Of a DNA stretch of 64,000 bases, positions 1-64,000 are shown one piece after another. Positions within the stretch are counted from its first letter, which is position 1; each line of letters begins with the position of its first letter. The position numbers were made by a program, and so were the translations under genes. This DNA is from a virus: positions 1 through 64,000 of the IMG/VR virus record IMGVR_UViG_3300049215_000171; one strand, written 5' to 3'. Under the pieces are notes generated by a model that worked only from the letters and a program-made list of their open reading frames with translations, was not told the origin of the DNA and made no database searches.

Positions 1-1
1 T

Positions 2-250
2 ATTGGTAATAATATTTCATTTAAAAACTGTACTATAAATTTTCCAAGCGCACTGACATTTACTGGTACTAATATTTCATTTGAAAACTGTATTATTACT
101 TTCCCAAACACTGCAATCATATTAAGTGCTGATTTATCATTTATAAATTGTACAATAAATGTATCATCATCAATAACAAATGGAATAAATACAACATATA
201 ATAATTGTATAATAAATATATCATCAGGGGTTGGGCTTATTTTATCAAAT
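2..250 (+). repeat. Degenerate ~60-bp direct repeats coding for beta-helix rungs
   Basis: Units beginning near 10 and 70 share a similar core encoding ISFxNC, and weaker copies follow near 135, 190 and 245. Spacing is about 54-60 bp, so each unit encodes one helical turn of 18-20 residues. The repeats are diverged rather than identical, which suggests old internal duplication. Confidence 0.45.
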
Positions 251-1156
251 AATAATACATTTGTTGAGTGTACAATAAATTATACATATGATGCTACAAG
301 TGATGTTGCATTCGTTTCCACTAATCTCGCTAATACCAGCAAGGCCTGTTTAATAGGAAATGTTTCCAATTCCGGGTTAAGTGATATTATTATAGATAAT
401 TGTTCTTTTAGTTCTCCTAATGTAAACAGATTTACTTTTATTTCTATTATATTTTCATCCGTATCAACTAATGCAGAAAATATATCTATTATAAATAACA
501 AATTTAATACTACTTATAACAGTGATGATAAATCCGCTGTAGTTGCGTTTGTAGCGCCAAATACCGTACATACTGGTATCACTGGATTAAGACTAACTAA
601 TTGTTTTATACAAAATAATCATTGTAATAAAAATCAATTAATAATGATTAGCTCATTACTTTCTGTGGGATCTCAGCTTGTTGTTGAGGCGTTAGTTGCT
701 GTAAACGTAAAAATTGAAGGAAATACTTGTGGAGCCATATCAGTACTAACTAAGCGGGATATTCCAGCAACTACGTACGGTGGCTTTGTTTTAGATAAGG
801 AAGACGGCATTTATATAAATAAAAATACTTGTAAATTTATTTATTCTGGATTTGCTGATGGATTTGCTGTTAGTTCAACTAATGTGAGAGGAATAAATAA
901 TTTGAACACAGGTTTATTTACTGGTTCTATGTATATAGAAGATAATATTTGCTCATTTATTCATACTGGATGCAGAACATTTGCCACCTCATATACAGCA
1001 GGAGCTCCATTATTAAAAATAAAAAATAACAAATTAACTGCTGTTGATATTAGTTCATCAACTGGATTTTTAAATATATATTATAGAAACTTCATTGCTC
1101 CGGCAAATCCACAAACAGCAACAGCGATGTTAATTGATAGGGTACCAGGGACTTAA
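2..1156 (+). CDS. Beta-helix tail spike/fibre protein, N-terminal part (5' partial)
   Basis: An open frame runs from base 2, with no start codon visible because the gene begins before the window, to TAA at 1154-1156. The roughly 384 residues consist of short recurring strands of the type ISFxNCTI, IxINNNxF and IxIEGNTC, rich in Asn, Cys, Ile and Thr. This is the look of a right-handed parallel beta-helix, the fold of many phage tail spikes that bind or cut host surface glycans. No catalytic residues can be assigned. The next frame, starting at 1158, continues the same repeat style, so the two probably form one protein split by a one-base frameshift near 1148-1153. The ATG at 1158 does follow the stop closely, so two genes are possible. 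The function is inferred from fold style and from position just upstream of the tail genes. Confidence 0.6.
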   Translation: MGNNISFKNCTINFPSALTFTGTNISFENCIITFPNTAIILSADLSFINCTINVSSSITNGINTTYNNCIINISSGVGLILSNNNTFVECTINYTYDATSDVAFVSTNLANTSKACLIGNVSNSGLSDIIIDNCSFSSPNVNRFTFISIIFSSVSTNAENISIINNKFNTTYNSDDKSAVVAFVAPNTVHTGITGLRLTNCFIQNNHCNKNQLIMISSLLSVGSQLVVEALVAVNVKIEGNTCGAISVLTKRDIPATTYGGFVLDKEDGIYINKNTCKFIYSGFADGFAVSSTNVRGINNLNTGLFTGSMYIEDNICSFIHTGCRTFATSYTAGAPLLKIKNNKLTAVDISSSTGFLNIYYRNFIAPANPQTATAMLIDRVPGT

Positions 1157-1157
1157 T

Positions 1158-2174
1158 ATGACTGCTCCTCCAATATCAGATATTCTAATTGAAGGTAATA
1201 CTATTGCTTATGGCAATTTAACATCTGATGGTATTACAACTGTAAGTTATGGTTATGAAACCCTTTTAGCTATTAATTTTGCAGATGTTATTATTATAAA
1301 TAATACATTTACAGGAATAAACTCTGACCCATCAAATATGAATAATTCTATGATTACATTGGAAGATTGTAGATGTATAATAAAAAATAATTTATTCCTT
1401 CGTGGAGCAACAATTATCAATTCATATATAATAGATTTATCGCAGTCATTAAGTCAAATAATAACTGATAATTATTTTGATTCAAATACGGTTGATAATG
1501 TGTCCAATGAAAATTTGGTCGTTCAAATTACACCGTCATCAACGTATGAAAGAAATAAAAATCAGACTGCTTATGCAATTGTTCCGGTTCTTGTTGGTGA
1601 AAAAACATTTGATCTTTTCGATCCAAATCTTTTAAATGCCTCTTCAAATGGCGCATTCAGTACCAGTGATGATTTAAATCAACACACTATATATGGTAAA
1701 GCTATACCCATAACGACTGGACAAAATTTTTATAAACGTGTTTTAGATATATCCAAAACAACCCCACTTGATACTCAAATTTTAGAAATCAAGCAGGGAA
1801 TGTGGTACCCATTGTCCGTCGGTGATGAGATAGATTGGACGCCTGGCACAAATCAGTTTTCCGTTTCAATTACTGCAGGTATTACTGATTATAACGCTAT
1901 ATTAGATCCGCAAGCTCAAATAGGTTCAACGGAGGGTATAGCAGAAATTCTTAATGTTACAAAAGATATAATCGATGCACCATCGCAAACAAGTGTCCAA
2001 AATACATTTTATTTAGTAATTGATACGACTATGAGTAATCCTCAATATTATATAAATGTTCCACAAGCAGTATTTACTTTAACCTTAATTTATAAATTTA
2101 AACTCATTGTCGATACGGCCGATACCACATCAATATATTTTTCACCAATTAGAATAAAATATAGATGGATATAA
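1158..2174 (+). CDS. Beta-helix tail spike/fibre protein, C-terminal part
   Basis: The ATG at 1158 overlaps the region of the preceding TAA (1154-1156), with a weak purine stretch (AGGGA) just upstream. The frame is also open back to 1134. Residues 1-130 keep the beta-helix rung pattern (ILIEGNTI, IIINNTF, IIKNNLF, IITDNYF). From about residue 140 the style changes to a mixed beta domain ending in FSPIRIKYRWI, which fits a C-terminal trimerisation or receptor-binding domain. Removing one base near the GGG at 1148-1150 would fuse it smoothly to the upstream frame. It is most likely the distal half of a single spike protein. Confidence 0.6.
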   Translation: MTAPPISDILIEGNTIAYGNLTSDGITTVSYGYETLLAINFADVIIINNTFTGINSDPSNMNNSMITLEDCRCIIKNNLFLRGATIINSYIIDLSQSLSQIITDNYFDSNTVDNVSNENLVVQITPSSTYERNKNQTAYAIVPVLVGEKTFDLFDPNLLNASSNGAFSTSDDLNQHTIYGKAIPITTGQNFYKRVLDISKTTPLDTQILEIKQGMWYPLSVGDEIDWTPGTNQFSVSITAGITDYNAILDPQAQIGSTEGIAEILNVTKDIIDAPSQTSVQNTFYLVIDTTMSNPQYYINVPQAVFTLTLIYKFKLIVDTADTTSIYFSPIRIKYRWI

Positions 2175-2175
2175 A

Positions 2176-2415
2176 ATGAAAAACTGGATGATAACGATAA
2201 AATATTTATGTGATATTTGTAATGGGTTACCAGGATCTTATAAACATGTTGGTCAAAATAAAATATTGATAATATGTAAAACTTGTAATGGAAATAAATA
2301 TATAGAAAAGACTATTAGTATATTAGAATTGATTAATATAATTAATTCATCACAGGATGGATATAATTTATTAGATTTAACAAATATGATTAATAATATG
2401 CGAGATGGATATTAA
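2176..2415 (+). CDS. Small DnaJ-type zinc-finger protein
   Basis: A 79-residue protein that starts immediately after the spike gene. It has two CxxCxG motifs, CDICNG and CKTCNG, about 20 residues apart. This is half of the zinc-binding pattern of the DnaJ central domain and resembles many small phage zinc-finger proteins. The rest is Asn/Ile-rich and not recognisable. It may be a folding helper for the neighbouring fibre or an unrelated zinc-ribbon protein. The function is not known. Confidence 0.6.
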   Translation: MKNWMITIKYLCDICNGLPGSYKHVGQNKILIICKTCNGNKYIEKTISILELINIINSSQDGYNLLDLTNMINNMRDGY

Positions 2416-2418
2416 TAT

Positions 2419-3210
2419 ATGACCACTAATAATTTCTATCGTTCAGATTTAAACGGTATACATAATGTCGTGCAGAATGCAATGATTTTGTATCCAAAAG
2501 AACTCGTTATTGCTACGCTTCGCGATTTTTTTTCACGCGATTCATACTATCGCTATGCTCATGATTTGTGGGGATATCCGCAAACTCCTGATCACACTAA
2601 TTTACCACAAGATGTTGGATACACTGATAATATTACGACGAGGGTTTTCATTGGTGAATCATTCCGTTTTGACGTAATATATTATCCGGCAATTATTGTT
2701 AGGCACGGTGGCTCAACATCCGTTCCAATTTCGATGAATAGAGAGACCGGTGTTGTTAAATATGGTAATCTTGTATTTCAGGATGGTTATGGAAACGTAA
2801 AAACATTTCCTGTTCCCGAGTTTTTTTTATTTGCTGGTGCTTGGGAAGGTTCCATAAACATAGATATTATGGCAAGAGATCTTAGGGCAAGGGATGACCT
2901 TGTAGATTTAGTGTCATTATTATTTGTTGATATTGCGTTTAATGATTTACAAAAATCAGGACTAATAGTTAAAGGTGTTTCTGCCGGTGCTCCAACGGAA
3001 CGTGATGATCGAAATGATCATTTATTTGTTCAAACTGTAACATTGCAAATAAGATCGGATTGGCATCGACATATTCCTATTAGTAATGTAATTGATATAA
3101 TTAATTTAAGTGTAGATTTTGGCAGAATGGATCCTCCACCAGGAACAATTGCTCCTAATTTAACAATAAATATATCAGAAAATATAACAGATATTATGGC
3201 GAATATATAA
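2419..3210 (+). CDS. Probable tail completion/terminator protein
   Basis: A 263-residue soluble protein with no signal peptide or membrane segment, lying directly upstream of the tail sheath gene. In contractile-tailed phages the tail completion or sheath-terminator protein (gp15/gp3-like) often occupies this place. The sequence has mixed alpha/beta character, for example the LIVATLRDFF helix and the IVRHGGSTSVPISMN strand region. I cannot match it to a family by motif. The assignment rests on synteny and size and is therefore tentative. Confidence 0.45.
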   Translation: MTTNNFYRSDLNGIHNVVQNAMILYPKELVIATLRDFFSRDSYYRYAHDLWGYPQTPDHTNLPQDVGYTDNITTRVFIGESFRFDVIYYPAIIVRHGGSTSVPISMNRETGVVKYGNLVFQDGYGNVKTFPVPEFFLFAGAWEGSINIDIMARDLRARDDLVDLVSLLFVDIAFNDLQKSGLIVKGVSAGAPTERDDRNDHLFVQTVTLQIRSDWHRHIPISNVIDIINLSVDFGRMDPPPGTIAPNLTINISENITDIMANI

Positions 3211-3213
3211 TAA

Positions 3214-3300
3214 ATGGCTATGAGATCACGGCATAAAAAAGAATACTAACATATGAGTAATAGCAATAACAATACATTTAATTTAGCAGGATCTAGATAA
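3214..3300 (+). other. Two tiny ORFs in the gap before the sheath gene
   Basis: This gap holds two short frames: ATG 3214 to TAA 3249 (11 residues, basic) and ATG 3253 to TAA 3300 (15 residues, MSNSNNNTFNLAGSR). Neither has a clear ribosome binding site or a recognisable family. The stretch may instead be leader RNA for the highly expressed sheath gene. The sheath's own Shine-Dalgarno AAGGA lies at about 3302-3306. Confidence 0.2.
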
Positions 3301-3313
3301 TAAGGAATCTTCT

Positions 3314-6097
3314 ATGGCAAACATACCAGGGTCAAATAATGCTCTTCCAGGCGTATTTACAAACGTCGTAACTCAAAGTAACGGCGCATCTGTACCAGGT
3401 GGCGTCAGAATCTCCTGCATAATTGGTGAAGGAGCGCGCACCGAAATAATTGTTCCATCCGCTGTTGGTAATGGAAATGACGGGTTAGACGGTTATTATA
3501 CGTCGGCAACTGGCGCAGATGGTAGGCATTTTCTTTTACAATTCTCACCTATTATATCAAATAGGACACAGCTTTTTAGAAACGGCGCTCTCCTTCAAGG
3601 GTTAGAGGAAGATATAGATCAAAATCCATTTTCATCGTCCTATGATTATAGGATTGATATTTCAAATGGTCATATTGAACTCCAACGAGCGCATTTAGTT
3701 GACCAGGGTGGAACATTTTATCTTAATGGTGGGACTAATGTCGGGGTTGGCACAGTTCAAAATCTTTCTCTAGTAGACGTAAATGCTCCAAATGAAACTT
3801 GGACAGTTAAATGTGTTTCTGTACAACGAAATAATTTAAATCAACCAATTCCTGGTACGGCACAATTCGTAGCTTTTGGTTCCGTATCCGGTAATGTTTT
3901 AGACGCAAATGGTAATCCAACTATATGGGTTGCGAATAACCAAATTGTGTCAAATAGTATTCTCATGTTTTCTATTTCAGAAACCATGAACGGACCAACA
4001 ACTATATCGCCATTTAGACCAGGTGATTATTTTACTATGCAGGTTAGTAGTGGTGTTCTAAGTAAAAATGACAGCTTGACTGCCACTTATATTGCTGTTG
4101 GTGATTTAAATGATCCAACATTTTTCTCATCGGTGCAAGATATAAATAAAAAACACGGATTACCAAGTTTAAATAATACACTATCTCTTGGTTGCCAATT
4201 AGCTTTTGCCAATTCTCCTCCTGGAATTATGTGTCTTCAATCGGCGCCGTCACTTCCAAGACGTACATCATATGTTCTCGAAACAAGTTTTTCGGCAACA
4301 TCAACGAATGTTAATGATTTCATTATACCTTTTCCGTTAGGCGTATCTCCAGATTCAAATTCAAATATAGATATATTTGTAACTAATCCAGCCACAGGTG
4401 TTGAAAAACAGCTGTTAGCAAATAAATTTCCATTTTTTACATTAGGAACTGTTGGTAATCCAACGGAATCACAGTTTGTATTTGACAACGCGCTTCCTCC
4501 AGCAGGAAACTCGTACTCATATTCAGTAACGCAAACAAACGCAACAGTAAATTTTGGTCAAGATGGATATCTAAACAGAGATTTACTAACACAAATAAAT
4601 GCATTATTTGGCTCATCAATAACATTCGATTCAACATATGTTGGAAAAGAGTTATCAATTATTGATGCGGTTAATGGTGCAAACGTTGGGGTATTTGCAA
4701 TAGTAGGGGTTGTTGGTGGTAAGCTCCAAGTACGAGCTGAGTCAGTCCCACCATTTGCAGATTTTATTAATCAAGCAGATGTATCATTTGATTTAGTTGA
4801 TTCAGTATTTGGAACAGTGATTCCGCTGAGTTCTGGTACGGACGGAGCACTAATTGCAATACCAAATACCGCAACTGGAACGTTAAGTAGCGTATCAATT
4901 AATTTTGCACCATTCAATGTTTTGAATAATGGATATAAGTTACAAATAACGTCATCAGTTGATCCGTCAAATGTTGGATTATTTGATATTACTTCATATA
5001 ACTCTGGTTCAAATACTCTAACAATTGCTAAATCCTTCGTTAGTGAGCATAGTCTAAAATATGAAGTAATCGATCCATCACAAACAAGTGATTATTTAGT
5101 TCTTAATCATAACATAGTTCCTAATAACTATTCTTTACGAGTAACGATAGTTGATGTCCGTGATGCAACATTTTTTGATGCAGGTTGGGAAACAGCGTTA
5201 ATGACACTAGAAGCGCAAGAATTAGATATATTAGTCCCTTTGCCCAAGCAAACAATATCAGTTATTTTTGAGAATGCATTGAATCATTGTATTACAATGA
5301 GCAATATAGCGAATAGAAAAGAACGCGTATTGTATATCGGGGCAATAAATGGGTTGACACCAGATAATGTGACCGGTGCAAAGCCAGCGGCCGTTGAGAA
5401 TATTGGAGTACTAGAGGGTATTCAGGGCGCAACAGTATCTGATGTATTAAGTGGTAATACTGAGGATTTAGCCAATTATTCAGTGCCAGCGGCATATGGA
5501 AACACATTCCGTTGTGTATATTTTTATCCAGATCAAATCGTTGTTCAAATAGGTGGTAATAATCAAATAATTGATGGATTCTATCTTGCCGCAGCAGCAG
5601 CTGGGTACACGTCTGGTTCTGCAAGTATACAAGAGCCACTTACGCATAAAAATCTAAGTGGATTCACAATTCTACGCAATAGAATGTTCAGTACAACTGT
5701 ACTACAGAATTTGTCGGCTGCTGGCATAGCGGTAGTTCAACCAATTGCCGGCGGTGGTCAAATTGTATGGGGGCAGACAACCACACAAAGTGGTTTTCCA
5801 GAGGAAGAAGAAATATCAATTGTATTCATTAGAGATCGTATCGCTAAATCATTACGAGCCGGAATGGATGGATTTATTGGAACTGCGGAACAGCCCGATA
5901 CACAAGCAACATTGTTAACAAGAGCGATTGCGTTGTTACGAGGATTTCAGGGACAAGGGCTTATTACTGATTTCACACAACCAACTGTTGTTCGTGACCC
6001 AATCGAGCCTCGTCAGTGGAATATAACAGTGAAGGTACAACCAACTTATCCAATAAATTGGATTTATGTTACAATTGATGTAGGTATAATCGCATAA
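3314..6097 (+). CDS. Contractile tail sheath protein
   Basis: A 927-residue protein with an AAGGA ribosome binding site 7 bases before the ATG. The C-terminal 150 residues have the phage sheath pattern: a SGFTILRNRMF region, a block around EEEISIVFIRDRIAKSLR, the long helix TLLTRAIALLRGFQGQG, and the final strand pair RQWNITVKVQPTYPINWIYVTIDVGII split over the last 40 residues. Sheath subunits polymerise around the tail tube and contract on infection. It is longer than T4 gp18 (about 660). The extra length is in the middle (about residues 330-620), where beta modules resembling those in the other tail proteins are inserted and probably decorate the outside of the sheath. It is followed by the tube gene, the usual order. 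Confidence 0.88.
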   Translation: MANIPGSNNALPGVFTNVVTQSNGASVPGGVRISCIIGEGARTEIIVPSAVGNGNDGLDGYYTSATGADGRHFLLQFSPIISNRTQLFRNGALLQGLEEDIDQNPFSSSYDYRIDISNGHIELQRAHLVDQGGTFYLNGGTNVGVGTVQNLSLVDVNAPNETWTVKCVSVQRNNLNQPIPGTAQFVAFGSVSGNVLDANGNPTIWVANNQIVSNSILMFSISETMNGPTTISPFRPGDYFTMQVSSGVLSKNDSLTATYIAVGDLNDPTFFSSVQDINKKHGLPSLNNTLSLGCQLAFANSPPGIMCLQSAPSLPRRTSYVLETSFSATSTNVNDFIIPFPLGVSPDSNSNIDIFVTNPATGVEKQLLANKFPFFTLGTVGNPTESQFVFDNALPPAGNSYSYSVTQTNATVNFGQDGYLNRDLLTQINALFGSSITFDSTYVGKELSIIDAVNGANVGVFAIVGVVGGKLQVRAESVPPFADFINQADVSFDLVDSVFGTVIPLSSGTDGALIAIPNTATGTLSSVSINFAPFNVLNNGYKLQITSSVDPSNVGLFDITSYNSGSNTLTIAKSFVSEHSLKYEVIDPSQTSDYLVLNHNIVPNNYSLRVTIVDVRDATFFDAGWETALMTLEAQELDILVPLPKQTISVIFENALNHCITMSNIANRKERVLYIGAINGLTPDNVTGAKPAAVENIGVLEGIQGATVSDVLSGNTEDLANYSVPAAYGNTFRCVYFYPDQIVVQIGGNNQIIDGFYLAAAAAGYTSGSASIQEPLTHKNLSGFTILRNRMFSTTVLQNLSAAGIAVVQPIAGGGQIVWGQTTTQSGFPEEEEISIVFIRDRIAKSLRAGMDGFIGTAEQPDTQATLLTRAIALLRGFQGQGLITDFTQPTVVRDPIEPRQWNITVKVQPTYPINWIYVTIDVGIIA

Positions 6098-6123
6098 TAT
6101 AATATACAAGTAGGAGATAACTA

Positions 6124-6762
6124 ATGCCCAGTCTTGCACCCAATACAGGATCTATAACTCAAATTTCAGACGCTCAAAGGCCAGGCGGACATGATGCTAC
6201 ATTTGTTCAGCTATCAACCAATATCGTCATTCGTGTTAATGCGATTGCCATTGGAGCTATTCAAGAAATACAATATACAGAATCTCGAAATATAACGATG
6301 GTTGATGAAGTTGGAACAGACGGTCACATAGATTCTGCTCCAACTAAAAGTACTGACGTTACCGGATCTTGTCAAAGACTTAGATTTTCGCGCGCTCGTT
6401 TAACCGAAGCATTCGGTCGCGGATATTTACATTTACATTCACAACGTATTCCGTTTGATATTGATATATATGACATTGCAAATGGTGATGGTAGTAACGC
6501 AATAGTTACAACATTAAAGAACGTATGGTTTAATAACTTGGCGATGACAATGCAGGCATCTAATTGGTTGATTACAGAAACGGCTCAATTCATGGCCGAA
6601 GAGATTTATTCAAATCTTAACGGTGGTAACGCCGCAACTGGTGGGTTACTTGGCTCAAATATAATGCAAATAAATTCAATCGAACGACAGGCTGATATGG
6701 GTAAACGTCTTGGTAGCATGGATGCGCCTGGATTAATTACAGATTTCTTTTCAAACGTTTAA
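6124..6762 (+). CDS. Tail tube protein
   Basis: A 212-residue protein directly downstream of the sheath. A short acidic N-terminus is followed by beta strands (IVIRVNAIAIGAIQEIQYTE) and a long strand-loop region typical of gp19/FII-type tube proteins, which stack as hexameric rings to form the DNA channel. Size and gene order (sheath, tube, chaperones, tape measure) match contractile-tail phages. A good ribosome binding site (AGGAGA) lies just before ATG 6124. A terminator follows, which fits a highly expressed structural gene. Confidence 0.82.
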   Translation: MPSLAPNTGSITQISDAQRPGGHDATFVQLSTNIVIRVNAIAIGAIQEIQYTESRNITMVDEVGTDGHIDSAPTKSTDVTGSCQRLRFSRARLTEAFGRGYLHLHSQRIPFDIDIYDIANGDGSNAIVTTLKNVWFNNLAMTMQASNWLITETAQFMAEEIYSNLNGGNAATGGLLGSNIMQINSIERQADMGKRLGSMDAPGLITDFFSNV

Positions 6763-6783
6763 ATAAAACTATAAATAACATAT

Positions 6784-6822
6784 TCCCGCGATATATAACA
6801 ATATTGCGGGATTTGTATTTTT
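6784..6822 (+). terminator. Rho-independent terminator after the tail tube gene
   Basis: An 11-bp stem formed by TCCCGCGATAT (6784-6794) and ATATTGCGGGA (6801-6811), with one G-T pair and a 6-base loop, is followed by the T-rich run TTTGTATTTTT. Its position after sheath and tube suggests that those abundant proteins are made in excess over the chaperone and tape-measure genes that follow. Confidence 0.85.
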
Positions 6823-6869
6823 AATTCCCACATTCTAATAAAATCATATATTAACAGGAGAAAGTCGTC

Positions 6870-7496
6870 ATGCCAGATTTCAATCAACCAAATTTTCGTA
6901 AAACAACAACTGTACAACAACCAAAATCACAAATGCGTGAGTTCAATGTAGGGCTCCCAGAAGATTTACCAGAAGATACTAGGCAAGTTTCTCAACAACC
7001 ACAACAATTATCACAAGCAGAAGTTGACGCGAGGATAAAGGTTGCTCGTCAAGAAAAAGCCGAAATATTAAAACACGGTGCAAGAATTACAGATCATGGA
7101 AAGCGAAGAATTGAATTATTAGCTAATATAGGTCGCCTGACTCGTGATGTAAAAATAGGCGATTCGATATTTTCATTACGAACATTAAAATCACAAGAAG
7201 TTCGTGATGCTACAATGGATGCATTGTCTGTTGGTAAAAACGATTATGATGTGTCTCTTGAATTAAGAAAACAACAATTAATTCGTGCAATATATAAAAT
7301 TGACGGTGAAGACATTAACGAGGTTCTTGGAAGCTATGATATTTCAGTAAAATTAGAACTAATGGATAATCTCGAAGAAGTTGCGGTTTCAAGGTTATGG
7401 GATGAATTTGCTGATATGAAAAAAGAAGCAAATACAAAATATGGAATGACGACTCAAAAGGCAACTGAGGAGGTGGTAGAAGATTTAAAAAAATAG
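6870..7496 (+). CDS. Tail assembly chaperone, upstream frame (gpG-like)
   Basis: A 208-residue hydrophilic protein, with Gln-rich N-terminal 55 residues and a helical C-terminal domain, starting after a CAGGAG ribosome binding site. It lies between the tube and tape measure, the standard place of the tail assembly chaperone that coats the tape measure during tail assembly. The gene ends GAT TTA AAA AAA TAG, which contains the slippery heptamer T TTA AAA (7484-7490) and overlapping A AAA AAA (7487-7493). A -1 slip carries ribosomes into the next frame and gives a longer gpGT-type protein. Identity comes from context and the slippery site, since chaperones have little sequence conservation. Confidence 0.75.
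   Translation: MPDFNQPNFRKTTTVQQPKSQMREFNVGLPEDLPEDTRQVSQQPQQLSQAEVDARIKVARQEKAEILKHGARITDHGKRRIELLANIGRLTRDVKIGDSIFSLRTLKSQEVRDATMDALSVGKNDYDVSLELRKQQLIRAIYKIDGEDINEVLGSYDISVKLELMDNLEEVAVSRLWDEFADMKKEANTKYGMTTQKATEEVVEDLKK
7484..7493 (+). promoter_or_regulatory. Programmed -1 frameshift slippery site
   Basis: TTTAAAAAAA immediately precedes the in-frame TAG at 7494-7496. In the zero frame it reads T TTA AAA AAA TAG, so both T TTA AAA and A AAA AAA fit the X XXY YYZ consensus. After slipping back one base, translation continues uninterrupted to 7849. The same arrangement in tail chaperone genes is well known from lambda and many myoviruses. Confidence 0.85.
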
Positions 7497-7849
7497 TAAG
7501 GGAATCAGACCATAGATTTCTCTGGTTCTTATGCAAAATGCGTGGCTGTTTCCCAGATGATCCTATAATAGAAAATATGGATCCAGTTATGAAAGCGTGG
7601 ATGTTCTATAATTGGATAGAAGATTTTGGAGATGAAAACAAAATGCTCGAAAATCAAGCAATGCTCATAGGATCATTTACTAATCCAGAGTTAGTTCAAA
7701 AAATTCTTGGACATGGAGTTTCAAAATCCGCCTCAAGTGATGAGGAATTTGAACAAACATCAAGGCTAATTTTGGAAGCAGACGAGCAGGCTGAAAAAGA
7801 AAAGCAGAAAGCAAGAAAACGAAAGAGGAAGCGTAAAATAGAGGAATAA
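7487..7849 (+). CDS. Tail assembly chaperone, -1 frame extension (gpT-like)
   Basis: This frame is open from before the slippery site and reads KKIVRESDHRFLWFLCKMRG before the first ATG at 7538. It then ends in a highly basic tail (KARKRKRKRKIEE). The coding look starts before the ATG, which supports expression as a -1 frameshift extension of the upstream chaperone and not as an independent gene. The fused protein would be about 326 residues. An independent product from ATG 7538 (103 residues) cannot be excluded. The tape measure follows after a 6-base gap, the usual order. Confidence 0.75.
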   Translation, partial: KKIVRESDHRFLWFLCKMRGCFPDDPIIENMDPVMKAWMFYNWIEDFGDENKMLENQAMLIGSFTNPELVQKILGHGVSKSASSDEEFEQTSRLILEADEQAEKEKQKARKRKRKRKIEE

Positions 7850-7855
7850 TTTTAA

Positions 7856-10252
7856 ATGGCAAATGATCCAGTAGTACCAGCAGATAAAGCAATAACAGAT
7901 GCGCAAGCATTTGCGGATAATACAACGTCTAATTTTAATGTATTGCATTTGTTATTGGGCGAAACAAATAAAATGCTTAAGGAAGTAGGAGAAAGTTTTA
8001 TAAAATCTTTTGGTTCTGATACTGCTGTCAAAGCAATAAAAGACGCAATAAGTCGTATTGGAGATATGGGAAGCGTTATACGAAATAGTATGGATTCCAT
8101 TAAGGTTCTTGGTAATGATTTTGAAAATGTTGGAGTGGTCGGTGTTGGTGCGATAGATGGTGTTACGGATTCGGTCGATCGATTGTTGGTTGATTTAGAT
8201 AAAGCTTCTGCATTTATTGGTTGGGGGAAAATGTTTGAGGGAATGGATGTCGGCGGGGCAAGCATTAATACTGTAAGCGGAAATATTGAATCACTTACTG
8301 AAATATTAGCTAATTTTTTACATATAGATACTAAAACAATAGTGGGAAAATTTGGAAAGGTTAGCGATGCATTTATAAATAATGCACAGCAAGCAGAAAA
8401 ATTAGATAATACTTATATTTCATTACAAGCTTCCGCCGGCAATATGAATGATTTATTTGATGAATCTGGTAAAACATTAATTGATCTTTCTGCTAAAACA
8501 AAAAATTATACAAATCAAATATTGGATGTGGCAGGTGCCACAGGTCAAAATAAACAAAATACAATGGCTATGGCAAATGAGTTATCAAAATTACCAAAAT
8601 ATTTAGATCAAACAGTTAGCTCTGGTGGTAATGCATCAGATCAATTAAAAACATTACATTCTACAATGCAACTAATGAGCGGTACAGGACAATCATCAAC
8701 CACAATAATTAAAATATTAGGTGAATCATATGATAAACTTGGGCAAGCAACCGGTAGAGTTACAGATCAAGCTCAAAAGGGTGCTGAGTTTTTGGCGGAT
8801 ATATCAAGTGTTGCAAATACGCTTGGAATAAATTTTCAACAATTACAACCGCATATGGAAAATATTGCTGAAAAATTTAAATTTATTGGTAATGAATCCG
8901 ATGATGGTGCAAAGTTTTTAACAAGATATACGGATGCTCTTCGACAAACTGGATTAACGGCTCAATCTTCAATGGAAATTGTTGATCAAATGGCCGGCTC
9001 AATGAGCAAAATGACAATGGGAACTAAAGCATTTTTATCATTACGTTCTGGTGGGCCAGGCGGATTACAAGGTGCATTTAAAATTGAAGAACTATTGGCT
9101 CACGGCAAATTAGACCAGGTTGTACAAATGGCAGAAAAAGCTATGCGACAACAATTTAACGGCAGAATAGTCACAAGAGAAGAAGCTGCAACGCAGGGTG
9201 GTGCAACAGCATCTCAATTTATGAGACAACGTTCATTATTACAAAGCGGTGCGTTTGGAATAGGTAAAGATGTTAGTGACGATCAAGCAACTAAATTATT
9301 AGAAGCGATGGGTAAAAAAGATTTCGGTACCATATCTAAAACACTAAAAGTAGGACAAGAGGCAATTGGAGATGTATTTTCTAAGGGCAAAGCTATTGAT
9401 GAAAGAAATAATACCGAATTAAAGAAAATAGCTCTTCAAACAGAACGTATGGCAGTAGCTGGTATAATTACTGCTGGTATTATGATGAAACGAGAGTTTG
9501 GTACTACCGGCAATAATAGAAATGATTTATTGGATTCAATGAAAAGAAGCGGAATATCGGGCGATGAATCAGTTAAAAGAAGCGCAACTGCTAGAACAGC
9601 TGAAGATTATAAAAAAGAAGAAGCTATTAGTGAGAGACAATATGCAGTTAATATGCTTGAAAGTACTAACGGGATCATTGATGGATTAGTACAAGCCGGC
9701 AAAGATGTTGCTAAGGACGCTGGTAATGTAGCAAATGATTTCAAGGGGCTACTGGGACAAGTTCCAATGAGTGCAGAAGAAAAGGTAATGGATAATACCA
9801 TTGCTCAACCACGACAATCAATGTCAAAATCGGATAGATCGTTACAAAATGTACTCAAGATTTCTGGTGAAACAACAATTTCTGCAAAATATAATCCACA
9901 ATCACAAAGAATGCCAACTATTGCAGAAGCCAATGTTAACCCAGAAATGATGGCACAGAGAAAGAAAATGATGCAAGAATCTAGTGACCGACGTCAAGGC
10001 ATTTACACTAATGCGGTTCACTCAGCATCATCACCTCAGCATAGAACTTCAGCCGTTATTACAACTAATAGAGAAGCGTTAAAAACGCAAGCAGAGGTAA
10101 AACAGCTTCCACCTCAAAAAATAGCATTAGAGATAACGGCACCGCCAGGATTTGGTGTAAATGTTAAGTCAGCACCAGCTAGTGTAAGCGTAAATAATTT
10201 CAATGGCGCCGCCTCCGGCGCAAATAATGGAAGATCAGATCCTGGATACTAA
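7856..10252 (+). CDS. Tape measure protein
   Basis: A 798-residue, mostly alpha-helical protein with long Asn/Lys/Gln/Ala-rich stretches. Amphipathic helices (AIKDAISRIGDMGSVI) and Gly/Ala-rich hydrophobic patches (AVAGIITAGIMM near residue 535) are interspersed. It directly follows the frameshifted chaperones, the diagnostic location of the tape measure. Tape measure length sets tail length. At about 0.15 nm per residue this would give a tail near 120 nm (inference). The C-terminal part is Pro/Ser/Asn-rich and low complexity. No lysozyme or peptidase domain is visible. Confidence 0.75.
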   Translation: MANDPVVPADKAITDAQAFADNTTSNFNVLHLLLGETNKMLKEVGESFIKSFGSDTAVKAIKDAISRIGDMGSVIRNSMDSIKVLGNDFENVGVVGVGAIDGVTDSVDRLLVDLDKASAFIGWGKMFEGMDVGGASINTVSGNIESLTEILANFLHIDTKTIVGKFGKVSDAFINNAQQAEKLDNTYISLQASAGNMNDLFDESGKTLIDLSAKTKNYTNQILDVAGATGQNKQNTMAMANELSKLPKYLDQTVSSGGNASDQLKTLHSTMQLMSGTGQSSTTIIKILGESYDKLGQATGRVTDQAQKGAEFLADISSVANTLGINFQQLQPHMENIAEKFKFIGNESDDGAKFLTRYTDALRQTGLTAQSSMEIVDQMAGSMSKMTMGTKAFLSLRSGGPGGLQGAFKIEELLAHGKLDQVVQMAEKAMRQQFNGRIVTREEAATQGGATASQFMRQRSLLQSGAFGIGKDVSDDQATKLLEAMGKKDFGTISKTLKVGQEAIGDVFSKGKAIDERNNTELKKIALQTERMAVAGIITAGIMMKREFGTTGNNRNDLLDSMKRSGISGDESVKRSATARTAEDYKKEEAISERQYAVNMLESTNGIIDGLVQAGKDVAKDAGNVANDFKGLLGQVPMSAEEKVMDNTIAQPRQSMSKSDRSLQNVLKISGETTISAKYNPQSQRMPTIAEANVNPEMMAQRKKMMQESSDRRQGIYTNAVHSASSPQHRTSAVITTNREALKTQAEVKQLPPQKIALEITAPPGFGVNVKSAPASVSVNNFNGAASGANNGRSDPGY

Positions 10253-10266
10253 AATAGCATATATGT

Positions 10267-11148
10267 ATGGCATTATTAAATGATCAAACAAGTAATACGT
10301 TAAATGCGCTTACTAATAGTAATTCGTTAAATAAAGCCATAACAGGGCAGACTCAATATTCATCTTTTCAGCAAGATGGATTTATTACGCCTCCAATACC
10401 AGGTGCTGATGGGAATGGATTACCATCAAGTAAAATATTGCCATTACAAATAGCGGTCCCAAGAAGGAATATAGGACATTGGTTCGTTCCAGATGTTGGC
10501 GTTATTAATATGTACATTAATCCTCAATCTATACAGTATTCTACCGCAAAAATTATCAATACAGATAGAACAAAGGGAGGATATAATATACAGTATTGGG
10601 GTGAGGAATTAATGACAATAACACTAAATGGGCATACTGGTAGTTCAGGTGTTGAGGGACTAAATGTTTTATATGAGATATATAGAGCAGAACAGTATCT
10701 TTTTGACCCAATTGCATTAACAATGGCTTCAGATAACTCAATAACAGGACTAAATGATTTAGTCGATTCAGCATTAGGAAATCTTGGTGGATTCGCTAGC
10801 TCATTAGCAAGCGGTACGTTAGGAGTATTGGGGTTAGACCCAGCGAGTCAAAATATATTACCACAAAACGTACCATCGTTAGCGTCAATGGCATTAGGTA
10901 TAGAATTTTATTATTCAGGTTGGGTGTTCAGAGGATATTTCAATTCATTTAGTTTTAATGAAAGTGTTGATAAGATGGGATTATTTACATACGATATTAA
11001 ATTTACTGTTACACAAAGACGTGGTTATCGTACAAATAACTTCGCGTTTCAACGTTCCGCTAATTACGGCCCATCAAACACTAATGTTATACCACTTAGT
11101 TTTAGTGATGTACAGAACGCAAATAATTTTAATACTACATCTAAATAA
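10267..11148 (+). CDS. Baseplate / tail-tube initiator-type protein
   Basis: A 293-residue protein. The block from about residue 80 (NMYINPQSIQY, then RTKGGYNIQYWGEELMTI, then LNGHTGSSGVEGLNVLYEIYR) is of a kind often seen in contractile-tail phages just after the tape measure, where it belongs to baseplate or tube-initiation proteins. The C-terminal strands (GWVFRGYFNSFSFNES, MGLFTYDIKFTVTQRRG) resemble tube-like beta structure. A central Gly/Ala/Ser/Leu-rich segment (residues 160-205) is an insertion. The role is inferred from position and these motifs. Confidence 0.55.
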   Translation: MALLNDQTSNTLNALTNSNSLNKAITGQTQYSSFQQDGFITPPIPGADGNGLPSSKILPLQIAVPRRNIGHWFVPDVGVINMYINPQSIQYSTAKIINTDRTKGGYNIQYWGEELMTITLNGHTGSSGVEGLNVLYEIYRAEQYLFDPIALTMASDNSITGLNDLVDSALGNLGGFASSLASGTLGVLGLDPASQNILPQNVPSLASMALGIEFYYSGWVFRGYFNSFSFNESVDKMGLFTYDIKFTVTQRRGYRTNNFAFQRSANYGPSNTNVIPLSFSDVQNANNFNTTSK

Positions 11149-11179
11149 TTAATGATATATATTGTAAGAAGGAATAATA

Positions 11180-14100
11180 GTGGCCAATCCTAATGATTTT
11201 TTGAGTAACTTAGGTGATATCCTCAATCAGCAGTTCAGTACAGGTGATTCAAAATTAAAATCACTTGAAATTGCTCAAGACGGTCATACTAATCAATATG
11301 GTCATCTTGGTGATTTTGCAAATAAATTTGATCAAACTGCTGACAGAAGTTACACTGAAGAGGGTGCTCAGCGTATAGATTATAATAATTATGCTCCAAA
11401 ACAACTTAACATATCTCTACAAGATCCTAGTGCCACGGTTCTTGTAAAAAAACGTATGTTCGCCTCGCTTGCCGAAAACTTCCGTCCTGATTTAATGGAC
11501 GCTCACGAAAAATTATTCTATAAAACAACAAAAGTTCTATTTCAAAATAAATGCACTCAAATTTCATCATATGAAAAATTATGTAAAATATCACAGATAT
11601 CATCAGATCTTGGTAGGGTAGATTACCATCTTTTACCGATTATATTTTCTCTTACAGATAATATATCACAATTACCGGGGACAACTCTTGGTGCTTATGG
11701 AGCTGATAGCTTGCAAGATTCGATAAATGGTACACTATCAAAGTTTTCAAATATAGTAGATCGAGTAAAACAAATTTATGCATTATCACAAGATAATCCA
11801 TATACAACTTGGATTGCCGGTATACCGGATACTTTTCGTTCTAGTTTTAGTCAAGGTACCGGTGTAATAGAATTTAACAATGTAACATCGTTTACAACCA
11901 CTACAACATTAGATTTCGCACAGGGCAATTTCACATTAAATTTCAGTGATCCATATAAAATTATGAGAATAACTAATCTTGATATAGAGCAAGCTATAAA
12001 TGATGCAACAAATAGATTTTATTCTAATTCATTTTTACAATTTGGTATTACGTCATTAGATCAAACAATTTCATTACAAAAACAACAATTAAATCTTAAT
12101 AGGGAAGTTCGAGGTGCCAATCCAATTAATTTTTTAGTTAGCCCTGATACATATCTTGGAAAACGAGTCCGCGCAATTATAGACAATATAGGATTTGAAA
12201 TTAATTTTGACGCTAGTTCCATTGGTAATTTAGCCGGATCAAACAACATAGATCCTTCCGCCTTAGAAGGAAGTGATGCATTAGGTAATGATGGATTAAG
12301 CAGTAATGAGGTGGTTATATTTAATAATATAGTTAGTTCATTATACTCACAAATATCATTAGTTACGAATACAAGGCGTAATGCAATAGCTGATAATCAA
12401 GATCAAACTAAAAATTTAAATCTTATAAGAAAAAAAATGAGATTGCATTATGCCGGTAAGCTTGTAATCCAACCAATGGATAGCGTTCACATATATATAA
12501 ATTCAAAAAAGAAAATAGATAATAAGGTTCTAGGTGGATTGCAAAGTTCATTTTCCGGATTAGGGTTTTTACAAGGATTAAATAATTTAACAAATGATAT
12601 AAAAGATACGTTTGCAGTAAATGAAAATTATTCATTAGAAAAATCAGTTTTTGTTGGTAATGATTTTCCAAATTGGTTATGGCAAATAATGCGAAGTCAA
12701 ATAATTTCTGATAAGGATGGCACTCATATATTTGCTGGTGTAGTAGATAAAGCAACATCGCAATATAGTGATAGAAAATATTTAGTTTCAGTAAGTGGTT
12801 CTGATAATAGCAGTTATTTTAAATACGGTGTGGTTAATTTTAAACCCTCAGTAGAAGTATGGAATGGTTCATTATATGACCCACTGACTCCATTTAAATT
12901 AGAAATTGATACGGTTACAGGTGTTCAAGATGATCAGTTAGAACTTTTGGATGAAAATAAAAATTTATTTGAATCTGCGTTTATAAAAGATAAAAATGGA
13001 TTATATGCTGGCACCATTACAACAGAAAAAAACTTTTTACAACAAGATGCTGATAGATTAAAAAATAATTCCGTGCGTCGTGTATTTTATGATCCTGATG
13101 GAATGGTATATAGGTGGAAAGAAGGGATTACTACACTTACATTATATGGTGATTCATATCAGCCAAGTCCTCCTGGAAGTTACGCTCCGGCCCTGACTAG
13201 TAATCCGTTTGCTGGACAGGATATAATGAATGTTCTTTCATTGTTGATTTCAGGTGAACCATATAATTTTACTACTTTTTATAAAGCTGCTCTTAATTTT
13301 GATACCGGGTTCAAAAGAGATTCTGGATCAAATCAGGGTCCGACTGGTTCATTTTTAAGAGGATTAACTCAACAGTTAAAATATAGAAATGCTATTTATG
13401 GAAACTTCATACCATTTAAACAACTAACGGTAGATGAATCAACTTTTTCAAAGGTGTTAAATAATCAACTAAATATCAACTCATATGACTCTGAATTACA
13501 GGGGCTTTTACAACAAAGAGCGGATTTTGCCGACAAGCTTTCTATATTTGGTATAACTAGTGCACAAGATATAGCAACAAAGGGTAATGATAATTCTGCA
13601 TTAATACAAAAAAATTTACAACAACTAGATACACTAATACAAGATAAAATTAATAATATTAATTCTACACTTAATCAAGTTGGTAATCCGCCAGTTAAAT
13701 TACTTGGAAATGATATATCTTTTGATTATGATAATTCAAATCTTAATTCCGGATCTAAAACAAGATTAGATGATAGATCCAGAAGAGAGCTTAGACGCAA
13801 ACTTTTATTTCTTACTAGGCGATTAGCGTGGAAAGTTAGAGCTAATGAGGATGTTAATTTTTTTATAGTAGACGATACTTATGACAAAGATTATGATCTT
13901 CAGGCATTTGAACAAGAGTTTGTTAGTCCTGATACATTTAAAAGTGATTACACGACTGTTGCAACAAAAATAGAAGGTATAAAAAATGTAATAAATGGGC
14001 TTGAATTATTTGTAAATACACAAGGACATATAGAGACAAGAAGCCCAAGATATAATAGAGTTCCAAGTTCCGTTTTTTATAAAATGCTTAGATTAAAAAA

Positions 14101-16093
14101 TGATTTAGGTATTCAGATATTCCCACAATTTCTAGAAGACTTATCCCTAAATCAGTTAGATGGTGCTTACCAAGAAATAGAAACTCTTGAAGATGAAATT
14201 AGATTATATTGTCTTTCATTGGGATATACTAATGATTTTGATTGTGAATATTTTATTAATAATTTTGATCAGGGATCATTGGCTGGTATCAATAGGCTAA
14301 GCTCTGGCGCTGGTGGATTCAGATTTGTATCAGATGAACAAACAGGCAAAATAACTAGTACAATAGCATTGAACGTTCTGGCAAAACCAGATATAATGAA
14401 CGCTCAAATCAATACTAATTTAAGTACGCTACAACCACAAACTAACTTAAATTTATTTAATATAATTTCTAGAGCGTCGTTTATTCAGTCTGTTATTCCT
14501 TCAAATAATTCAAACTCATCAACTCAATTTAAATCTGTATCTCAAATATTGAGTGATGCCTCAGCTCAATCAAGGAAAGACGTGATAACAGCAAGGTTAC
14601 AAAATAAATCAAGCATGTCATTTGATTTGACTCAATTATTTTCTACTGGTGTAAAACAGCCATCTACTGTATCAAGTACTGATGTATTACAAATTTCTAG
14701 TGGCATATCAAGCAGGCTTTCTCAACGACAAACTGCTATAATTACAGCAGTAAAAGCATTAAATAGTTTACAAGAAGGAATTACATTAACTAGTGGTTCT
14801 GGTGGCCCAGGTAACCAGTCTCTTGGCAATGATTTATTGCATCCAGCGCTCAGTAGAAGTAAAAATATTCCTAAAACTTTTGAGTATATGATTGAGGATG
14901 AATCATATGATGATTTAGGCCCAGGATCCGGCAATAGATATGTTATAAAAAATAATGATATATTAAGCTATTCAATTACAGAAGATAGACCGCCATATAC
15001 TTATGTGGAGGTAACTGGAAGATTTGGCGGAGAAGGTGCGTTGTTATTAAATCAAACTCAGAGTTTGCCACAAGATTTGAAAGTTTTTGAAACTGGAAAT
15101 GTATTAAATACCGTAGCAGCAATAGATTATGATTTATGGCGAATGTATGGTGTATTAATACCGCAATCACTTGATGTTCCATACTTAACAAATCCAGAAG
15201 TTCAATGTGCTCCGTATGCTGTATCTGTACTTAATCAAGCTAGAAAACAAATACTAACAGCAAGTTGCACGATAGTTGGTAATGAATACCAACAGCCAGG
15301 CGAAGTGGTATATGTAGAAGATGTTGATTTATTATTTTATGTTCACAGTGTCACTCACAGTTTTAATTATGGTTCAGGATTTAAAACCGATTTGAATCTC
15401 ACTCATGGCCATAATATGGGTGAATACATACCTACATTTCTTGATGTAATAGGAAAAATGTTCTATAAAAATAATAAAAATATAGTTAATATGGCCCATA
15501 AACGACAAGGCAATGTTTTTAATCAGGAACACGTGGCCACAATAGTTGGTAATACAACGACCAGTAATTCAACAAATGGGTTTGATGGATTAGATACGGA
15601 CATTGCTGATACCGTATATGGTTCATCAAACAGGTTGGCGCTTCAAAGACTTTTGGATTACGGCGGATCAACTTTAAGTATTGATGGCTCAATATTGGAA
15701 ATAAGAGTATATTATAATGATGCTAAAAATGGTTTTACTTCACCAAATAGTTATACAGTTAAAATTCAAAATGAAATAATAGATTATTTAGTTGGGGCCA
15801 CAGATTTGACAACTAATGCTCAGCCAGACGCTAGCTTGCAGACTAATTCACAAAAATTATCAGCATATAAATCACAAATAATATCAAAAATAGTAAATTC
15901 AAGTCCTACCAGTATAGGTGAATTTAGGTATCCTTCAAGGGAAGCATTTTATTATGCCAGAGATATAGCTAGTAAATCATCTCAAAGTTCATCTGGTTCT
16001 TCAACGCAATCACAAACAGATGTTGATACCGCATTATATAATTATATAGTGGACTGTTGGATCATATTTAATAATCCATCGGATGGTACATAA
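11180..16093 (+). CDS. Giant baseplate hub protein (gp27 / late-control-D-like C-terminus)
   Basis: A 1637-residue protein with GTG start and an AAGGA site 6 bases upstream. The recognisable part is near residues 1350-1440. ILTASCTIVGNEYQQPGEVV leads to LLFYVHSVTHSFNYGSGF and a DLNLTHGHN stretch, the pattern of the terminal domain of tail hub proteins of the gp27/gene D family, which join the tube to the spike. The other 1300 residues are Asn/Ser-rich with long helices and no recognised domain. This is three to four times larger than usual hub proteins, so several baseplate functions may be fused. The next gene, an OB-fold spike, starts within its stop codon (TAATG), supporting the hub-spike pairing. 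Confidence 0.6.
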   Translation: MANPNDFLSNLGDILNQQFSTGDSKLKSLEIAQDGHTNQYGHLGDFANKFDQTADRSYTEEGAQRIDYNNYAPKQLNISLQDPSATVLVKKRMFASLAENFRPDLMDAHEKLFYKTTKVLFQNKCTQISSYEKLCKISQISSDLGRVDYHLLPIIFSLTDNISQLPGTTLGAYGADSLQDSINGTLSKFSNIVDRVKQIYALSQDNPYTTWIAGIPDTFRSSFSQGTGVIEFNNVTSFTTTTTLDFAQGNFTLNFSDPYKIMRITNLDIEQAINDATNRFYSNSFLQFGITSLDQTISLQKQQLNLNREVRGANPINFLVSPDTYLGKRVRAIIDNIGFEINFDASSIGNLAGSNNIDPSALEGSDALGNDGLSSNEVVIFNNIVSSLYSQISLVTNTRRNAIADNQDQTKNLNLIRKKMRLHYAGKLVIQPMDSVHIYINSKKKIDNKVLGGLQSSFSGLGFLQGLNNLTNDIKDTFAVNENYSLEKSVFVGNDFPNWLWQIMRSQIISDKDGTHIFAGVVDKATSQYSDRKYLVSVSGSDNSSYFKYGVVNFKPSVEVWNGSLYDPLTPFKLEIDTVTGVQDDQLELLDENKNLFESAFIKDKNGLYAGTITTEKNFLQQDADRLKNNSVRRVFYDPDGMVYRWKEGITTLTLYGDSYQPSPPGSYAPALTSNPFAGQDIMNVLSLLISGEPYNFTTFYKAALNFDTGFKRDSGSNQGPTGSFLRGLTQQLKYRNAIYGNFIPFKQLTVDESTFSKVLNNQLNINSYDSELQGLLQQRADFADKLSIFGITSAQDIATKGNDNSALIQKNLQQLDTLIQDKINNINSTLNQVGNPPVKLLGNDISFDYDNSNLNSGSKTRLDDRSRRELRRKLLFLTRRLAWKVRANEDVNFFIVDDTYDKDYDLQAFEQEFVSPDTFKSDYTTVATKIEGIKNVINGLELFVNTQGHIETRSPRYNRVPSSVFYKMLRLKNDLGIQIFPQFLEDLSLNQLDGAYQEIETLEDEIRLYCLSLGYTNDFDCEYFINNFDQGSLAGINRLSSGAGGFRFVSDEQTGKITSTIALNVLAKPDIMNAQINTNLSTLQPQTNLNLFNIISRASFIQSVIPSNNSNSSTQFKSVSQILSDASAQSRKDVITARLQNKSSMSFDLTQLFSTGVKQPSTVSSTDVLQISSGISSRLSQRQTAIITAVKALNSLQEGITLTSGSGGPGNQSLGNDLLHPALSRSKNIPKTFEYMIEDESYDDLGPGSGNRYVIKNNDILSYSITEDRPPYTYVEVTGRFGGEGALLLNQTQSLPQDLKVFETGNVLNTVAAIDYDLWRMYGVLIPQSLDVPYLTNPEVQCAPYAVSVLNQARKQILTASCTIVGNEYQQPGEVVYVEDVDLLFYVHSVTHSFNYGSGFKTDLNLTHGHNMGEYIPTFLDVIGKMFYKNNKNIVNMAHKRQGNVFNQEHVATIVGNTTTSNSTNGFDGLDTDIADTVYGSSNRLALQRLLDYGGSTLSIDGSILEIRVYYNDAKNGFTSPNSYTVKIQNEIIDYLVGATDLTTNAQPDASLQTNSQKLSAYKSQIISKIVNSSPTSIGEFRYPSREAFYYARDIASKSSQSSSGSSTQSQTDVDTALYNYIVDCWIIFNNPSDGT

Positions 16094-18114
16094 TGTCACA
16101 AGGACCAATATTTAAACCATCTGGATTTGCAAGATTAGCCACAATTACAAAAGTAGATGCTAGTACGATGTCTGTCTATGTTACATTTAGACCTGATTCA
16201 CCATTAGGAAATGATGGTGCCAATCAAGTATTAGCACAATTGCCCATTTCATATCTTTCGTCTGGTGGTGGATTTATTGGCGGGTATCCAGCAGAAGGAA
16301 CTCCTGTATATGTTACCCAGGTAGAAGGAACCAGTAGTTATGTAATTGTTGCGTTTGCATCAAGAGACCCGGTAGCAAAATTAACAAAATCTGCAACACA
16401 AATTAATATACCTGATTTAGTAAAAGGTGAAATTGTAATACAGGCTAATACTGATGGAGGCATCATACTTGATGATGATTCTATTATCATAGGTGAACCA
16501 AAAAACTCAGCTGTATTTGATACAACCAGAAAAATTTATATAAATACATTTGATCAATCATATTATCTTGGTCAGGGATCCAGGGAGATAAACGGTATAA
16601 TTTTAAGAGATAAACGGCCAGCAGATAATTACCCATCATTTTTAAGAGAATACGATCCAGCATATGATGATACATTGATAACTATTGGTATGGATCCAAT
16701 AGCTAATGCCAAAATATTCAATTCTGGTACAGCAGTACGTAATCCAGCTAGAATAGAAAAAAGAGAAACTATCTATGAATATGAAGAATCCGCTAATGTA
16801 TATAGTAATGATATAGAACTTGAATTTTATAAGACAGGAGTTTTTCCAAATAATTTTACTATCACTGACAGAAGGGCCGGCAGAGCTGATGCATTAAGTT
16901 TAAGCCTAACCTCACCTAATTATTTGATGGAATCAATAAAAGGGACCGTAGTAGATATATACGGTAATGTAATAGATCTAAATAGAGATATTATACCATT
17001 AGGCAAGGATAATTTATCATCATTTAAAATAAAATCTACTGCTAATGAGCAGGATACGTTTAAAAATGCTTATGAGCAAATAAAACGACAAGAAAGGAAA
17101 AGTTTAGCGTTTCACTTTGAAATAAATAGCCGTAAAGAAACTAAAGGCTCCGGGCCCCCAAACGTAAATAATAAAGATAATTACGCGCGTGCCAGAAGCA
17201 GATTCTTTTTTGATGTAGATAAAGAGGGTCAGTTTAAATTAAACGTTCCTGCTTCAAGTGAAACGGGTAATATTCCATTAAATACTAGATATGAAAATTA
17301 TTCAACTATATCTCCTAATTCTAAATCAAATAATACTAATGATATAGTTTTTAATAATTTGTATAAAGATATTTTAGCAGAATCATTTATAAATGAATCC
17401 AGTGTGTCACTAACTGACGATTTTGGTAATTCTTTTGGGCCTATTGATAGATTTTCAGATAAAAATAGCCCAACATATATAAAACACGGTACAGTATATC
17501 ATAATATAGGACAAACTTGTAGTACATTACAATCTAACACGTTTTACACGCCAGTTGAATATGTTACTACGACTACGTTAGCTTCTGGCGGAGTTATACC
17601 GATATCTGAAATAGTTAGCCCTAAAGTAATTACGATTGGGGCAAACGCAAACGCAGGCGGGAGAAGCGGTAGTTTAAATTTTGATGGTTCTATTGAAATT
17701 AATATTGGTGCTAACACAATTGATCGGCAGTCCTTATGGCTTGATACTCAAGGTGGAATGATTGCTAATATTGGTAGAGATTTGAGGAATATTAGTTTAG
17801 TGGCAAATATGGACGGAGAGGTAATTATTCAAGTTGGCGGAAATACGGTACCAGCAGAAACAGAAAGATTTAAAAATTCAAATACTGGTTGGATAGCCGG
17901 CGTAGTAGATATACGGGTATTTAATTCTCAAAAAGAGATGACAATTTTAAGAATCGATGATGATGGAATGACTGTAACTACACCTGGAAGCATAACATAT
18001 TACGCTAGAAAAATGTTATTTAGGAGCTCGGCCTCAATTGAATTTGATAGTGAAAATTTAATTTTGAACGGGCGAAAGGTAATAAAAGATCCTGGCGCAG
18101 GACCTATAAGATAA
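16093..18114 (+). CDS. Baseplate spike protein with OB-fold (gp5/gpV-like)
   Basis: A 673-residue protein whose ATG overlaps the hub stop codon. Residues 10-95 (GFARLATITKVDASTMSVYV, LPISYLSS, GGFIGGYPAEGTPVYVTQVE) form the OB-fold module typical of tail spike proteins, which plugs the hub and carries the piercing needle. The C-terminal 150 residues consist of regularly spaced strands (GGMIANIGRDLRNISLVANM, DGEVIIQVGGN, MTILRIDDDGMTVTTPGSI), a triple-stranded beta-helix style shaft. No lysozyme domain is visible between them. It probably pierces the host envelope. Confidence 0.65.
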   Translation: MSQGPIFKPSGFARLATITKVDASTMSVYVTFRPDSPLGNDGANQVLAQLPISYLSSGGGFIGGYPAEGTPVYVTQVEGTSSYVIVAFASRDPVAKLTKSATQINIPDLVKGEIVIQANTDGGIILDDDSIIIGEPKNSAVFDTTRKIYINTFDQSYYLGQGSREINGIILRDKRPADNYPSFLREYDPAYDDTLITIGMDPIANAKIFNSGTAVRNPARIEKRETIYEYEESANVYSNDIELEFYKTGVFPNNFTITDRRAGRADALSLSLTSPNYLMESIKGTVVDIYGNVIDLNRDIIPLGKDNLSSFKIKSTANEQDTFKNAYEQIKRQERKSLAFHFEINSRKETKGSGPPNVNNKDNYARARSRFFFDVDKEGQFKLNVPASSETGNIPLNTRYENYSTISPNSKSNNTNDIVFNNLYKDILAESFINESSVSLTDDFGNSFGPIDRFSDKNSPTYIKHGTVYHNIGQTCSTLQSNTFYTPVEYVTTTTLASGGVIPISEIVSPKVITIGANANAGGRSGSLNFDGSIEINIGANTIDRQSLWLDTQGGMIANIGRDLRNISLVANMDGEVIIQVGGNTVPAETERFKNSNTGWIAGVVDIRVFNSQKEMTILRIDDDGMTVTTPGSITYYARKMLFRSSASIEFDSENLILNGRKVIKDPGAGPIR

Positions 18115-18157
18115 TTTAATAACAATATTATTGTGATATATAATAAAGAAGAACATA

Positions 18158-20314
18158 ATGCCTTGTACACCACTCCCAGAAAGTAATGTAGTAGCACCAT
18201 CGGAAGGTAGTTTTCCCGGTAGTAGCGGTTTTGCCGTCACGTTACCTAATTATAATATTCCGTTCGCGCCTTCTCCGTTAGAAGACTTAACGTCGATATT
18301 TAATAAAATTAGCTTCATACTTCCTCCTGGAATATTAAAACCAAAAATGGAACCTAATGTTATTATTGATGTGTATGGGGCAGTCAATAGTCTTTTGGAA
18401 AAATTTAGTCCATTCCTAATGTTATATAAATTTTTTCTTCCAGTATTAAATTTAATATTATGTATTATAGAGGTTTTGTGTTCATTATTAAATCCGTTTA
18501 CACTTGGTTCTGCAATTAGCAATTTATTTCGTAATTGTATACCTGAGTTTCTTTCAATTTTTCCGGCATTCGCAATACCTATCATGTTAATATCACTGTT
18601 GTTATTAATATTAGCTTTGGTAGAATATTTAATAACACGAATAATAGGTATAATTGAGGTTATTCTTGATAACCTAAATATATTAGGAAAAGCCGTAGCA
18701 AGATTAGATAATGACAGTATAATAGGAATTGTTCAAAAAATTGGTGATTTATTGTGCTCATTGCAAAATTTGTTTGTTGTTTTCGGTGTTCTAACAACCA
18801 TATTACAAATTATAAAAGCTATATTGAGTTTAGGATTTAAAATTCCGCCCTGTGATTCAAGCGGTGGAAATCCTAGCCCTTGCTGTAGCCCAGAATATTG
18901 TCCAGATTTCATTAAAAATAATAGCGATATAACCAGTAATACGGGAACATTTTTATATTATAATGAAGTTGGTATTGATTCAGGACTAACATTACCTCAA
19001 TTTTATCCAGCGATTATATCATCAATAAGATCAGAAAGCTGGCAGTTTTATGATCCAAACCTTTCTCAAAATAAATCATTTATCAATATAGTTAAAGCAT
19101 ACGATTTACCAGCTGGAATAAATAAGATATTTTTTCCTGGAGGAACTAATTTTATAGAAACTACATCTCCATCATCTACCCCATATGTTATCAGTTTTAG
19201 GTTTTTTTACGTTCCGGCGGATTTTAGTTTTAACCCAACGGATCCAAAGGGTCCGAGATATATGAGAGTTGCCAATGCCATAGTGCAAAGTCCACCTACA
19301 ATTGGTGTGACATCGTATAATAATAATTTAGTTGCTCCGTTTTCTGGCACATTGAATTTAGTAGGAGGTGTTATTACAGAAGATGATGGTTCTCCTATCC
19401 TTGATTCTCAAGGAAGAACCATATCATTAAATACATTTATACATCAAAGTCCCAGTGCCATTCCGGCGCATTCTAGTCCGACATATCCAAATGATGGATA
19501 TTTGTTTTCGGATGTATCGTATAAATTTACTATTAACCATGAGGTTCTAGTTGGTGAAAGTCTTATAACACTTGGGTGTATACCGGAAGTAGCGTTCAAT
19601 AAAAATTTTATTAATGCCACCATAGGGGCTCAATTTAATGGTAATGTAGCTAAATTATCAGGAATATCATTACCAGATATTGGTGGTATACAAGATAGTA
19701 TTATAAATGCTATAACATTATATAGACAAAGCGTATCTATCGAAACAACTAATGAGTTTCAAACAACCGTTTTAGGATTACTTAATGATCTAATGCAACA
19801 AACTAATAGCTCACTTGCTCAAGTGATTCCGGCATCATATGATCAGTATAATAGTTCTTTTTACTTGGATACAAGCATACAATTTATTACCCAACCTATA
19901 ACAGTTTTCGTTTCAATTAATGAAAGTTCATCGCAATCTTTGACAAATAATTTAACATCAGACGTTGCAATATCTATTGCGTCTCAGATTTCAGCAAGCG
20001 TTTCACTTGGAAAAATTAGCTCATTTTCATATGATGGATATCAATTATTTACTGCTCAGATAATAAGTGATGTTGTTGGAAATGGAACAATAAAAGTTGC
20101 TTTTGATAATAACTATATTAGTATATTATCAAATCCTTCGGACATAACTCAAACTCCATCTGTATCAGTAAAAGAATTACCATATACATTTGTATATTCA
20201 CCATCTATATCTGGCGTTGGTACAGGTATTGATGGGTCAGGTTCAGATGGTGGTTCTCCAAGAAGAGATGATGGAGATATTGCAAGAGACGGATCAGATG
20301 ATATTGGGAGTTAA
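18158..20314 (+). CDS. Baseplate-region protein with multiple hydrophobic helices
   Basis: A 718-residue protein. Residues 85-112, 131-158, 160-171 and 200-228 are strongly hydrophobic (for example LMLYKFFLPVLNLILCII and IPIMLISLLLLILALVEYLI). A Cys/Pro-rich linker follows near residues 231-250 (PCDSSGG, CCSPEYCP). The rest (250-718) is beta-rich and polar, ending in an Asp/Gly/Ser-rich acidic tail. Transmembrane-type helices are unusual inside the baseplate gene run. The protein could insert into the host membrane during DNA delivery, or the helices could be buried in a trimer. No family is recognised. Confidence 0.55.
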   Translation: MPCTPLPESNVVAPSEGSFPGSSGFAVTLPNYNIPFAPSPLEDLTSIFNKISFILPPGILKPKMEPNVIIDVYGAVNSLLEKFSPFLMLYKFFLPVLNLILCIIEVLCSLLNPFTLGSAISNLFRNCIPEFLSIFPAFAIPIMLISLLLLILALVEYLITRIIGIIEVILDNLNILGKAVARLDNDSIIGIVQKIGDLLCSLQNLFVVFGVLTTILQIIKAILSLGFKIPPCDSSGGNPSPCCSPEYCPDFIKNNSDITSNTGTFLYYNEVGIDSGLTLPQFYPAIISSIRSESWQFYDPNLSQNKSFINIVKAYDLPAGINKIFFPGGTNFIETTSPSSTPYVISFRFFYVPADFSFNPTDPKGPRYMRVANAIVQSPPTIGVTSYNNNLVAPFSGTLNLVGGVITEDDGSPILDSQGRTISLNTFIHQSPSAIPAHSSPTYPNDGYLFSDVSYKFTINHEVLVGESLITLGCIPEVAFNKNFINATIGAQFNGNVAKLSGISLPDIGGIQDSIINAITLYRQSVSIETTNEFQTTVLGLLNDLMQQTNSSLAQVIPASYDQYNSSFYLDTSIQFITQPITVFVSINESSSQSLTNNLTSDVAISIASQISASVSLGKISSFSYDGYQLFTAQIISDVVGNGTIKVAFDNNYISILSNPSDITQTPSVSVKELPYTFVYSPSISGVGTGIDGSGSDGGSPRRDDGDIARDGSDDIGS

Positions 20315-20316
20315 AA

Positions 20317-21963
20317 ATGAGTAATGATAACTCAAATAATAATTATTTCAATGATAATTCGTCACTAGATAATACGCAGTCCAAATATAAAAATGATCAA
20401 GATATTTTAAATATAGATTTCGATACATTATATGATAATTTTATTGTTCCAATAGATGCACTGCGAAGTCATTTTAATGCTTTAGTTCCAAACTCTCAAG
20501 AACTGAATACACCGCAGTACCAGGAATCTAGGTGTCATGCATTCTATCGCATGATAGGGTTTCCAGTTGTGGCAGATAGTGATAATTTTTATAGTCCTGG
20601 GTACGATCCAAATCTTAATACTGATAAAGATTCATTAGATGCATATCAAAAAATAGCAAAAAGTGTATCTGACAATTTAATTTTAACGTCTCAGTTTGCA
20701 TATAGAGAACAACAAGTACAAATTTATTTTAAGAAAATATTTTCATCTGGTGGTACTCAAGCTCAGCAAATAACACTTGGATCTCTTTTTATAAGATCAT
20801 TTGCTCAACAGCTAGGTAATACTCAACCATTAGTTGATGATCCTAATAAGAATCAATCAATTGACGAGCGTGTTCAAGAACTTAATAAAATATTCACCAT
20901 CATTCCATCAATACTAGTCACTAGGCACCCAATTAAGCCCTTCATAGTTGATCCGAGAATAGATATGTCAGTTAGGCCAATAGTAAATAGGATTTGTGCT
21001 CCATTTTTGAATGACAAATCGCAAACTAAAATATTTGGATCGACAACCGGTTCTTCTGATAATTTAAAACGACCTTACATAGAAAAAGTTATTACTACCA
21101 GATATAATAATAAAAATCTTACTCTAAATCAAGGTAATGATGTAATAAATGCTATATTTGAAGATATAACAGCAAATCCGGCACAAACAGATCAGGATTT
21201 GGTTAAGGCCGTAGCGGATCCGCTTGGACAATTATATAGTTCGGAACTAAAAATTTTTGGTGATTATATTAAAATAATACAAATTATAATAGATAAATTA
21301 ATTGATTCAATTAATAATATACAAAAAGCCAGGCAAAAAATAAACTTTGAACCAATACCAGATCCAAATAACGGTATAGAAAGCGGTACGGATGGTGGGA
21401 CAATTAATCCCCCGATTGCTAATGATAAAAATAATAAATTTATTGAAAATCAAATAATTCAATTAAATCAAAAGAAAATTTTAAATGATATTCAGTTTGA
21501 TACTGGGTTAGATGGCGTGCCAGATCAAGGTGATTTTGTGTTTTCTAATTTAGATGATACTGTATTTTCAGTAAATAAAAATATTAATAAATCTTTTGAT
21601 GATAACTTAAAAAACTTAAATGATTTAAGAGATCAAATAGGTAATGCTGGTATAAATTACTTAAGAAATATTGAAATAATAATGGGCGAATTTAGTGGGC
21701 TCGGTCTTATAGATATAATAGCAATACAGGCAACGTTATGGATTATGGATCCGCTAGCTTTGCTAGGTTTAATTGATAAAAGGGCTATTGATAGAATAAA
21801 TACATATAGATTCGATATGAATTTACATGATATAGTGGAATCGGATATTCCTGATGTAGTAACATCACTGGCTGAATTTGAAAAAACTCTATCAAATGTA
21901 TATCTTTTTATACAAAAATACTATGATAATGTCAATAATGGAACAGCATCTATCGCCCAATAG
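20317..21963 (+). CDS. Baseplate-region structural protein, unrecognised
   Basis: A 548-residue polar protein with an Asn/Asp-rich N-terminus (first 35 residues) and several helical segments (IKIIQIIIDKLIDSINNIQKA; IQATLWIMDPLALLGLIDK). It starts 2 bases after the preceding stop and sits just before the gp25-like gene, so it is most likely a baseplate component. No domain or catalytic motif is recognised. Confidence 0.5.
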   Translation: MSNDNSNNNYFNDNSSLDNTQSKYKNDQDILNIDFDTLYDNFIVPIDALRSHFNALVPNSQELNTPQYQESRCHAFYRMIGFPVVADSDNFYSPGYDPNLNTDKDSLDAYQKIAKSVSDNLILTSQFAYREQQVQIYFKKIFSSGGTQAQQITLGSLFIRSFAQQLGNTQPLVDDPNKNQSIDERVQELNKIFTIIPSILVTRHPIKPFIVDPRIDMSVRPIVNRICAPFLNDKSQTKIFGSTTGSSDNLKRPYIEKVITTRYNNKNLTLNQGNDVINAIFEDITANPAQTDQDLVKAVADPLGQLYSSELKIFGDYIKIIQIIIDKLIDSINNIQKARQKINFEPIPDPNNGIESGTDGGTINPPIANDKNNKFIENQIIQLNQKKILNDIQFDTGLDGVPDQGDFVFSNLDDTVFSVNKNINKSFDDNLKNLNDLRDQIGNAGINYLRNIEIIMGEFSGLGLIDIIAIQATLWIMDPLALLGLIDKRAIDRINTYRFDMNLHDIVESDIPDVVTSLAEFEKTLSNVYLFIQKYYDNVNNGTASIAQ

Positions 21964-22015
21964 AGTATTATTTGGCTAAAATAATAATAATTTGGCATAT
22001 TTTATAGGTGTATCT

Positions 22016-22441
22016 ATGTCTTTTGACTTGAAGGTATTAAATGGTGATTTAGTTATTGCAAATTCTGATTTTGCTATCGTACAAGGTAATGATAAATTGG
22101 TTCAAGATTTGCTTAAAATAGCTTTAACTGAGGCTGGCGGAAACGTTCTAAATCCCTGGTACGGAACACTAATTTCTAAATCTTTAATAGGATCCGTTCT
22201 ACAAAATGATATTTTATTATCAGTAGCACAAACGCAATTGCAAAATGCTATAGAGAATTTGAAAAAATTGCAAAATTTACAGGTGGCATCGGGGCAGTCT
22301 GTTTCACCAGATGAGCAAATAGCTTTTATTCAAAATATATCGATAACACAAAGTCCTTTTGACCCACGCCTATATCAAACAACAATAAATGTTTTGAGTA
22401 GGTCATTTGGTAAAGTAAGTGCAACTTTTATGGTTCCTTAA
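22016..22441 (+). CDS. gp25-like baseplate wedge protein
   Basis: A 141-residue protein. I chose ATG 22016 over an upstream TTG (21992) because AGGTG lies 6 bases before it and the family usually begins near this point. It has the gp25/GpW lysozyme-like wedge features: a short N-terminal strand pair, then the LVQDLLKIALTEAGGNVLNP helix with a WYGT loop, and a terminal strand TTINVLSRSFGKVSATF. gp25 is the most conserved wedge protein of contractile injection systems and contacts the sheath. The J-like gene follows directly, the usual order. Confidence 0.82.
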   Translation: MSFDLKVLNGDLVIANSDFAIVQGNDKLVQDLLKIALTEAGGNVLNPWYGTLISKSLIGSVLQNDILLSVAQTQLQNAIENLKKLQNLQVASGQSVSPDEQIAFIQNISITQSPFDPRLYQTTINVLSRSFGKVSATFMVP

Positions 22442-22459
22442 TATGTAAGGTTAAATAAT

Positions 22460-25400
22460 ATGGTAACAATTAAATCCACAAATGAGATCATTCTTAGCCT
22501 TATTGATTTTTTCAATACGGCTCAGCCTAACTTGGATCTTAAACCTGGAACTGTTGCAAGAGATTTAATTGTTGATGCTCCTGCCTCCCAGCTTGCATTA
22601 TTATATGATGAGATAGGTAAAATATCCAACCTTCAATCATTAAGATTGGTATCAGGAAGTGATCTTGATAAACTTGCTCAAAATTATGGCGTTACTAGAA
22701 AAATAGCAACAAAATCATCTGGTATAGCGTTGTTAACATTTAATTCAATTCCGGCTGTAATTGCAATTAACGCTAATTCACTAATAACATCAACTAGTGG
22801 CTCAACATTTGTTGTATTAAATGGTATAAGCGTAGATCCATCCAATGCTAATTTTTATAAATCAATTGCTACAAAATATCAGAGCGCCCTTGGTTTTTTG
22901 AATATAACAGATCAATATGCGGTAGAGGTCTCAGTTCAAGCTACAACTGCTGGTAGTGCAGGCAATGTATCTCAATATTCTTTAAATCAAACATCCATCG
23001 CAGGCGTTTCAAATGTCACTAATACATTCCCATTTACTGGCGGTAATGATCAGGAAAATGATGCAACTTTTAGAAATAGAGTTTTAGCTATATTTAGTGG
23101 TTCTAATATAGGAACCGCCTTAGGATATAAAAATCTTGTTTTGTCCAATACAGCAGTATCTGATGCCGTAGTTATAGGTCCGGGAAATCCGTTAATGACA
23201 CGTGATGGTACTCAGGTAGTTAAAAATTCTGACGGTAGTTATACTATAATATCAGAAGGTACCGGTGGCAAAGTAGATATTGTAATCCTTGGAAGTATTT
23301 TGACACAATTTATAAATACATATATATATATAGATCAGAGTAATAATAATGATCCGACTAATACGGCAAACATAATTGTGTTAGGACAAATTCCAGCAGA
23401 CGTAAATAAGACTGTTACACAAAAAAGAATTGACGATATTGCTAATGGAGTTTTACCGGCACAACCAGTAGAATCAATTTTGCAAGTTACCGGCTCTCTT
23501 AGTGGTAGTAATTTCGTCCCTAAAACAATAGACAGCTTGGGAAGGATTTCTGGTAATTATGAGTTAATAAAAGATACAGGGGTATATGGGGGAAGTCCTT
23601 GGGGATTTGATAAATTTCATTGGGTATCTAATAAAATTTCTCTTTTTCAAGAAGATAGGGTTAAATCAAAATTTAACGGTCAAGATGCCACAACATATTC
23701 GGATGTTATTAGTATATCACAAATCAAACAAAATATATTTATACTAAGCGAAAATAGTAACATATCAACGAGTGATAATTCAATAATTCAATTACTTCAT
23801 ACACCAATTACAAATGTGACGCGTGTGTTCAATGTTAATACCGGTGAAACCTATATAATAACTAATCAAAATTTAGATGGTACTGGCAGTGTGAATACTA
23901 CGGGCAGAATTCAAATTAGTGGTAATACATTACCGGCGTCTAGTAATATTCTACAAGTTGACTACACATGGATAGACAGTTATGATCCATATAGTGATTA
24001 TGATGGTAAATTTTTAAATAATAATCCTCGGCCTGTTACTGACAGTGTTGATTGGGGTATTTCCAATGTAGTTAGAAATGAACGAGTATTATTTTCCATG
24101 AACCCAACAAGTACATTTTTTGTTGGAACCATGAAACATCCAGTATCTACCGTAGTATCAGCAAATTATTTTAGTTTTACTAGTGGTACGGTGGTCGCAA
24201 GTACCGTCCCAAATTTTCCATTACGGTTACAGGTTATTTTATCCCCAATTGATAATGCAATTAATTCAATTGAAAGTATTAAGTTAACTAATTCAGATCA
24301 AGAGGTATATAATACTGCTGAAAATGATGGAATTATAATTAATAATAGAATTGTGGTAGGAATACAAATAAAATATAGTACAATTATAATTTTACCAACT
24401 GATACATTAGCAACACTTGGGAGTTTAATATCAATAACTTATAATCAGCAGGATTCATTCAACGCTACTAATTCAACTGGAAGTTTCTCTTCTAATCAAA
24501 TAACCATACCAGTTTTAAATATCCCAATATCAACTCAATCAGTATATCTTGATGTCACGTATTTAACGGCATTACCAGATTTACTATCAGTTGGTATAAC
24601 GGGATTTCCGATCAGTAGGTCTGGCAATGGATATCTGTTAAATACGAATACTGGATCAACTAATACCATAAAATCAAATACCTTAAAAAGAGAAAATCAA
24701 ACAGTTCAAATAAATGGCAGTAATCAAAATTATATAACATTAAGTATACCATCATCCGATTTTTCTTTGATACAATCACAAGTTGTGTTAGTAATAGATT
24801 TAGTTTCTAATAAGGAAATATGGAATAATGATTTTCCAGGTTCAATTGTTAATACCGGTTCAGCATACCAATTAATATTTTCCGGGTTTAATTCACCAGC
24901 TGTTGGTGACAATGTATTGGTTATGTATTTTGCCGATGACATAAGAAGATTTCAACCATTTACATATAATAATGTAATAATGAATACAAGTTCTCAAAAT
25001 CTATTATTTGATTTTACAAATAATAATTTTTATGTGCCCATACATAATTTTATTATTGAAAATAACATTACTTTTAATATTATTGACAATACAACCGGAT
25101 TATCCGTGGCATCCGCATCTGATGGATATATACAATCAGTATCATCAAATTCTTCAGTAGCCACTTTTTCTAGTGTATCATTTAATTTTTCTAACATAGA
25201 TGACTTATTGGGCAAATCAATTAAATTAATTAATACATTAAATATAAATAATACAGGCTATTATAGTATATCATCATATAATATATCAAGTAACTTAATA
25301 ACAATACAGTTTGTAATGGATAATTTATCCATAAATCAAATTAGTATAATTAGAATTGCTGATAATAAGGATTTGTGGACAACCGCTGGTATAATAGATT

Positions 25401-26551
25401 ATTCTAATAATACTTTAATTTTACCATCTAATATTTTAGCGTCACAAGGTGACGCCGTCGAAGTTGTAATTTTTTCAAGTAAAAATTTACATCAATCACC
25501 AACTAAGCTTTCAATTACAGTATCAGATCAAATATCTAATTCTGGTATAATAACAGCTTCTGGCACAACAGTTACACAGGTAGCTAGTGTTGTTTATACA
25601 TCTATAAATAATGGGTTAAAGCAAAACGCACTTGAGGCATTTAAAACATTTTTAAATTTGAGTTCAACATCGGTAATACCGTCTAATATCTATATGATTA
25701 GAGTGGTTAAGGTTGAAAAAGTTAGCACGACAACCGGAAATCAAGTGTTAAGTACCATAACAAACTATGATGTGTTGAATACAAAGGTAAGTAATAATAT
25801 ATTATATGCTAATGAAATGATTCTTGATGCATCATTACAAAATACAGAGTACGTTCTTCCATCAACAACAAATAATATAACAAATGCGCCAGTTATAGGA
25901 GATAAATTACGAATTACTTTTTATTATGCTACAGATAATGATTTTGAAAATGTATATTTTACAAAGAATGGCACGCTGTATACTAACAAAAAATTTGCAT
26001 TTTTAGATCAGCTATATGCATCCAGCGGATTTAACACATCTCAATCTACAAGATTTACAGTTTCATTTTTTACTCAACCCGCTACTGGCTCACGATATAC
26101 CGCATATTATGATTATTTAGCACCAAAACAAAATGAAAGAATATTAATACAGTACAATTATAATTCTTTAATAACCAATACTACATTTACTGTTGAAGGA
26201 GCAAGACCAATAAACGCTGACGTTTTAGTTAGGGAGGCTAAACAATTACTCATTGATGCAACATTAAATATCGTTGTTAGCCCTAACTCTACAAATTCTT
26301 CTGCTATAGTTATTCAAAATGTTAAAAATGCGGTTATATCCACAATAAATACAAATACATTAGGAGATGTGTTGAATGCTTCACAGTTAATTTCGTCCGC
26401 ACAGGCAGTAAGCGGTGTTGAACGCGTTAGAATATTATATTTTAATATAGATGGCCAACCTGGCCAAGTATTAACAATTACCGCACAAGCAGATCAATAT
26501 TTGGTAGCGAATACGGTAACTATTGGTCAAGAAAGTATTACAGGTGGCTAA
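22460..26551 (+). CDS. Baseplate J-like wedge protein (gp6-type), enlarged
   Basis: A 1363-residue protein. The N-terminal 250 residues are J-like: DLKPGTVARDLIVDAPASQL, a LRLVSGSDLDKLAQNYG helix, then the PFTGGNDQENDATFRNRVLA signature. The C-terminus also fits: REAKQLLIDATLNIVVSPNS and INTNTLGDVLNASQLI. Between them (about 400-1200) lie inserted beta modules, including two copies of a LWxxxG-type module (about nt 24770-24960 and 25350-25480) and one strand-rich module (25140-25330). Related modules occur in the downstream giant protein. J proteins form the wedge ring of the baseplate, so the insertions probably sit on the outside. Confidence 0.85.
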   Translation: MVTIKSTNEIILSLIDFFNTAQPNLDLKPGTVARDLIVDAPASQLALLYDEIGKISNLQSLRLVSGSDLDKLAQNYGVTRKIATKSSGIALLTFNSIPAVIAINANSLITSTSGSTFVVLNGISVDPSNANFYKSIATKYQSALGFLNITDQYAVEVSVQATTAGSAGNVSQYSLNQTSIAGVSNVTNTFPFTGGNDQENDATFRNRVLAIFSGSNIGTALGYKNLVLSNTAVSDAVVIGPGNPLMTRDGTQVVKNSDGSYTIISEGTGGKVDIVILGSILTQFINTYIYIDQSNNNDPTNTANIIVLGQIPADVNKTVTQKRIDDIANGVLPAQPVESILQVTGSLSGSNFVPKTIDSLGRISGNYELIKDTGVYGGSPWGFDKFHWVSNKISLFQEDRVKSKFNGQDATTYSDVISISQIKQNIFILSENSNISTSDNSIIQLLHTPITNVTRVFNVNTGETYIITNQNLDGTGSVNTTGRIQISGNTLPASSNILQVDYTWIDSYDPYSDYDGKFLNNNPRPVTDSVDWGISNVVRNERVLFSMNPTSTFFVGTMKHPVSTVVSANYFSFTSGTVVASTVPNFPLRLQVILSPIDNAINSIESIKLTNSDQEVYNTAENDGIIINNRIVVGIQIKYSTIIILPTDTLATLGSLISITYNQQDSFNATNSTGSFSSNQITIPVLNIPISTQSVYLDVTYLTALPDLLSVGITGFPISRSGNGYLLNTNTGSTNTIKSNTLKRENQTVQINGSNQNYITLSIPSSDFSLIQSQVVLVIDLVSNKEIWNNDFPGSIVNTGSAYQLIFSGFNSPAVGDNVLVMYFADDIRRFQPFTYNNVIMNTSSQNLLFDFTNNNFYVPIHNFIIENNITFNIIDNTTGLSVASASDGYIQSVSSNSSVATFSSVSFNFSNIDDLLGKSIKLINTLNINNTGYYSISSYNISSNLITIQFVMDNLSINQISIIRIADNKDLWTTAGIIDYSNNTLILPSNILASQGDAVEVVIFSSKNLHQSPTKLSITVSDQISNSGIITASGTTVTQVASVVYTSINNGLKQNALEAFKTFLNLSSTSVIPSNIYMIRVVKVEKVSTTTGNQVLSTITNYDVLNTKVSNNILYANEMILDASLQNTEYVLPSTTNNITNAPVIGDKLRITFYYATDNDFENVYFTKNGTLYTNKKFAFLDQLYASSGFNTSQSTRFTVSFFTQPATGSRYTAYYDYLAPKQNERILIQYNYNSLITNTTFTVEGARPINADVLVREAKQLLIDATLNIVVSPNSTNSSAIVIQNVKNAVISTINTNTLGDVLNASQLISSAQAVSGVERVRILYFNIDGQPGQVLTITAQADQYLVANTVTIGQESITGG

Positions 26552-29500
26552 TTTAAGAATCATAAATGTGTTAGTAATTAATAGTACAACTATTAGTGCT
26601 AAATTTTCTGAAAATTTAAATGAGCAAATAAACTCATCTAATATTGTTTTAAATTCACAAACGCCAGGAGTTTTAGATCCATCTGTTGTAAATGTAGATG
26701 TTAATGATGATACGCTTAATATCACTGTTCAGCCGTTAGTTCCTCAAGGTGCATATTTTATAATATTTCAATCTTCCAGTGAAGTATTATTTAATTCTTT
26801 AAATGGTGATGCTACTATTCTAAATGATGGTGTAACAAATCGGCAATTAATATTAGGCCCACTGGATTCAAGTAATCCTGTTCAACAATATCTTATTAAT
26901 TTTTTGAGAAATAATGTATATAATTTAGATAGTCCATCAGTAATATCAAATTATATTCAAGGGTTATCTTTAATATTATCTAAATCATTATATGATATAC
27001 GACAGACAAAAAATGAAAATTATCTAACGACGTTGATAACAGATGAATCAAAAACGAGAGGATCTGGACCATATGACAGATTAAATGAAGAAAGCGCCTA
27101 TGAGGTTTTGAGGGTGGGGAAAAATCCTACTACCGATCCAGTTAAACAATTAACTTCTTTATCCTCGTTTCCCGCATATCCAGTATCATTGCAATCTGCG
27201 AATTATTCAGAAAATTTATCTGTATCTTTCACAGATAAAATTGGATTTTTTAATATAGATACTTTTACAATTAATTTTACTAAAAATTTTATAATTATTG
27301 TAAATAGTATATCATTTGTATATAACTCTTCTTTACCTCCATATATATATGATATATCTAAATACGGATATCAAATATTAAATTCAAAATATGATCCCGA
27401 TAATGCTTTCACATATTACTTGCTCTCTAATAATCAGATAATTATAAATAAAGAAATACTAAATGATTTAAATTTTTCAACTGAAAATATTGGATATGTT
27501 GAAGTAATGTATCAGTATATGGATACTGGAAAAAATTTAGATCCATCTTCCCTAGTTATTGACACCGTTTTGTTTTCTGGGCGCGAAGTATTACCACCAT
27601 TAGAAAATACATTTACATTAGTTCATGCACCAATAGTTACCAATACGGATACCATTGGTAATATTGGTAGTGTTATTTTTACGGATCCCAATCAGTTTCC
27701 AGAGTCAAATATACCACATCCAGCATTTTTATATGAAATACCGTTTAGATTAGATTATTTACCTGCACAAATAGGAGAGTATTCTGTAGATTATACTTCT
27801 GGCAATGTATATGTTTATGGCCAAGATAATAATAAAACCGGGACCGGAGCGTATCCACCATTAGCGACTTACTATTATAGATATATTTTTAAATCTGAAA
27901 TAGATTATGTTTATGATTCTGATAGTTTTGAGTTAATAGCATTGCCAAATGGTAGTTTAATCGGTTCTTCTGCTAATATAACATTTAATTATGAGCAAGT
28001 ATTAGCTCAGGGTATAGATTACACGGTTGCCACTCATATTGAAGTATTAAGTGAATTTATACAAAATAGATTAACTGCAATTAATACTATTCAGCCATTA
28101 AATTTTCCAGTAACAGATGTATTTAGAATATTTAATCAAACTAGCGGTGAAGTATATAATGTGTTAAGGTGGACAAATAATAAAATATTTTTTAGTTATA
28201 TTAAAGCCCCCAATATAGTTAGTATAACCGGGGAGCGGGCGTCATTTCAAAATATTTCAAATGAATCCCTTTCTGTAAATGGTGTAATGACGGTTGCTGG
28301 CGGAAATATATTTAAATTTTATCTTAAAAATAATAATATAATTTCTTTATCTCAGGATGAGATAGGATCATTTTTTAACTCAAGCGTTACATTTTCTAAT
28401 TTGAATATTTTTAAACAAGAATTATATTTTGACAATTTTTTAAGTGAAAATCAAAACATATCCAAATTACAAAATATTGGAGATTATCAAATTGATTATA
28501 CTAATGGTATAGTGTGGTGTTATGTGTTAGAAACACAATCGTTTCTTGTAGGATCAGTATCATATAAACGAGGATATATAGCACCATCATTTCCGCATAT
28601 AATATCAGTTGATGATATTTATTATCAGTTAAACGTGTTAAATAAGAAAACAAAACAATTTCAATATAAAAATTTTGCCGATGGAAGTATTTTACCAACC
28701 TCTTTTGATATTGCTAATGAAGGATTTTTAAATAATAATTTTGATTATCCATATATTATAAATAATAATCAAATTGGAACATTCATTAATACAATTTTTA
28801 CGCCCGGAATTTCTAGTTATATTGGATATATAAGAGGAATATATGAGTATCAAGATTTAGCCAATAATATTATACCAATAAATTTTTCTCAACTGGCAAC
28901 GTTTAATGGTAAAAATATAACCGTATCATCAATCTCGTTTAATGAATATCATTCTATTCAATTCGATGGTATTAATTATTATATATTTGCTAATACACCG
29001 CTTTTTTATATTTCACCTAATATTACATTAAATATTCAAATTAAAAGGCTTTCGGATAATGTCCAATTATGGGATAATTCTGGCTCTGTTGTAACCGGGA
29101 ATCCATTTAAATTGATTTTATCTGGTATAAATGCACCACAAATTAATGACGCTGTTGAACTAACTTATTCATACACAATTAATAATGTATCTAGAGTTAT
29201 TGTAGATTATGATAAGGGCGGATATTACATAAGTTATACTTATCTGGCAGATGAAATAGTTATTAGTTATGAATATGGGGATAATATATTAGATTTTAGT
29301 AAATCGATGGTTTTAAATGAAGGCGATACATATTATGCTACATATAGAGTTGGTGCTTTAAGAGACGCTTTACTTAAAAATTTTGGAACATTGATAAATA
29401 TACCAATATTAAATAGTTTAGACGTTTCTTTTGAAAGGGAAAGATATAGAGATGCTCTTATAGGTGCTATGAACACTTTCCCTAGTGGGCCAACCGTGTC

Positions 29501-32500
29501 AGCCATGAGCGAACTAGTTAATACTATTGTTCATACTCCTCCTCAAATAATAGAATCAGCTTTTCAAAGTTGGTCTCTTGGAAGTAACTTACTAAATCCA
29601 CAGCCTGTAACTACAAGTGGTTCGTTTGAATTAACCACGGCAAAATATGATAACGGAGTTGTCCTTAATAACGTAGGCCAAATAATTAAATTTCCGGCCA
29701 TCTCTAATTTGAGACTGGAGCAAGGATCCTTTGAATGCTGGGTAATTCCAGCATGGGACGGAATTGATAATCAATCCAAATTAATTTTTACAATTACAAA
29801 AAATGGACAAGCATTATTACCACAAAATATTTTCGTGGGTCCCAGAGCCTATCATCCAAAATTTATTGATGGTTATGGATCATTTAGATTAAATCAAAAT
29901 GATGACGTATTAGGTATTCCTAATGAAAGTAAAGACGGGGTGTTCATTTACTATGCTAGTGATCCGAGTACCAAATTCAATAGATGGTATATAGATATTT
30001 TAGATGGATATGCGGATGGCTACGGAGTTAAAAACTATCAATTAACAATCAAAAGTGATGGAAATTTTTATGATGTTAAGTCAACTTTAAATAATCAACC
30101 ATTAACTGATAGAATTTTTAGTGGTACCGATACTGTGTCGTACAGTATATCTGGTAGTAATAAAATAAATCAAGGTATAACATTTGTAGCAGATTACAAT
30201 CATTATATTTTTGATTTTGGAAAAGATAAAAATCATAATCGTTTTTCCATATATAAAGATGAAAGCGGATATTTGAATTTTAGAGTATTTGATAAAAATG
30301 GCAGGAATTCCACGGTGGATGTTGATATATCTTCGTGGAAAAATGGACAAAAGCATCATGTTGCAACTTCTTGGTCCTTAAACACAAAAAATAATAAAGA
30401 TGAGTTGCATCTTTTTATTGATGGGCAGGAGGTGCCGAATATTATAAAATATGGAAGCAATGTGGCACCATATTTACATGAAAAATATAGAACAGTCAAT
30501 CCTGAAGAAATTATTGGTGTGATTAATTCAGCAATTGTTTCCTCAACTGATTTGGTTACAACGCTTGGATCAAATATAGTAACTTCGTCACTAAATTTTA
30601 GTGCTTATGGCATTGTAAACGGTGGAATAATTTATATTGAAGAAATAGGGTTTTCCACATTAGGATACTCTATTTTAAATGTAAACGGAAATACATTAAC
30701 ATTATCTTCCACTATGCCGTTATCTATAATGAATGCTTCATTTTCAGTAAATAAAACATCATTTAATGTATTAACTGAAATTGATTTATATCCAAATATT
30801 GCCGTATCATTATTACATTCATTTTTAAATGGTGCAGATTTACAAACAATAGATGGATATAATGTGGTTAATTCTATTGGTTTTAATTTTACAACAAAAA
30901 ATATTTTACCGGGTTTTATTATTAGAATAGCTGAAAGCGGATTTGCCACACAGTATACTATTTTATCAGTTAATGGACACAGTCTTACTTTGAATGACGT
31001 GATGCCAATTAATTTTTCTTCAGCCATTTTTTATATTTATCAGAATGTTGAGCAAGAAATTCCCGGAGTCAGAGCATTGCATCCAGCGTATAGCATAACA
31101 AGAAATATAGATGATATAGTTTCATTAACTATAACTGATAAGGCATTACCTAATGATATTGTTTTAATAAAAACTCTCGGATTGAATCATAGGCTGGTTC
31201 ACGAAAAATATTATATATGGGGTAGTACATCTAATGTGATCAAAACAAAGTTACCATCACCAATTTTACTTTCAAATGTTGAAATCACACATTTAATTTT
31301 AGATACTTTAAATATTGGATTATCTAATTCAACATTAGTTGGTGGGACTTTTACATCAAATAATATATTCACTGATCAACCATCTATTTCTGATAATGGT
31401 AGAACTCTTTCTGTGTATATTTCAGGCTCAAATATTGATTATTCAGCCCCTGTCGTCGTTTCAATATACGGAGTTAATAATACTTCATCACCAGAGATTA
31501 TTATATTTACTGAAAATGCAACCAAAATAACAACATCACAATTTATATCAATTGATCATGTAATTGTAACATGTAAGCCAATAGATCCAACTAAGGATTG
31601 CCTAGTAATTTCTATTCAAGAAGCAAAGCCAATAACAGTTTCTGAAAACAGTTCTATTGTTCCAGTAATAAGATACAGTTATCAAACTGTTGTGGGTAAT
31701 ACATTAACTGGTTCTGGTAATATTGTATCTGATCAGAATACATTTTTTTCATCTCAAACAATCGGAAATTATTTAATTATTACTTTCCCGTTTATTAATG
31801 CTGGCCAGTATCAAATAACAGATGTATCACCAGATTATAAATCCATTACAATTTTTCCATCGTTGGTAGCTCCAATTGTTTCTGGCGGTATGTATGAGGT
31901 ATTGACTGTTAGTACATATAGAAGCGGATTACAAAATGGATTTTTTACATTAGAAAATGCATCGACACCGGGAGAACCATATAATCTTGTTCAAGGAATG
32001 TATGAATTTAAATATTATACTTATTTATCTGCACCAATAAACACAGGTGATTTATATGCTCACGTTGGTACAGATTTTACTGGTAAAAATATTTTCAATG
32101 GTACTATAGATGAGTTAATGATAGTTTCAGAAAAATTAACCGATGTTAGAATCGGTGAAATGGCACTGGCTAATCAAGAAACAATTACTAAAGATTTTAA
32201 TTCTCTTAAAGCATTAAAGTCAACTGAAAGTACTTTAATGCTACTTCATTTTGATACTTTTCCATTCGTTAATGATTCATTAATATATACAACAGCCAGT
32301 AATCAATTTATCCAATCATCTGTGAGCGTGAATGATAATTTTGGTAAAAGTATAGTTATTACTGATACTCCAATAATTATAGATAATACCGGTATACTCA
32401 CCTCAAAACAAGAGGGGACCATAGAATTTTGGGTTAATCCATTATATGATACTGGAAATGATCCAAATTATAGATATTATTTCGATGCTTCAGCCATTGT

Positions 32501-33407
32501 TAGTGAAAAGATTATTAGTATTAATAATGCTACCGTAAAAGTGTCTGGTAAAGCATCTAAAATACTTAACGTTAAATTACAAATTGGTAGCCAAAATATA
32601 GATTATTTTGCTGGCGGGACTATTTCATCTGATGCACAAACGCTATATTTAAACAGAGCTTTGCCAAATCAACAAACACCAGTTGTTGTAAATTACATAC
32701 CCACCGGTACAAATGGTGATAGAATATCTATTTATAAAGATCCGTTTGGATACATTAATTTTAATATTTTTGCATCTGGAGTAAGTTATGTAATAAGAAC
32801 ACCTATTTATTGGGTTAAGGGAACGTGGCATCGTTTAAAGGCAAGTTTTATAGTTAATAGTGGACTTGGAATTGATAAAATGAGGTTCTTCGTTGATGGT
32901 TATGAAAGAGGAAACGTATTATTTGGTAATGGACTGCTTTTTGGACAAAATCAAGTATTTGGTTCATCGTTCACTGGACAAAATGTTATGGAGGCCAGTA
33001 TAGTATTTAAGGATTCAATTAATGAATTATTCATAGGATCAGATTTTTCTAGAGCCAATGGAGCCTATGCAATAATAGATAATTTACGTATTAGTAATAT
33101 ATCTAAGCCATTATTTATGCCTTTTGGCGAATCATTAGATGTTAATTATAGCTCAAATACAAATATAATATTGCCGGTAACACCCGATTTATATACAACA
33201 TTGTTATTAGATTTTAATACACTGGTTACTAAAAATACTAATTTTGCAACACTAAAAAATAGTATGACTGGTTTATCTGATTTTACTATCAATGTATTTG
33301 ACTCTTTTGATATATTAGCAGATAATGCAGTTGTAAAACAGGTATTGGAAGAACTGATAAATGTTTTAAAGCCAGCTAATAGTCAGGTGTACATTAATTA
33401 CTTGTAA
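26544..33407 (+). CDS. Giant baseplate/tail surface protein with two LamG-like folds
   Basis: A 2287-residue protein. I place the start at GTG 26544, which overlaps the end of the J-like gene (GTGGCTAA), instead of the TTG at 26523. Residues 1-85 look like an Ig/SbsA-type domain. Two LamG/concanavalin-type jellyrolls are visible near residues 1035-1300 and 1955-2190. Each has an E-C/F-W-V strand (GSFECWVIPAW; GTIEFWVNPLY), an FSIYKDESGYLNFRVF or ISIYKDPFGYINFNIF strand, and a W-H-x-x-x-S strand with an FxDGxE hairpin. Between them are three copies of a short beta module. LamG folds usually bind glycans, so this is a good host-binding candidate. Its position after J recalls gp7-type or tail-tip proteins. 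Confidence 0.7.
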   Translation: MANLRIINVLVINSTTISAKFSENLNEQINSSNIVLNSQTPGVLDPSVVNVDVNDDTLNITVQPLVPQGAYFIIFQSSSEVLFNSLNGDATILNDGVTNRQLILGPLDSSNPVQQYLINFLRNNVYNLDSPSVISNYIQGLSLILSKSLYDIRQTKNENYLTTLITDESKTRGSGPYDRLNEESAYEVLRVGKNPTTDPVKQLTSLSSFPAYPVSLQSANYSENLSVSFTDKIGFFNIDTFTINFTKNFIIIVNSISFVYNSSLPPYIYDISKYGYQILNSKYDPDNAFTYYLLSNNQIIINKEILNDLNFSTENIGYVEVMYQYMDTGKNLDPSSLVIDTVLFSGREVLPPLENTFTLVHAPIVTNTDTIGNIGSVIFTDPNQFPESNIPHPAFLYEIPFRLDYLPAQIGEYSVDYTSGNVYVYGQDNNKTGTGAYPPLATYYYRYIFKSEIDYVYDSDSFELIALPNGSLIGSSANITFNYEQVLAQGIDYTVATHIEVLSEFIQNRLTAINTIQPLNFPVTDVFRIFNQTSGEVYNVLRWTNNKIFFSYIKAPNIVSITGERASFQNISNESLSVNGVMTVAGGNIFKFYLKNNNIISLSQDEIGSFFNSSVTFSNLNIFKQELYFDNFLSENQNISKLQNIGDYQIDYTNGIVWCYVLETQSFLVGSVSYKRGYIAPSFPHIISVDDIYYQLNVLNKKTKQFQYKNFADGSILPTSFDIANEGFLNNNFDYPYIINNNQIGTFINTIFTPGISSYIGYIRGIYEYQDLANNIIPINFSQLATFNGKNITVSSISFNEYHSIQFDGINYYIFANTPLFYISPNITLNIQIKRLSDNVQLWDNSGSVVTGNPFKLILSGINAPQINDAVELTYSYTINNVSRVIVDYDKGGYYISYTYLADEIVISYEYGDNILDFSKSMVLNEGDTYYATYRVGALRDALLKNFGTLINIPILNSLDVSFERERYRDALIGAMNTFPSGPTVSAMSELVNTIVHTPPQIIESAFQSWSLGSNLLNPQPVTTSGSFELTTAKYDNGVVLNNVGQIIKFPAISNLRLEQGSFECWVIPAWDGIDNQSKLIFTITKNGQALLPQNIFVGPRAYHPKFIDGYGSFRLNQNDDVLGIPNESKDGVFIYYASDPSTKFNRWYIDILDGYADGYGVKNYQLTIKSDGNFYDVKSTLNNQPLTDRIFSGTDTVSYSISGSNKINQGITFVADYNHYIFDFGKDKNHNRFSIYKDESGYLNFRVFDKNGRNSTVDVDISSWKNGQKHHVATSWSLNTKNNKDELHLFIDGQEVPNIIKYGSNVAPYLHEKYRTVNPEEIIGVINSAIVSSTDLVTTLGSNIVTSSLNFSAYGIVNGGIIYIEEIGFSTLGYSILNVNGNTLTLSSTMPLSIMNASFSVNKTSFNVLTEIDLYPNIAVSLLHSFLNGADLQTIDGYNVVNSIGFNFTTKNILPGFIIRIAESGFATQYTILSVNGHSLTLNDVMPINFSSAIFYIYQNVEQEIPGVRALHPAYSITRNIDDIVSLTITDKALPNDIVLIKTLGLNHRLVHEKYYIWGSTSNVIKTKLPSPILLSNVEITHLILDTLNIGLSNSTLVGGTFTSNNIFTDQPSISDNGRTLSVYISGSNIDYSAPVVVSIYGVNNTSSPEIIIFTENATKITTSQFISIDHVIVTCKPIDPTKDCLVISIQEAKPITVSENSSIVPVIRYSYQTVVGNTLTGSGNIVSDQNTFFSSQTIGNYLIITFPFINAGQYQITDVSPDYKSITIFPSLVAPIVSGGMYEVLTVSTYRSGLQNGFFTLENASTPGEPYNLVQGMYEFKYYTYLSAPINTGDLYAHVGTDFTGKNIFNGTIDELMIVSEKLTDVRIGEMALANQETITKDFNSLKALKSTESTLMLLHFDTFPFVNDSLIYTTASNQFIQSSVSVNDNFGKSIVITDTPIIIDNTGILTSKQEGTIEFWVNPLYDTGNDPNYRYYFDASAIVSEKIISINNATVKVSGKASKILNVKLQIGSQNIDYFAGGTISSDAQTLYLNRALPNQQTPVVVNYIPTGTNGDRISIYKDPFGYINFNIFASGVSYVIRTPIYWVKGTWHRLKASFIVNSGLGIDKMRFFVDGYERGNVLFGNGLLFGQNQVFGSSFTGQNVMEASIVFKDSINELFIGSDFSRANGAYAIIDNLRISNISKPLFMPFGESLDVNYSSNTNIILPVTPDLYTTLLLDFNTLVTKNTNFATLKNSMTGLSDFTINVFDSFDILADNAVVKQVLEELINVLKPANSQVYINYL

Positions 33408-33436
33408 TTATTTAGCATATTAGATAGGAATATAGA

Positions 33437-36400
33437 ATGCGAATACCGGTTTCCGCTCCCCAGAACGCTTGGTTTGACACGCAGAACGTGGATAATACCA
33501 ATCTTACACTTGAACAAACTCACGATAATACGATACAATCTGGAATAATTAATAATCATTTTGGTTCGGGGGTTTTACCAGATTCTTTAATTCAGCGTAT
33601 TTTATTTGATTCTTCATCAGCCAATGGCCTACTAGATGGCAAACCAATTAATATACAGTTTCAACCATCAGACAGTAATAATGGAAATCAATTAGAAATT
33701 GAATTAATTAACTCTCAAGCGTCTGGTAATAGGACAGTAAAAGTATTAGTTATAGGGTTAGATTTTCAAAATAATTTACAGTATGATAGATTTACTTTCG
33801 ATAGAAATGAAAAGCAGTTAAGCTATAAACATTATAGAACAATATTAACATTATTATTTAATGATTTTATAGGAACAGCAAATCAATCATTGAATCTTGG
33901 TGGTAGAATAATAATTCGTGAAACAAATCCATTGACGCTGTCAAGAGATTGTATGATGATATCTCAGGATATTGAGCCTAACTTGTTTTTTAGAGATTTT
34001 TTTGTCACTACCGGTAGCACTCTAGCAACAACTTTAACGTCCGCATTGCCAAGTTATAATATAGATAATTTAAATATTAAAATAGAACCATTACAGTTTG
34101 CCAGCATTGCCGAAAATGATGTAAGCTCACAAATAGCTCAAAAATTTTTAGCCACAACGAGTAATATTCAAAAAATCACTCTTCTTTTTTCTGTTATTAA
34201 CAACACTACGCCAGCCAATTTAGTATGGACTGGCGATTTGTTAATTAGTATTTATCAGTTACAAACTACGATTTCTTGTCCAACAGACGTTGCCCCTCAA
34301 TTAGCAATTGATTTCGATCCATCCAGTATACCGTTAGCGCAGTTAAGCGTGAATTATTCGACTCTTTTGGCATCAGGAATACAGTTAAATACTGTACCGC
34401 AACCAGTTGATTTTATATTCAGTAATACTCCGGTTGGTTCTGGGCTGGTTATAAAACCAAATAATTACTATGCTGTTACCGTAAAACGAGCAGGATCAGC
34501 AGATACATGCCAAATACAATTAGCTGTCGGCAGTAATACCGCATCAAACACAAGGGAAACATTATTTAATGGTAGCGTGTGGGTTGATGTTCCAGAACAG
34601 TCATTATGGTTTCAGGTATGGACTGATTCCGCGAAAGTATCGGATGGGCAAGCGTATGATGCTGGTAATGGGGTTTTTGTTCCAAAAACGCAAATTGATC
34701 CAACTACCGGATTAACTATTGATTATGTGTTGGACAATATTCCATTTGTTAGAAATGATTTATATTACGCTTTGTTACAGGCTATTACACAAGACAGTAA
34801 TCCAGTTCAGAGTGAGAGAACTGGAGAGCCAGTATTTACTGAACAACAATTAGTACCATCAATCACTTTATTAAATGCAACGTCCCTAGCAAATATACAA
34901 AATGTTTCGGTGCCATTAATAATTGGCACCATATCCGATCAAAATATAAAATCGTATAACGCATTTACATCAACTCTTTTCGCGTCATTTCATGAATACG
35001 GGATGATTGGTAATGAAATAGTTTTAAAAATAATAACTGATCCGACAGATGGATACAGATATGATCAAAATATAATTGAGTTAGTATCTGAATTAGTTAA
35101 TGGAACATTAAATGGTGCAAAATTAATTCCAAATATATCTAATCCATCATTATATTATAAAATATCGAAAGCAGAGCTGATATCTATGATGTACGGTGAT
35201 ATTAATGGTGATGGTATCATAGATAATAATGATTTAATTTTAGCACAACAATTATCTGTAGCTAATTTAAATATTATACCAACTTATAATATGTATATTC
35301 AGCAAACAGAATTATTTGTTGCAGATGGATATTTACATTGGCAAGTTTTAGATTCAACATTAAATGTTATAGCATCTGGTACGGACGGTATTTTAGTGCC
35401 AAATCCATCAAATGGCGCCCAAGCAAATTTCGCTAGTGCGTCGGCTAGTTTTAACAGTATAATGAATTTGGGAAGCGATACACTTTCTATAACTAGTTCT
35501 GTCACCAGTCCTGGTAATAATGGGATAACTTCTATTATCAATCTAATAGATAATCATACTATAACTATACAAAAACAATATTATACATCAGATACAATTT
35601 TACAAATTATGAGATCAGATATTAATGGCGATATGATACTAAATGCTACTGATATAAGTTATATTTCTAATTACGTCAATGCTGTGCCCCCTATACCAGC
35701 AACAACTTCACCTGCAAATAAAATAGGTACGTCATTCAACGCCATTCGTATTACATTAGAAAAATATATCGATCGAAATGATGATTATCCTTCTAATGGT
35801 GTTAATAGAGGAAGCACACTTCATCCGTTACCAGATATATATTTAGATGGATATACATTGTTTGCTGGTCAAAATCTACAGATAAATCCGTTATCGTTCA
35901 GTATAGTTAAACAATTAGAGTGGGTTCCATCTAGCGTTGTTGTTGATGCTAATCCAAGATTGGTTCCAGCGTCATTTAATTATCAATCGGGATACACAGA
36001 TCCATTGTGTGGAATTAATGGGGTTCAATCACAGGTATATCCAACTGCCAAATCATTTGATCCGGGAAGAAATGATTTTTTCATATCAAATAATTTGGTA
36101 GTTAATGATGGTGGTCAATTTATACGACCTGATGGATATTTTATGAAAATGGATTTTGAGATGTCCACTGTGTTACTGGAAATACCAGATGTATCATTCG
36201 ATACAGAGCATAGTATTAATTTGTTAACTGATTTTATTGCAGATTATTCTGGAACTGGATATACTAGATTAGGATATCCAGCCATGAAATTTGCTGATTG
36301 CACCAACGTTAGTTTAAATGCGTTTAATCTAAGTCAGATTAGGCTTGGCGCCTCAGTACAGTCATTTTCTCCGCAATTAAATGGCATAGATCCTGAATGC

Positions 36401-36670
36401 ATTACCGGTATAATTGTTGATGGTAAGATAGGCGTTTCTATAAATTACTCAACGGGATTACTAACACTTAATTTTACCAATTTATATCAGGATCCTGTAA
36501 AACAAACGATAAATACAAAAATACAAATCACAATTTATCTTAAAAAAGCTGGGTGGAATAATAATCCAATTTATGTAAACTCAATTAAGACACAAAACAT
36601 CCTGGGAGTTCCTAATCCAGCGCCATCAAACACAGTATGTCCAGATCCATCAATAGTTATAATAAGTTAG
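33437..36670 (+). CDS. Tail surface protein with two dockerin-like calcium motifs
   Basis: A 1077-residue protein with a good upstream site (AGATAGGAAT). Two dockerin/EF-hand-like motifs are clear: DINGDGIIDNNDLILAQQ near residue 588 and DINGDMILNATDISYISNY near residue 728. Both have the DxNxDxxxxxxD calcium loop followed by a helix. They are about 140 residues apart, whereas cellulosomal dockerins have the two side by side. The gap holds a beta module like those in neighbouring tail proteins. The rest is beta-rich. It probably lies on the tail surface, and calcium-stabilised assembly with another tail protein is an inference. Confidence 0.65.
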   Translation: MRIPVSAPQNAWFDTQNVDNTNLTLEQTHDNTIQSGIINNHFGSGVLPDSLIQRILFDSSSANGLLDGKPINIQFQPSDSNNGNQLEIELINSQASGNRTVKVLVIGLDFQNNLQYDRFTFDRNEKQLSYKHYRTILTLLFNDFIGTANQSLNLGGRIIIRETNPLTLSRDCMMISQDIEPNLFFRDFFVTTGSTLATTLTSALPSYNIDNLNIKIEPLQFASIAENDVSSQIAQKFLATTSNIQKITLLFSVINNTTPANLVWTGDLLISIYQLQTTISCPTDVAPQLAIDFDPSSIPLAQLSVNYSTLLASGIQLNTVPQPVDFIFSNTPVGSGLVIKPNNYYAVTVKRAGSADTCQIQLAVGSNTASNTRETLFNGSVWVDVPEQSLWFQVWTDSAKVSDGQAYDAGNGVFVPKTQIDPTTGLTIDYVLDNIPFVRNDLYYALLQAITQDSNPVQSERTGEPVFTEQQLVPSITLLNATSLANIQNVSVPLIIGTISDQNIKSYNAFTSTLFASFHEYGMIGNEIVLKIITDPTDGYRYDQNIIELVSELVNGTLNGAKLIPNISNPSLYYKISKAELISMMYGDINGDGIIDNNDLILAQQLSVANLNIIPTYNMYIQQTELFVADGYLHWQVLDSTLNVIASGTDGILVPNPSNGAQANFASASASFNSIMNLGSDTLSITSSVTSPGNNGITSIINLIDNHTITIQKQYYTSDTILQIMRSDINGDMILNATDISYISNYVNAVPPIPATTSPANKIGTSFNAIRITLEKYIDRNDDYPSNGVNRGSTLHPLPDIYLDGYTLFAGQNLQINPLSFSIVKQLEWVPSSVVVDANPRLVPASFNYQSGYTDPLCGINGVQSQVYPTAKSFDPGRNDFFISNNLVVNDGGQFIRPDGYFMKMDFEMSTVLLEIPDVSFDTEHSINLLTDFIADYSGTGYTRLGYPAMKFADCTNVSLNAFNLSQIRLGASVQSFSPQLNGIDPECITGIIVDGKIGVSINYSTGLLTLNFTNLYQDPVKQTINTKIQITIYLKKAGWNNNPIYVNSIKTQNILGVPNPAPSNTVCPDPSIVIIS

Positions 36671-36676
36671 GAAATA

Positions 36677-39600
36677 ATGGCACTTATAATAGCATTAGGT
36701 GACCCAGTAATAATTCACGTTTTAGTGTTATCACCAGGAACACTATTAACAGCTACCGGTGCTGTTATTCTACGCGATGGGAGACATACAGTTGCTGTAG
36801 GTCAGTTAGATACTAACGGACATTTTGTATTCAACATATCATCAGCTATTTTAGGTGCTGGCGTGCATGAAATGACTGTGTATTATGCCGGTGATCAGAA
36901 TTTTGCACCAGGGCTCTCTAATATATTAGAGGTTGACATTGTAACATTGGCCCCATCAATAACAACAATTACACCATCAGCTACAAATGTGGTGTATGGT
37001 ACTAGTATCACATTTTCATCAAATGTTACTGGTTCTATGGGAACAGCAACTGGTACTGTTAGTTTTTTTGATGGAATAAACGTAATAGATACAGAAACAC
37101 TTATTGCTGGTTCAACAGTATCGTTACCAGTTGTATTAAGTGCTGGTATGCATGCTGTTATAGCGACTTATAGCGGTGATACCTTATACTTAGGAAGCTC
37201 TTCGTTTCCAGCATTAATTACAGTAAGTTTATATGGTTCATCAACAACCATCTTCTCAAATAACAATCCATCTAATTATGGTAATAGTGTAACTCTTACG
37301 GCCACAGTTATAGTACCAGTTGGTGGCGTTGCAACGGGAATAGTAACATTTTTTGATGGAATAACATCTATCGGGGTTGGAACCGTTTCTGCTAATTCAG
37401 CATCATTAATGCTGTCCACATTAAATGGTGGAAGTCATAATATCACTGCTCAGTATTCTGGTGATAGTAATTTTAGCTCATCCACATCGCCTATTTTAGT
37501 TCAGGTTGTAAATGCGTTACCAACAAATACTACATTGATATCATCAGCAAATCCAATAACATATGGTATGTCCACATTGCTATCAGCAACCGTTTCATCG
37601 TCATTTTCTATACCATCTGGCACCGTAACATTTTATGATGGTGTTAATCCAATAGGGACGGTATCGCTTGATGTAACGGGTCTAGCTACGTTAAATATAC
37701 CGTTATTTAACGCTGGTACTAGGCCCATTACTGCTCAATATAATGGAAACTCAAATTATTTAACTAGCACGTCTAATACTGTTAGCGAGGTTATAAATAA
37801 AGCCAATACAGTTACAACTTTAATTTCATCAGCTCCAACATCTCCATCAGGAGTAAATATAACATTTACCGCTACCGTTGTGGGATCTAATAATGGATTG
37901 GTAACCGGAACAGTTCAATTTAAAGATGGTGCGGGTAACCTTGGTAGTCCCGTAACTGTAAATGGTTCGGGGGTTGCAACATTTTCAACATCGTCCTTAC
38001 CCCAGGGCGTGCATAATATAACTGCGGTGTACAGTGGAGATTCTAATAATAATACTAGCACATCCAATACTGTTGTAGAAACAATAACCGCACAGTTGTC
38101 AATGACAGTATTAGTGTCTAATCTCAATCCTGCAAATTATGGAGTTAATGTAACATTTACTGCAACCGTTAGTGGAGCATTAGGTACTCCAACTGGTACT
38201 GTTCAATTTTATGACGGTGTATCACCAATTGGGCCAGTTGTCCCAATAAGTTCTGGAATTGGCTCATATTCAACTTCAGCATTAATCCCGGCTGTCCATT
38301 CAATAACAGCAGTATATAGTGGTGACATTACATATTCAACTAGTACATCAAATATTGTATTTGAAACTATTAATAAATTAAATCCTACATTTGGTATTAC
38401 ATCAAGTGTAAATCCATCTACATACGGCAATAATGTAATATTTTTTGCAACAGCTAGCGGAACGCAAGGAACGCCAACTGGTAGTGTACAGTTTGTAATC
38501 GATGGAACTAATTTTGGTGGCACCGTAACATTAGTTGCTGGCTCAGCTCAAACATCAAGCTCAACACTTACGGCTGGTACACACACAATTGTTGCTAATT
38601 ATAGTGGAGATACAATTTATAATGTTGCATCGGCTTCTCTGTCACCCATACAAACAGTAAATAAAGCAAATACCTCATCGTCAATTTCTTCTTCTATAAA
38701 TCCAACTGCTATTGGTCAAGCAACAATATTTAGTTCGACCGTAACTTCTGTTACAACTGGAACTCCAACTGGTACAGTTCAATTTAAAGATAGTGCGTCA
38801 AATATCGGTGCTCCAGCCACATTGACAAGTGGCACTGGTTCTATTTCATATTCTGGTTTGGCCGTTGGCGGACACTCAATAACGAGTGTATATTCTGGTG
38901 ATGCAAATTTTAATACAAGCACGTCAATAATTTTGACTCAAAATGTAACCGCATCACCAACAGTAACAACGTTAATGTCAAATACAAATCCATCAATCTA
39001 TGGTCAATCTGTTACATTTACTGCTATTGTTACTGGATCTAGTCCGACAGGTACCATAACATTCAAAGATGGTGTAACTACCATTGCGACAAGGGCATTA
39101 CCATTAAACACGGCATCAATAACCATACTCCTAGTTGGATCACATTCAATAACGGCAGTATATGGTGGTGATTCAAATAATGCTGGAAGCACATCTAACA
39201 CGGTTACACAGGTTGTAAATAAGGCAAGCACAACTATTACTCCATTTACGGCATCCCCATCATCAGGAGAAACGGTTTTTAGTACGTTTAGTTTAAGTGC
39301 AACAGTAAATCCGCAATTTACTGTTAATCCTGAGCCGTCTGGAAATGTAACGTTTTCAATAGTTTCACCATTTACTAATTTAGGATCAGCAACGCTGAAC
39401 GGGTCTTCTCCTGATGTCGCAACATTAGCTGGAATCAATATACCAACAGCTGGAACATATCAGCTTCAAGCAAATTATCCGGGTGATAGCAATTTTAATG
39501 GATCAAGTCAATTTATAAGCGGATTTGTTGTGTCGAAGTTTACGCCCGCTATAACACAGGTTTTTAGTCATAATCCAACAGGCGGTTTCCCTAATACCGT

Positions 39601-40291
39601 AGATTCTGTTCATTTAACTGGTGATGGAATTCACAATGTTACTGGTACAGTTACATTAATAATCAATGGTATTACTACGGCATTATCTGGCGGTTTAGTG
39701 CATCAATCAGGAGTTGATCAAACTGGTGGAAGTGCTATATTTATAACTGGAACTTCTTTTGGTGGCTCGGGTCATGAAGGATATAAAACAGTTCAGGCAT
39801 CATACGCTGGCAGCAGTTCGTACAATGCTGTGACATCAAGCATTGTATCATATTTATATCAGCGAGCAACACCAACAATTACAATAACAATCAGTGGTAG
39901 TCCATCATACTATCCTGCTCCACCACCTTCAACTGATATTACAATCACTATAACCGTTTCCGGTTCATTTCCGGAAAACAGTACATTAACTGGCGCTCCA
40001 ACCGGCACAGTAAGTCTAAATGTGTATGGTACGGCAACTGGTAATAATTTCAATACCGGTCCACTTACATTAAGTTTTGGTTCAACTAGCGTATTAATTA
40101 GTAATACGTTCGGCACTCCAACGCCCGGGTATTCACCAATATCAAATGGTATTTATAATGATCTTACCCAGCCAGCAGCAAATGGTACTGAAACATTTAC
40201 AACTAGTGCTCTATACAATGGTGATGATACATATACTCCCGGTGGAATTAACAGTGGATCATTTGAAATTTATGGACCAGCTATCAATTAA
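36677..40291 (+). CDS. Tail fibre-like protein with about twelve Ig-like repeats
   Basis: A 1204-residue Ser/Thr/Asn-rich protein made almost entirely of bacterial Ig-like domains (Big_3 type) of about 90-100 residues. Each repeat has a G-x-V-x-F-x-D-G strand (TGTVSFFDG, SGTVTFYDG, TGTVQFKDG) and ends in an ITAVYSGD or similar strand followed by N/T/S and STS. I count twelve such ends, the first (MTVYYAGDQNF) and last (TTSALYNGDDTY) being divergent. Ig-like domains on phage virions often bind cell-surface or mucus glycans weakly. No signal peptide is present, as expected for a virion protein. The downstream glycosyltransferases could modify its many Ser/Thr residues. Confidence 0.8.
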   Translation: MALIIALGDPVIIHVLVLSPGTLLTATGAVILRDGRHTVAVGQLDTNGHFVFNISSAILGAGVHEMTVYYAGDQNFAPGLSNILEVDIVTLAPSITTITPSATNVVYGTSITFSSNVTGSMGTATGTVSFFDGINVIDTETLIAGSTVSLPVVLSAGMHAVIATYSGDTLYLGSSSFPALITVSLYGSSTTIFSNNNPSNYGNSVTLTATVIVPVGGVATGIVTFFDGITSIGVGTVSANSASLMLSTLNGGSHNITAQYSGDSNFSSSTSPILVQVVNALPTNTTLISSANPITYGMSTLLSATVSSSFSIPSGTVTFYDGVNPIGTVSLDVTGLATLNIPLFNAGTRPITAQYNGNSNYLTSTSNTVSEVINKANTVTTLISSAPTSPSGVNITFTATVVGSNNGLVTGTVQFKDGAGNLGSPVTVNGSGVATFSTSSLPQGVHNITAVYSGDSNNNTSTSNTVVETITAQLSMTVLVSNLNPANYGVNVTFTATVSGALGTPTGTVQFYDGVSPIGPVVPISSGIGSYSTSALIPAVHSITAVYSGDITYSTSTSNIVFETINKLNPTFGITSSVNPSTYGNNVIFFATASGTQGTPTGSVQFVIDGTNFGGTVTLVAGSAQTSSSTLTAGTHTIVANYSGDTIYNVASASLSPIQTVNKANTSSSISSSINPTAIGQATIFSSTVTSVTTGTPTGTVQFKDSASNIGAPATLTSGTGSISYSGLAVGGHSITSVYSGDANFNTSTSIILTQNVTASPTVTTLMSNTNPSIYGQSVTFTAIVTGSSPTGTITFKDGVTTIATRALPLNTASITILLVGSHSITAVYGGDSNNAGSTSNTVTQVVNKASTTITPFTASPSSGETVFSTFSLSATVNPQFTVNPEPSGNVTFSIVSPFTNLGSATLNGSSPDVATLAGINIPTAGTYQLQANYPGDSNFNGSSQFISGFVVSKFTPAITQVFSHNPTGGFPNTVDSVHLTGDGIHNVTGTVTLIINGITTALSGGLVHQSGVDQTGGSAIFITGTSFGGSGHEGYKTVQASYAGSSSYNAVTSSIVSYLYQRATPTITITISGSPSYYPAPPPSTDITITITVSGSFPENSTLTGAPTGTVSLNVYGTATGNNFNTGPLTLSFGSTSVLISNTFGTPTPGYSPISNGIYNDLTQPAANGTETFTTSALYNGDDTYTPGGINSGSFEIYGPAIN
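36710..40270 (+). repeat. Tandem Ig-like domain repeats, ~270-300 bp each
   Basis: About twelve diverged tandem units, with period near 270-300 bp, fill the coding region. The best conserved core encodes YSGD followed within ten residues by STS. Copies in the middle (37400-39200) are most alike, a pattern that points to repeat expansion from the centre. Confidence 0.7.
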
Positions 40292-40327
40292 AATTTCATA
40301 AAAAATAAATAATGATATAGCATAAGT

Positions 40328-41452
40328 ATGCGCGTACTTATACGTCAATTTTTAAATGCTAATCATTCTTGGGCACATGTAGGTCGTGGTATAGCAACAG
40401 CGTTAATAGAACAAAAACACGATGTTGATTTATTTTCAACTGATGGTGGTAATAATATACCAGATAATCTAAAATCACATCTCGTTGGTTATTCGCAGGA
40501 CAATAAATTAACATTCGGTAAATTACCAGACAATCATTACGATATGGTTATTTCCTATACAGCATTAAAGAATATGCAGCCATATATGTCTCACGCACCA
40601 AAAAATAGATTTGGAATATGGTGTTATGAATTTGCTGGTAAAAATGCATTACCGGACGGCTTCGCTAAATGTAATAGATTTTGTGATAAATTGCTACCAC
40701 CATCTAATTTTGCGAAACAGGTTTTTCTCGATTCAGGTATCCCTGAAAAAGCAATGACAGTTATTCCACACGGTGTGGATTTTGATCAAATAAAATCAGC
40801 TGAACCATTTAAATTGAAAACTAAAAAATCAACTAAAATTATGGTTCAACCGCTTGGGCAAATACATAGAAGGAAAAATATTGATGGTCTTTTAGATATG
40901 TATGGAAAAGCATTTACTAAATCAGATGATGTATGTCTCATATTAAAAATACAGGAAAAAACTCCAACACAGCCATTTGAGCTATCATTTAAAGATTTGT
41001 ATAATAATTTTCATGCTAAATATAAAAATCATGCAGAGGTAGAAATAATAAAAGAATATATTCCAAATATATATTCATTATATAAATCATGTGATATTGT
41101 ATTTACAGCAAGCAATACCGAAGGTTTTGGTATGTGTGCATTAGAGGCAAATGCGTTAGGACTGATAAATATAGCACCAAGATATGGCGGGTTTTTAGAT
41201 TTTCTAAATAACGATAATTCATTGTTGATCGATGGAAAAGAGTTTTTTGTTCCAGCCAATTATTTATATTGGCAAGGAAAGCTTGGAACCAAAGCATTCA
41301 AGCCCGATTTAGACGACGGTGTGATGAAGTTGCGATTTGCAGTTTCCAACAAGGACGAGTTATTAAAAAGATATAGATCAAACATTCAGGAAACTGAAAA
41401 GAATTATAACTGGCTGACGATAACAGATAAGATATTAAAATTGGCGGTATGA
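40328..41452 (+). CDS. Glycosyltransferase, GT4 type (GT-B fold)
   Basis: A 374-residue protein. The C-terminal half has the GT4 pattern: VIPHGVD at about residue 154, a Q-x-HRRKNIDGLLDMY block that resembles the R/K-K-G-x-x-x-L region, and the donor-binding E-x7-E motif in TEGFGMCALEA near residue 263. Such enzymes transfer a sugar from a nucleotide-activated donor with retention. The gene overlaps the next glycosyltransferase by 4 bases (ATGA), so the two are made together. Nearby sugar-nucleotide genes suggest it acts in a phage-encoded glycosylation pathway. The acceptor (virion protein, DNA or host glycan) is unknown. Confidence 0.85.
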   Translation: MRVLIRQFLNANHSWAHVGRGIATALIEQKHDVDLFSTDGGNNIPDNLKSHLVGYSQDNKLTFGKLPDNHYDMVISYTALKNMQPYMSHAPKNRFGIWCYEFAGKNALPDGFAKCNRFCDKLLPPSNFAKQVFLDSGIPEKAMTVIPHGVDFDQIKSAEPFKLKTKKSTKIMVQPLGQIHRRKNIDGLLDMYGKAFTKSDDVCLILKIQEKTPTQPFELSFKDLYNNFHAKYKNHAEVEIIKEYIPNIYSLYKSCDIVFTASNTEGFGMCALEANALGLINIAPRYGGFLDFLNNDNSLLIDGKEFFVPANYLYWQGKLGTKAFKPDLDDGVMKLRFAVSNKDELLKRYRSNIQETEKNYNWLTITDKILKLAV

Positions 41453-42126
41453 TGTATGATTTAAGCATAGTAGTATGTGTGTATAATAAATATAGTTTTA
41501 CTAAATCTTGTGTTGAAAGTTTATTGTATTTATATGATAACAATGAGATAATTATTGTTGATAATGCATCGACAGATGAAACACAAAAAGAACTATCGAA
41601 AATAACTAATAGTAATTTTGTCTATATTAGAAACAATCAAAATTATTTTCACTCCAAAGGATGTAATATAGGATATATAGCATCAAAAGGAAATAATGTA
41701 TTATTTCTAAATAATGATATTGATATCAGGGGCGATAGGCGTATTTGGACTAATTTAATTATAAAGACATGTAATGATGGTATTATTGGCCCAACGATGG
41801 GACAACTGGATGATAAATTGAATTATGTTCGAGAAGCAAATATGTATCTTGATGGCAATTCATATGTGTCAGGATGGTGTGTTGCATCATCAAAAGAAAA
41901 TTGGAATAAATTAGATCTTGGTAATGGTCAGATATGGAATGAAAAATACCCTATGTATTTCAACGACACAGATCTTTCATTTAGAGCAAGAAAGCTCGGC
42001 ATACCATTTAAAGTGGTGCCAGTATCAGCGGTACATTATGGAAAAAAATCAACGAACCCATTATTAATAAATAAATTATATAATGATGGTAGAAAAGTTT
42101 TTATTAGCGATTGGGGAAAGAAATAA
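41449..42126 (+). CDS. Glycosyltransferase, GT2 type (GT-A fold)
   Basis: A 225-residue protein with the GT2 layout: SIVVCVYNKYSFTKSCVESL at the N-terminus, IIIVDNASTDET at about residue 35, GCNIGYIASKG, and LFLNNDID near residue 85, in which NND takes the place of the DxD metal-binding motif. YFNDTDLSFRARKLG near residue 165 holds the likely catalytic base region (ED/ND). Translation is coupled to the upstream GT4 gene. It is slightly short for the family but intact. Confidence 0.88.
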   Translation: MMYDLSIVVCVYNKYSFTKSCVESLLYLYDNNEIIIVDNASTDETQKELSKITNSNFVYIRNNQNYFHSKGCNIGYIASKGNNVLFLNNDIDIRGDRRIWTNLIIKTCNDGIIGPTMGQLDDKLNYVREANMYLDGNSYVSGWCVASSKENWNKLDLGNGQIWNEKYPMYFNDTDLSFRARKLGIPFKVVPVSAVHYGKKSTNPLLINKLYNDGRKVFISDWGKK

Positions 42127-42189
42127 TTTTTATTTTATGTGTGTTGTGCAAATTATTGTTGTCGCTAAATTGATGGTAAAGGAATTAAA

Positions 42190-43203
42190 ATGAATTTAAT
42201 AACAAAGATGGTTTTCATAATTGCAGGAGTTGTCGTATTTGGAGCGGTGGGATTTATTATTTACCAGCAGATACAATTGCATAATATGCAAACGGCAATC
42301 AATCAGTCCGTAATTGAACAAAAACAATTAGCAGATCAAATACTCAGATCACAAAGTTCTTATGTATCTAAGGACGATCTTAACAATTTTGCAAAACAAA
42401 ATGATATAAATCTCAATACCATTAGCAAAGATTTGAGCACACTTGGTGCTTCGCTTACTGGTATAAATCACGTTGTAGTAAATAGCAGTGGAACGGTTGC
42501 AACAAATGTTAGCTCCACTAGTACTACCCCAGACACGCATCCATCAACAGTACCAACGGTCAAATGCAACGGTCAGGACATACCTTGTCCTAATGCAGAT
42601 CCGTATGGTTATACAAGTAATATTCAGCATTTGGAATTGAATGAGCAATTTGTTGGGGCTACGGTTCCTATCGGAAATGTTTCTTTTGATGCTGGCAATA
42701 AAACGCCGTGGAGTGAAGACATTTACCCACGAACATATTCGGTAAGCAATGTGCTTGGAACAACAAGTGATGGCAAACACGTAGTGTATAATAAAGTAGA
42801 AATAACTTCAAATGGTAAGACAGTTCCAGTAAATGTTAGCACGGGTAAATTCGAGGAGACTTACCCTGCATCTTCATTTACATTATTCAATCCTAGGTTA
42901 TTTTTAACTAGCGGGGGAGCATTAAATCTATCACACTTAAATGGTTCGGCAAACTTAGGTATAACTATGCAGATTTCATCATACGGTAAAACGCTTGCAC
43001 AACCAGCAATCAGTATATTACAATTAGGCGCTGGATATCAGACTGGAACGCAAAATGCCACGGCAATAATAAATCCAGTATCGTTTAATATTGGTGGCGT
43101 ATTCCCCAAAGGAATTGTGGATTCTTCATATATTGGCCCATCATTTCAGGTAGATATAAAAGGCAATATGTTCGTCGGTGGAAATTTAAGCGTGGGATTC
43201 TAA
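42190..43203 (+). CDS. Membrane-anchored protein with coiled coil and beta-rich ectodomain
   Basis: A 337-residue protein. Residues 7-27 (VFIIAGVVVFGAVGFIIYQQ) form one transmembrane helix with a short Lys-containing cytoplasmic start, so the remainder probably faces outwards. Residues 28-85 are Gln-rich and helical, likely a coiled coil. A Ser/Thr linker (100-125), a small Cys pair (KCNGQDIPCP) and a beta-rich domain follow. A good AAAGGA site precedes the ATG. It sits between glycosyltransferases, so it could be their acceptor or a scaffold. It could instead be an unrelated virion or envelope protein. No family is recognised. Confidence 0.6.
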   Translation: MNLITKMVFIIAGVVVFGAVGFIIYQQIQLHNMQTAINQSVIEQKQLADQILRSQSSYVSKDDLNNFAKQNDINLNTISKDLSTLGASLTGINHVVVNSSGTVATNVSSTSTTPDTHPSTVPTVKCNGQDIPCPNADPYGYTSNIQHLELNEQFVGATVPIGNVSFDAGNKTPWSEDIYPRTYSVSNVLGTTSDGKHVVYNKVEITSNGKTVPVNVSTGKFEETYPASSFTLFNPRLFLTSGGALNLSHLNGSANLGITMQISSYGKTLAQPAISILQLGAGYQTGTQNATAIINPVSFNIGGVFPKGIVDSSYIGPSFQVDIKGNMFVGGNLSVGF

Positions 43204-44040
43204 ATGCTACACATACTAACACTATCTTGGCAGGGTAAATCTAAATTAGAAAAACTTGCTCCAACACTAACCAAATCATTAAACAATATTGAATATAAAT
43301 GGTTAGTAAAAGAGAATGGTTCTAATGATGGTTCTATTGAATATCTAAATGGATTGAATAATCCCAATATAGTTCCAATACAATGGAAAGATAATTTACA
43401 AAACTTCGCTCAAGGATGTAATGTATTATTCAAGGAAGCATCACCAAAGGAAAGTGATTATATTCTATTACTCAACAATGATATCATTTTTAATGATACT
43501 GCGTCAATTAGGAACATGATTAAGATTATGGATAATGATGACGGTGTAGGTGTGGTTGGAGCAAAACTAAATTATACGAATACAAAAAAAATCCAGCATT
43601 GTGGGATAACATGGGACGGTCGTAAGGATCTTTTACCCTGGCACTATCGACTTGGTGAAATGGAAGACGCTAACGCTCGAAAAAATAGGGAGTTCGATGC
43701 TTGTACTGGAGCGGTTCTTTTAATTCGCGCTGGATTATACGAAAACGTATGCACAAATAAAGATGGATTAAAAGGATTAAATCAAGGTTATTTTTGGTGT
43801 TTCGAAGACGTGGATCTTAATATGAAAATTAAATACATAATGGATAAAAAAATTATATATTGTGGTGAAACGAATATCTTCCATGAAGAAAGTGCAACAT
43901 TAAAGAAAACAAATGCAAATCGTCTTTTTATGCAACACAATGTAAATCTATTCCGTAAAGAATGCAGTCAATGGATTATTGAAAATCATAAATATTATGT
44001 TGCAGATCCAAACTACAATCTATATAGAGGCAAAAAATGA
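43204..44040 (+). CDS. Glycosyltransferase, GT2 type
   Basis: A 278-residue protein that starts directly after the preceding stop codon. GT-A features are visible: HILTLSWQGKSKLEKLAPTL, WLVKENGSNDGSIEYL, the QGCNVLFKEA helix, LLLNNDIIF (NND in place of DxD), and CFEDVDLNMKIKYIM, with the ED that often provides the catalytic base. It resembles rhamnosyl-transferase-like GT2 enzymes. The last four bases overlap the next gene (ATGA), a sugar-nucleotide dehydratase, so the two are probably co-expressed and may act in sequence. Confidence 0.85.
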   Translation: MLHILTLSWQGKSKLEKLAPTLTKSLNNIEYKWLVKENGSNDGSIEYLNGLNNPNIVPIQWKDNLQNFAQGCNVLFKEASPKESDYILLLNNDIIFNDTASIRNMIKIMDNDDGVGVVGAKLNYTNTKKIQHCGITWDGRKDLLPWHYRLGEMEDANARKNREFDACTGAVLLIRAGLYENVCTNKDGLKGLNQGYFWCFEDVDLNMKIKYIMDKKIIYCGETNIFHEESATLKKTNANRLFMQHNVNLFRKECSQWIIENHKYYVADPNYNLYRGKK

Positions 44041-46121
44041 AAACTAAATTACTTATAACAGGAAGTTGTGGTTTTATAATTTCTAATTTTATTCGTAAAG
44101 CAATTTATGACAAAGCCCCATATGATCTAATTAGTATTGATAGAGTATCAAAATCATCATTGCTAAATAATATATTCGTAAATAAAAGCCATACATTCTA
44201 TCTTGCAGACATATGTGATGAGCATATAATAAATAGGATTTTCGAATATGAGAAGCCTGAAATTGTTTTGCACGGAGCTGCTTGTAGCTTCGTTGATGAT
44301 TCATTAAAGAATCCTAATGATTTTATTCGTTCCAATGTTCTTGGAACGCAGATAATAGTAAATGCTTGCGTAAAATGGGGTGTAAAAAAGCTGGTATATA
44401 CCTCGACTGACGAAGTTATGGGATCATTGAAATCGCCGAACGATCCGCCTTGGACAGAAGAAGCGGCATTAGATCCAAAGAATCCATATTGCTTAGCATC
44501 AGATACATTGGTGTTGACTGATAGCGGGCAATGGAAAGAAATAAAAACAATTGTAAAAAATAATAATATAATTGGATTTGATTTTCAGCAGAATAAACCA
44601 AAACTATCTACGGTAGAAGAATCCCTATTTAAGAATGGTGAAAAGTTATTAGAAATAAAAACAGAATTTGGAACATTAAAATGTTCACCAGAACATACAC
44701 TATTTATACGAAGATATAAAAGACTTGAGTCTGGCAAATTAGACGCCAAACATGCAAAAAAAAATAATACTATTCAAGAAATTAAATCTAAGGATCTTGT
44801 TGTTGGAGATTTTCTAGCTATGCAAAGACAAGACCCAGAGCCAACCAATTCAACAAAAATAAATCCGATGTTATGTAGATTTTTGGGTTATTTTCTTGGT
44901 GATGGTAATTGTGGTAGAAATACTAAAAATAAGAATACAATGTACATAAAGCTAGCTGATGAATCAAAAGAAAGGTTAGAACGTTATTGTGATATTATTA
45001 AAATAATAACTAAAGAATTATATGGCAGGGAGGCGCGTCCAAGTTTTTATAAACACAGTACAAAAAATTGCTGGTACCTTAGTTTTGGATGCCAACCATT
45101 AATAGAGCTAATTGAAAAATTAAAATTAAATAATAAATCAAAAGACAAAGTAATTTCTCCTGAAATATTTAATTGGTCAAACGATGCCATTTATGAGTTT
45201 TTAGCTGGTTATTTTGACGCTGATGGTAACATAACTAATTGTCAAGGATTGACGGCTTCATTTTCTAGTTCTAGTTTAAAATTATTAAATAATATAAAAT
45301 TACTATTGCGTCGAGCTGGGGTATTGGCACACGAATCAAATGAATATAATATTATTAAATGGGGAAAAGAAAGAGTGTATTGGAAGTTAAATATATCAGA
45401 TTCTAAATCAATGATGATGTTTAAAAAATATATAAAATCAGATAAAAATATATATGAAGTTTTAGCAAAACCACAAAGAATGCTGGATGATAATAATTTA
45501 GTTGTTGTAAGGGTTCAAGAAATTTTAGTTAAACAAACTGATGATATATTATATGATATATGTGCCCCCGAAACTAAAAATTTTATAGCTAACGGGTTTA
45601 TAGTGCATAACTCGGCTTCCAAAGCATCGGGCGAATTGATAATCAAAGCAGCAAATAATTCGTTCGGGCTTCCATATGTAATTACTCGTGCCAGCAATAA
45701 TTACGGCCCAAGACAATCAGAAAAGCTGATTCCAGTAATCATAAAATCAATTATGAATAATCAAAAAATTCCAGTGTATGGTAATGGCTCATTCCTTCGT
45801 GAATGGACTTATGTAGATGATAACTGCGCTGCATTGCTTGCAGTTCTTGGATCAGATAAAATTAATACGATATATAACATATCATCAAATCAAGAATATT
45901 CTAATATAGAGGTCGTGCAAGAAGTATGCAACTCAATGGGCGGTGGTCATAACCTAATTGAGCATATTACCGATCCTCGTGGCAACGGACATGACTTCCG
46001 TTATTCCGTGAATTGTGATAAGATCAAAAGTGAATTAAATTGGAAGCCAGAAGTAAAATTCAAAGATGGTATTGCCAAGACAGTCCAGTGGTATAAAAAT
46101 AATCCATACTTCGCAAAATAA
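44037..46121 (+). CDS. rmlB: dTDP-glucose 4,6-dehydratase (RmlB-type SDR) interrupted by an intein
   Basis: A 694-residue precursor. After removal of residues 152-525 the remaining 320 residues form an extended SDR enzyme: N-terminal NAD motif TGSCGFI, YTSTDEVMG (substrate/catalytic Thr-Asp-Glu), YxxxK split as Y151 | S-A-S-K529, RASNNYGPRQ, FLREWTYVDDNC and HDFRYSVNCDKIKSELNW. The T-D-E triad is typical of dTDP-glucose 4,6-dehydratases, which make dTDP-4-keto-6-deoxyglucose. The usual TGGAGFIG is altered to TGSCGFIIS. With an RmlA-like enzyme at 55824 it would supply a deoxysugar donor. No RmlC or RmlD is seen in the window. GDP-mannose or UDP-glucose relatives are possible. Confidence 0.85.
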   Translation: MKTKLLITGSCGFIISNFIRKAIYDKAPYDLISIDRVSKSSLLNNIFVNKSHTFYLADICDEHIINRIFEYEKPEIVLHGAACSFVDDSLKNPNDFIRSNVLGTQIIVNACVKWGVKKLVYTSTDEVMGSLKSPNDPPWTEEAALDPKNPYCLASDTLVLTDSGQWKEIKTIVKNNNIIGFDFQQNKPKLSTVEESLFKNGEKLLEIKTEFGTLKCSPEHTLFIRRYKRLESGKLDAKHAKKNNTIQEIKSKDLVVGDFLAMQRQDPEPTNSTKINPMLCRFLGYFLGDGNCGRNTKNKNTMYIKLADESKERLERYCDIIKIITKELYGREARPSFYKHSTKNCWYLSFGCQPLIELIEKLKLNNKSKDKVISPEIFNWSNDAIYEFLAGYFDADGNITNCQGLTASFSSSSLKLLNNIKLLLRRAGVLAHESNEYNIIKWGKERVYWKLNISDSKSMMMFKKYIKSDKNIYEVLAKPQRMLDDNNLVVVRVQEILVKQTDDILYDICAPETKNFIANGFIVHNSASKASGELIIKAANNSFGLPYVITRASNNYGPRQSEKLIPVIIKSIMNNQKIPVYGNGSFLREWTYVDDNCAALLAVLGSDKINTIYNISSNQEYSNIEVVQEVCNSMGGGHNLIEHITDPRGNGHDFRYSVNCDKIKSELNWKPEVKFKDGIAKTVQWYKNNPYFAK
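44490..45611 (+). mobile_element. Intein with LAGLIDADG homing endonuclease in the dehydratase
   Basis: A 374-residue in-frame insertion. It begins with Cys (CLASDTLVLTDSG, block A), has block B-like GTLKCSPEHTLF, two dodecapeptides (FLGYFLGDGN near protein residue 282, FLAGYFDADGN near 387) and ends ILYDICAPETKNFIANGFIV then His-Asn before Ser+1 (blocks F and G). All residues needed for splicing are present: Cys1, block B His, penultimate His, terminal Asn, Ser+1. The endonuclease looks intact, with acidic residues in both dodecapeptides. The insertion falls between the catalytic Tyr and the next Ser of YxxxK. Confidence 0.93.
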
Positions 46122-46170
46122 AAATAATATTGGTTATGTTGGCGAAAAAGAGTTAAAGAACTAAGTTGTT

Positions 46171-47583
46171 ATGAGCAGCGGATTCATAAGTGAAAAAGGT
46201 AAAATCAAGATGACAGCTCAAACTACAAGACTAAATACGGTAGGAGAAACTATTGTGGATGATATAACAAATGAGAAACCGGCTATGGATATAGATCAAG
46301 AAAAACTTGCAAGATTAAAAGCAAAATTAGCAGAAAAAACTAAGGATGTCGATATAGTAAAACAAGAGGAACCAATGAGTGTAAAACCAGTGAAGAAAGA
46401 ACGATCAATTAATTTTGGAATAATTGGTTCGGGACAAGCAGGGAGCAAGTTAGCTCAACAATTCCGTGAGTTTAATTATGATTGCGTTGTTTTAAACACA
46501 ACACAAAACGATTTGAAATTTATTGATGTGCCCGAAAGCAACAAATTGTTATTGGAATATAATGCTATTGGTGGGGCAGCTAGAACACTTAGTATTGGTC
46601 GAGAGGCAACGGAAGCTAACGCTGATGCAATAAAAGAACTAGTTAGTAAACAGTTAGCAGATGCACAAGTGTTTGTTTTATGTTCGTCATTGGGTGGCGG
46701 TAGCGGAGCAGGCAGTTGCGAGGTATTAGTAAATATTCTAAATGAATTAGGTAAGCCAATTATAATTATTGGAGTATTACCAATGCATTCAGAAGATCTT
46801 AAAGCAAAATCGAATGCTATGGAAACACTTGCGGTACTATCAAAAGATTTACAAAATAAAAAAGTAGCTAATATTATATTGGTAGATAATGCAAGGATAG
46901 AATCTATTTATTCTAATGTTGGTCAAATGGATTTTTATTCGGTTGCAAATAAGGCAATTGTTGAACCATTAGATATGTTTAATTTATTGTCATCAGCACC
47001 ATCATCAATTAAAAGTTTAGACAGTATGGAATGGTTAAAGATTTTAATTGACTCATCAGGATATTCTACATATGGTTCAATGGAGATCGAAGATTTTAGT
47101 TCCGAAACTTCGATAGCAGAAGCTATTATATCAAATATGAATAATAATCTGCTTGCAAGTGGTTTTAATATTAAAGAAAGCAAATACGTGGGGTTTATTG
47201 TTGCAGCAAATAAAACCGTGTGGAAAAGTATTCCGGCCGTTGCTATAAATTATGCTAACGCATTATTAACAGAACAATGTGGAACACCTGAAATATTCAG
47301 GGGTATCTATGAAATAGATGAACCACGAGATGTTGTTAAAATTTACTCATTTTTTTCTGGGCTCGGTATTCCAGCAGAGCGTACTACACAATTAACCGAA
47401 GAAATAAAAAATCTATCAAACGTTGTAAAAGAAAAAGAAACTGCACGTAATCTAAATGTAGCACTCAACACAGGTAAGAATACCACAATAACTGACGCAC
47501 AAAAAGTCAAAGATAAAATTGCTGCCAAAACAAGCACATTTGGAAAGTTTCTTGGTGGAAATGTGGTAGATCGAAGAAAATAA
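46171..47583 (+). CDS. Phage tubulin/FtsZ-like GTPase
   Basis: A 470-residue protein (or 457 from ATG 46210, which has a purine-rich site upstream). It has an unrelated N-terminal extension of about 80 residues, then the tubulin fold: FGIIGSGQAGSKLAQQF (T1), the GGGSGAG signature at about 174-180 (GTP phosphate loop), KSNAMETLAVLSKDL, and SLDSMEWLKI, in which Asp and Glu match the T7 catalytic DxxE. A further FtsZ-like block lies at YVGFIVAAN. Phage tubulins of the PhuZ/TubZ group form filaments that centre or segregate phage DNA. Here both nucleotide binding and T7 hydrolysis residues appear intact. It is clearly divergent from cellular FtsZ. Confidence 0.85.
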   Translation: MSSGFISEKGKIKMTAQTTRLNTVGETIVDDITNEKPAMDIDQEKLARLKAKLAEKTKDVDIVKQEEPMSVKPVKKERSINFGIIGSGQAGSKLAQQFREFNYDCVVLNTTQNDLKFIDVPESNKLLLEYNAIGGAARTLSIGREATEANADAIKELVSKQLADAQVFVLCSSLGGGSGAGSCEVLVNILNELGKPIIIIGVLPMHSEDLKAKSNAMETLAVLSKDLQNKKVANIILVDNARIESIYSNVGQMDFYSVANKAIVEPLDMFNLLSSAPSSIKSLDSMEWLKILIDSSGYSTYGSMEIEDFSSETSIAEAIISNMNNNLLASGFNIKESKYVGFIVAANKTVWKSIPAVAINYANALLTEQCGTPEIFRGIYEIDEPRDVVKIYSFFSGLGIPAERTTQLTEEIKNLSNVVKEKETARNLNVALNTGKNTTITDAQKVKDKIAAKTSTFGKFLGGNVVDRRK

Positions 47584-47635
47584 TAAATATAATACCAATG
47601 GTAAAGGAAAGTAATAAATTAGTAAAATAAGTAAA

Positions 47636-48073
47636 ATGGGATTGAGAGCATTCAACAATATGTTTTCTATGGGAGCTCTCGAAATAGAGCTAACTAAAAA
47701 ACCAAAGCAAATATCAAAAATGTTGCTGAATGTTTCGGCATCACCCAATGCTAAAATCAAATCAATTAAATTTCGTCCAAATGTATGGAATGATGATTTT
47801 GATGATAGTTTTGTAAAACCAACAAAAGAACAACTCGCAAATATTGTTGTTGAAAAACCAACAATAACAGTAAAAAGCGACGGTGGAACAGTAACATGCG
47901 ATGCCCCAAATGGTGAATATTTTACTGCTGGTAATCTAATAAAAGTAATTGAAAAAACTGAACGAAAAACAAGGAAGAATACTGAATGGTTCGGAGGAAT
48001 AGATGTTCATCATATCTATTTTGAGGGATTACATAAAGAAGGCAAGTATTATACAATTTATTGGGGTAGTTAA
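47636..48073 (+). CDS. Hypothetical protein
   Basis: A 145-residue basic protein with a beta-rich C-terminal half (PTITVKSDGGTVTCDAPNG; DVHHIYFEGLHKEGKYYTIY). It sits between the tubulin and endolysin genes. No family, membrane segment or catalytic motif is recognised. The coding assignment rests on clean reading frame, start position and the absence of any overlapping alternative. Confidence 0.55.
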   Translation: MGLRAFNNMFSMGALEIELTKKPKQISKMLLNVSASPNAKIKSIKFRPNVWNDDFDDSFVKPTKEQLANIVVEKPTITVKSDGGTVTCDAPNGEYFTAGNLIKVIEKTERKTRKNTEWFGGIDVHHIYFEGLHKEGKYYTIYWGS

Positions 48074-48095
48074 GGAATTAAGGTAGGAGAAATAA

Positions 48096-49193
48096 ATGGC
48101 AGATTTAATAAAAGGTATCGACGTCAGTTCAGTCCAATCAGTAGTTTCTTGGCAAGCAGTAGCACAACAGGGAATTAAATTCAGTATTATGAAATGCGCT
48201 GAAGGAAATAAAGGTACCGACACGTTCTATAAGAAAAATATGACTGGCGCACAAGAAGCAGGGCTATATGTTGCCTCATATCATTTTATATATCCGCTAC
48301 CACCATTGGCATCACAGCCCGGTCGTGATCCAGTCAAACAAGCACAAATGCATTTTGCAGTAGCGGATAATAATAATCCAGTAATGATTGATTGTGAATG
48401 GCCTGCCCCACCCGATTTCCAAAAATGGAATTGTACACCAAGTCAAATTAACGATTGGATGTTGCAATATCTTCAAGAATATGAACGACTTGCAGGCAAA
48501 AAGCCCGTTGTCTATACGTATCCTTATTGGGCTAGTGCCGTAAAGTTTTCGCAAGATTTCGCCCAATATCAATTATGGATAGCCTCATACGTTCCAACAC
48601 CGGTTATACCTCATCCTTGGACGGATTGGGTTATGTGGCAAAACACAGGTGGTGGCGGAAAACTCCCTAACGGGGCACCAGTGGATACTGACCTATGCCG
48701 TGATTTAAGTCTATGGGGCGTACAAACCCCTCGAATGACTGGAACGAGCGTTCCTACGGTCAATACGGCTCCGCAAATGCCACCTCCACCAGTAGGCACA
48801 CCGCTCAACACAATGCTCGATGTTCAGCGCGCACTAAACCTCCTCGGAGGGGCAGGAACGCCACTATCAGAAGATGGCAATAATGGGCCAAAAACCATAT
48901 CAGCCATAGAAGCATTTCAAGCATCACGCGGACTTCCAGTAGATGGTATTCCTAACCCAGCAACAAAGACAGTATTACAGGGTGCAGTAGCATCAATGGC
49001 AACACCAGCAGTAGCATCATTGCCAGTAGTCGTAGCAACTCCAGAACCAATTCATCCAGTAAATCCAGAACCAAATCCAGATGCAGTCGGTCCTTCACCA
49101 GCAAGACCGCCTCATCCTACATTACCGCCCAATTTTTGGAACAATGTTATGAATGTCGTTATGGGATTCCTGAAGAATGTGTTGCATATATAA
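48096..49193 (+). CDS. Endolysin: GH25 muramidase with peptidoglycan-binding domain
   Basis: A 365-residue protein behind a strong AGGAG site. Residues 1-210 are a GH25 (Chalaropsis-type) lysozyme: KGIDVSSVQ with the first catalytic-site Asp, FSIMKCAEG, YHFIYP, MIDCEW (D99 and E101, the D-x-E pair with catalytic Glu), KPVVYTYPYWA and LWIASY. Residues 238-296 form a peptidoglycan-binding type 1 domain (LDVQRALNLLGG; GPKTISAIEAFQ). A Pro-rich linker and a short amphipathic tail end the protein. It cleaves the glycan backbone of peptidoglycan to release progeny. No signal peptide is seen, so a holin is expected. Confidence 0.9.
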   Translation: MADLIKGIDVSSVQSVVSWQAVAQQGIKFSIMKCAEGNKGTDTFYKKNMTGAQEAGLYVASYHFIYPLPPLASQPGRDPVKQAQMHFAVADNNNPVMIDCEWPAPPDFQKWNCTPSQINDWMLQYLQEYERLAGKKPVVYTYPYWASAVKFSQDFAQYQLWIASYVPTPVIPHPWTDWVMWQNTGGGGKLPNGAPVDTDLCRDLSLWGVQTPRMTGTSVPTVNTAPQMPPPPVGTPLNTMLDVQRALNLLGGAGTPLSEDGNNGPKTISAIEAFQASRGLPVDGIPNPATKTVLQGAVASMATPAVASLPVVVATPEPIHPVNPEPNPDAVGPSPARPPHPTLPPNFWNNVMNVVMGFLKNVLHI

Positions 49194-49606
49194 TGTATTG
49201 TCCACAATGTTCATTTCCGCTTATTGAAACGGAATCAAAAGAAGAGTTGCCATCATCATATAGCGTTCCATATGGAACGTTTGTTGGTACGTCAAGTGTT
49301 GGTAGTCTTGTGTTTGGTAGTGGCGGAGTAGGAAGTGGCTCCTCAGGCCAATACCTAACTAATCAGGGAACGGGATGGGTTCCGACATCACCACCATTAC
49401 AGAAAGTATTCAATTGTCCAAAATGCCATATATCCGTCAAAATAGATGATGATAAGAAATCAAAAGAAAAGAAAGAATTAATGAGAATAATTGAAGGACT
49501 TATGGAACAAAAGAAAAAGTGTGATGATATTGTAGAAGCCTTCAATAATAGATGGGGCGATAATCAAAGTGTTGAGAAGCTGGAAGCGTTGTTGATATTG
49601 AAATAA
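49193..49606 (+). CDS. Small zinc-ribbon-like protein with Gly/Ser insert
   Basis: A 137-residue protein. ATG 49193 overlaps the endolysin stop (TAATG), which I prefer to a TTG start within the endolysin. CPQC at residues 3-6 and CPKC near residue 80 form two halves of a possible zinc ribbon. They are separated by a low-complexity Gly/Ser/Val segment and followed by a Lys/Glu helix. No family is recognised. Translation is coupled to the endolysin. Confidence 0.55.
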   Translation: MYCPQCSFPLIETESKEELPSSYSVPYGTFVGTSSVGSLVFGSGGVGSGSSGQYLTNQGTGWVPTSPPLQKVFNCPKCHISVKIDDDKKSKEKKELMRIIEGLMEQKKKCDDIVEAFNNRWGDNQSVEKLEALLILK

Positions 49607-49857
49607 GAAATCCAATTACGAAATGGTTATATAGTGGAGGTGATTATGATCAATGGGGAAAATTAGTATTCACAGCAATAGGATTATATGTATTATTTTT
49701 TCCTATAACCGTTCCAATATCAATTTATTATGCATTGACAGAAAAACCATACACACCGCCAGAGCCAATACCAGAAACCGAGGAACAAAAATTGAAACGC
49801 GAAACGTATGCGTATAAATTTAAGTTCCGTAGAAATAATATAAAAAAGAAATCCTGA
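49597..49857 (+). CDS. Small single-span membrane protein, candidate holin
   Basis: An open frame from 49576 to TGA 49855-49857 codes for a convincing membrane protein. A polar start (RNPITKWLYSGGDYDQWGK) leads to one hydrophobic segment (LVFTAIGLYVLFFPITVPI), a Pro/Glu segment and a basic tail (KFKFRRNNIKKK). There is no ATG, GTG or TTG before the membrane segment. Possible starts are ATT 49597 or ATA 49603, or a -1 frameshift from the preceding gene, which ends at 49606. One membrane span, small size and position after the endolysin suit a holin or accessory lysis protein. This is an inference. Confidence 0.45.
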   Translation: MEIRNPITKWLYSGGDYDQWGKLVFTAIGLYVLFFPITVPISIYYALTEKPYTPPEPIPETEEQKLKRETYAYKFKFRRNNIKKKS

Positions 49858-49874
49858 TTAAATTTTATAAAACT

Positions 49875-50087
49875 GTGGGCAAGAAGAATAGGATAATAAA
49901 ATCAAATACTAACACTAAATTAGTATCAAAAGATGATGATACACATTATTGTGTTGGCGGAGAGCAACACAAAGACGGATGCGATTGTCAATGTGATTTT
50001 TGCGGTCGAAGACGAGATGAATTAGATAGAATTGAATTTAATAAAAAATTGAGTAAGAGAATTGCAGAAGGATACGAGAAGTGGTAA
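49875..50087 (+). CDS. Small Cys-rich hypothetical protein
   Basis: A 70-residue protein with GTG start. It is basic at the N-terminus, with a central cluster of five cysteines (HYCVGGEQHKDGCDCQCDFC) that could bind a metal. It ends in a charged helix (RRRDELDRIEFNKKLSKRI). It abuts the helicase gene. No function is recognised. Confidence 0.5.
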   Translation: MGKKNRIIKSNTNTKLVSKDDDTHYCVGGEQHKDGCDCQCDFCGRRRDELDRIEFNKKLSKRIAEGYEKW

Positions 50088-51554
50088 ATGACAAAACTCC
50101 TAGTCAAAGAGAAGTTTTCTAAAATCATTGAAGAAGATGATCCAGATTTCCTAAAACAATTACATAATCACTTGTCATTTAAGTATGAAGGTGCAGAGTT
50201 CAGTCCGCAATTTAAAAGAGGATTTTGGAACGGTCGTGAATATTTAATGAATAAAAAACAAGAGTTCTATTCAGGATTAGTAAATTATGTAAATGATTTC
50301 TATATAAAGAATAACAAGCAATTAGAAATTGTAAATCAAAAATTACTAATAATAGATGCACCAAGCATTGACATATCACATAATCTAAAAAAACTAGATT
50401 TAGTTCCATACGACTATCAGTTGAATGCGGTAGAATATAGTTTAGATAAAGACCGTGCAATATATAAACACGCAACAGGGTCGGGTAAAAGTTTAACGAC
50501 AGCATTGATTACGGCGAAGTTCGGGAAACCTACACTGGTTATGGTTATATCGAAAGAATTACTGCATCAATTTCATTCTTTTTTTTCATTATTATTTGAT
50601 CAAGAAATTGGTATTGTTGGCGATGGTATTTGTCAAATAGGAAATATAACAATAGCATCAGTATGGACATTAGGTAAAGCATTAGGATTGAAAACAAAAG
50701 ACATATCATTGGATGATACAATTTCAGATGAGAAGTTCGATGAAAATAATACTAAAAAAATAATTGATTGTATGGTGGGTGCTAAAATAGTTCATTTAGA
50801 TGAAGCCCACGTGGCTAGTGCTAAAACAATTAGAAGTATTTATAAAGTAATACAGCCAGAAAGGTTGTTTGCGTGGTCGGGTACGCCTAGCCGTGATGAT
50901 GGATCTAATCTTATTTTGACGGGAATACTTGGTGATAATATACACGAAGTTAAAGCATCAGAATTAATAAAGCGTGGTATTCTCGCAAAGCCAATGATCA
51001 AGTTCATATATATAAAGGGTTATGCAAAATATGATACACCATATCAAACAGTATATAGTGATCATATAGTAAATAATGAATATAGAAATAATATACTTGT
51101 ATCAGAAGCAGAAAAATTGATAGATAAAGGATATCAGGTATTAGTATTATATAAGGTATTAAATCACGGAAAGATTTTGCTGAAATTATTTGAGAATAAA
51201 GGCATTGACACCGAGTTCCTTAGTGGTAAAGATTCAACGAAGAAGCGAGCGGAAGTTAAGGAAAATTTACTTAGCGGTAAATCGAAATGTGTTGTAGCCA
51301 GTATGATTTACGATATCGGTATTAATATAGAAACATTGAGTGCATTAGTATTGGCTGGGTCAGGTAAAAGCAGTGTGAAAACATTGCAGAGAATTGGAAG
51401 AGTTTTGAGAGATGGTAAAAATAAACCTTATGTGGCGATTGTCGAAACGATGGACGACATTCGATACCTGAAAAAACATTCGCTAATTAGAAAAAGTATT
51501 TATGAAACGGAAGAAGAGTTTGTAATTAAATTTCCAGAATTGAAAAAGAAATGA
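50088..51554 (+). CDS. UvsW-like superfamily 2 DNA helicase
   Basis: A 488-residue protein starting directly after the preceding stop. After an N-terminal domain of about 100 residues (SPQFKRGFWNGREYLM) it shows helicase motifs in order: YDYQLNAVE (Q-like), ATGSGKS Walker A at 129-135, DEAH at 238-241 and SGTPSRDDGSN. The second domain has LFENKGIDTEFLSGK, KCVVASMIYDIGINIETL and QRIGRVLRDGKNK (motif VI). The N-terminal domain and motif spacing resemble T4 UvsW, a branch-migrating helicase used in recombination-dependent replication and fork rescue. UvsW may also unwind R-loops to silence early origins. The last bases overlap the next gene (ATGA). Confidence 0.85.
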   Translation: MTKLLVKEKFSKIIEEDDPDFLKQLHNHLSFKYEGAEFSPQFKRGFWNGREYLMNKKQEFYSGLVNYVNDFYIKNNKQLEIVNQKLLIIDAPSIDISHNLKKLDLVPYDYQLNAVEYSLDKDRAIYKHATGSGKSLTTALITAKFGKPTLVMVISKELLHQFHSFFSLLFDQEIGIVGDGICQIGNITIASVWTLGKALGLKTKDISLDDTISDEKFDENNTKKIIDCMVGAKIVHLDEAHVASAKTIRSIYKVIQPERLFAWSGTPSRDDGSNLILTGILGDNIHEVKASELIKRGILAKPMIKFIYIKGYAKYDTPYQTVYSDHIVNNEYRNNILVSEAEKLIDKGYQVLVLYKVLNHGKILLKLFENKGIDTEFLSGKDSTKKRAEVKENLLSGKSKCVVASMIYDIGINIETLSALVLAGSGKSSVKTLQRIGRVLRDGKNKPYVAIVETMDDIRYLKKHSLIRKSIYETEEEFVIKFPELKKK

Positions 51555-52120
51555 AAAGTAAATCTATGGAAACACAACAAGATAACGAAATTAGTCCAGC
51601 ATATACAAAGTTTTTTGCTAAATTTAATGAGCACGAAACACTCGATATATCAAAGTGGAGTCTAATCGATCTGCTTGCATATTTTTGTAAAAAATATGAA
51701 AACCACTATGGCGTGAAATATACATTTCGTTTCAATAATAATGCTCCTAGCAAATCATATGAAATGTATCGTATGAAAAGCCTTGCACAAATGATAACAT
51801 CAGATGTGGCAGTATTGAAAAATTACATAGATTGGCTATTTGAGACAGAAGTAATTGCAAGAAAGAAACGAATAACGGCGTTGGGATTTATTACCAATAT
51901 TGAGTTAGTGAATAAATTTAAATTTATGAAACCAAATGATAATATTGATCGTTCAACGTTATTGCCGGCAAATTATATGAATATAATTAAGTCATTCAAC
52001 GCGCCAATTAGTAATTATGGCGACCTTGCACTTATTAAAGATAGTGAAGACTATGGTGAGATGATGAGAGCGTTGGTTGTGGCGGGATTTGATGTGAAAA
52101 TATTAGATAAAGTAAAATAA
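51551..52120 (+). CDS. Hypothetical protein following the helicase
   Basis: A 189-residue, mostly helical protein whose ATG overlaps the helicase TGA, so translation is coupled. It contains SLIDLLAYFCKKYENHYGVKY and VLKNYIDWLFETEVIARKKR, and is Lys- and aromatic-rich without cysteine motifs. A nucleic-acid-binding accessory role to the helicase would fit the coupling, but no family is recognised. Confidence 0.6.
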   Translation: MKSKSMETQQDNEISPAYTKFFAKFNEHETLDISKWSLIDLLAYFCKKYENHYGVKYTFRFNNNAPSKSYEMYRMKSLAQMITSDVAVLKNYIDWLFETEVIARKKRITALGFITNIELVNKFKFMKPNDNIDRSTLLPANYMNIIKSFNAPISNYGDLALIKDSEDYGEMMRALVVAGFDVKILDKVK

Positions 52121-52419
52121 TGTTCATAAAAGATGATATGTCATTCATTTTTAATGAGGCTGGAGGAATGCTTGTAAAGCATCAATTATATGATACTGAT
52201 TTTAGTTAGGAGATCGTAATTTATTCACTGCATCAATATTATGAATGGACAGAAAAATATCTAGATAGATTTATTGCCATATATGAATTGAAGGGAATAG
52301 AGGTTATTCCAAATCTAATTAAATATATGATGCAGGAGATGATGATTGTTGATAAAAGTGAATATGTAAAGTATGTGATGGAAAAATATCCGATGAGGAA
52401 GTGGTTGGTGTTGATATGA
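52120..52419 (+). pseudogene. 99-codon ORF interrupted by one in-frame TAG
   Basis: ATG 52120 overlaps the preceding TAA (TAATG). The frame runs 29 codons to TAG at 52207-52209, then continues 69 codons without another stop to TGA 52417-52419. Both parts look coding: MSFIFNEAGGMLVKHQLYD before, and YYEWTEKYLDRFIAIYELKG after the stop. There is no obvious start for the second part. It may be a decayed gene, an amber readthrough or a point error. No family is recognised. The next 38 bases up to 52458 hold only a 9-codon frame and no clear signal. Confidence 0.45.
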
Positions 52420-52457
52420 GTGATGTAGGCATAATTTTAAATTAGAATGAGTGAATT

Positions 52458-53324
52458 ATGATTGATATTGATTTAATGATGGATATGCGTAATCTTTTAC
52501 AAGATGGTTGGGATTCTCTGGTAAAGGAGCCTGATTTTTTAAATCATATTAAAAGTAGCGCAAAAAAAGATAAGGGACATAGTTTGTCGCCACTCGCACA
52601 AGAAAAAACAACCAATATGTTGCGGAATAAATATCAAGTAGCCGTTCAAACTAAAGACGGAGAAGAGAGTGAGCGGTCTATGGGTGACTTTTGGGTTAAA
52701 CCACCAAATTGTTCAACTTACATTCCAATGAATAATAAGTTTACTTTTATAAAAGATCTTTCGCAAAATAAAATTGATAAAATCAATAAAAAAGTTGAAG
52801 AAAAGTTGGCACAAGCCAAGACAGATAAAGCAAAATATAAAATAATAACAAAGAAAGATCAAGATATAGAAAAAGCCAAAATATTAAAATATAATGGACA
52901 ACCCAATTTAGTTTCTGCTAATAGATTATTAAAAGCGATGATTGATAATGAAATTAATTCATATTATTTGGTTATTGAAAGTTTGGTTGATAATGGGTTT
53001 GGTATATCTGTTTCTGTATATTTGGCTGATTTATTAGATTTATTAATGATGGGATATATTACATTTGATGCGGGACCAGGACAACTTATGTTGAAAAGTG
53101 CCAAGTTTTACGATTTTATGCACAATGAAATAAAATTTAAGATATTTCCAATATCACAAAAAAATATAAATGATAAAATATGGTGCTTATATGAATTGAT
53201 GAGAACAAAAACCACAGATTTAATAGAAAATAGAACTAAATCAATAGAGCAACTTAAATTTGACGTTTCTCGTTATCAAAAAAAACCATTAGAACAATCA
53301 AGGCTGGAAATAAAACCACTATGA
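52458..53324 (+). CDS. Unrecognised partner of the DNA methyltransferase, possible endonuclease
   Basis: A 288-residue protein that overlaps the following N6-adenine methyltransferase by 4 bases (ATGA), so the two are translated together. Residues 76-94 (GDFWVK with D77, then a strand ending MNNK at 91-94) could be a divergent PD-(D/E)xK-like site. The later ITFDAGPGQLML and YYLVIESLV strands resemble the core of some type II restriction enzymes. Coupled nuclease-methyltransferase pairs are common in restriction-modification systems. However, the motif is weak, and a specificity or accessory subunit is equally possible. Confidence 0.5.
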   Translation: MIDIDLMMDMRNLLQDGWDSLVKEPDFLNHIKSSAKKDKGHSLSPLAQEKTTNMLRNKYQVAVQTKDGEESERSMGDFWVKPPNCSTYIPMNNKFTFIKDLSQNKIDKINKKVEEKLAQAKTDKAKYKIITKKDQDIEKAKILKYNGQPNLVSANRLLKAMIDNEINSYYLVIESLVDNGFGISVSVYLADLLDLLMMGYITFDAGPGQLMLKSAKFYDFMHNEIKFKIFPISQKNINDKIWCLYELMRTKTTDLIENRTKSIEQLKFDVSRYQKKPLEQSRLEIKPL

Positions 53325-54934
53325 ATAAAGCAAGAATAGATCGTGATCAGCAAAGTCAGTTGGGTCAATTTTTTACTCCCGTGGAAACCGCACAAAAAAT
53401 TGTGGATTCACTATCGCTAACTACAAAGTCGGTTGTTCTCGAACCAAGTGCGGGCGACGGATCGTTTTTGATACCATTAATTTTACGTTTTATGAAATTA
53501 CATAGTGGAACTCATATCGAACGATTAACTAAAACACTAACAAAAAATATATTTTCGGTAGAATTAGATACGGTGGCTTATAAAAAATCATTAGAACAAT
53601 TAGAAAAAATATTTGGATCGCTTCCAAAAAATCACAACATAATGTGTAATGATTTTTTTAAATCAAAGTTTGATAATAAAAAATTTGATTTTATTGTTGG
53701 AAATCCACCATTTGGTGGAACGATAGAGCCAGCCATTCAAGATGAACTGGATAATAAATATGGAAATCGTGATGGATTAAAAATAAAAAAAGAAACATAT
53801 AGTTTTTTTATAGTAGCTTGCGTGGAAATGTTGGCAAAAAAAGGTCAATTAAAATTTATTTGTAGTGATAGTTTTTTAACTATTCCAACTATGAAAGGAT
53901 TACGTGAATTTCTTTTAAATCGTGGTAAAACAAAAATAAATAAACTAGAAGAGTTTTCCGATGAAACTAACCAACCTATGGTAATTATAGATTTTACATT
54001 AGATAAAAAAAGCAATCATGTCATTGTTAATGATAAGCGATTAAATAGAAAAGTAATAGATTTAACTGGTAATAAATCTTGGCAAATAGCAAATGAGTTT
54101 ATTCCATTATTTTCTGGTAAAAAAATAGGTGATTTTATGGTTGCATCAAGTGGTATGACTATAGGATGTAATGAATTATTTTTAAGAGAAATTGATGATA
54201 ATAAAATACATGAACACTTAAGTTTTGAGTTTTTTAAAGATCCAATTACAATGGAAAATGAAAAATCTAGAGCGCGATTAGGAAAATTAAGCAAAAATCG
54301 TGTGGAAGAAATAACTCGACTAGAAAAATCTGGAGCGACTAAACGTAATGTTAAAGTAATCCCATTAAATAAAGAAAAAACCGTTAGGATCCCGCATCCT
54401 GATTATAAATTTTATAATAAAGCTTCATCGGATATAGTGTATGCACAACCAAAAAATGCTATTTTTTGGAAAAATAATGGCGATGCAGTTTTAACCTTTA
54501 AAAAGAATGGAAATTGGTATCTTCGTGGTGTTGGAGGAAAACCATTCTTTGAAAAAGAAGGGCTGTCATGGCAGTTAGTTTCTCAGTCATTAAATATGAG
54601 ATATCTTCCAGCAGGATATATATTAGACAGTGGAGCACCATGTGCATTTCTTCGTGATGGAGTAGACCAGGATGAATTGTGGTTTATTCTTGGATGGTCA
54701 TTAACTAGCTTATGCACCCGTGTTTTGAAAGAGGTGTTAAATCATACACGTAACATACAGTCAAAAGATTTTGAAAAACTTCCATACCCATTTTGGGTCG
54801 ATGAAGAAAACAAAAAGAATGCTATTCAATACATTCATGAAATAGTTCAAAGATCCATAAAAGGTAGAAAATTTAATAGATCAGATCAAGAAATAAATAA
54901 ATTAAATGAGATATATAATTATAAGGTAAAATAA
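53321..54934 (+). CDS. N6-adenine DNA methyltransferase (class I SAM-dependent)
   Basis: A 537-residue protein with gamma-type N6-adenine methyltransferase order: motif X GQFFTP (15-20), motif I EPSAGDGSF (41-49), a SVELD acidic motif II near 80, and catalytic NPPFGG motif IV at 128-133. SFFIVACVEMLAKKGQLKFI follows. The C-terminal half (about 260-537) is a target recognition-type region of the Eco57I/TaqI-like class. It methylates adenine in a specific DNA sequence. It could protect phage DNA from host restriction or form a restriction-modification pair with the upstream gene. Full-length and apparently intact. Confidence 0.85.
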   Translation: MNKARIDRDQQSQLGQFFTPVETAQKIVDSLSLTTKSVVLEPSAGDGSFLIPLILRFMKLHSGTHIERLTKTLTKNIFSVELDTVAYKKSLEQLEKIFGSLPKNHNIMCNDFFKSKFDNKKFDFIVGNPPFGGTIEPAIQDELDNKYGNRDGLKIKKETYSFFIVACVEMLAKKGQLKFICSDSFLTIPTMKGLREFLLNRGKTKINKLEEFSDETNQPMVIIDFTLDKKSNHVIVNDKRLNRKVIDLTGNKSWQIANEFIPLFSGKKIGDFMVASSGMTIGCNELFLREIDDNKIHEHLSFEFFKDPITMENEKSRARLGKLSKNRVEEITRLEKSGATKRNVKVIPLNKEKTVRIPHPDYKFYNKASSDIVYAQPKNAIFWKNNGDAVLTFKKNGNWYLRGVGGKPFFEKEGLSWQLVSQSLNMRYLPAGYILDSGAPCAFLRDGVDQDELWFILGWSLTSLCTRVLKEVLNHTRNIQSKDFEKLPYPFWVDEENKKNAIQYIHEIVQRSIKGRKFNRSDQEINKLNEIYNYKVK

Positions 54935-54936
54935 AA

Positions 54937-55176
54937 ATGAGAACAGAAAAACACAAGAAAAAGATAGAAAAAGAAATAACACAGTTTTGTAGCAATAAAA
55001 AATGTAAAGTACATAATCAAGGTGTCTTAAATTTAAGATTTGAATGGAAAATGGAATTAATTGATCATAAATTGCTCGATCAATTAGTAATAAAACAAGA
55101 TCCGTGTTGTGAGGAATTTGATATAGAATTATTTAATAAATTATGTCCTATGTTTGGTGTTTCACGACCCAATTGA
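54937..55176 (+). CDS. Small hypothetical protein with Cys motifs
   Basis: A 79-residue protein 2 bases after the methyltransferase stop. Its N-terminus is highly basic (KHKKKIEKEI), followed by CSNKKCKVH and later a CC pair (QDPCCEEF) that could bind zinc. No family is recognised. It begins the closely packed gene run that leads to the replication genes. Confidence 0.5.
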   Translation: MRTEKHKKKIEKEITQFCSNKKCKVHNQGVLNLRFEWKMELIDHKLLDQLVIKQDPCCEEFDIELFNKLCPMFGVSRPN

Positions 55177-55180
55177 ATCA

Positions 55181-55564
55181 ATGACCCCACCACCCAATTC
55201 AAATATAATAATCTATTTCCGCACCGGGCTACAAGTTAGTGGCACCGTCATCAACTGGTCAGACGGTAAATCCGCCATAAAATCCCTCACAGGAAACAAA
55301 ATCACCGTCATACAGAAAACGCTCGAAGATGTTCTATTTTATTCTTATAGTGAAATAAATATTAAAGAACATTTTATTGAGGTTGCAGAAAAGCCAGTCA
55401 AAGACGATATTGATTTATGCACTCTAGCCGAACTAAAAAATGAAATGAACGAATTAGAGAGACAAGAAATTGCTGAAAAACTAACTTCACATGAGCCATC
55501 AGGTAATGCACCAGTTAGTTATGGCTCATCGCTATCTATGTTATTTGGAGGAAAAAAGAAATGA
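55181..55564 (+). CDS. Hypothetical protein, SH3/Sm-like N-terminus
   Basis: A 127-residue protein. ATG 55181 follows the upstream stop by 4 bases and is preferred to an in-frame TTG at 55154 that would overlap the upstream gene. The first 50 residues form five short strands (NIIIYFRTGLQVSGTVINW; SAIKSLTGNKITVI; LEDVLFYSY), a small beta-barrel look. A charged helix (LAELKNEMNELERQEIAEKL) and a Gly/Lys end follow. Function unknown. Confidence 0.5.
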   Translation: MTPPPNSNIIIYFRTGLQVSGTVINWSDGKSAIKSLTGNKITVIQKTLEDVLFYSYSEINIKEHFIEVAEKPVKDDIDLCTLAELKNEMNELERQEIAEKLTSHEPSGNAPVSYGSSLSMLFGGKKK

Positions 55565-55827
55565 AAAAAATAAAATATCAAGTGCATGGATTCTTTGGAT
55601 CATTGGAGGAAGGAACAATTATAGATGCATACTTAGTATCACAAGATAAACATACTAAGGATGCATTGATTTACCATCCTAAAAGCAAGAACGGTTGTGC
55701 ATCAGTAGATATATGTAGTTTTGATAAAACTAATAACTGTTTTATAACAGTTCATCCAGACGCATATATTAATATTGGTGCCAAAGATATATTTAAATCA
55801 CTAATACAGAAAAATAAAAAGAAATGA
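55561..55827 (+). CDS. Small hypothetical protein
   Basis: An 88-residue basic protein that overlaps its neighbours by ATGA at both ends. Beta-strand rich, with HGFFGSLEEGTIIDAYLVSQ and a C-terminal Lys run. No family recognised. Confidence 0.5.
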   Translation: MKKIKYQVHGFFGSLEEGTIIDAYLVSQDKHTKDALIYHPKSKNGCASVDICSFDKTNNCFITVHPDAYINIGAKDIFKSLIQKNKKK

Positions 55828-56546
55828 TTAAAAATGCAATAATGCTAACAGGCGGAACAGGTTCCCGTCTCCTTCCGTTCACAAAACTAATATCAAAGCA
55901 CCTCCTCCCAGTAAATGGTAAAATGATAATTGATTACCCTATCAAAACACTAACAGATATGGGTATCCAAAACTTAACCATTGTCGTCGGTTCCTCATTT
56001 TCAGGACAGATATTAGATTATATTCAGGATGGCAGTCAATTCGGACTCAATGTAAATTACTGCTATCAACAAAAGCCACAGGGAATTGCACAAGCAATTA
56101 ATATATGTAAAAGATATGTTGAAGATGATGATCAGTTCGTTGTTATTCTTGGGGACAATGTATTTACAAATCCTATCAAATGGAATAATACTAACACCGA
56201 TGCACAAATCGTTTTATGCGAACACAACGAATTACAAAAGTTCGGCGTAGCATCGGTAAATCAAGAAGGCAAAATACAATATTTTATTGAAAAACCAAAA
56301 GCAATAAATTACGCATATAATAATTATGCCATAGCAGGATGTTATTTATTTGATCAAGAGTTTTTTAATTACTTCGCTGGTATGGTTCCATCAGATAGAG
56401 GTGAGTTCGAGATTGTCGATATTATAAAACAATATCATAAAGACAATGAACTTAGCTATATAGTTCAGGATGGGTTATGGAGCGACGCTGGAACACACGA
56501 TTCGATTGCATTTCTAAATAATTATTTTTACACACAGGGAAAATGA
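55824..56546 (+). CDS. rmlA: Glucose-1-phosphate thymidylyltransferase-like nucleotidyltransferase (RmlA-type)
   Basis: A 240-residue protein with the sugar-nucleotidyltransferase signature GGTGSRLLPFTKLISKHLLP at residues 10-29 (G-x-G-x-R and Lys). YCYQQKPQGIAQAI near residue 80, LGDNVF near 112 with the metal-binding Asp, IEKP near 155 and the final WSDAGTHDS block complete the match. RmlA couples dTTP and glucose-1-phosphate to dTDP-glucose, the substrate of the dehydratase at 44037. It lacks the C-terminal 50 residues of full-length RmlA, which serve oligomerisation and allosteric control. Overlaps of 4 bases on both sides place it in the replication operon, far from the glycosyltransferases. 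Confidence 0.85.
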   Translation: MIKNAIMLTGGTGSRLLPFTKLISKHLLPVNGKMIIDYPIKTLTDMGIQNLTIVVGSSFSGQILDYIQDGSQFGLNVNYCYQQKPQGIAQAINICKRYVEDDDQFVVILGDNVFTNPIKWNNTNTDAQIVLCEHNELQKFGVASVNQEGKIQYFIEKPKAINYAYNNYAIAGCYLFDQEFFNYFAGMVPSDRGEFEIVDIIKQYHKDNELSYIVQDGLWSDAGTHDSIAFLNNYFYTQGK

Positions 56547-57280
56547 GTATAGTTAGATCGCAGGCACTGAATAACCTTCCTAAGCGCAAGGTAGATCAGA
56601 AGATACTATCATTAGTACAGGAATGTCCAACGTGTTCTAAAAAGAATATAACTAAAATTGAGCAGGCGTATGACGGTGTGTGTGAAAGGTGTTCTATTCA
56701 ATTAATAGCATTTAATAGATACGCTGAAACCAATATTCAAATTGAATACTGGGCACTTAATATGGATGAGTTTGTTGGATCCAATGAACTAAAAAAGTTA
56801 TATGCCCGTATCACGGAAAATCTACCGAAGGTGTATAATGATGGAATGTCATTATGTTTAGCTGGAAGCCATGGAATCGGAAAAACAATGACAATTTCTT
56901 GTATTCTAAAACGAGCATGTGAAAAGAATTACTCGTGTTTATATACAACACTTAATGATATAGTTAATACATTAATAGAAGCGCCTTATGAAGATAAATA
57001 TCTTGCTCGTAAAGAAATGATGAATGTTGATTTTTTAGCAGTTGATGAGTTCGATAGTAAATATATTGCTGATGGGGCAAGCGATCTTTTTGCTCGTTCA
57101 ATAGAACCAATTTTGCGAGGAAGATTGCAAAACAAATTACCTATTTTTGTATGCAGTAATTCGCCAAATCCAACGGAGGCATTTAAAGGAAGTATAAAAC
57201 AAAGTATAGATAGTATATTTAATCGAGTTAAGGTAATACCAATACTTGCAGATGATTTTAGAAAGACCCAAAAACAATGA
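56543..57280 (+). CDS. DnaC-like helicase loader ATPase with zinc ribbon
   Basis: A 245-residue protein. A four-cysteine zinc ribbon (CPTC near residue 31, CERC near 50) precedes an AAA+ domain with GSHGIGKT Walker A (108-115), VDFLAVDEFD Walker B near 162, and FVCSNSPNP sensor-1 near 200. The layout matches DnaC/DnaI-like loaders that place the replicative helicase on DNA. The DnaB-like helicase two genes downstream is the likely partner. Coupled by ATGA overlap at both ends. Confidence 0.8.
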   Translation: MSIVRSQALNNLPKRKVDQKILSLVQECPTCSKKNITKIEQAYDGVCERCSIQLIAFNRYAETNIQIEYWALNMDEFVGSNELKKLYARITENLPKVYNDGMSLCLAGSHGIGKTMTISCILKRACEKNYSCLYTTLNDIVNTLIEAPYEDKYLARKEMMNVDFLAVDEFDSKYIADGASDLFARSIEPILRGRLQNKLPIFVCSNSPNPTEAFKGSIKQSIDSIFNRVKVIPILADDFRKTQKQ

Positions 57281-57609
57281 ACATAGACGAACACATAAAT
57301 CAATTCAATGATTGGTCATTTTCTACGGGGCGCCCGAAGTTTGCCGACGAGTTTGGAACAGAAGAACATACACGATTTTGTTTGGAGTTTATAAAACGAC
57401 AATTATCAGGTGGCGATGGATTGACTGGCCCACTTGCAGTATTTTTTGGTGATCTTGCAGATGTATCTGATTTGTATGGATATGAAGATGTAAGATTTCT
57501 AATGGGATATTATATTTATATGAATGCATTACGTGGTAGAGATTGGAATACGCATCAAGAAATTAAAATTGACGCGGAACGAATACAAAGAATTATGGTG
57601 CTTGCATGA
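57277..57609 (+). CDS. Hypothetical protein between loader and helicase
   Basis: A 110-residue acidic protein overlapping both replication neighbours by 4 bases. It has GRPKFADEFGTEEHTRFCLEF and a helical C-terminus (FLMGYYIYMNALRG). The strict coupling between loader and helicase suggests a role at the replication fork, but no family is recognised. Confidence 0.6.
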   Translation: MNIDEHINQFNDWSFSTGRPKFADEFGTEEHTRFCLEFIKRQLSGGDGLTGPLAVFFGDLADVSDLYGYEDVRFLMGYYIYMNALRGRDWNTHQEIKIDAERIQRIMVLA

Positions 57610-58991
57610 ATGATTTAGATCTATCTATTCTAAAAACTATTCTAACAAATCGTAAATATGCATTAGAGTTTGCTCACGATTGCAACGAGAAATTATTCGA
57701 TTCAGGCGTGTGGCGTTTTGCTAAATTGGTTATTGAATATGTAAAAACATATAAAGATGTTCCTACAAAACGTGTAATATTAGAACGTATTGACCCATCA
57801 AAGAATAAAGCATTTGCAGAACATACGGATCAGTTATTTGATAGAATAATGGCGTTCAATTATGATGATAAAGAATTTAAACATGATTTAGAAAAGTTAA
57901 AGAAAAGGTATTCAGAGAAACTTATTATAAATCTAAAAGAAAATATCGGTGAAATAGATAAGATTGATTTAAAAAAGAGTGTTAGTGATATACAAACAGT
58001 TTTAAATAATATTAAAAATGTAAATCAAATAGGGTCTTATAAGAAGGGCAATTTAAAAGATTACGCCGATGATTTCAAAAATACTTATAGTAATAAGGTG
58101 CGAGATCCTAATTATGGGACAGGAATAAGAACTGGATATGATTTTATAGATAACACAAATCTAGGATTGCGAAGTGGCGAGTTAATCGTTTTCGCTGGCA
58201 TAACTAGTTCAGGAAAATCATTATTATTAATGAATTCAGCAATACAGATGTGGTTAGGTGCTAATGACATTTCAATGACATCAAATTTTAACAATGGATC
58301 TAATGTGTTGTTGTTTTCATTGGAAATGAATTATGAGGACTATATGCAAAGGGCAATAGCAAGAATTGCTATGGTTCCTCAAAAAAATATCAGAGACGCA
58401 AACCTAGATAATGAACAAAAAGCACGTGTAGGTATGAGTTTTAAATTCATTAAAAATTATAACAAGAATTTTACGGTTATTGATTTACCACGAAAGGCAA
58501 CACCAGAGACATTAGAGAATATGATTGATGACTATGCTACACAATATGGTAAGCCGGATGTTGTTGTTATTGACTATTTAAATTTGATGAGCGTCAATTC
58601 AGATGCTACAGACGATTGGCTAATGCAAGCGCAAATATCAGAAGGGGTGCATGAATTAGCGCGCGCCAAAGAAACAATAGTTTTAAGTGCGGTTCAATTA
58701 AATCCAAAAGGTGGCGGTAAAGATGGAAGTTTTGGTATAAAAGATCTTCGCAGGGCAACACAAATCGCGGATAATGTCGACATGCTTATTGTAATAAACA
58801 CAAGACCTAATGAAAAGCATTGTCCAGATTTTAGTGTGGAGATGGTAAAAAATAGACGAGGAGAACTGAAGAGTGGTAAATTAAAAAAACATATGGAATG
58901 TTGCGCATTATTAAATGATGTTTATATTGAAGGTGATGGAAAAAAGGACCCAGAAGATATAGCAGATAAATTAGCAGAAATTAAAAAATGA
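57606..58991 (+). CDS. Replicative DNA helicase, DnaB-like
   Basis: A 461-residue protein with a short helical N-terminal domain and a RecA-like core: Walker A GITSSGKS at about 198-205, LLFSLEMNYEDYMQR (motif 1a, with SLEM), VVVIDYLNLM Walker B near 319, SAVQLNP (H3-like Gln), and IKDLRRATQIADNVDMLI (arginine region, as in gp41/DnaB). It unwinds DNA ahead of the fork as a ring. It is the last intact gene of the replication operon. DnaB family members and T4 gp41 are similar in size. Confidence 0.85.
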   Translation: MNDLDLSILKTILTNRKYALEFAHDCNEKLFDSGVWRFAKLVIEYVKTYKDVPTKRVILERIDPSKNKAFAEHTDQLFDRIMAFNYDDKEFKHDLEKLKKRYSEKLIINLKENIGEIDKIDLKKSVSDIQTVLNNIKNVNQIGSYKKGNLKDYADDFKNTYSNKVRDPNYGTGIRTGYDFIDNTNLGLRSGELIVFAGITSSGKSLLLMNSAIQMWLGANDISMTSNFNNGSNVLLFSLEMNYEDYMQRAIARIAMVPQKNIRDANLDNEQKARVGMSFKFIKNYNKNFTVIDLPRKATPETLENMIDDYATQYGKPDVVVIDYLNLMSVNSDATDDWLMQAQISEGVHELARAKETIVLSAVQLNPKGGGKDGSFGIKDLRRATQIADNVDMLIVINTRPNEKHCPDFSVEMVKNRRGELKSGKLKKHMECCALLNDVYIEGDGKKDPEDIADKLAEIKK

Positions 58992-58994
58992 ACA

Positions 58995-59114
58995 ATGAGA
59001 AAATTAGATACTAAAATTTTTATAGAGCGCGCTATTATTAAACATAATAACTATTATACTTATACTAACACTATTTATACTCATTCACATAATGATGTTG
59101 TAATTACAGCGTAG
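58995..59114 (+). pseudogene. N-terminal fragment of a homing-endonuclease-like protein
   Basis: A 39-codon frame starting 4 bases after the helicase stop. FIERAIIKHNNYYTYTNTIY resembles the N-terminal repeat found in many phage homing-type nucleases (F-I-E-K-A, then H-x-x-x-Y-x-Y). It ends in TAG exactly where such proteins normally continue with a Cys/His motif, and the next frame begins with GTG on the same G. It looks like a leftover of a disrupted gene. Confidence 0.4.
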
Positions 59115-59447
59115 TGATATCAAAGCCAGAAATTGCGTGTCTTGATTCGCTTGGTATACCAGAAAAATATCGACAAAAACACATGTATATCGGTGATAGA
59201 TTTTTTAAATTTGATGCTTATGATCCTATAACTAATACTGTATATGAACATCTTGGGGATTTTTGGCATGGAAATCCTAATAGTAAATTTAAATTAGATG
59301 ATATGAATCCAAAAAAATAAAAAATCATATGGTGCGTTATATAAAGAGTGGTTAGAAAAAGAACGAATAATAAAATTAGCAGGATATAATTTAATAACAA
59401 TTTGGGAGTCAGATTGGCTCGCACAAAAGAAAAATAATAAGGAATAA
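59114..59447 (+). pseudogene. Frameshifted Vsr/EDxHD-like homing endonuclease remnant
   Basis: A frame from GTG 59114 codes LDSLGIPEKYRQKHMYIG, FKFDAYDPITNTVYEHLGDF and WHGNP. This is the core of a class of Vsr-like phage nucleases (D..Y-E..G-D-x-W-H). It meets TAA at 59318-59320 in an A-rich run. One frame over, the family's usual C-terminus continues (YGALYKEWLEKERIIKLAGY, then ITIWESDW) to TAA at 59445-59447. A one-base change in the A run (59311-59324) would restore it. It is therefore decayed or mis-sequenced. Such genes spread by homing into phage genomes. Confidence 0.6.
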
Positions 59448-59448
59448 A

Positions 59449-59775
59449 ATGCCAACATATTTATATTTATGCAAGGTCAATAATATCGAGTTTGAAGAAG
59501 TTCATTCAATAAAAATAGTATTAGAAGAATGTCCAATATGTAAAGAGAAAAATCTTGAACAACATGTGCCAAGTCCACAAATCGCAGGGGGTTCGGGGAA
59601 AGGGATCGTAGAACTATCAGGTCATGAGTTAACCGCAAAAACAAAAGAAGATGCTCGTAAGTTTCAAAAAGAAGTTTATTCTAACGAAAAAACATACGCT
59701 AATTTTATTGGGGAAGATAAATACCAATCAATACAGCAAGGGCTAGATCGTGGAAAAAGAAATCGACCCCAGTAA
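59449..59775 (+). CDS. FmdB-like zinc-ribbon protein with a lost first Cys pair
   Basis: A 108-residue protein that starts MPTYLYLCKVNNIEFEEVHS, as FmdB-type zinc-ribbon regulators do (MPTYxYxCxxCG). Here only one Cys remains in the first pair, while CPIC near residue 32 is intact. A Gly-rich segment and a charged helix follow. It may no longer bind zinc in the usual way. Compare the intact small relative at 60316. The function of phage FmdB-like proteins is not known. Confidence 0.6.
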   Translation: MPTYLYLCKVNNIEFEEVHSIKIVLEECPICKEKNLEQHVPSPQIAGGSGKGIVELSGHELTAKTKEDARKFQKEVYSNEKTYANFIGEDKYQSIQQGLDRGKRNRPQ

Positions 59776-59962
59776 GATCTATTACGGTGTGGCAGATAAA
59801 TATCTTTTTGATAAAAGATATCCTAATTTTGCTAGCGGAATAATAGAAGGAAATCGCTATCCCAGAATAGTTCATACTATAATGGATGATAAAGATGATT
59901 TGCTTGTTTACGTTCGTGATGTAGATAAGCAACAGGCAAAAGCAATTAAAAAAATTAGGTGA
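59750..59962 (+). CDS. Hypothetical protein, reading frame probably continues to 60074
   Basis: A 70-residue protein with GTG start, preceded by AGGG at a good distance, overlapping the upstream gene by 26 bases. It ends at TGA 59960-59962 after the A7 run at 59948-59954. One frame over, coding-like sequence continues seamlessly (KKLGDRSNFNERYVVSFTEI, then IDIKTIKIIEIEHHI) to TAG 60072-60074. A single-base shift in the A run would yield a protein of about 107 residues. No family is recognised. Confidence 0.5.
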   Translation: MEKEIDPSKIYYGVADKYLFDKRYPNFASGIIEGNRYPRIVHTIMDDKDDLLVYVRDVDKQQAKAIKKIR

Positions 59963-60083
59963 TAGATCGAATTTTAATGAGCGATACGTTGTTTCATTTA
60001 CCGAGATTGATATAAAAACAATCAAAATTATTGAAATAGAACATCACATAAATAATTTTCTATTACTAGTATAGGTAATCAAA

Positions 60084-60314
60084 ATGTCAGACGATAGTAA
60101 AAAGCAAGTAATCAATTTTGCCCTAAAAGAATTAAAAAAAGCATTTGACGATGTGCAACAGGGCAAGACACCAAAGCCATCGCGAAATCTAAAACGCATT
60201 CAAAAAATACTAACAGAAGTAGATGGCAAAGTAAAAACAAATACAATTACAGAAGATGAGGCCAATAAAATAGCACAAGATGTAATTAATAAGATTATGA
60301 ATAAAGGAAAATAG
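60084..60314 (+). CDS. Small hypothetical helical protein
   Basis: A 76-residue Lys/Asp-rich protein with AGGT upstream. It reads as three helices (VINFALKELKKAFDDVQQGK; SRNLKRIQKILTEVDGKV; TEDEANKIAQDVINKIM). It is followed one base later by the FmdB-like gene. Function unknown. Confidence 0.55.
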   Translation: MSDDSKKQVINFALKELKKAFDDVQQGKTPKPSRNLKRIQKILTEVDGKVKTNTITEDEANKIAQDVINKIMNKGK

Positions 60315-60315
60315 A

Positions 60316-60513
60316 ATGGCAACCTATTGTTATTATTGTGAAACTTGTGATAAAGAGTTTGAGGCAGTTCAATCAGTTCACGATGAACCATTGCAAGAAT
60401 GCCCGACGTGTAAAGAAAATGGAAAAATAAGTTCTCCGCCTAAGCGTTTGATTTCTAAAACCAATTTCACATTGGTTGGGGGCGGATGGGCTAAGGACCG
60501 ATACAGTAAGTAA
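60316..60513 (+). CDS. FmdB-family zinc-ribbon protein
   Basis: A 65-residue protein with an intact zinc ribbon: CETC at residues 8-11 and CPTC near 29-32, in the FmdB-type setting MATYCYYCETCDKEFEAVQS. The C-terminal end FTLVGGGWAKDRYSK matches the usual family tail (LxGxGWxxD.Y). Small FmdB-like proteins are frequent in phages, probably as regulators or nucleic-acid-binding proteins. Confidence 0.8.
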   Translation: MATYCYYCETCDKEFEAVQSVHDEPLQECPTCKENGKISSPPKRLISKTNFTLVGGGWAKDRYSK

Positions 60514-60576
60514 TTTTTCTATTACTAACAAGATATAATTTTTACTACAAACACAAAAAAATAGTCATCCAATATC

Positions 60577-60605
60577 TTGACATTCTTTTTTTGATGTCTT
60601 ATATT
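60577..60605 (+). promoter_or_regulatory. Strong sigma70-type promoter before the sigma factor gene
   Basis: TTGACA (60577-60582) is a perfect -35 box. It is followed by a 17-base spacer and TATATT (60600-60605), which matches TATAAT in 5 of 6 positions. Transcription should begin near 60612. This is the only such clear pair seen outside a coding region in the window, and it lies in the only sizeable gap between intact genes in the 3' part (60514-60647). Confidence 0.8.
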
Positions 60606-60647
60606 GGTTAATTGTTGGCGCTCATGCCACCAAAAAGGCTGGTAAGA

Positions 60648-61277
60648 ATGATATCTATTGAAGAAGCTCAAGATCTTATGGCAACACTAATTCAACTACG
60701 AAATAAAAGTGAGGAAACAAAAAGTCAAGTAGATTTAGCGGAATATAAAAGGCACGAACAAATATGTATAGATAAGTTTTTTTACCTAATATCAATGCGA
60801 ACTAATAAATACAAAGAATTTTCAAATTACGAAGATCTGAATCAAGAAGGATTAGAAGTTTTAGTTAGGGCTATGAATAATTATGATCCGAGCAAAGGTA
60901 ATTTTTTTTGGTGGGCTCATAAGTATATAGAAACGAGAATTACTCGTAGCGCTAATGCTCATACAGTAATTAGATATCCATTAAAATTTGCAAAAGCTAA
61001 TACACCACACAGAGAAACAAATATGCCAGAACTAAAAGAAGAAAAAAATATACCAGAAAAATTAACGGAGGATTTAGAAATTACAAAAGTAATTGGTTCA
61101 GCAATGGATCATCTAAACGAAGAGCAAAAAAAAATAGTGAATCTTGTATTTGGAGTTGATGGTGATAAGCCGTTGTCAATCAGCAAAGTTTGCAAGAAAA
61201 TGAAGCTATCGCGTTTTTATTGTATGAAAATGATTGATGGCGCGTTGGATGTTTTGAAAAAGAATATCCGATTATAA
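60648..61277 (+). CDS. Phage-encoded sigma70-family factor
   Basis: A 209-residue protein. ATG 60648 has AAGG 9 bases upstream. The earlier TTG codons at 60612 and 60615 lie at the predicted transcript start, so I reject them. The middle (YEDLNQEGLEVLVRAMNNYD, GNFFWWAHKYIETRITRSAN) is sigma region 2, which contacts core RNA polymerase and melts the -10 element. The C-terminus (LNEEQKKIVNLVFG; SISKVCKKMKLSRFYCMKMI) is a region 4-like helix-turn-helix that reads the -35. Region 1.1 is absent. It probably redirects host RNA polymerase to later phage promoters, like T4 gp55. Confidence 0.8.
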   Translation: MISIEEAQDLMATLIQLRNKSEETKSQVDLAEYKRHEQICIDKFFYLISMRTNKYKEFSNYEDLNQEGLEVLVRAMNNYDPSKGNFFWWAHKYIETRITRSANAHTVIRYPLKFAKANTPHRETNMPELKEEKNIPEKLTEDLEITKVIGSAMDHLNEEQKKIVNLVFGVDGDKPLSISKVCKKMKLSRFYCMKMIDGALDVLKKNIRL

Positions 61278-61287
61278 AAAGATTTTA

Positions 61288-61311
61288 ATTTTCAGCATTA
61301 TTGTTGAAAAT
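61288..61311 (+). other. Hairpin between the sigma factor and ribonucleotide reductase genes
   Basis: ATTTTCAGCA and TGTTGAAAAT form a 10-bp stem with one G-T pair and a 4-base loop. No T tract follows, so it is not a standard terminator on this strand. It could be an RNA processing site or stability element. Weakly supported. Confidence 0.3.
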
Positions 61312-61365
61312 GCAGTATAGAACTATCTTAAATACGAGAAGGAATGAAAATTATGAGAGGCACAA

Positions 61366-64000
61366 ATGTTTAAACAGACTATATCTTTTGATACGTGGGG
61401 CGGGGAGAACGGTAAATACAGATTAAAAAACAGACTTAATGAATCATTAGAAGATACACCTGAAGACACTTGTAAAAGAGTTTCCAACGCGCTAGCCGAT
61501 TCAGAAGAGTCAGATAAAAAAGCCTATTGGAATGATCAATTTAATTCTATTATGGGAACAAAGTTTGCTGGCGGTGGTCGTATAATGGCCAATGCTGGAG
61601 CTACCGAACATAAAAAAGAAACGAGTCCCATTAATTGCACAGTTATGAGGCAAATACCTGATTCAATGATTGGTATTATGGATGTTGCTAAAGAATCCGC
61701 ATTAACATTAAAAGCTGGATGCGGTGTTGGATATGATTTTAGTCCAATACGCCCAAAGGGCGCTCACGTATTTGGTGCCGGCGCCGCAACGTCAGGTATC
61801 ATTTCTTTTATGAAGATTTTTGATGCCGTATGTTCTACGGTAATGTCAGGTGGTGCCAGACGCGGTGCTCAAATGGCTTGTTTGGATATATCCTCACCAG
61901 ACATTGAAGAGTTCATAACTGCTAAGAGACAAGATGGAGTGCTTAGATATTTTAATTGTTCAGTGTTGATAACAGATAAGTTTATGGAGACAGTTGAGAA
62001 CGATGGCAATTGGGATTTATGGTTCTGGGAAAAGATTTACGATAAGATTGATGAGAGTGATTTAAAAATAAAACTAATCAGAAAAGATGATATTCCATAC
62101 TCTCATTCAGATTTCACCTATTTTAGATATGACAAAAATCACAATGAGGTGGTATATGGAAATTGTACAACAAAAGATATTTTTATAAAAAAAGTTTATA
62201 AAACAGTAAAAGCAAAATATTTATTTGATTTGATTACTAAATCAACATATAATTTTTGGGAGCCCGGATTTATTCTTATTGATCGCGTTAATAAAGAAAA
62301 TAATTTGTATTTTTGTGAAACTATTCGTTGTACAAATCCCTGCGTTAGTGGTGATACTAGGTTAGCTACACAATATGGATTAATGACGGTAAAAGAATTA
62401 TATGAAAAACAATTGCCAATTATGGCCACGGTTGATAATAGGGCGTTTGGTGATTCGTTTGGTGTTAGTACAAAACCAGCAAAGCCAGTTTTTATGACCG
62501 CTGAAAGCGCGTCAATATATAAAGTATCGACAAATCACGGTTATGAAATAAAGGCCACAGAATGGCACGAGTTTTATACCCAAAGAGGAAAAATTAAATT
62601 AAAAGACATGGTTGTTGGAGACACATTATATATTCAGAGCGGTAAGGGGCAATTTGGAGATAAAGGTAATTACGAACTAGGATCTATAATAGGTTGGATT
62701 ACTGGTGATGGTCATTTTAGTAATGACGGTAATCATCCAGTGGCACATTTAACATATTGGAATAAAGATCGAGAGTTAGCAAATAATATGGTAAATTGGG
62801 TAAATAATATTGTTCTGAAAGAAAAGCATAATGGAAAAGAAAATAGAACATATCAATCATCAATTACTAATCAGCCAGATCAAAATAAATCTACAATTCA
62901 ATCTAGAATACTTGCAAGATATTTAGATACAAACTTTAATTTCAATACAGAAACAAAATTAAGAGTTCCAGAAATAATTTGGCAAGGCAATGAAGAATGT
63001 GTTAGGGGATATTTAAAACATTTATTTCAAGCAGATGGAACAGTGAATATACGAAATACGAGAGCTAAAAAAGAATTTAATATTAGATTAGCATCATCGT
63101 ATAAAGAGTTATTAAACGATGTGCAAATGTTATTGTCTAATTTCGGTATAGTTTCTCATATTTATAAAAGAAGAAATGAAAGATATGTGGATATGCCTAA
63201 TGGCAAAGGCGGTAGTAAACCATACTTATGTAAAATTCAATATGAATTATTGATAATGGGTGAAAGTAAAAATGTCTTCTTCAAAGAAATAGGATTTTTT
63301 GGAGCCAAACAATCTAGATTAAATGAATATATAGAAATATGTGGTAAATCTAGAAAAAAAGAAAAGTTTAAAACAAAAATTACTGATATACAGTTTGCCG
63401 GAAATGAGCCAGTATATGATACGACACAGCCAGAGAAAAACGCAGTAATATTCAATAGTTTACATACTGGACAGTGTGGCGAACAACCGCTTCACCCATT
63501 AACTTCCTGCTTACTAGGATCTATGATCCTTCCGCCGTATGTCAGTAATGGGTTTGAAAAAAATGCTTCATTTGATTTTGATCAACTCGCAAAAGACGTT
63601 CGTATAGCAACACGGGCGTTAGATAACGTGGTAGAAATTAATAATTTACCACTAAAAGAAATGCAAGAGGAAATATTATCAAAGCGTAGGCACGGACTTG
63701 GATTTACCGGACTTGGCTCCACATTAAATATGTTATGTGTGTCTTACGGTTCAGACGAAAGTCTTGAGTTTTCTGAAAAAGTAATGCTTATAATAGCTCA
63801 ACAAGGATTATTAGAAAATATATCCCTTGCAAAAGAAAAAGGTTGCGCCCCAATTTTTTCTACCGAGAAAAATAGAAAATTAGTTTTAGAATCAATTTAC
63901 TTAAAGAGATTATTAAATACATTTGATAATAAAGATGAGCTAATACAAGATATTTTACAATATGGATTGAGATTCTCTCACGCAACATCAATAGCTCCAA
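61366..64000 (+). CDS. nrdJ: B12-dependent (class II) ribonucleotide reductase with intein, 3' partial
   Basis: An open frame from ATG 61366 (GAGAGG site 6 bases upstream) to the window end, 878 codons without a stop. Outside the intein it matches class II reductases: GGGRIMANAG, INCTVMRQIPDSM, KAGCGVGYDFSPIRPKGA, SGGARRGAQMACLDI, and NP | CGEQPLHPLTSCLLGS after splicing. The rejoined CGEQ cysteine (residue 704) is the expected thiyl-radical site. These enzymes make deoxynucleotides for DNA synthesis using adenosylcobalamin and need no oxygen-dependent radical subunit. No ATP cone is seen at the N-terminus. The C-terminal part, with the electron-donor cysteines, lies beyond the window. Confidence 0.88.
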   Translation, partial: MFKQTISFDTWGGENGKYRLKNRLNESLEDTPEDTCKRVSNALADSEESDKKAYWNDQFNSIMGTKFAGGGRIMANAGATEHKKETSPINCTVMRQIPDSMIGIMDVAKESALTLKAGCGVGYDFSPIRPKGAHVFGAGAATSGIISFMKIFDAVCSTVMSGGARRGAQMACLDISSPDIEEFITAKRQDGVLRYFNCSVLITDKFMETVENDGNWDLWFWEKIYDKIDESDLKIKLIRKDDIPYSHSDFTYFRYDKNHNEVVYGNCTTKDIFIKKVYKTVKAKYLFDLITKSTYNFWEPGFILIDRVNKENNLYFCETIRCTNPCVSGDTRLATQYGLMTVKELYEKQLPIMATVDNRAFGDSFGVSTKPAKPVFMTAESASIYKVSTNHGYEIKATEWHEFYTQRGKIKLKDMVVGDTLYIQSGKGQFGDKGNYELGSIIGWITGDGHFSNDGNHPVAHLTYWNKDRELANNMVNWVNNIVLKEKHNGKENRTYQSSITNQPDQNKSTIQSRILARYLDTNFNFNTETKLRVPEIIWQGNEECVRGYLKHLFQADGTVNIRNTRAKKEFNIRLASSYKELLNDVQMLLSNFGIVSHIYKRRNERYVDMPNGKGGSKPYLCKIQYELLIMGESKNVFFKEIGFFGAKQSRLNEYIEICGKSRKKEKFKTKITDIQFAGNEPVYDTTQPEKNAVIFNSLHTGQCGEQPLHPLTSCLLGSMILPPYVSNGFEKNASFDFDQLAKDVRIATRALDNVVEINNLPLKEMQEEILSKRRHGLGFTGLGSTLNMLCVSYGSDESLEFSEKVMLIIAQQGLLENISLAKEKGCAPIFSTEKNRKLVLESIYLKRLLNTFDNKDELIQDILQYGLRFSHATSIAP
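62341..63474 (+). mobile_element. Intein with LAGLIDADG homing endonuclease in ribonucleotide reductase
   Basis: A 378-residue in-frame insertion. It begins with Cys (CVSGDTRLATQYG, block A), has block B-like ATEWHEFYT, two dodecapeptides (LGSIIGWITGDGH near protein residue 439, YLKHLFQADGT near 548) and ends PVYDTTQ then NSLHTGQ before Cys+1. The last residue is Gln, not the usual Asn. Gln-ending inteins are known in ribonucleotide reductases and can splice. The insertion site is within the active-site NPCGEQ, so Cys+1 is also the catalytic cysteine. Confidence 0.92.

Follow-up and report, generated by a model that had tools for sequence, protein, structure and literature searches.

An intein interrupts a phage dehydratase gene

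A gene for an NAD-dependent sugar-nucleotide 4,6-dehydratase of RmlB-like type is interrupted by an intein of 374 aa in the window analysed here, a stretch of 64,000 nucleotides from a 67,272-bp IMG/VR virus record. We consider it very probable (about 0.92) that this insert is a selfish, full-length homing intein residing in a jumbo-type myophage, and that it splices to restore the YxxxK motif of the enzyme. The ORF (44037-46121, + strand) is open over 694 codons and encodes 694 aa without an internal stop. Its N-extein (residues 1-151; 44037-44489, +) ends at the catalytic Tyr151, the intein extends from Cys152 to Asn525 (44490-45611, +), and the C-extein (residues 526-694 and the stop codon; 45612-46121, +) starts with Ser526-Ala-Ser-Lys529. 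The flanks thus read NPY151/Cys152...His524-Asn525/Ser526-Ala-Ser-Lys529, with slashes marking the junctions. A first-pass annotation, made from the letters alone, had described a full-length LAGLIDADG intein inside YxxxK; its residue numbering was exact, and its interval of 44487-45623 begins with the Tyr codon and closes with that of the Lys, the intein proper lying at 44490-45611. The GC content of the intein is 28.6%, compared with 35.2% for its extein.

Profile searches of the precursor agreed with this assignment. Intein_splicing (Pfam PF14890) matched with E=1.7e-15 and 57.6 bits (cut-off 35.8), LAGLIDADG_3 (PF14528) with E=1.3e-13, over its curated cut-off, and intein_Nterm (NCBIfam TIGR01445) with 30.9 bits (cut-off 24.5). 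The dehydratase models of both collections matched the extein as two halves bracketing the intein, with PF16363/PF01370 and TIGR01181 covering residues ~1-153 and TIGR01181 covering residues 525-691. The residues of a class 1 Hint intein were all found, namely C152, SPEH in block B, YDI in the F block, H524-N525 and S526 at +1. Block A, CLASDTLVLTDSG (44490-44528, +), supplies the Cys1 nucleophile and is the segment recognised by TIGR01445. Block B, GTLKCSPEHTLF (44670-44705, +), has the S-x-x-H form, and its His is invariant across the 16-intein alignment. Blocks F and G, YDICAPETKNFIANGFIVHN (45552-45611, +), contain the F-block Asp, the penultimate His and the terminal Asn, which are conserved in the inteins found at the same site in other viruses. 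Between blocks B and F lie two acidic dodecapeptides, LGYFLGDGN (44883-44909, +), whose D-G is invariant in the intein alignments, and LAGYFDADGN (45201-45230, +), which falls under PF14528; both retain their aspartates. The presence of every splice-junction residue and of both dodecapeptides had been claimed from the letters and is borne out.

The intein was modelled with AlphaFold from an alignment of 16 intein sequences, giving a confident model (mean pLDDT 90, pTM 0.89), whereas the whole precursor folded from its single sequence reached a pLDDT of 33 and was of no use. Foldseek searches of the PDB with the intein model returned intein-endonuclease folds, led by the TliVMA intein, PI-PfuI and PI-SceI and followed by I-DmoI, which matched the alpha-beta endonuclease part, with E values down to 4e-24. 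By sequence, the nearest solved chain was PI-PkoII. These results confirm that the insert consists of a Hint splicing domain and a LAGLIDADG homing endonuclease domain, and exclude a chance match.

Sister phages have an empty site and a second insertion site

The window encodes a tail sheath, head proteins, an endolysin, a DnaB-type helicase, a DnaC-like loader, a sigma factor and a TubZ-like tubulin, a gene content that identifies its source as a myophage. Three related contigs of 101,913, 133,216 and 406,470 bp (the last termed L012) were found, and in all four phages the gene order is kept: two glycosyltransferases, a hypothetical protein, a glycosyltransferase-like protein, the dehydratase, the tubulin and the endolysin. 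The 406,470-bp length of one syntenic relative points to a jumbo phage group. Among isolated phages in INPHARED, the tail sheath of the window had one weak match and its tubulin had none. The TubZ-like tubulin/FtsZ GTPase gene (46171-47583) adjoins the dehydratase gene and has counterparts of 79-96% identity in the three related contigs.

The first-pass annotation had proposed a search for intein-free homologues at the same site, and these exist. Homologues lacking the insert at exactly this point, a further mark of a class 1 intein, occur in L010, L011 and L012, all of which are precisely empty at NPY/SASK. In the 102-kb and 133-kb contigs the gene is uninterrupted and its product reads NPYSASKASGE; these orthologues share 89% and 87% identity, respectively, with the extein. 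Taken together, the anatomy, the site, the presence/absence polymorphism and the same-site homologues described below are established at the level of sequence. No raised DNA identity to the relatives was seen beside the insertion site, and hence there is no sign of recent co-conversion from the relatives sampled.

The dehydratase of L012 carries a different insert in the same gene and locus order. It is 375 aa long, starts with Cys, ends with Ser-Gly-Asn and lies directly before Thr124 of the catalytic Thr124-Asp125-Glu126 (44406-44414, + in the window). Its match to PF14890 is weak and under the cut-off (24.3 bits, E=3e-5), and it shows scarcely any sequence relationship to the window intein (E=0.001 in a pairwise comparison and 0.02 in a comparison of 17 inteins); we read it as a divergent, putative second intein. 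It also differs from the window intein in its +1 residue: the catalytic Thr would be its +1 nucleophile, while the -1 position of the window intein is occupied by the catalytic Tyr. Within this phage group, therefore, different elements have entered a single enzyme at two of its catalytic motifs.

Further inteins were observed elsewhere in these genomes. The 406-kb contig has one in a UvrD-type helicase (DPKQ/C...SHN/SLYAFRGA; L016:1501-2547, - strand). The window has a second one at 62341-63474, in an NrdJ-type ribonucleotide reductase, placed between Pro and Cys of NPCGEQPL and ending in His-Thr-Gly-Gln rather than Asn; the divergent reductases of the relatives (31-34%) showed no match to this intein part.

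Identity of the dehydratase

Among solved structures, the extein is best matched by dTDP-glucose 4,6-dehydratases, and the alignment to them runs to the Tyr/Cys junction and resumes at Ser526. In the extein alignment, the T124-D-E triad and Y151-S-A-S-K (K155 after splicing) are invariant. The serine following the tyrosine had been taken for a catalytic residue; this assignment does not hold, as Ser526 is the +1 splicing nucleophile and the equivalent of the Ser/Thr of SDR enzymes is Thr124 of TDE.

The label of an RmlB-type host protein stands at the family level only. The equivalog model TIGR01181, with a cut-off of 365.1 bits, gave 301 bits for the window precursor and 328 bits for the uninterrupted L010 orthologue, so the shortfall is also present without the intein. 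In addition, the NAD-binding GxxGxxG motif reads GSCGFII (44061-44081, +), and its third Gly is replaced by Ile or Met in each of the four phages, GSCGFI(I/M), the loss being shared with the intein-free orthologues; in the same alignment this position is still G in L009 and L043, which belong to the more distant viruses described below. A search of the four phage records for RmlC homologues returned none. An RmlA-like sugar nucleotidyltransferase gene (55824-56546) occurs in the window only and is absent from the three related contigs. Because of the sub-threshold score, the altered NAD motif, the lack of RmlC and the restriction of the RmlA-like gene to the window, the predicted product is best given the general name nucleoside-diphospho-4-keto-6-deoxysugar.

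Homologous inteins at the same site in other viruses

Junction patterns revealed inserts of the form NPY/C...VHN/SASKA in L009, a 95-kb contig, and in L041/L043, two contigs with near-identical genes. The GC content of these loci is 58-73%, compared with 33% for the window, and the dehydratase exteins of L009 and L043 are only 28-29% identical to that of the window; the L043 dehydratase has its closest phage match (51% identity) in an Arthrobacter phage gene that lacks the insert. Despite these differences in virus and enzyme, the junction is identical. The two inteins were the top BLAST matches of the window intein among the 17 inteins compared (26-28% identity over ~340 residues, E=2e-33 and 5e-36), were 31-32% identical to it in the alignment and have the conserved residues of blocks F and G. 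The three clustered with a bootstrap support of 81-85%, which is supportive but short of decisive. Since homologous inteins occupy the identical Tyr/Ser junction in two GC-rich viral lineages as well, this junction is, judging from these sequences, a recurrent insertion site. The pattern would fit one intein family specific for the Tyr/Ser site that has either moved between viruses or is very old and has been lost many times. The L009 virus also has an intein-like insert in a UvrD-type helicase (L018:532-3078, - strand).

The occurrence of such inteins was surveyed more widely. Homologous enzymes are encoded by 334 phage records, and in 311 of these a single stretch accounts for at least 80% of the spliced extein. 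No phage record covered 80% of the intein-bearing L043 precursor and none of 1083 plasmid records covered 80% of the window precursor, both results being indicative and short of a full census because a divergent intein could lower coverage. Exact peptide patterns taken from the intein alone found no relative among viral contigs, because the same-site homologues are only ~30% identical; it was the junction patterns that succeeded. The only match to a pattern for inteins whose end precedes TDEVYG was an unrelated protein, and a junction pattern run against 396 genomes from a single phylum yielded one chance match, HNSACK, in an unrelated frame. A scan of genome contigs returned intein relatives in GlmS, eRF1, SpoVR, DHH and RNR proteins and none in a dehydratase, which, with two narrow peptide patterns, argues only weakly for the absence of dehydratase inteins from cells. 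The LAGLIDADG inteins related to that of the window (L024-L030 and L035) included those of Persephonella GlmS-like, Woesearchaeota eRF1-like and Acidobacteriota SpoVR-like proteins, these extein names being read from sequence.

Splicing, homing and alternative explanations

The residues present suggest how the element would work. Self-excision of the Hint domain would follow the standard Cys1/Asn route, in which Ser526 would act as the +1 nucleophile, and Tyr151 would be joined to Ser526, rebuilding YSASK. The two-dodecapeptide LAGLIDADG domain, probably an active endonuclease, would cut intein-less alleles at the same codons, and repair during phage co-infection would spread the intein by homing. 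The claim that splicing is needed to rebuild YxxxK agrees with the separation of Tyr151 from Ser526-Ala-Ser-Lys529. As catalysis would depend on this rebuilding, the element would be protected from imprecise deletion and kept because only its exact loss restores the enzyme.

We also considered whether splicing might be conditional on redox state, temperature, metal or substrate and so act as a switch that governs phage glycan synthesis post-translationally, an activation role that the first-pass annotation had raised. Conditional splicing has been documented for the mycobacterial DnaB intein (PMC6195587) and the P. horikoshii RadA intein (PMC5790916), and in the window intein Cys1 is accompanied by other cysteines beside block B and in block F. 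However, no regulatory feature was found in the sequence, and the syntenic sister phages have 87-89% identical enzymes without an intein at this site, so that the enzyme needs no intein and control through it would be dispensable. A regulatory role is therefore improbable. The broader proposal that YxxxK and TDE are hot spots for unrelated inteins in sister phages and that splicing gates the onset of modified-sugar synthesis appears just as doubtful.

Slightly less probable still is that the intein is splicing-defective or capable of cleavage only, leaving a lost dehydratase and a degenerate remnant. The unusual GxxGxxI of the extein and its score under the RmlB cut-off could be read in this way, but the intein-free orthologues show the same deviations, and the frame is open with all catalytic residues of the intein and extein intact. 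The element was seen in one metagenomic contig of this phage, as a chimera or mis-join in assembly would be; yet its junctions are in-frame and codon-exact, and the identical junction recurs in two other viral lineages on three independent contigs, which makes an artefact extremely unlikely. A homing intein that splices to restore the dehydratase is thus the reading we prefer.

Comparison with known inteins

Sugar-nucleotide enzymes are not an entirely new class of host, since an intein in Methanocaldococcus UDP-glucose dehydrogenase is known. The first-pass annotation regarded the host protein as unusual, and indeed the literature searched, mostly outside subscription journals, contained no report of an intein in a dTDP-glucose dehydratase or epimerase, although priority is not firm on this basis. 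What appears to be new here is the extein family and the insertion site; the element itself is of a known, ordinary kind. Homing inteins are thereby extended to the sugar-nucleotide dehydratase family, with two insertion sites that each touch a catalytic residue. Because the gene is not DNA-related, it bears on the question of why replication and nucleotide enzymes are the usual hosts of inteins. Moreover, the empty, same-site and different-site alleles in one syntenic phage group form a natural set for studying homing and the cost of splicing.

In the mycobacteriophage intein survey, the exteins are nucleic-acid and nucleotide enzymes and structural proteins (for example TerL, RecB-like, TOPRIM and nucleotidyltransferase proteins), and its main text makes no mention of a dehydratase, an epimerase or sugar (PMC5050341). 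The LAGLIDADG homing inteins of those phages resemble the window intein in combining Hint and homing endonuclease domains, in inserting into functional motifs and in their patchy distribution among close relatives; they differ in their exteins, the one here being a sugar-nucleotide dehydratase. The TliVMA intein, PI-PfuI and PI-SceI (PDB 7qsu, 1dq3 and 1vde) share the fold of the window intein, with query-normalised TM-scores of 0.64-0.74, but are only 14-18% identical to it and occupy other exteins and sites.

Follow-up and report, generated by a model that had tools for sequence, protein, structure and literature searches.

A predicted TubZ-like tubulin as a standard gene of a widespread clade of huge phages

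Phage tubulins have been split into a TubZ group, with the tubulin of phage c-st, and a PhuZ group, and the roles described for them are mostly two: spindle in phages that form a nucleus, and partition motor in plasmid prophages (PMC7950403). According to a survey of large phages from 2025, tubulin distinguishes the Chimalliviridae, together with a handful of scattered other phages (PMC11835377); in one jumbo-phage cluster, PhuZ occurs without detectable chimallin (PMC11448039), and the tubulins of huge phages have been mentioned without detail (PMC7162821). In this study, we analysed a window of 64,000 nucleotides (positions 1 to 64,000) of the 67,272-base IMG/VR record IMGVR_UViG_3300049215_000171. 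The window contains a 470-amino-acid open reading frame (ORF) on the plus strand at 46171-47583, and a first-pass annotation had described this ORF, in the same frame and on the same strand, as a divergent phage tubulin whose GTPase and T7 residues are intact.

Domain searches agreed with this description: the ORF matched the Pfam profiles Tubulin (E 8e-15, 56 bits against a cut-off of 33) and TubZ-like_C (PF22453; E 2e-7, 31 bits against a cut-off of 26), which were found in 41/41 and 38/41 members of the family, respectively. The G-box reads GSGQAG, and the nucleotide-binding motif GGGSGAG lies at residues 162-168, counted from M14 of the ORF (46693-46713, plus strand), with GGGSGxG, a signature of the superfamily's GGGTG[ST]G type, invariant in the 41 members. 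The T7 loop reads LDSME, and both acids of its DSME segment, D271 and E274 (47020-47031, plus strand), are likewise invariant in the 41 members and are placed by the predicted model at a loop and the start of helix 272-280. In the tubulin/FtsZ superfamily, the T7-loop acid completes the active site of the neighbouring subunit. The GGGSGAG motif and the DxxE T7 loop reported at the first reading are present; together with the G-box, they vary little or not at all among 41 non-redundant relatives. The ORF product, as judged from its sequence, is a GTPase of this superfamily. Compared with the closest large relative of the window, a 406 kb contig, the tubulin core displayed 128 synonymous and 14 non-synonymous codon differences, indicating strong purifying selection.

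The start codon of the gene was assigned by comparison with its relatives. Residues 1-13 of the 470-amino-acid ORF are largely common to close homologues, whereas distant relatives begin at the equivalent of M14 and show no homology to the leader; moreover, a Shine-Dalgarno sequence of the AAAGG/AAGGA type lies directly 5' of the ATG matching M14, and in the window AAAAAGG (46193-46199) is located 10 nt before the ATG at 46210. The start is therefore most likely ATG 46210, giving a tubulin-family gene at 46210-47583 (plus strand) that encodes 457 amino acids plus a stop, and the in-frame leader M1-K13 (46171-46209, plus strand) is probably untranslated or may provide an alternative start. An N-terminal extension of 80 residues had been proposed in the first-pass annotation; the extension is real and conserved, but its length from this start is about 65 residues.

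An AlphaFold model built on 41 sequences had a mean pLDDT of 81, and the greater part of the core exceeded 90. The core (46405-47445, plus strand) is predicted to adopt a tubulin/TubZ-like fold with a long C-terminal helix (389-419), and its best structural matches were TubZ (Z 40.2 and 40.0; 2.5 A over 358 residues), followed by CetZ (37), phage c-st TubZ (33) and FtsZ (about 32). By sequence, the nearest solved structure was a plasmid TubZ (RepX, E 9e-16), and CetZ and FtsZ came next; in the model, too, the core is closest to plasmid TubZ, ahead of CetZ and FtsZ. Among predicted viral proteins, the best match was A0A6J5RW92 from an uncultured Caudovirales phage, which is 52% identical over nearly the whole length and is named 'FtsZ Cell division GTPase', indicating that family members are already in UniProt under generic names. 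We found no description of these proteins as a family, A0A6J5RW92 included, in the open-access literature.

In a 40-sequence maximum-likelihood tree, the phage tubulin family formed one clade (97/100), separate from the clades of FtsZ (100/100) and PhuZ (100/100, on a long branch). A second tree, with gp138 of Bacillus phage G added and four long rows removed, placed the family beside TubZ (85/92); forced unions of the family with TubZ (p 0.44), PhuZ (p 0.50) or FtsZ (p 0.40) were not rejected, and a sister relation to each is allowed. The protein scored 62 bits with the FtsZ equivalog TIGR00065, for which the cut-off is 295, and so does not qualify as FtsZ by this model. The trees indicate that the family is a clade of its own outside FtsZ and PhuZ and is not nested within host FtsZ, and the recent acquisition of a host FtsZ, which the first-pass annotation had named as an outcome that would speak against its reading, was not seen.

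The two ends of the protein are conserved outside the fold. The extension (residues 1-65; 46210-46404, plus strand) is mostly disordered in the model except for a helix at 30-51, and an alignment of 42 non-redundant sequences revealed three conserved boxes in it, all on the plus strand: box 1, ExIVDDIS (46246-46269), with D17 and D18 in over 90% of the sequences; box 2, VDxxKLAxLKAKxxAK (46291-46341), which is helical; and box 3, MAAKIVxKKERS (46372-46407). The C-terminal tail (47446-47580, plus strand) is basic, with a net charge of +7, and contains a helix at 429-448 modelled at moderate confidence. Its consensus in the 42 sequences is RNLxLxLDTG...AQKIKDKIAxKSSxFGKL...VVDRRK, and it is conserved at 2.5 bits per column, compared with 2.8 for the fold. 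The extension may link the filament to DNA or membrane, as the first-pass annotation had suggested, but a membrane-binding amphipathic helix in the tubulin was not supported (p 0.09-0.27; p 0.16 for the helix of the extension), and the possibility that the N-terminal helix and the tail are a duplicated motif was rejected, the best window match being equalled by 95/500 shuffles.

The window belongs to a 67 kb fragment of a huge phage. Relatives of the tubulin that are 93, 96 and 80% identical are encoded on contigs of 406,470, 101,913 and 133,216 bases, respectively, and synteny with these contigs is extensive over the window. Compared with the 406 kb relative, the tubulin is the most conserved protein of the window among those compared (93%, the others 30-92%). 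The source phage encodes a contractile tail sheath, helicases resembling UvsW and DnaB, and its own sigma factor; its baseplate wedge protein distantly resembles that of Bacillus phage G, and Tunturi_5, the other phage in which a related baseplate protein occurs, gave no match to the 41-row tubulin profile. When about 100 kb of T4 was compared, the 406 kb relative matched UvsW (6e-28), UvsX (9e-9) and gp47 (2e-6), as well as homing endonucleases. A T4-type late promoter, TATAAATA, was considered and discarded, since its 26 sites against 21.7 expected represent no enrichment.

At least 93 IMG/VR loci encode the tubulin according to an 11-member profile, many of them on contigs of 300-480 kb. 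The clade was also searched by a neighbouring gene instead of the tubulin; this search retrieved 17 contigs, and all five contigs of at least 200 kb carried exactly one tubulin gene, indicating that it is a core gene rather than a sporadic one, whereas the contigs without a tubulin were mostly short or ended near the locus. The tubulin is thus, as far as these contigs indicate, a standard gene of a widespread clade of phages of roughly 350-480 kb. A single-protein query of the GenBank phage collection returned no close relative, and the phage G homologue was detected there only with the 41-row profile. Bacterial and archaeal genomes, 84,980 in all, were scanned twice with short exact patterns that distant relatives would escape, and no close relative was found; TubZ-type proteins with 23-32% identity were found in sixteen plasmid records, mostly from Bacilli.

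The order sugar epimerase, tubulin, lysin/UvsW is conserved in the family; of the 93 loci, 80 were kept. In the window, the tubulin gene lies between a sugar epimerase gene with an intein (44037-46121) and a GH25 lysin gene with a peptidoglycan-binding domain recognized by domain search (48096-49193), followed by a gene for a UvsW-like helicase (50088-51554), all on the plus strand, in agreement with the lysis and glycosylation genes that had been reported beside it. Downstream of the tubulin, UvsW was found in 64 loci, a protein of about 200 amino acids in 61 and the GH25 lysin in 31, and in the 76 loci that have a recognized whole gene, the tubulin is co-directional with its conserved neighbours in a closely packed string of genes. 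The presence of structural, glycosylation and lysis genes around it would suit a role in late particle traffic but is no proof of one.

The most likely explanation of these results, to which we give about even odds, is that this is a TubZ-like core tubulin of huge contractile-tailed phages that would form GTP-driven filaments in the lytic cycle. Such filaments could position phage DNA as it replicates, or they could transport capsids and tails and gather them within the cell; the tubulin would then stand in for PhuZ in phages that have no chimallin shell. The extension and the tail may be flexible peptides docking phage-encoded partners, a role suggested by their retention despite strong divergence of the other proteins among these phages.

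Plasmid TubZ is known for DNA partition, and the closeness of the fold to this protein counts against lytic filaments. Like TubZ of the TubZRC systems of Bacillus plasmids, the phage protein has a TubZ-like C-terminal domain, a long C-terminal helix and a D..E T7 loop in a similar predicted fold, although the two share only about 20% identity, and the phage protein has an additional N-terminal extension and a different conserved tail. A TubZ-type partition motor could keep the genome plasmid-like in a pseudolysogenic state, with an unlinked or unrecognized TubR-like adaptor acting on the basic tail. Phage G, a phage of about 500 kb, offers a parallel: its gp138, which carries the annotation putative FtsZ-like, is a homologue (profile E 3e-42) that lacks the N-terminal extension and has a Bacillus pumilus plasmid TubZ as its best match, and directly upstream lies gp137, a TubR-like protein of 98 amino acids resembling the gene 5' of that plasmid TubZ. 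On both counts, the gp137-gp138 site (L182:1890-3317, phage G 78389-79816) resembles a tubRZ pair. The first-pass annotation had mentioned the partition of plasmid-like genomes by TubZ, but the locus lacks the corresponding partners. In each of the seven plasmid TubZ loci that we examined, the gene immediately upstream is small and of TubR size; no TubR gene was found there for this tubulin, the epimerase occupying that place in 77/80 loci; no tubC-type iteron array was detected in 45800-50100 with a repeat finder that was only moderately sensitive on plasmid controls, and the median gaps to the adjacent ORFs, 24 and -1 bp, leave no space for centromere repeats. In addition, neither integrase nor ParA was found in 12 contigs of 349-481 kb, although both were detected in control genomes, which fits a lytic lifestyle. 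We therefore consider a partition motor unlikely.

The tubulin might instead be the spindle of a phage nucleus whose shell protein has diverged beyond detection as chimallin, given that, in giant lytic phages, the tubulins known so far are mostly in the service of a nucleus (PMC12908238) and that the jumbo-phage cluster mentioned above has a PhuZ without a detectable shell protein. As in the phiKZ-like Chimalliviridae, this is the tubulin of a giant phage, but it belongs to a separate clade and is about 130 residues longer than phiKZ PhuZ, which has neither extension nor tail. A search for a chimallin-like shell protein, suggested in the first-pass annotation, gave no match in 14 records of possibly incomplete contigs with the phrog_4795 profile, which detected all four controls (phiKZ, Noxifer, Phabio and the divergent RAY) at 1e-209 or better. 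Multisubunit RNA polymerase of phages operates inside nuclei of the chimallin type, and the phiKZ-type enzyme (phrog_3015) was also found in none of 12 contigs, again possibly incomplete, with 2/2 controls detected. This profile was used for RNA polymerase because Pfam PF04997 (RNA polymerase) and PF00136 (DNA polymerase B), which gave no matches, missed phiKZ itself, so that their negative results are uninformative. Furthermore, none of the 91 phiKZ ORFs tested, from about 90 kb of phiKZ, matched the 406 kb relative. Such absences are not proof, because IMG/VR contigs may be incomplete, but they make a diverged nuclear shell rather improbable, somewhat more so than partition. Least probable of all, in our estimate, is an FtsZ mimic that would join or poison the host division ring, so that blocked division lets the cell hold a large burst; membership of the same superfamily and intact polymerization residues would permit it, but the sequence is far from FtsZ in the equivalog score and in the trees, the conserved tails are unlike the FtsZ C-terminal peptide, and a full tubulin with every catalytic residue would be a costly division inhibitor.

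A further proposal, which we consider less likely than not, is that phages have a third type of cytoskeleton here: a chimallin-independent tubulin array, core to phages of 350-480 kb without phiKZ-type RNA polymerase and tethered to its cargo by the N- and C-terminal peptides. The clade is common in IMG/VR and carries a core-like tubulin with neither the shell protein nor the phage polymerase detected, suggesting that needing a tubulin is separable from having a nucleus. The sharply conserved peptide motifs provide handles for finding the cargo of the tubulin, and the relative in phage G allows comparison in a cultured phage.

Several further observations were made around the locus. A protein encoded at 42190-43203 of the window has an apparent N-terminal membrane helix and a coiled coil and is kept about 3 kb 5' of the tubulin in 55 loci; it is a possible membrane partner of the tubulin. 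Small proteins of about 90-115 amino acids that appear LSm-like by eye are encoded 3' of the tubulin in some 37 loci (for example, L094:5001-5351, L128:9855-10196 and L136:3589-3855), where the window carries a different protein of 145 amino acids (47636-48073). The intein of the window epimerase (Intein_splicing and LAGLIDADG_3) interrupts the SDR active-site motif, reading PY, C...HN, SASKA, and the epimerase copies in G002 and G003, at 320 amino acids, are not long enough to contain it. In two relatives, the nucleotide-binding loop of the tubulin is interrupted by an intein that contains a homing endonuclease (L145:6366-9137 and L147:6330-9134), in the order G[ST]GQAG, C...HN, S; a literature search found no earlier description of a tubulin intein. 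In one relative, the DnaB-like replicative helicase is apparently split by an intein-like insert (L157:13075-15018).
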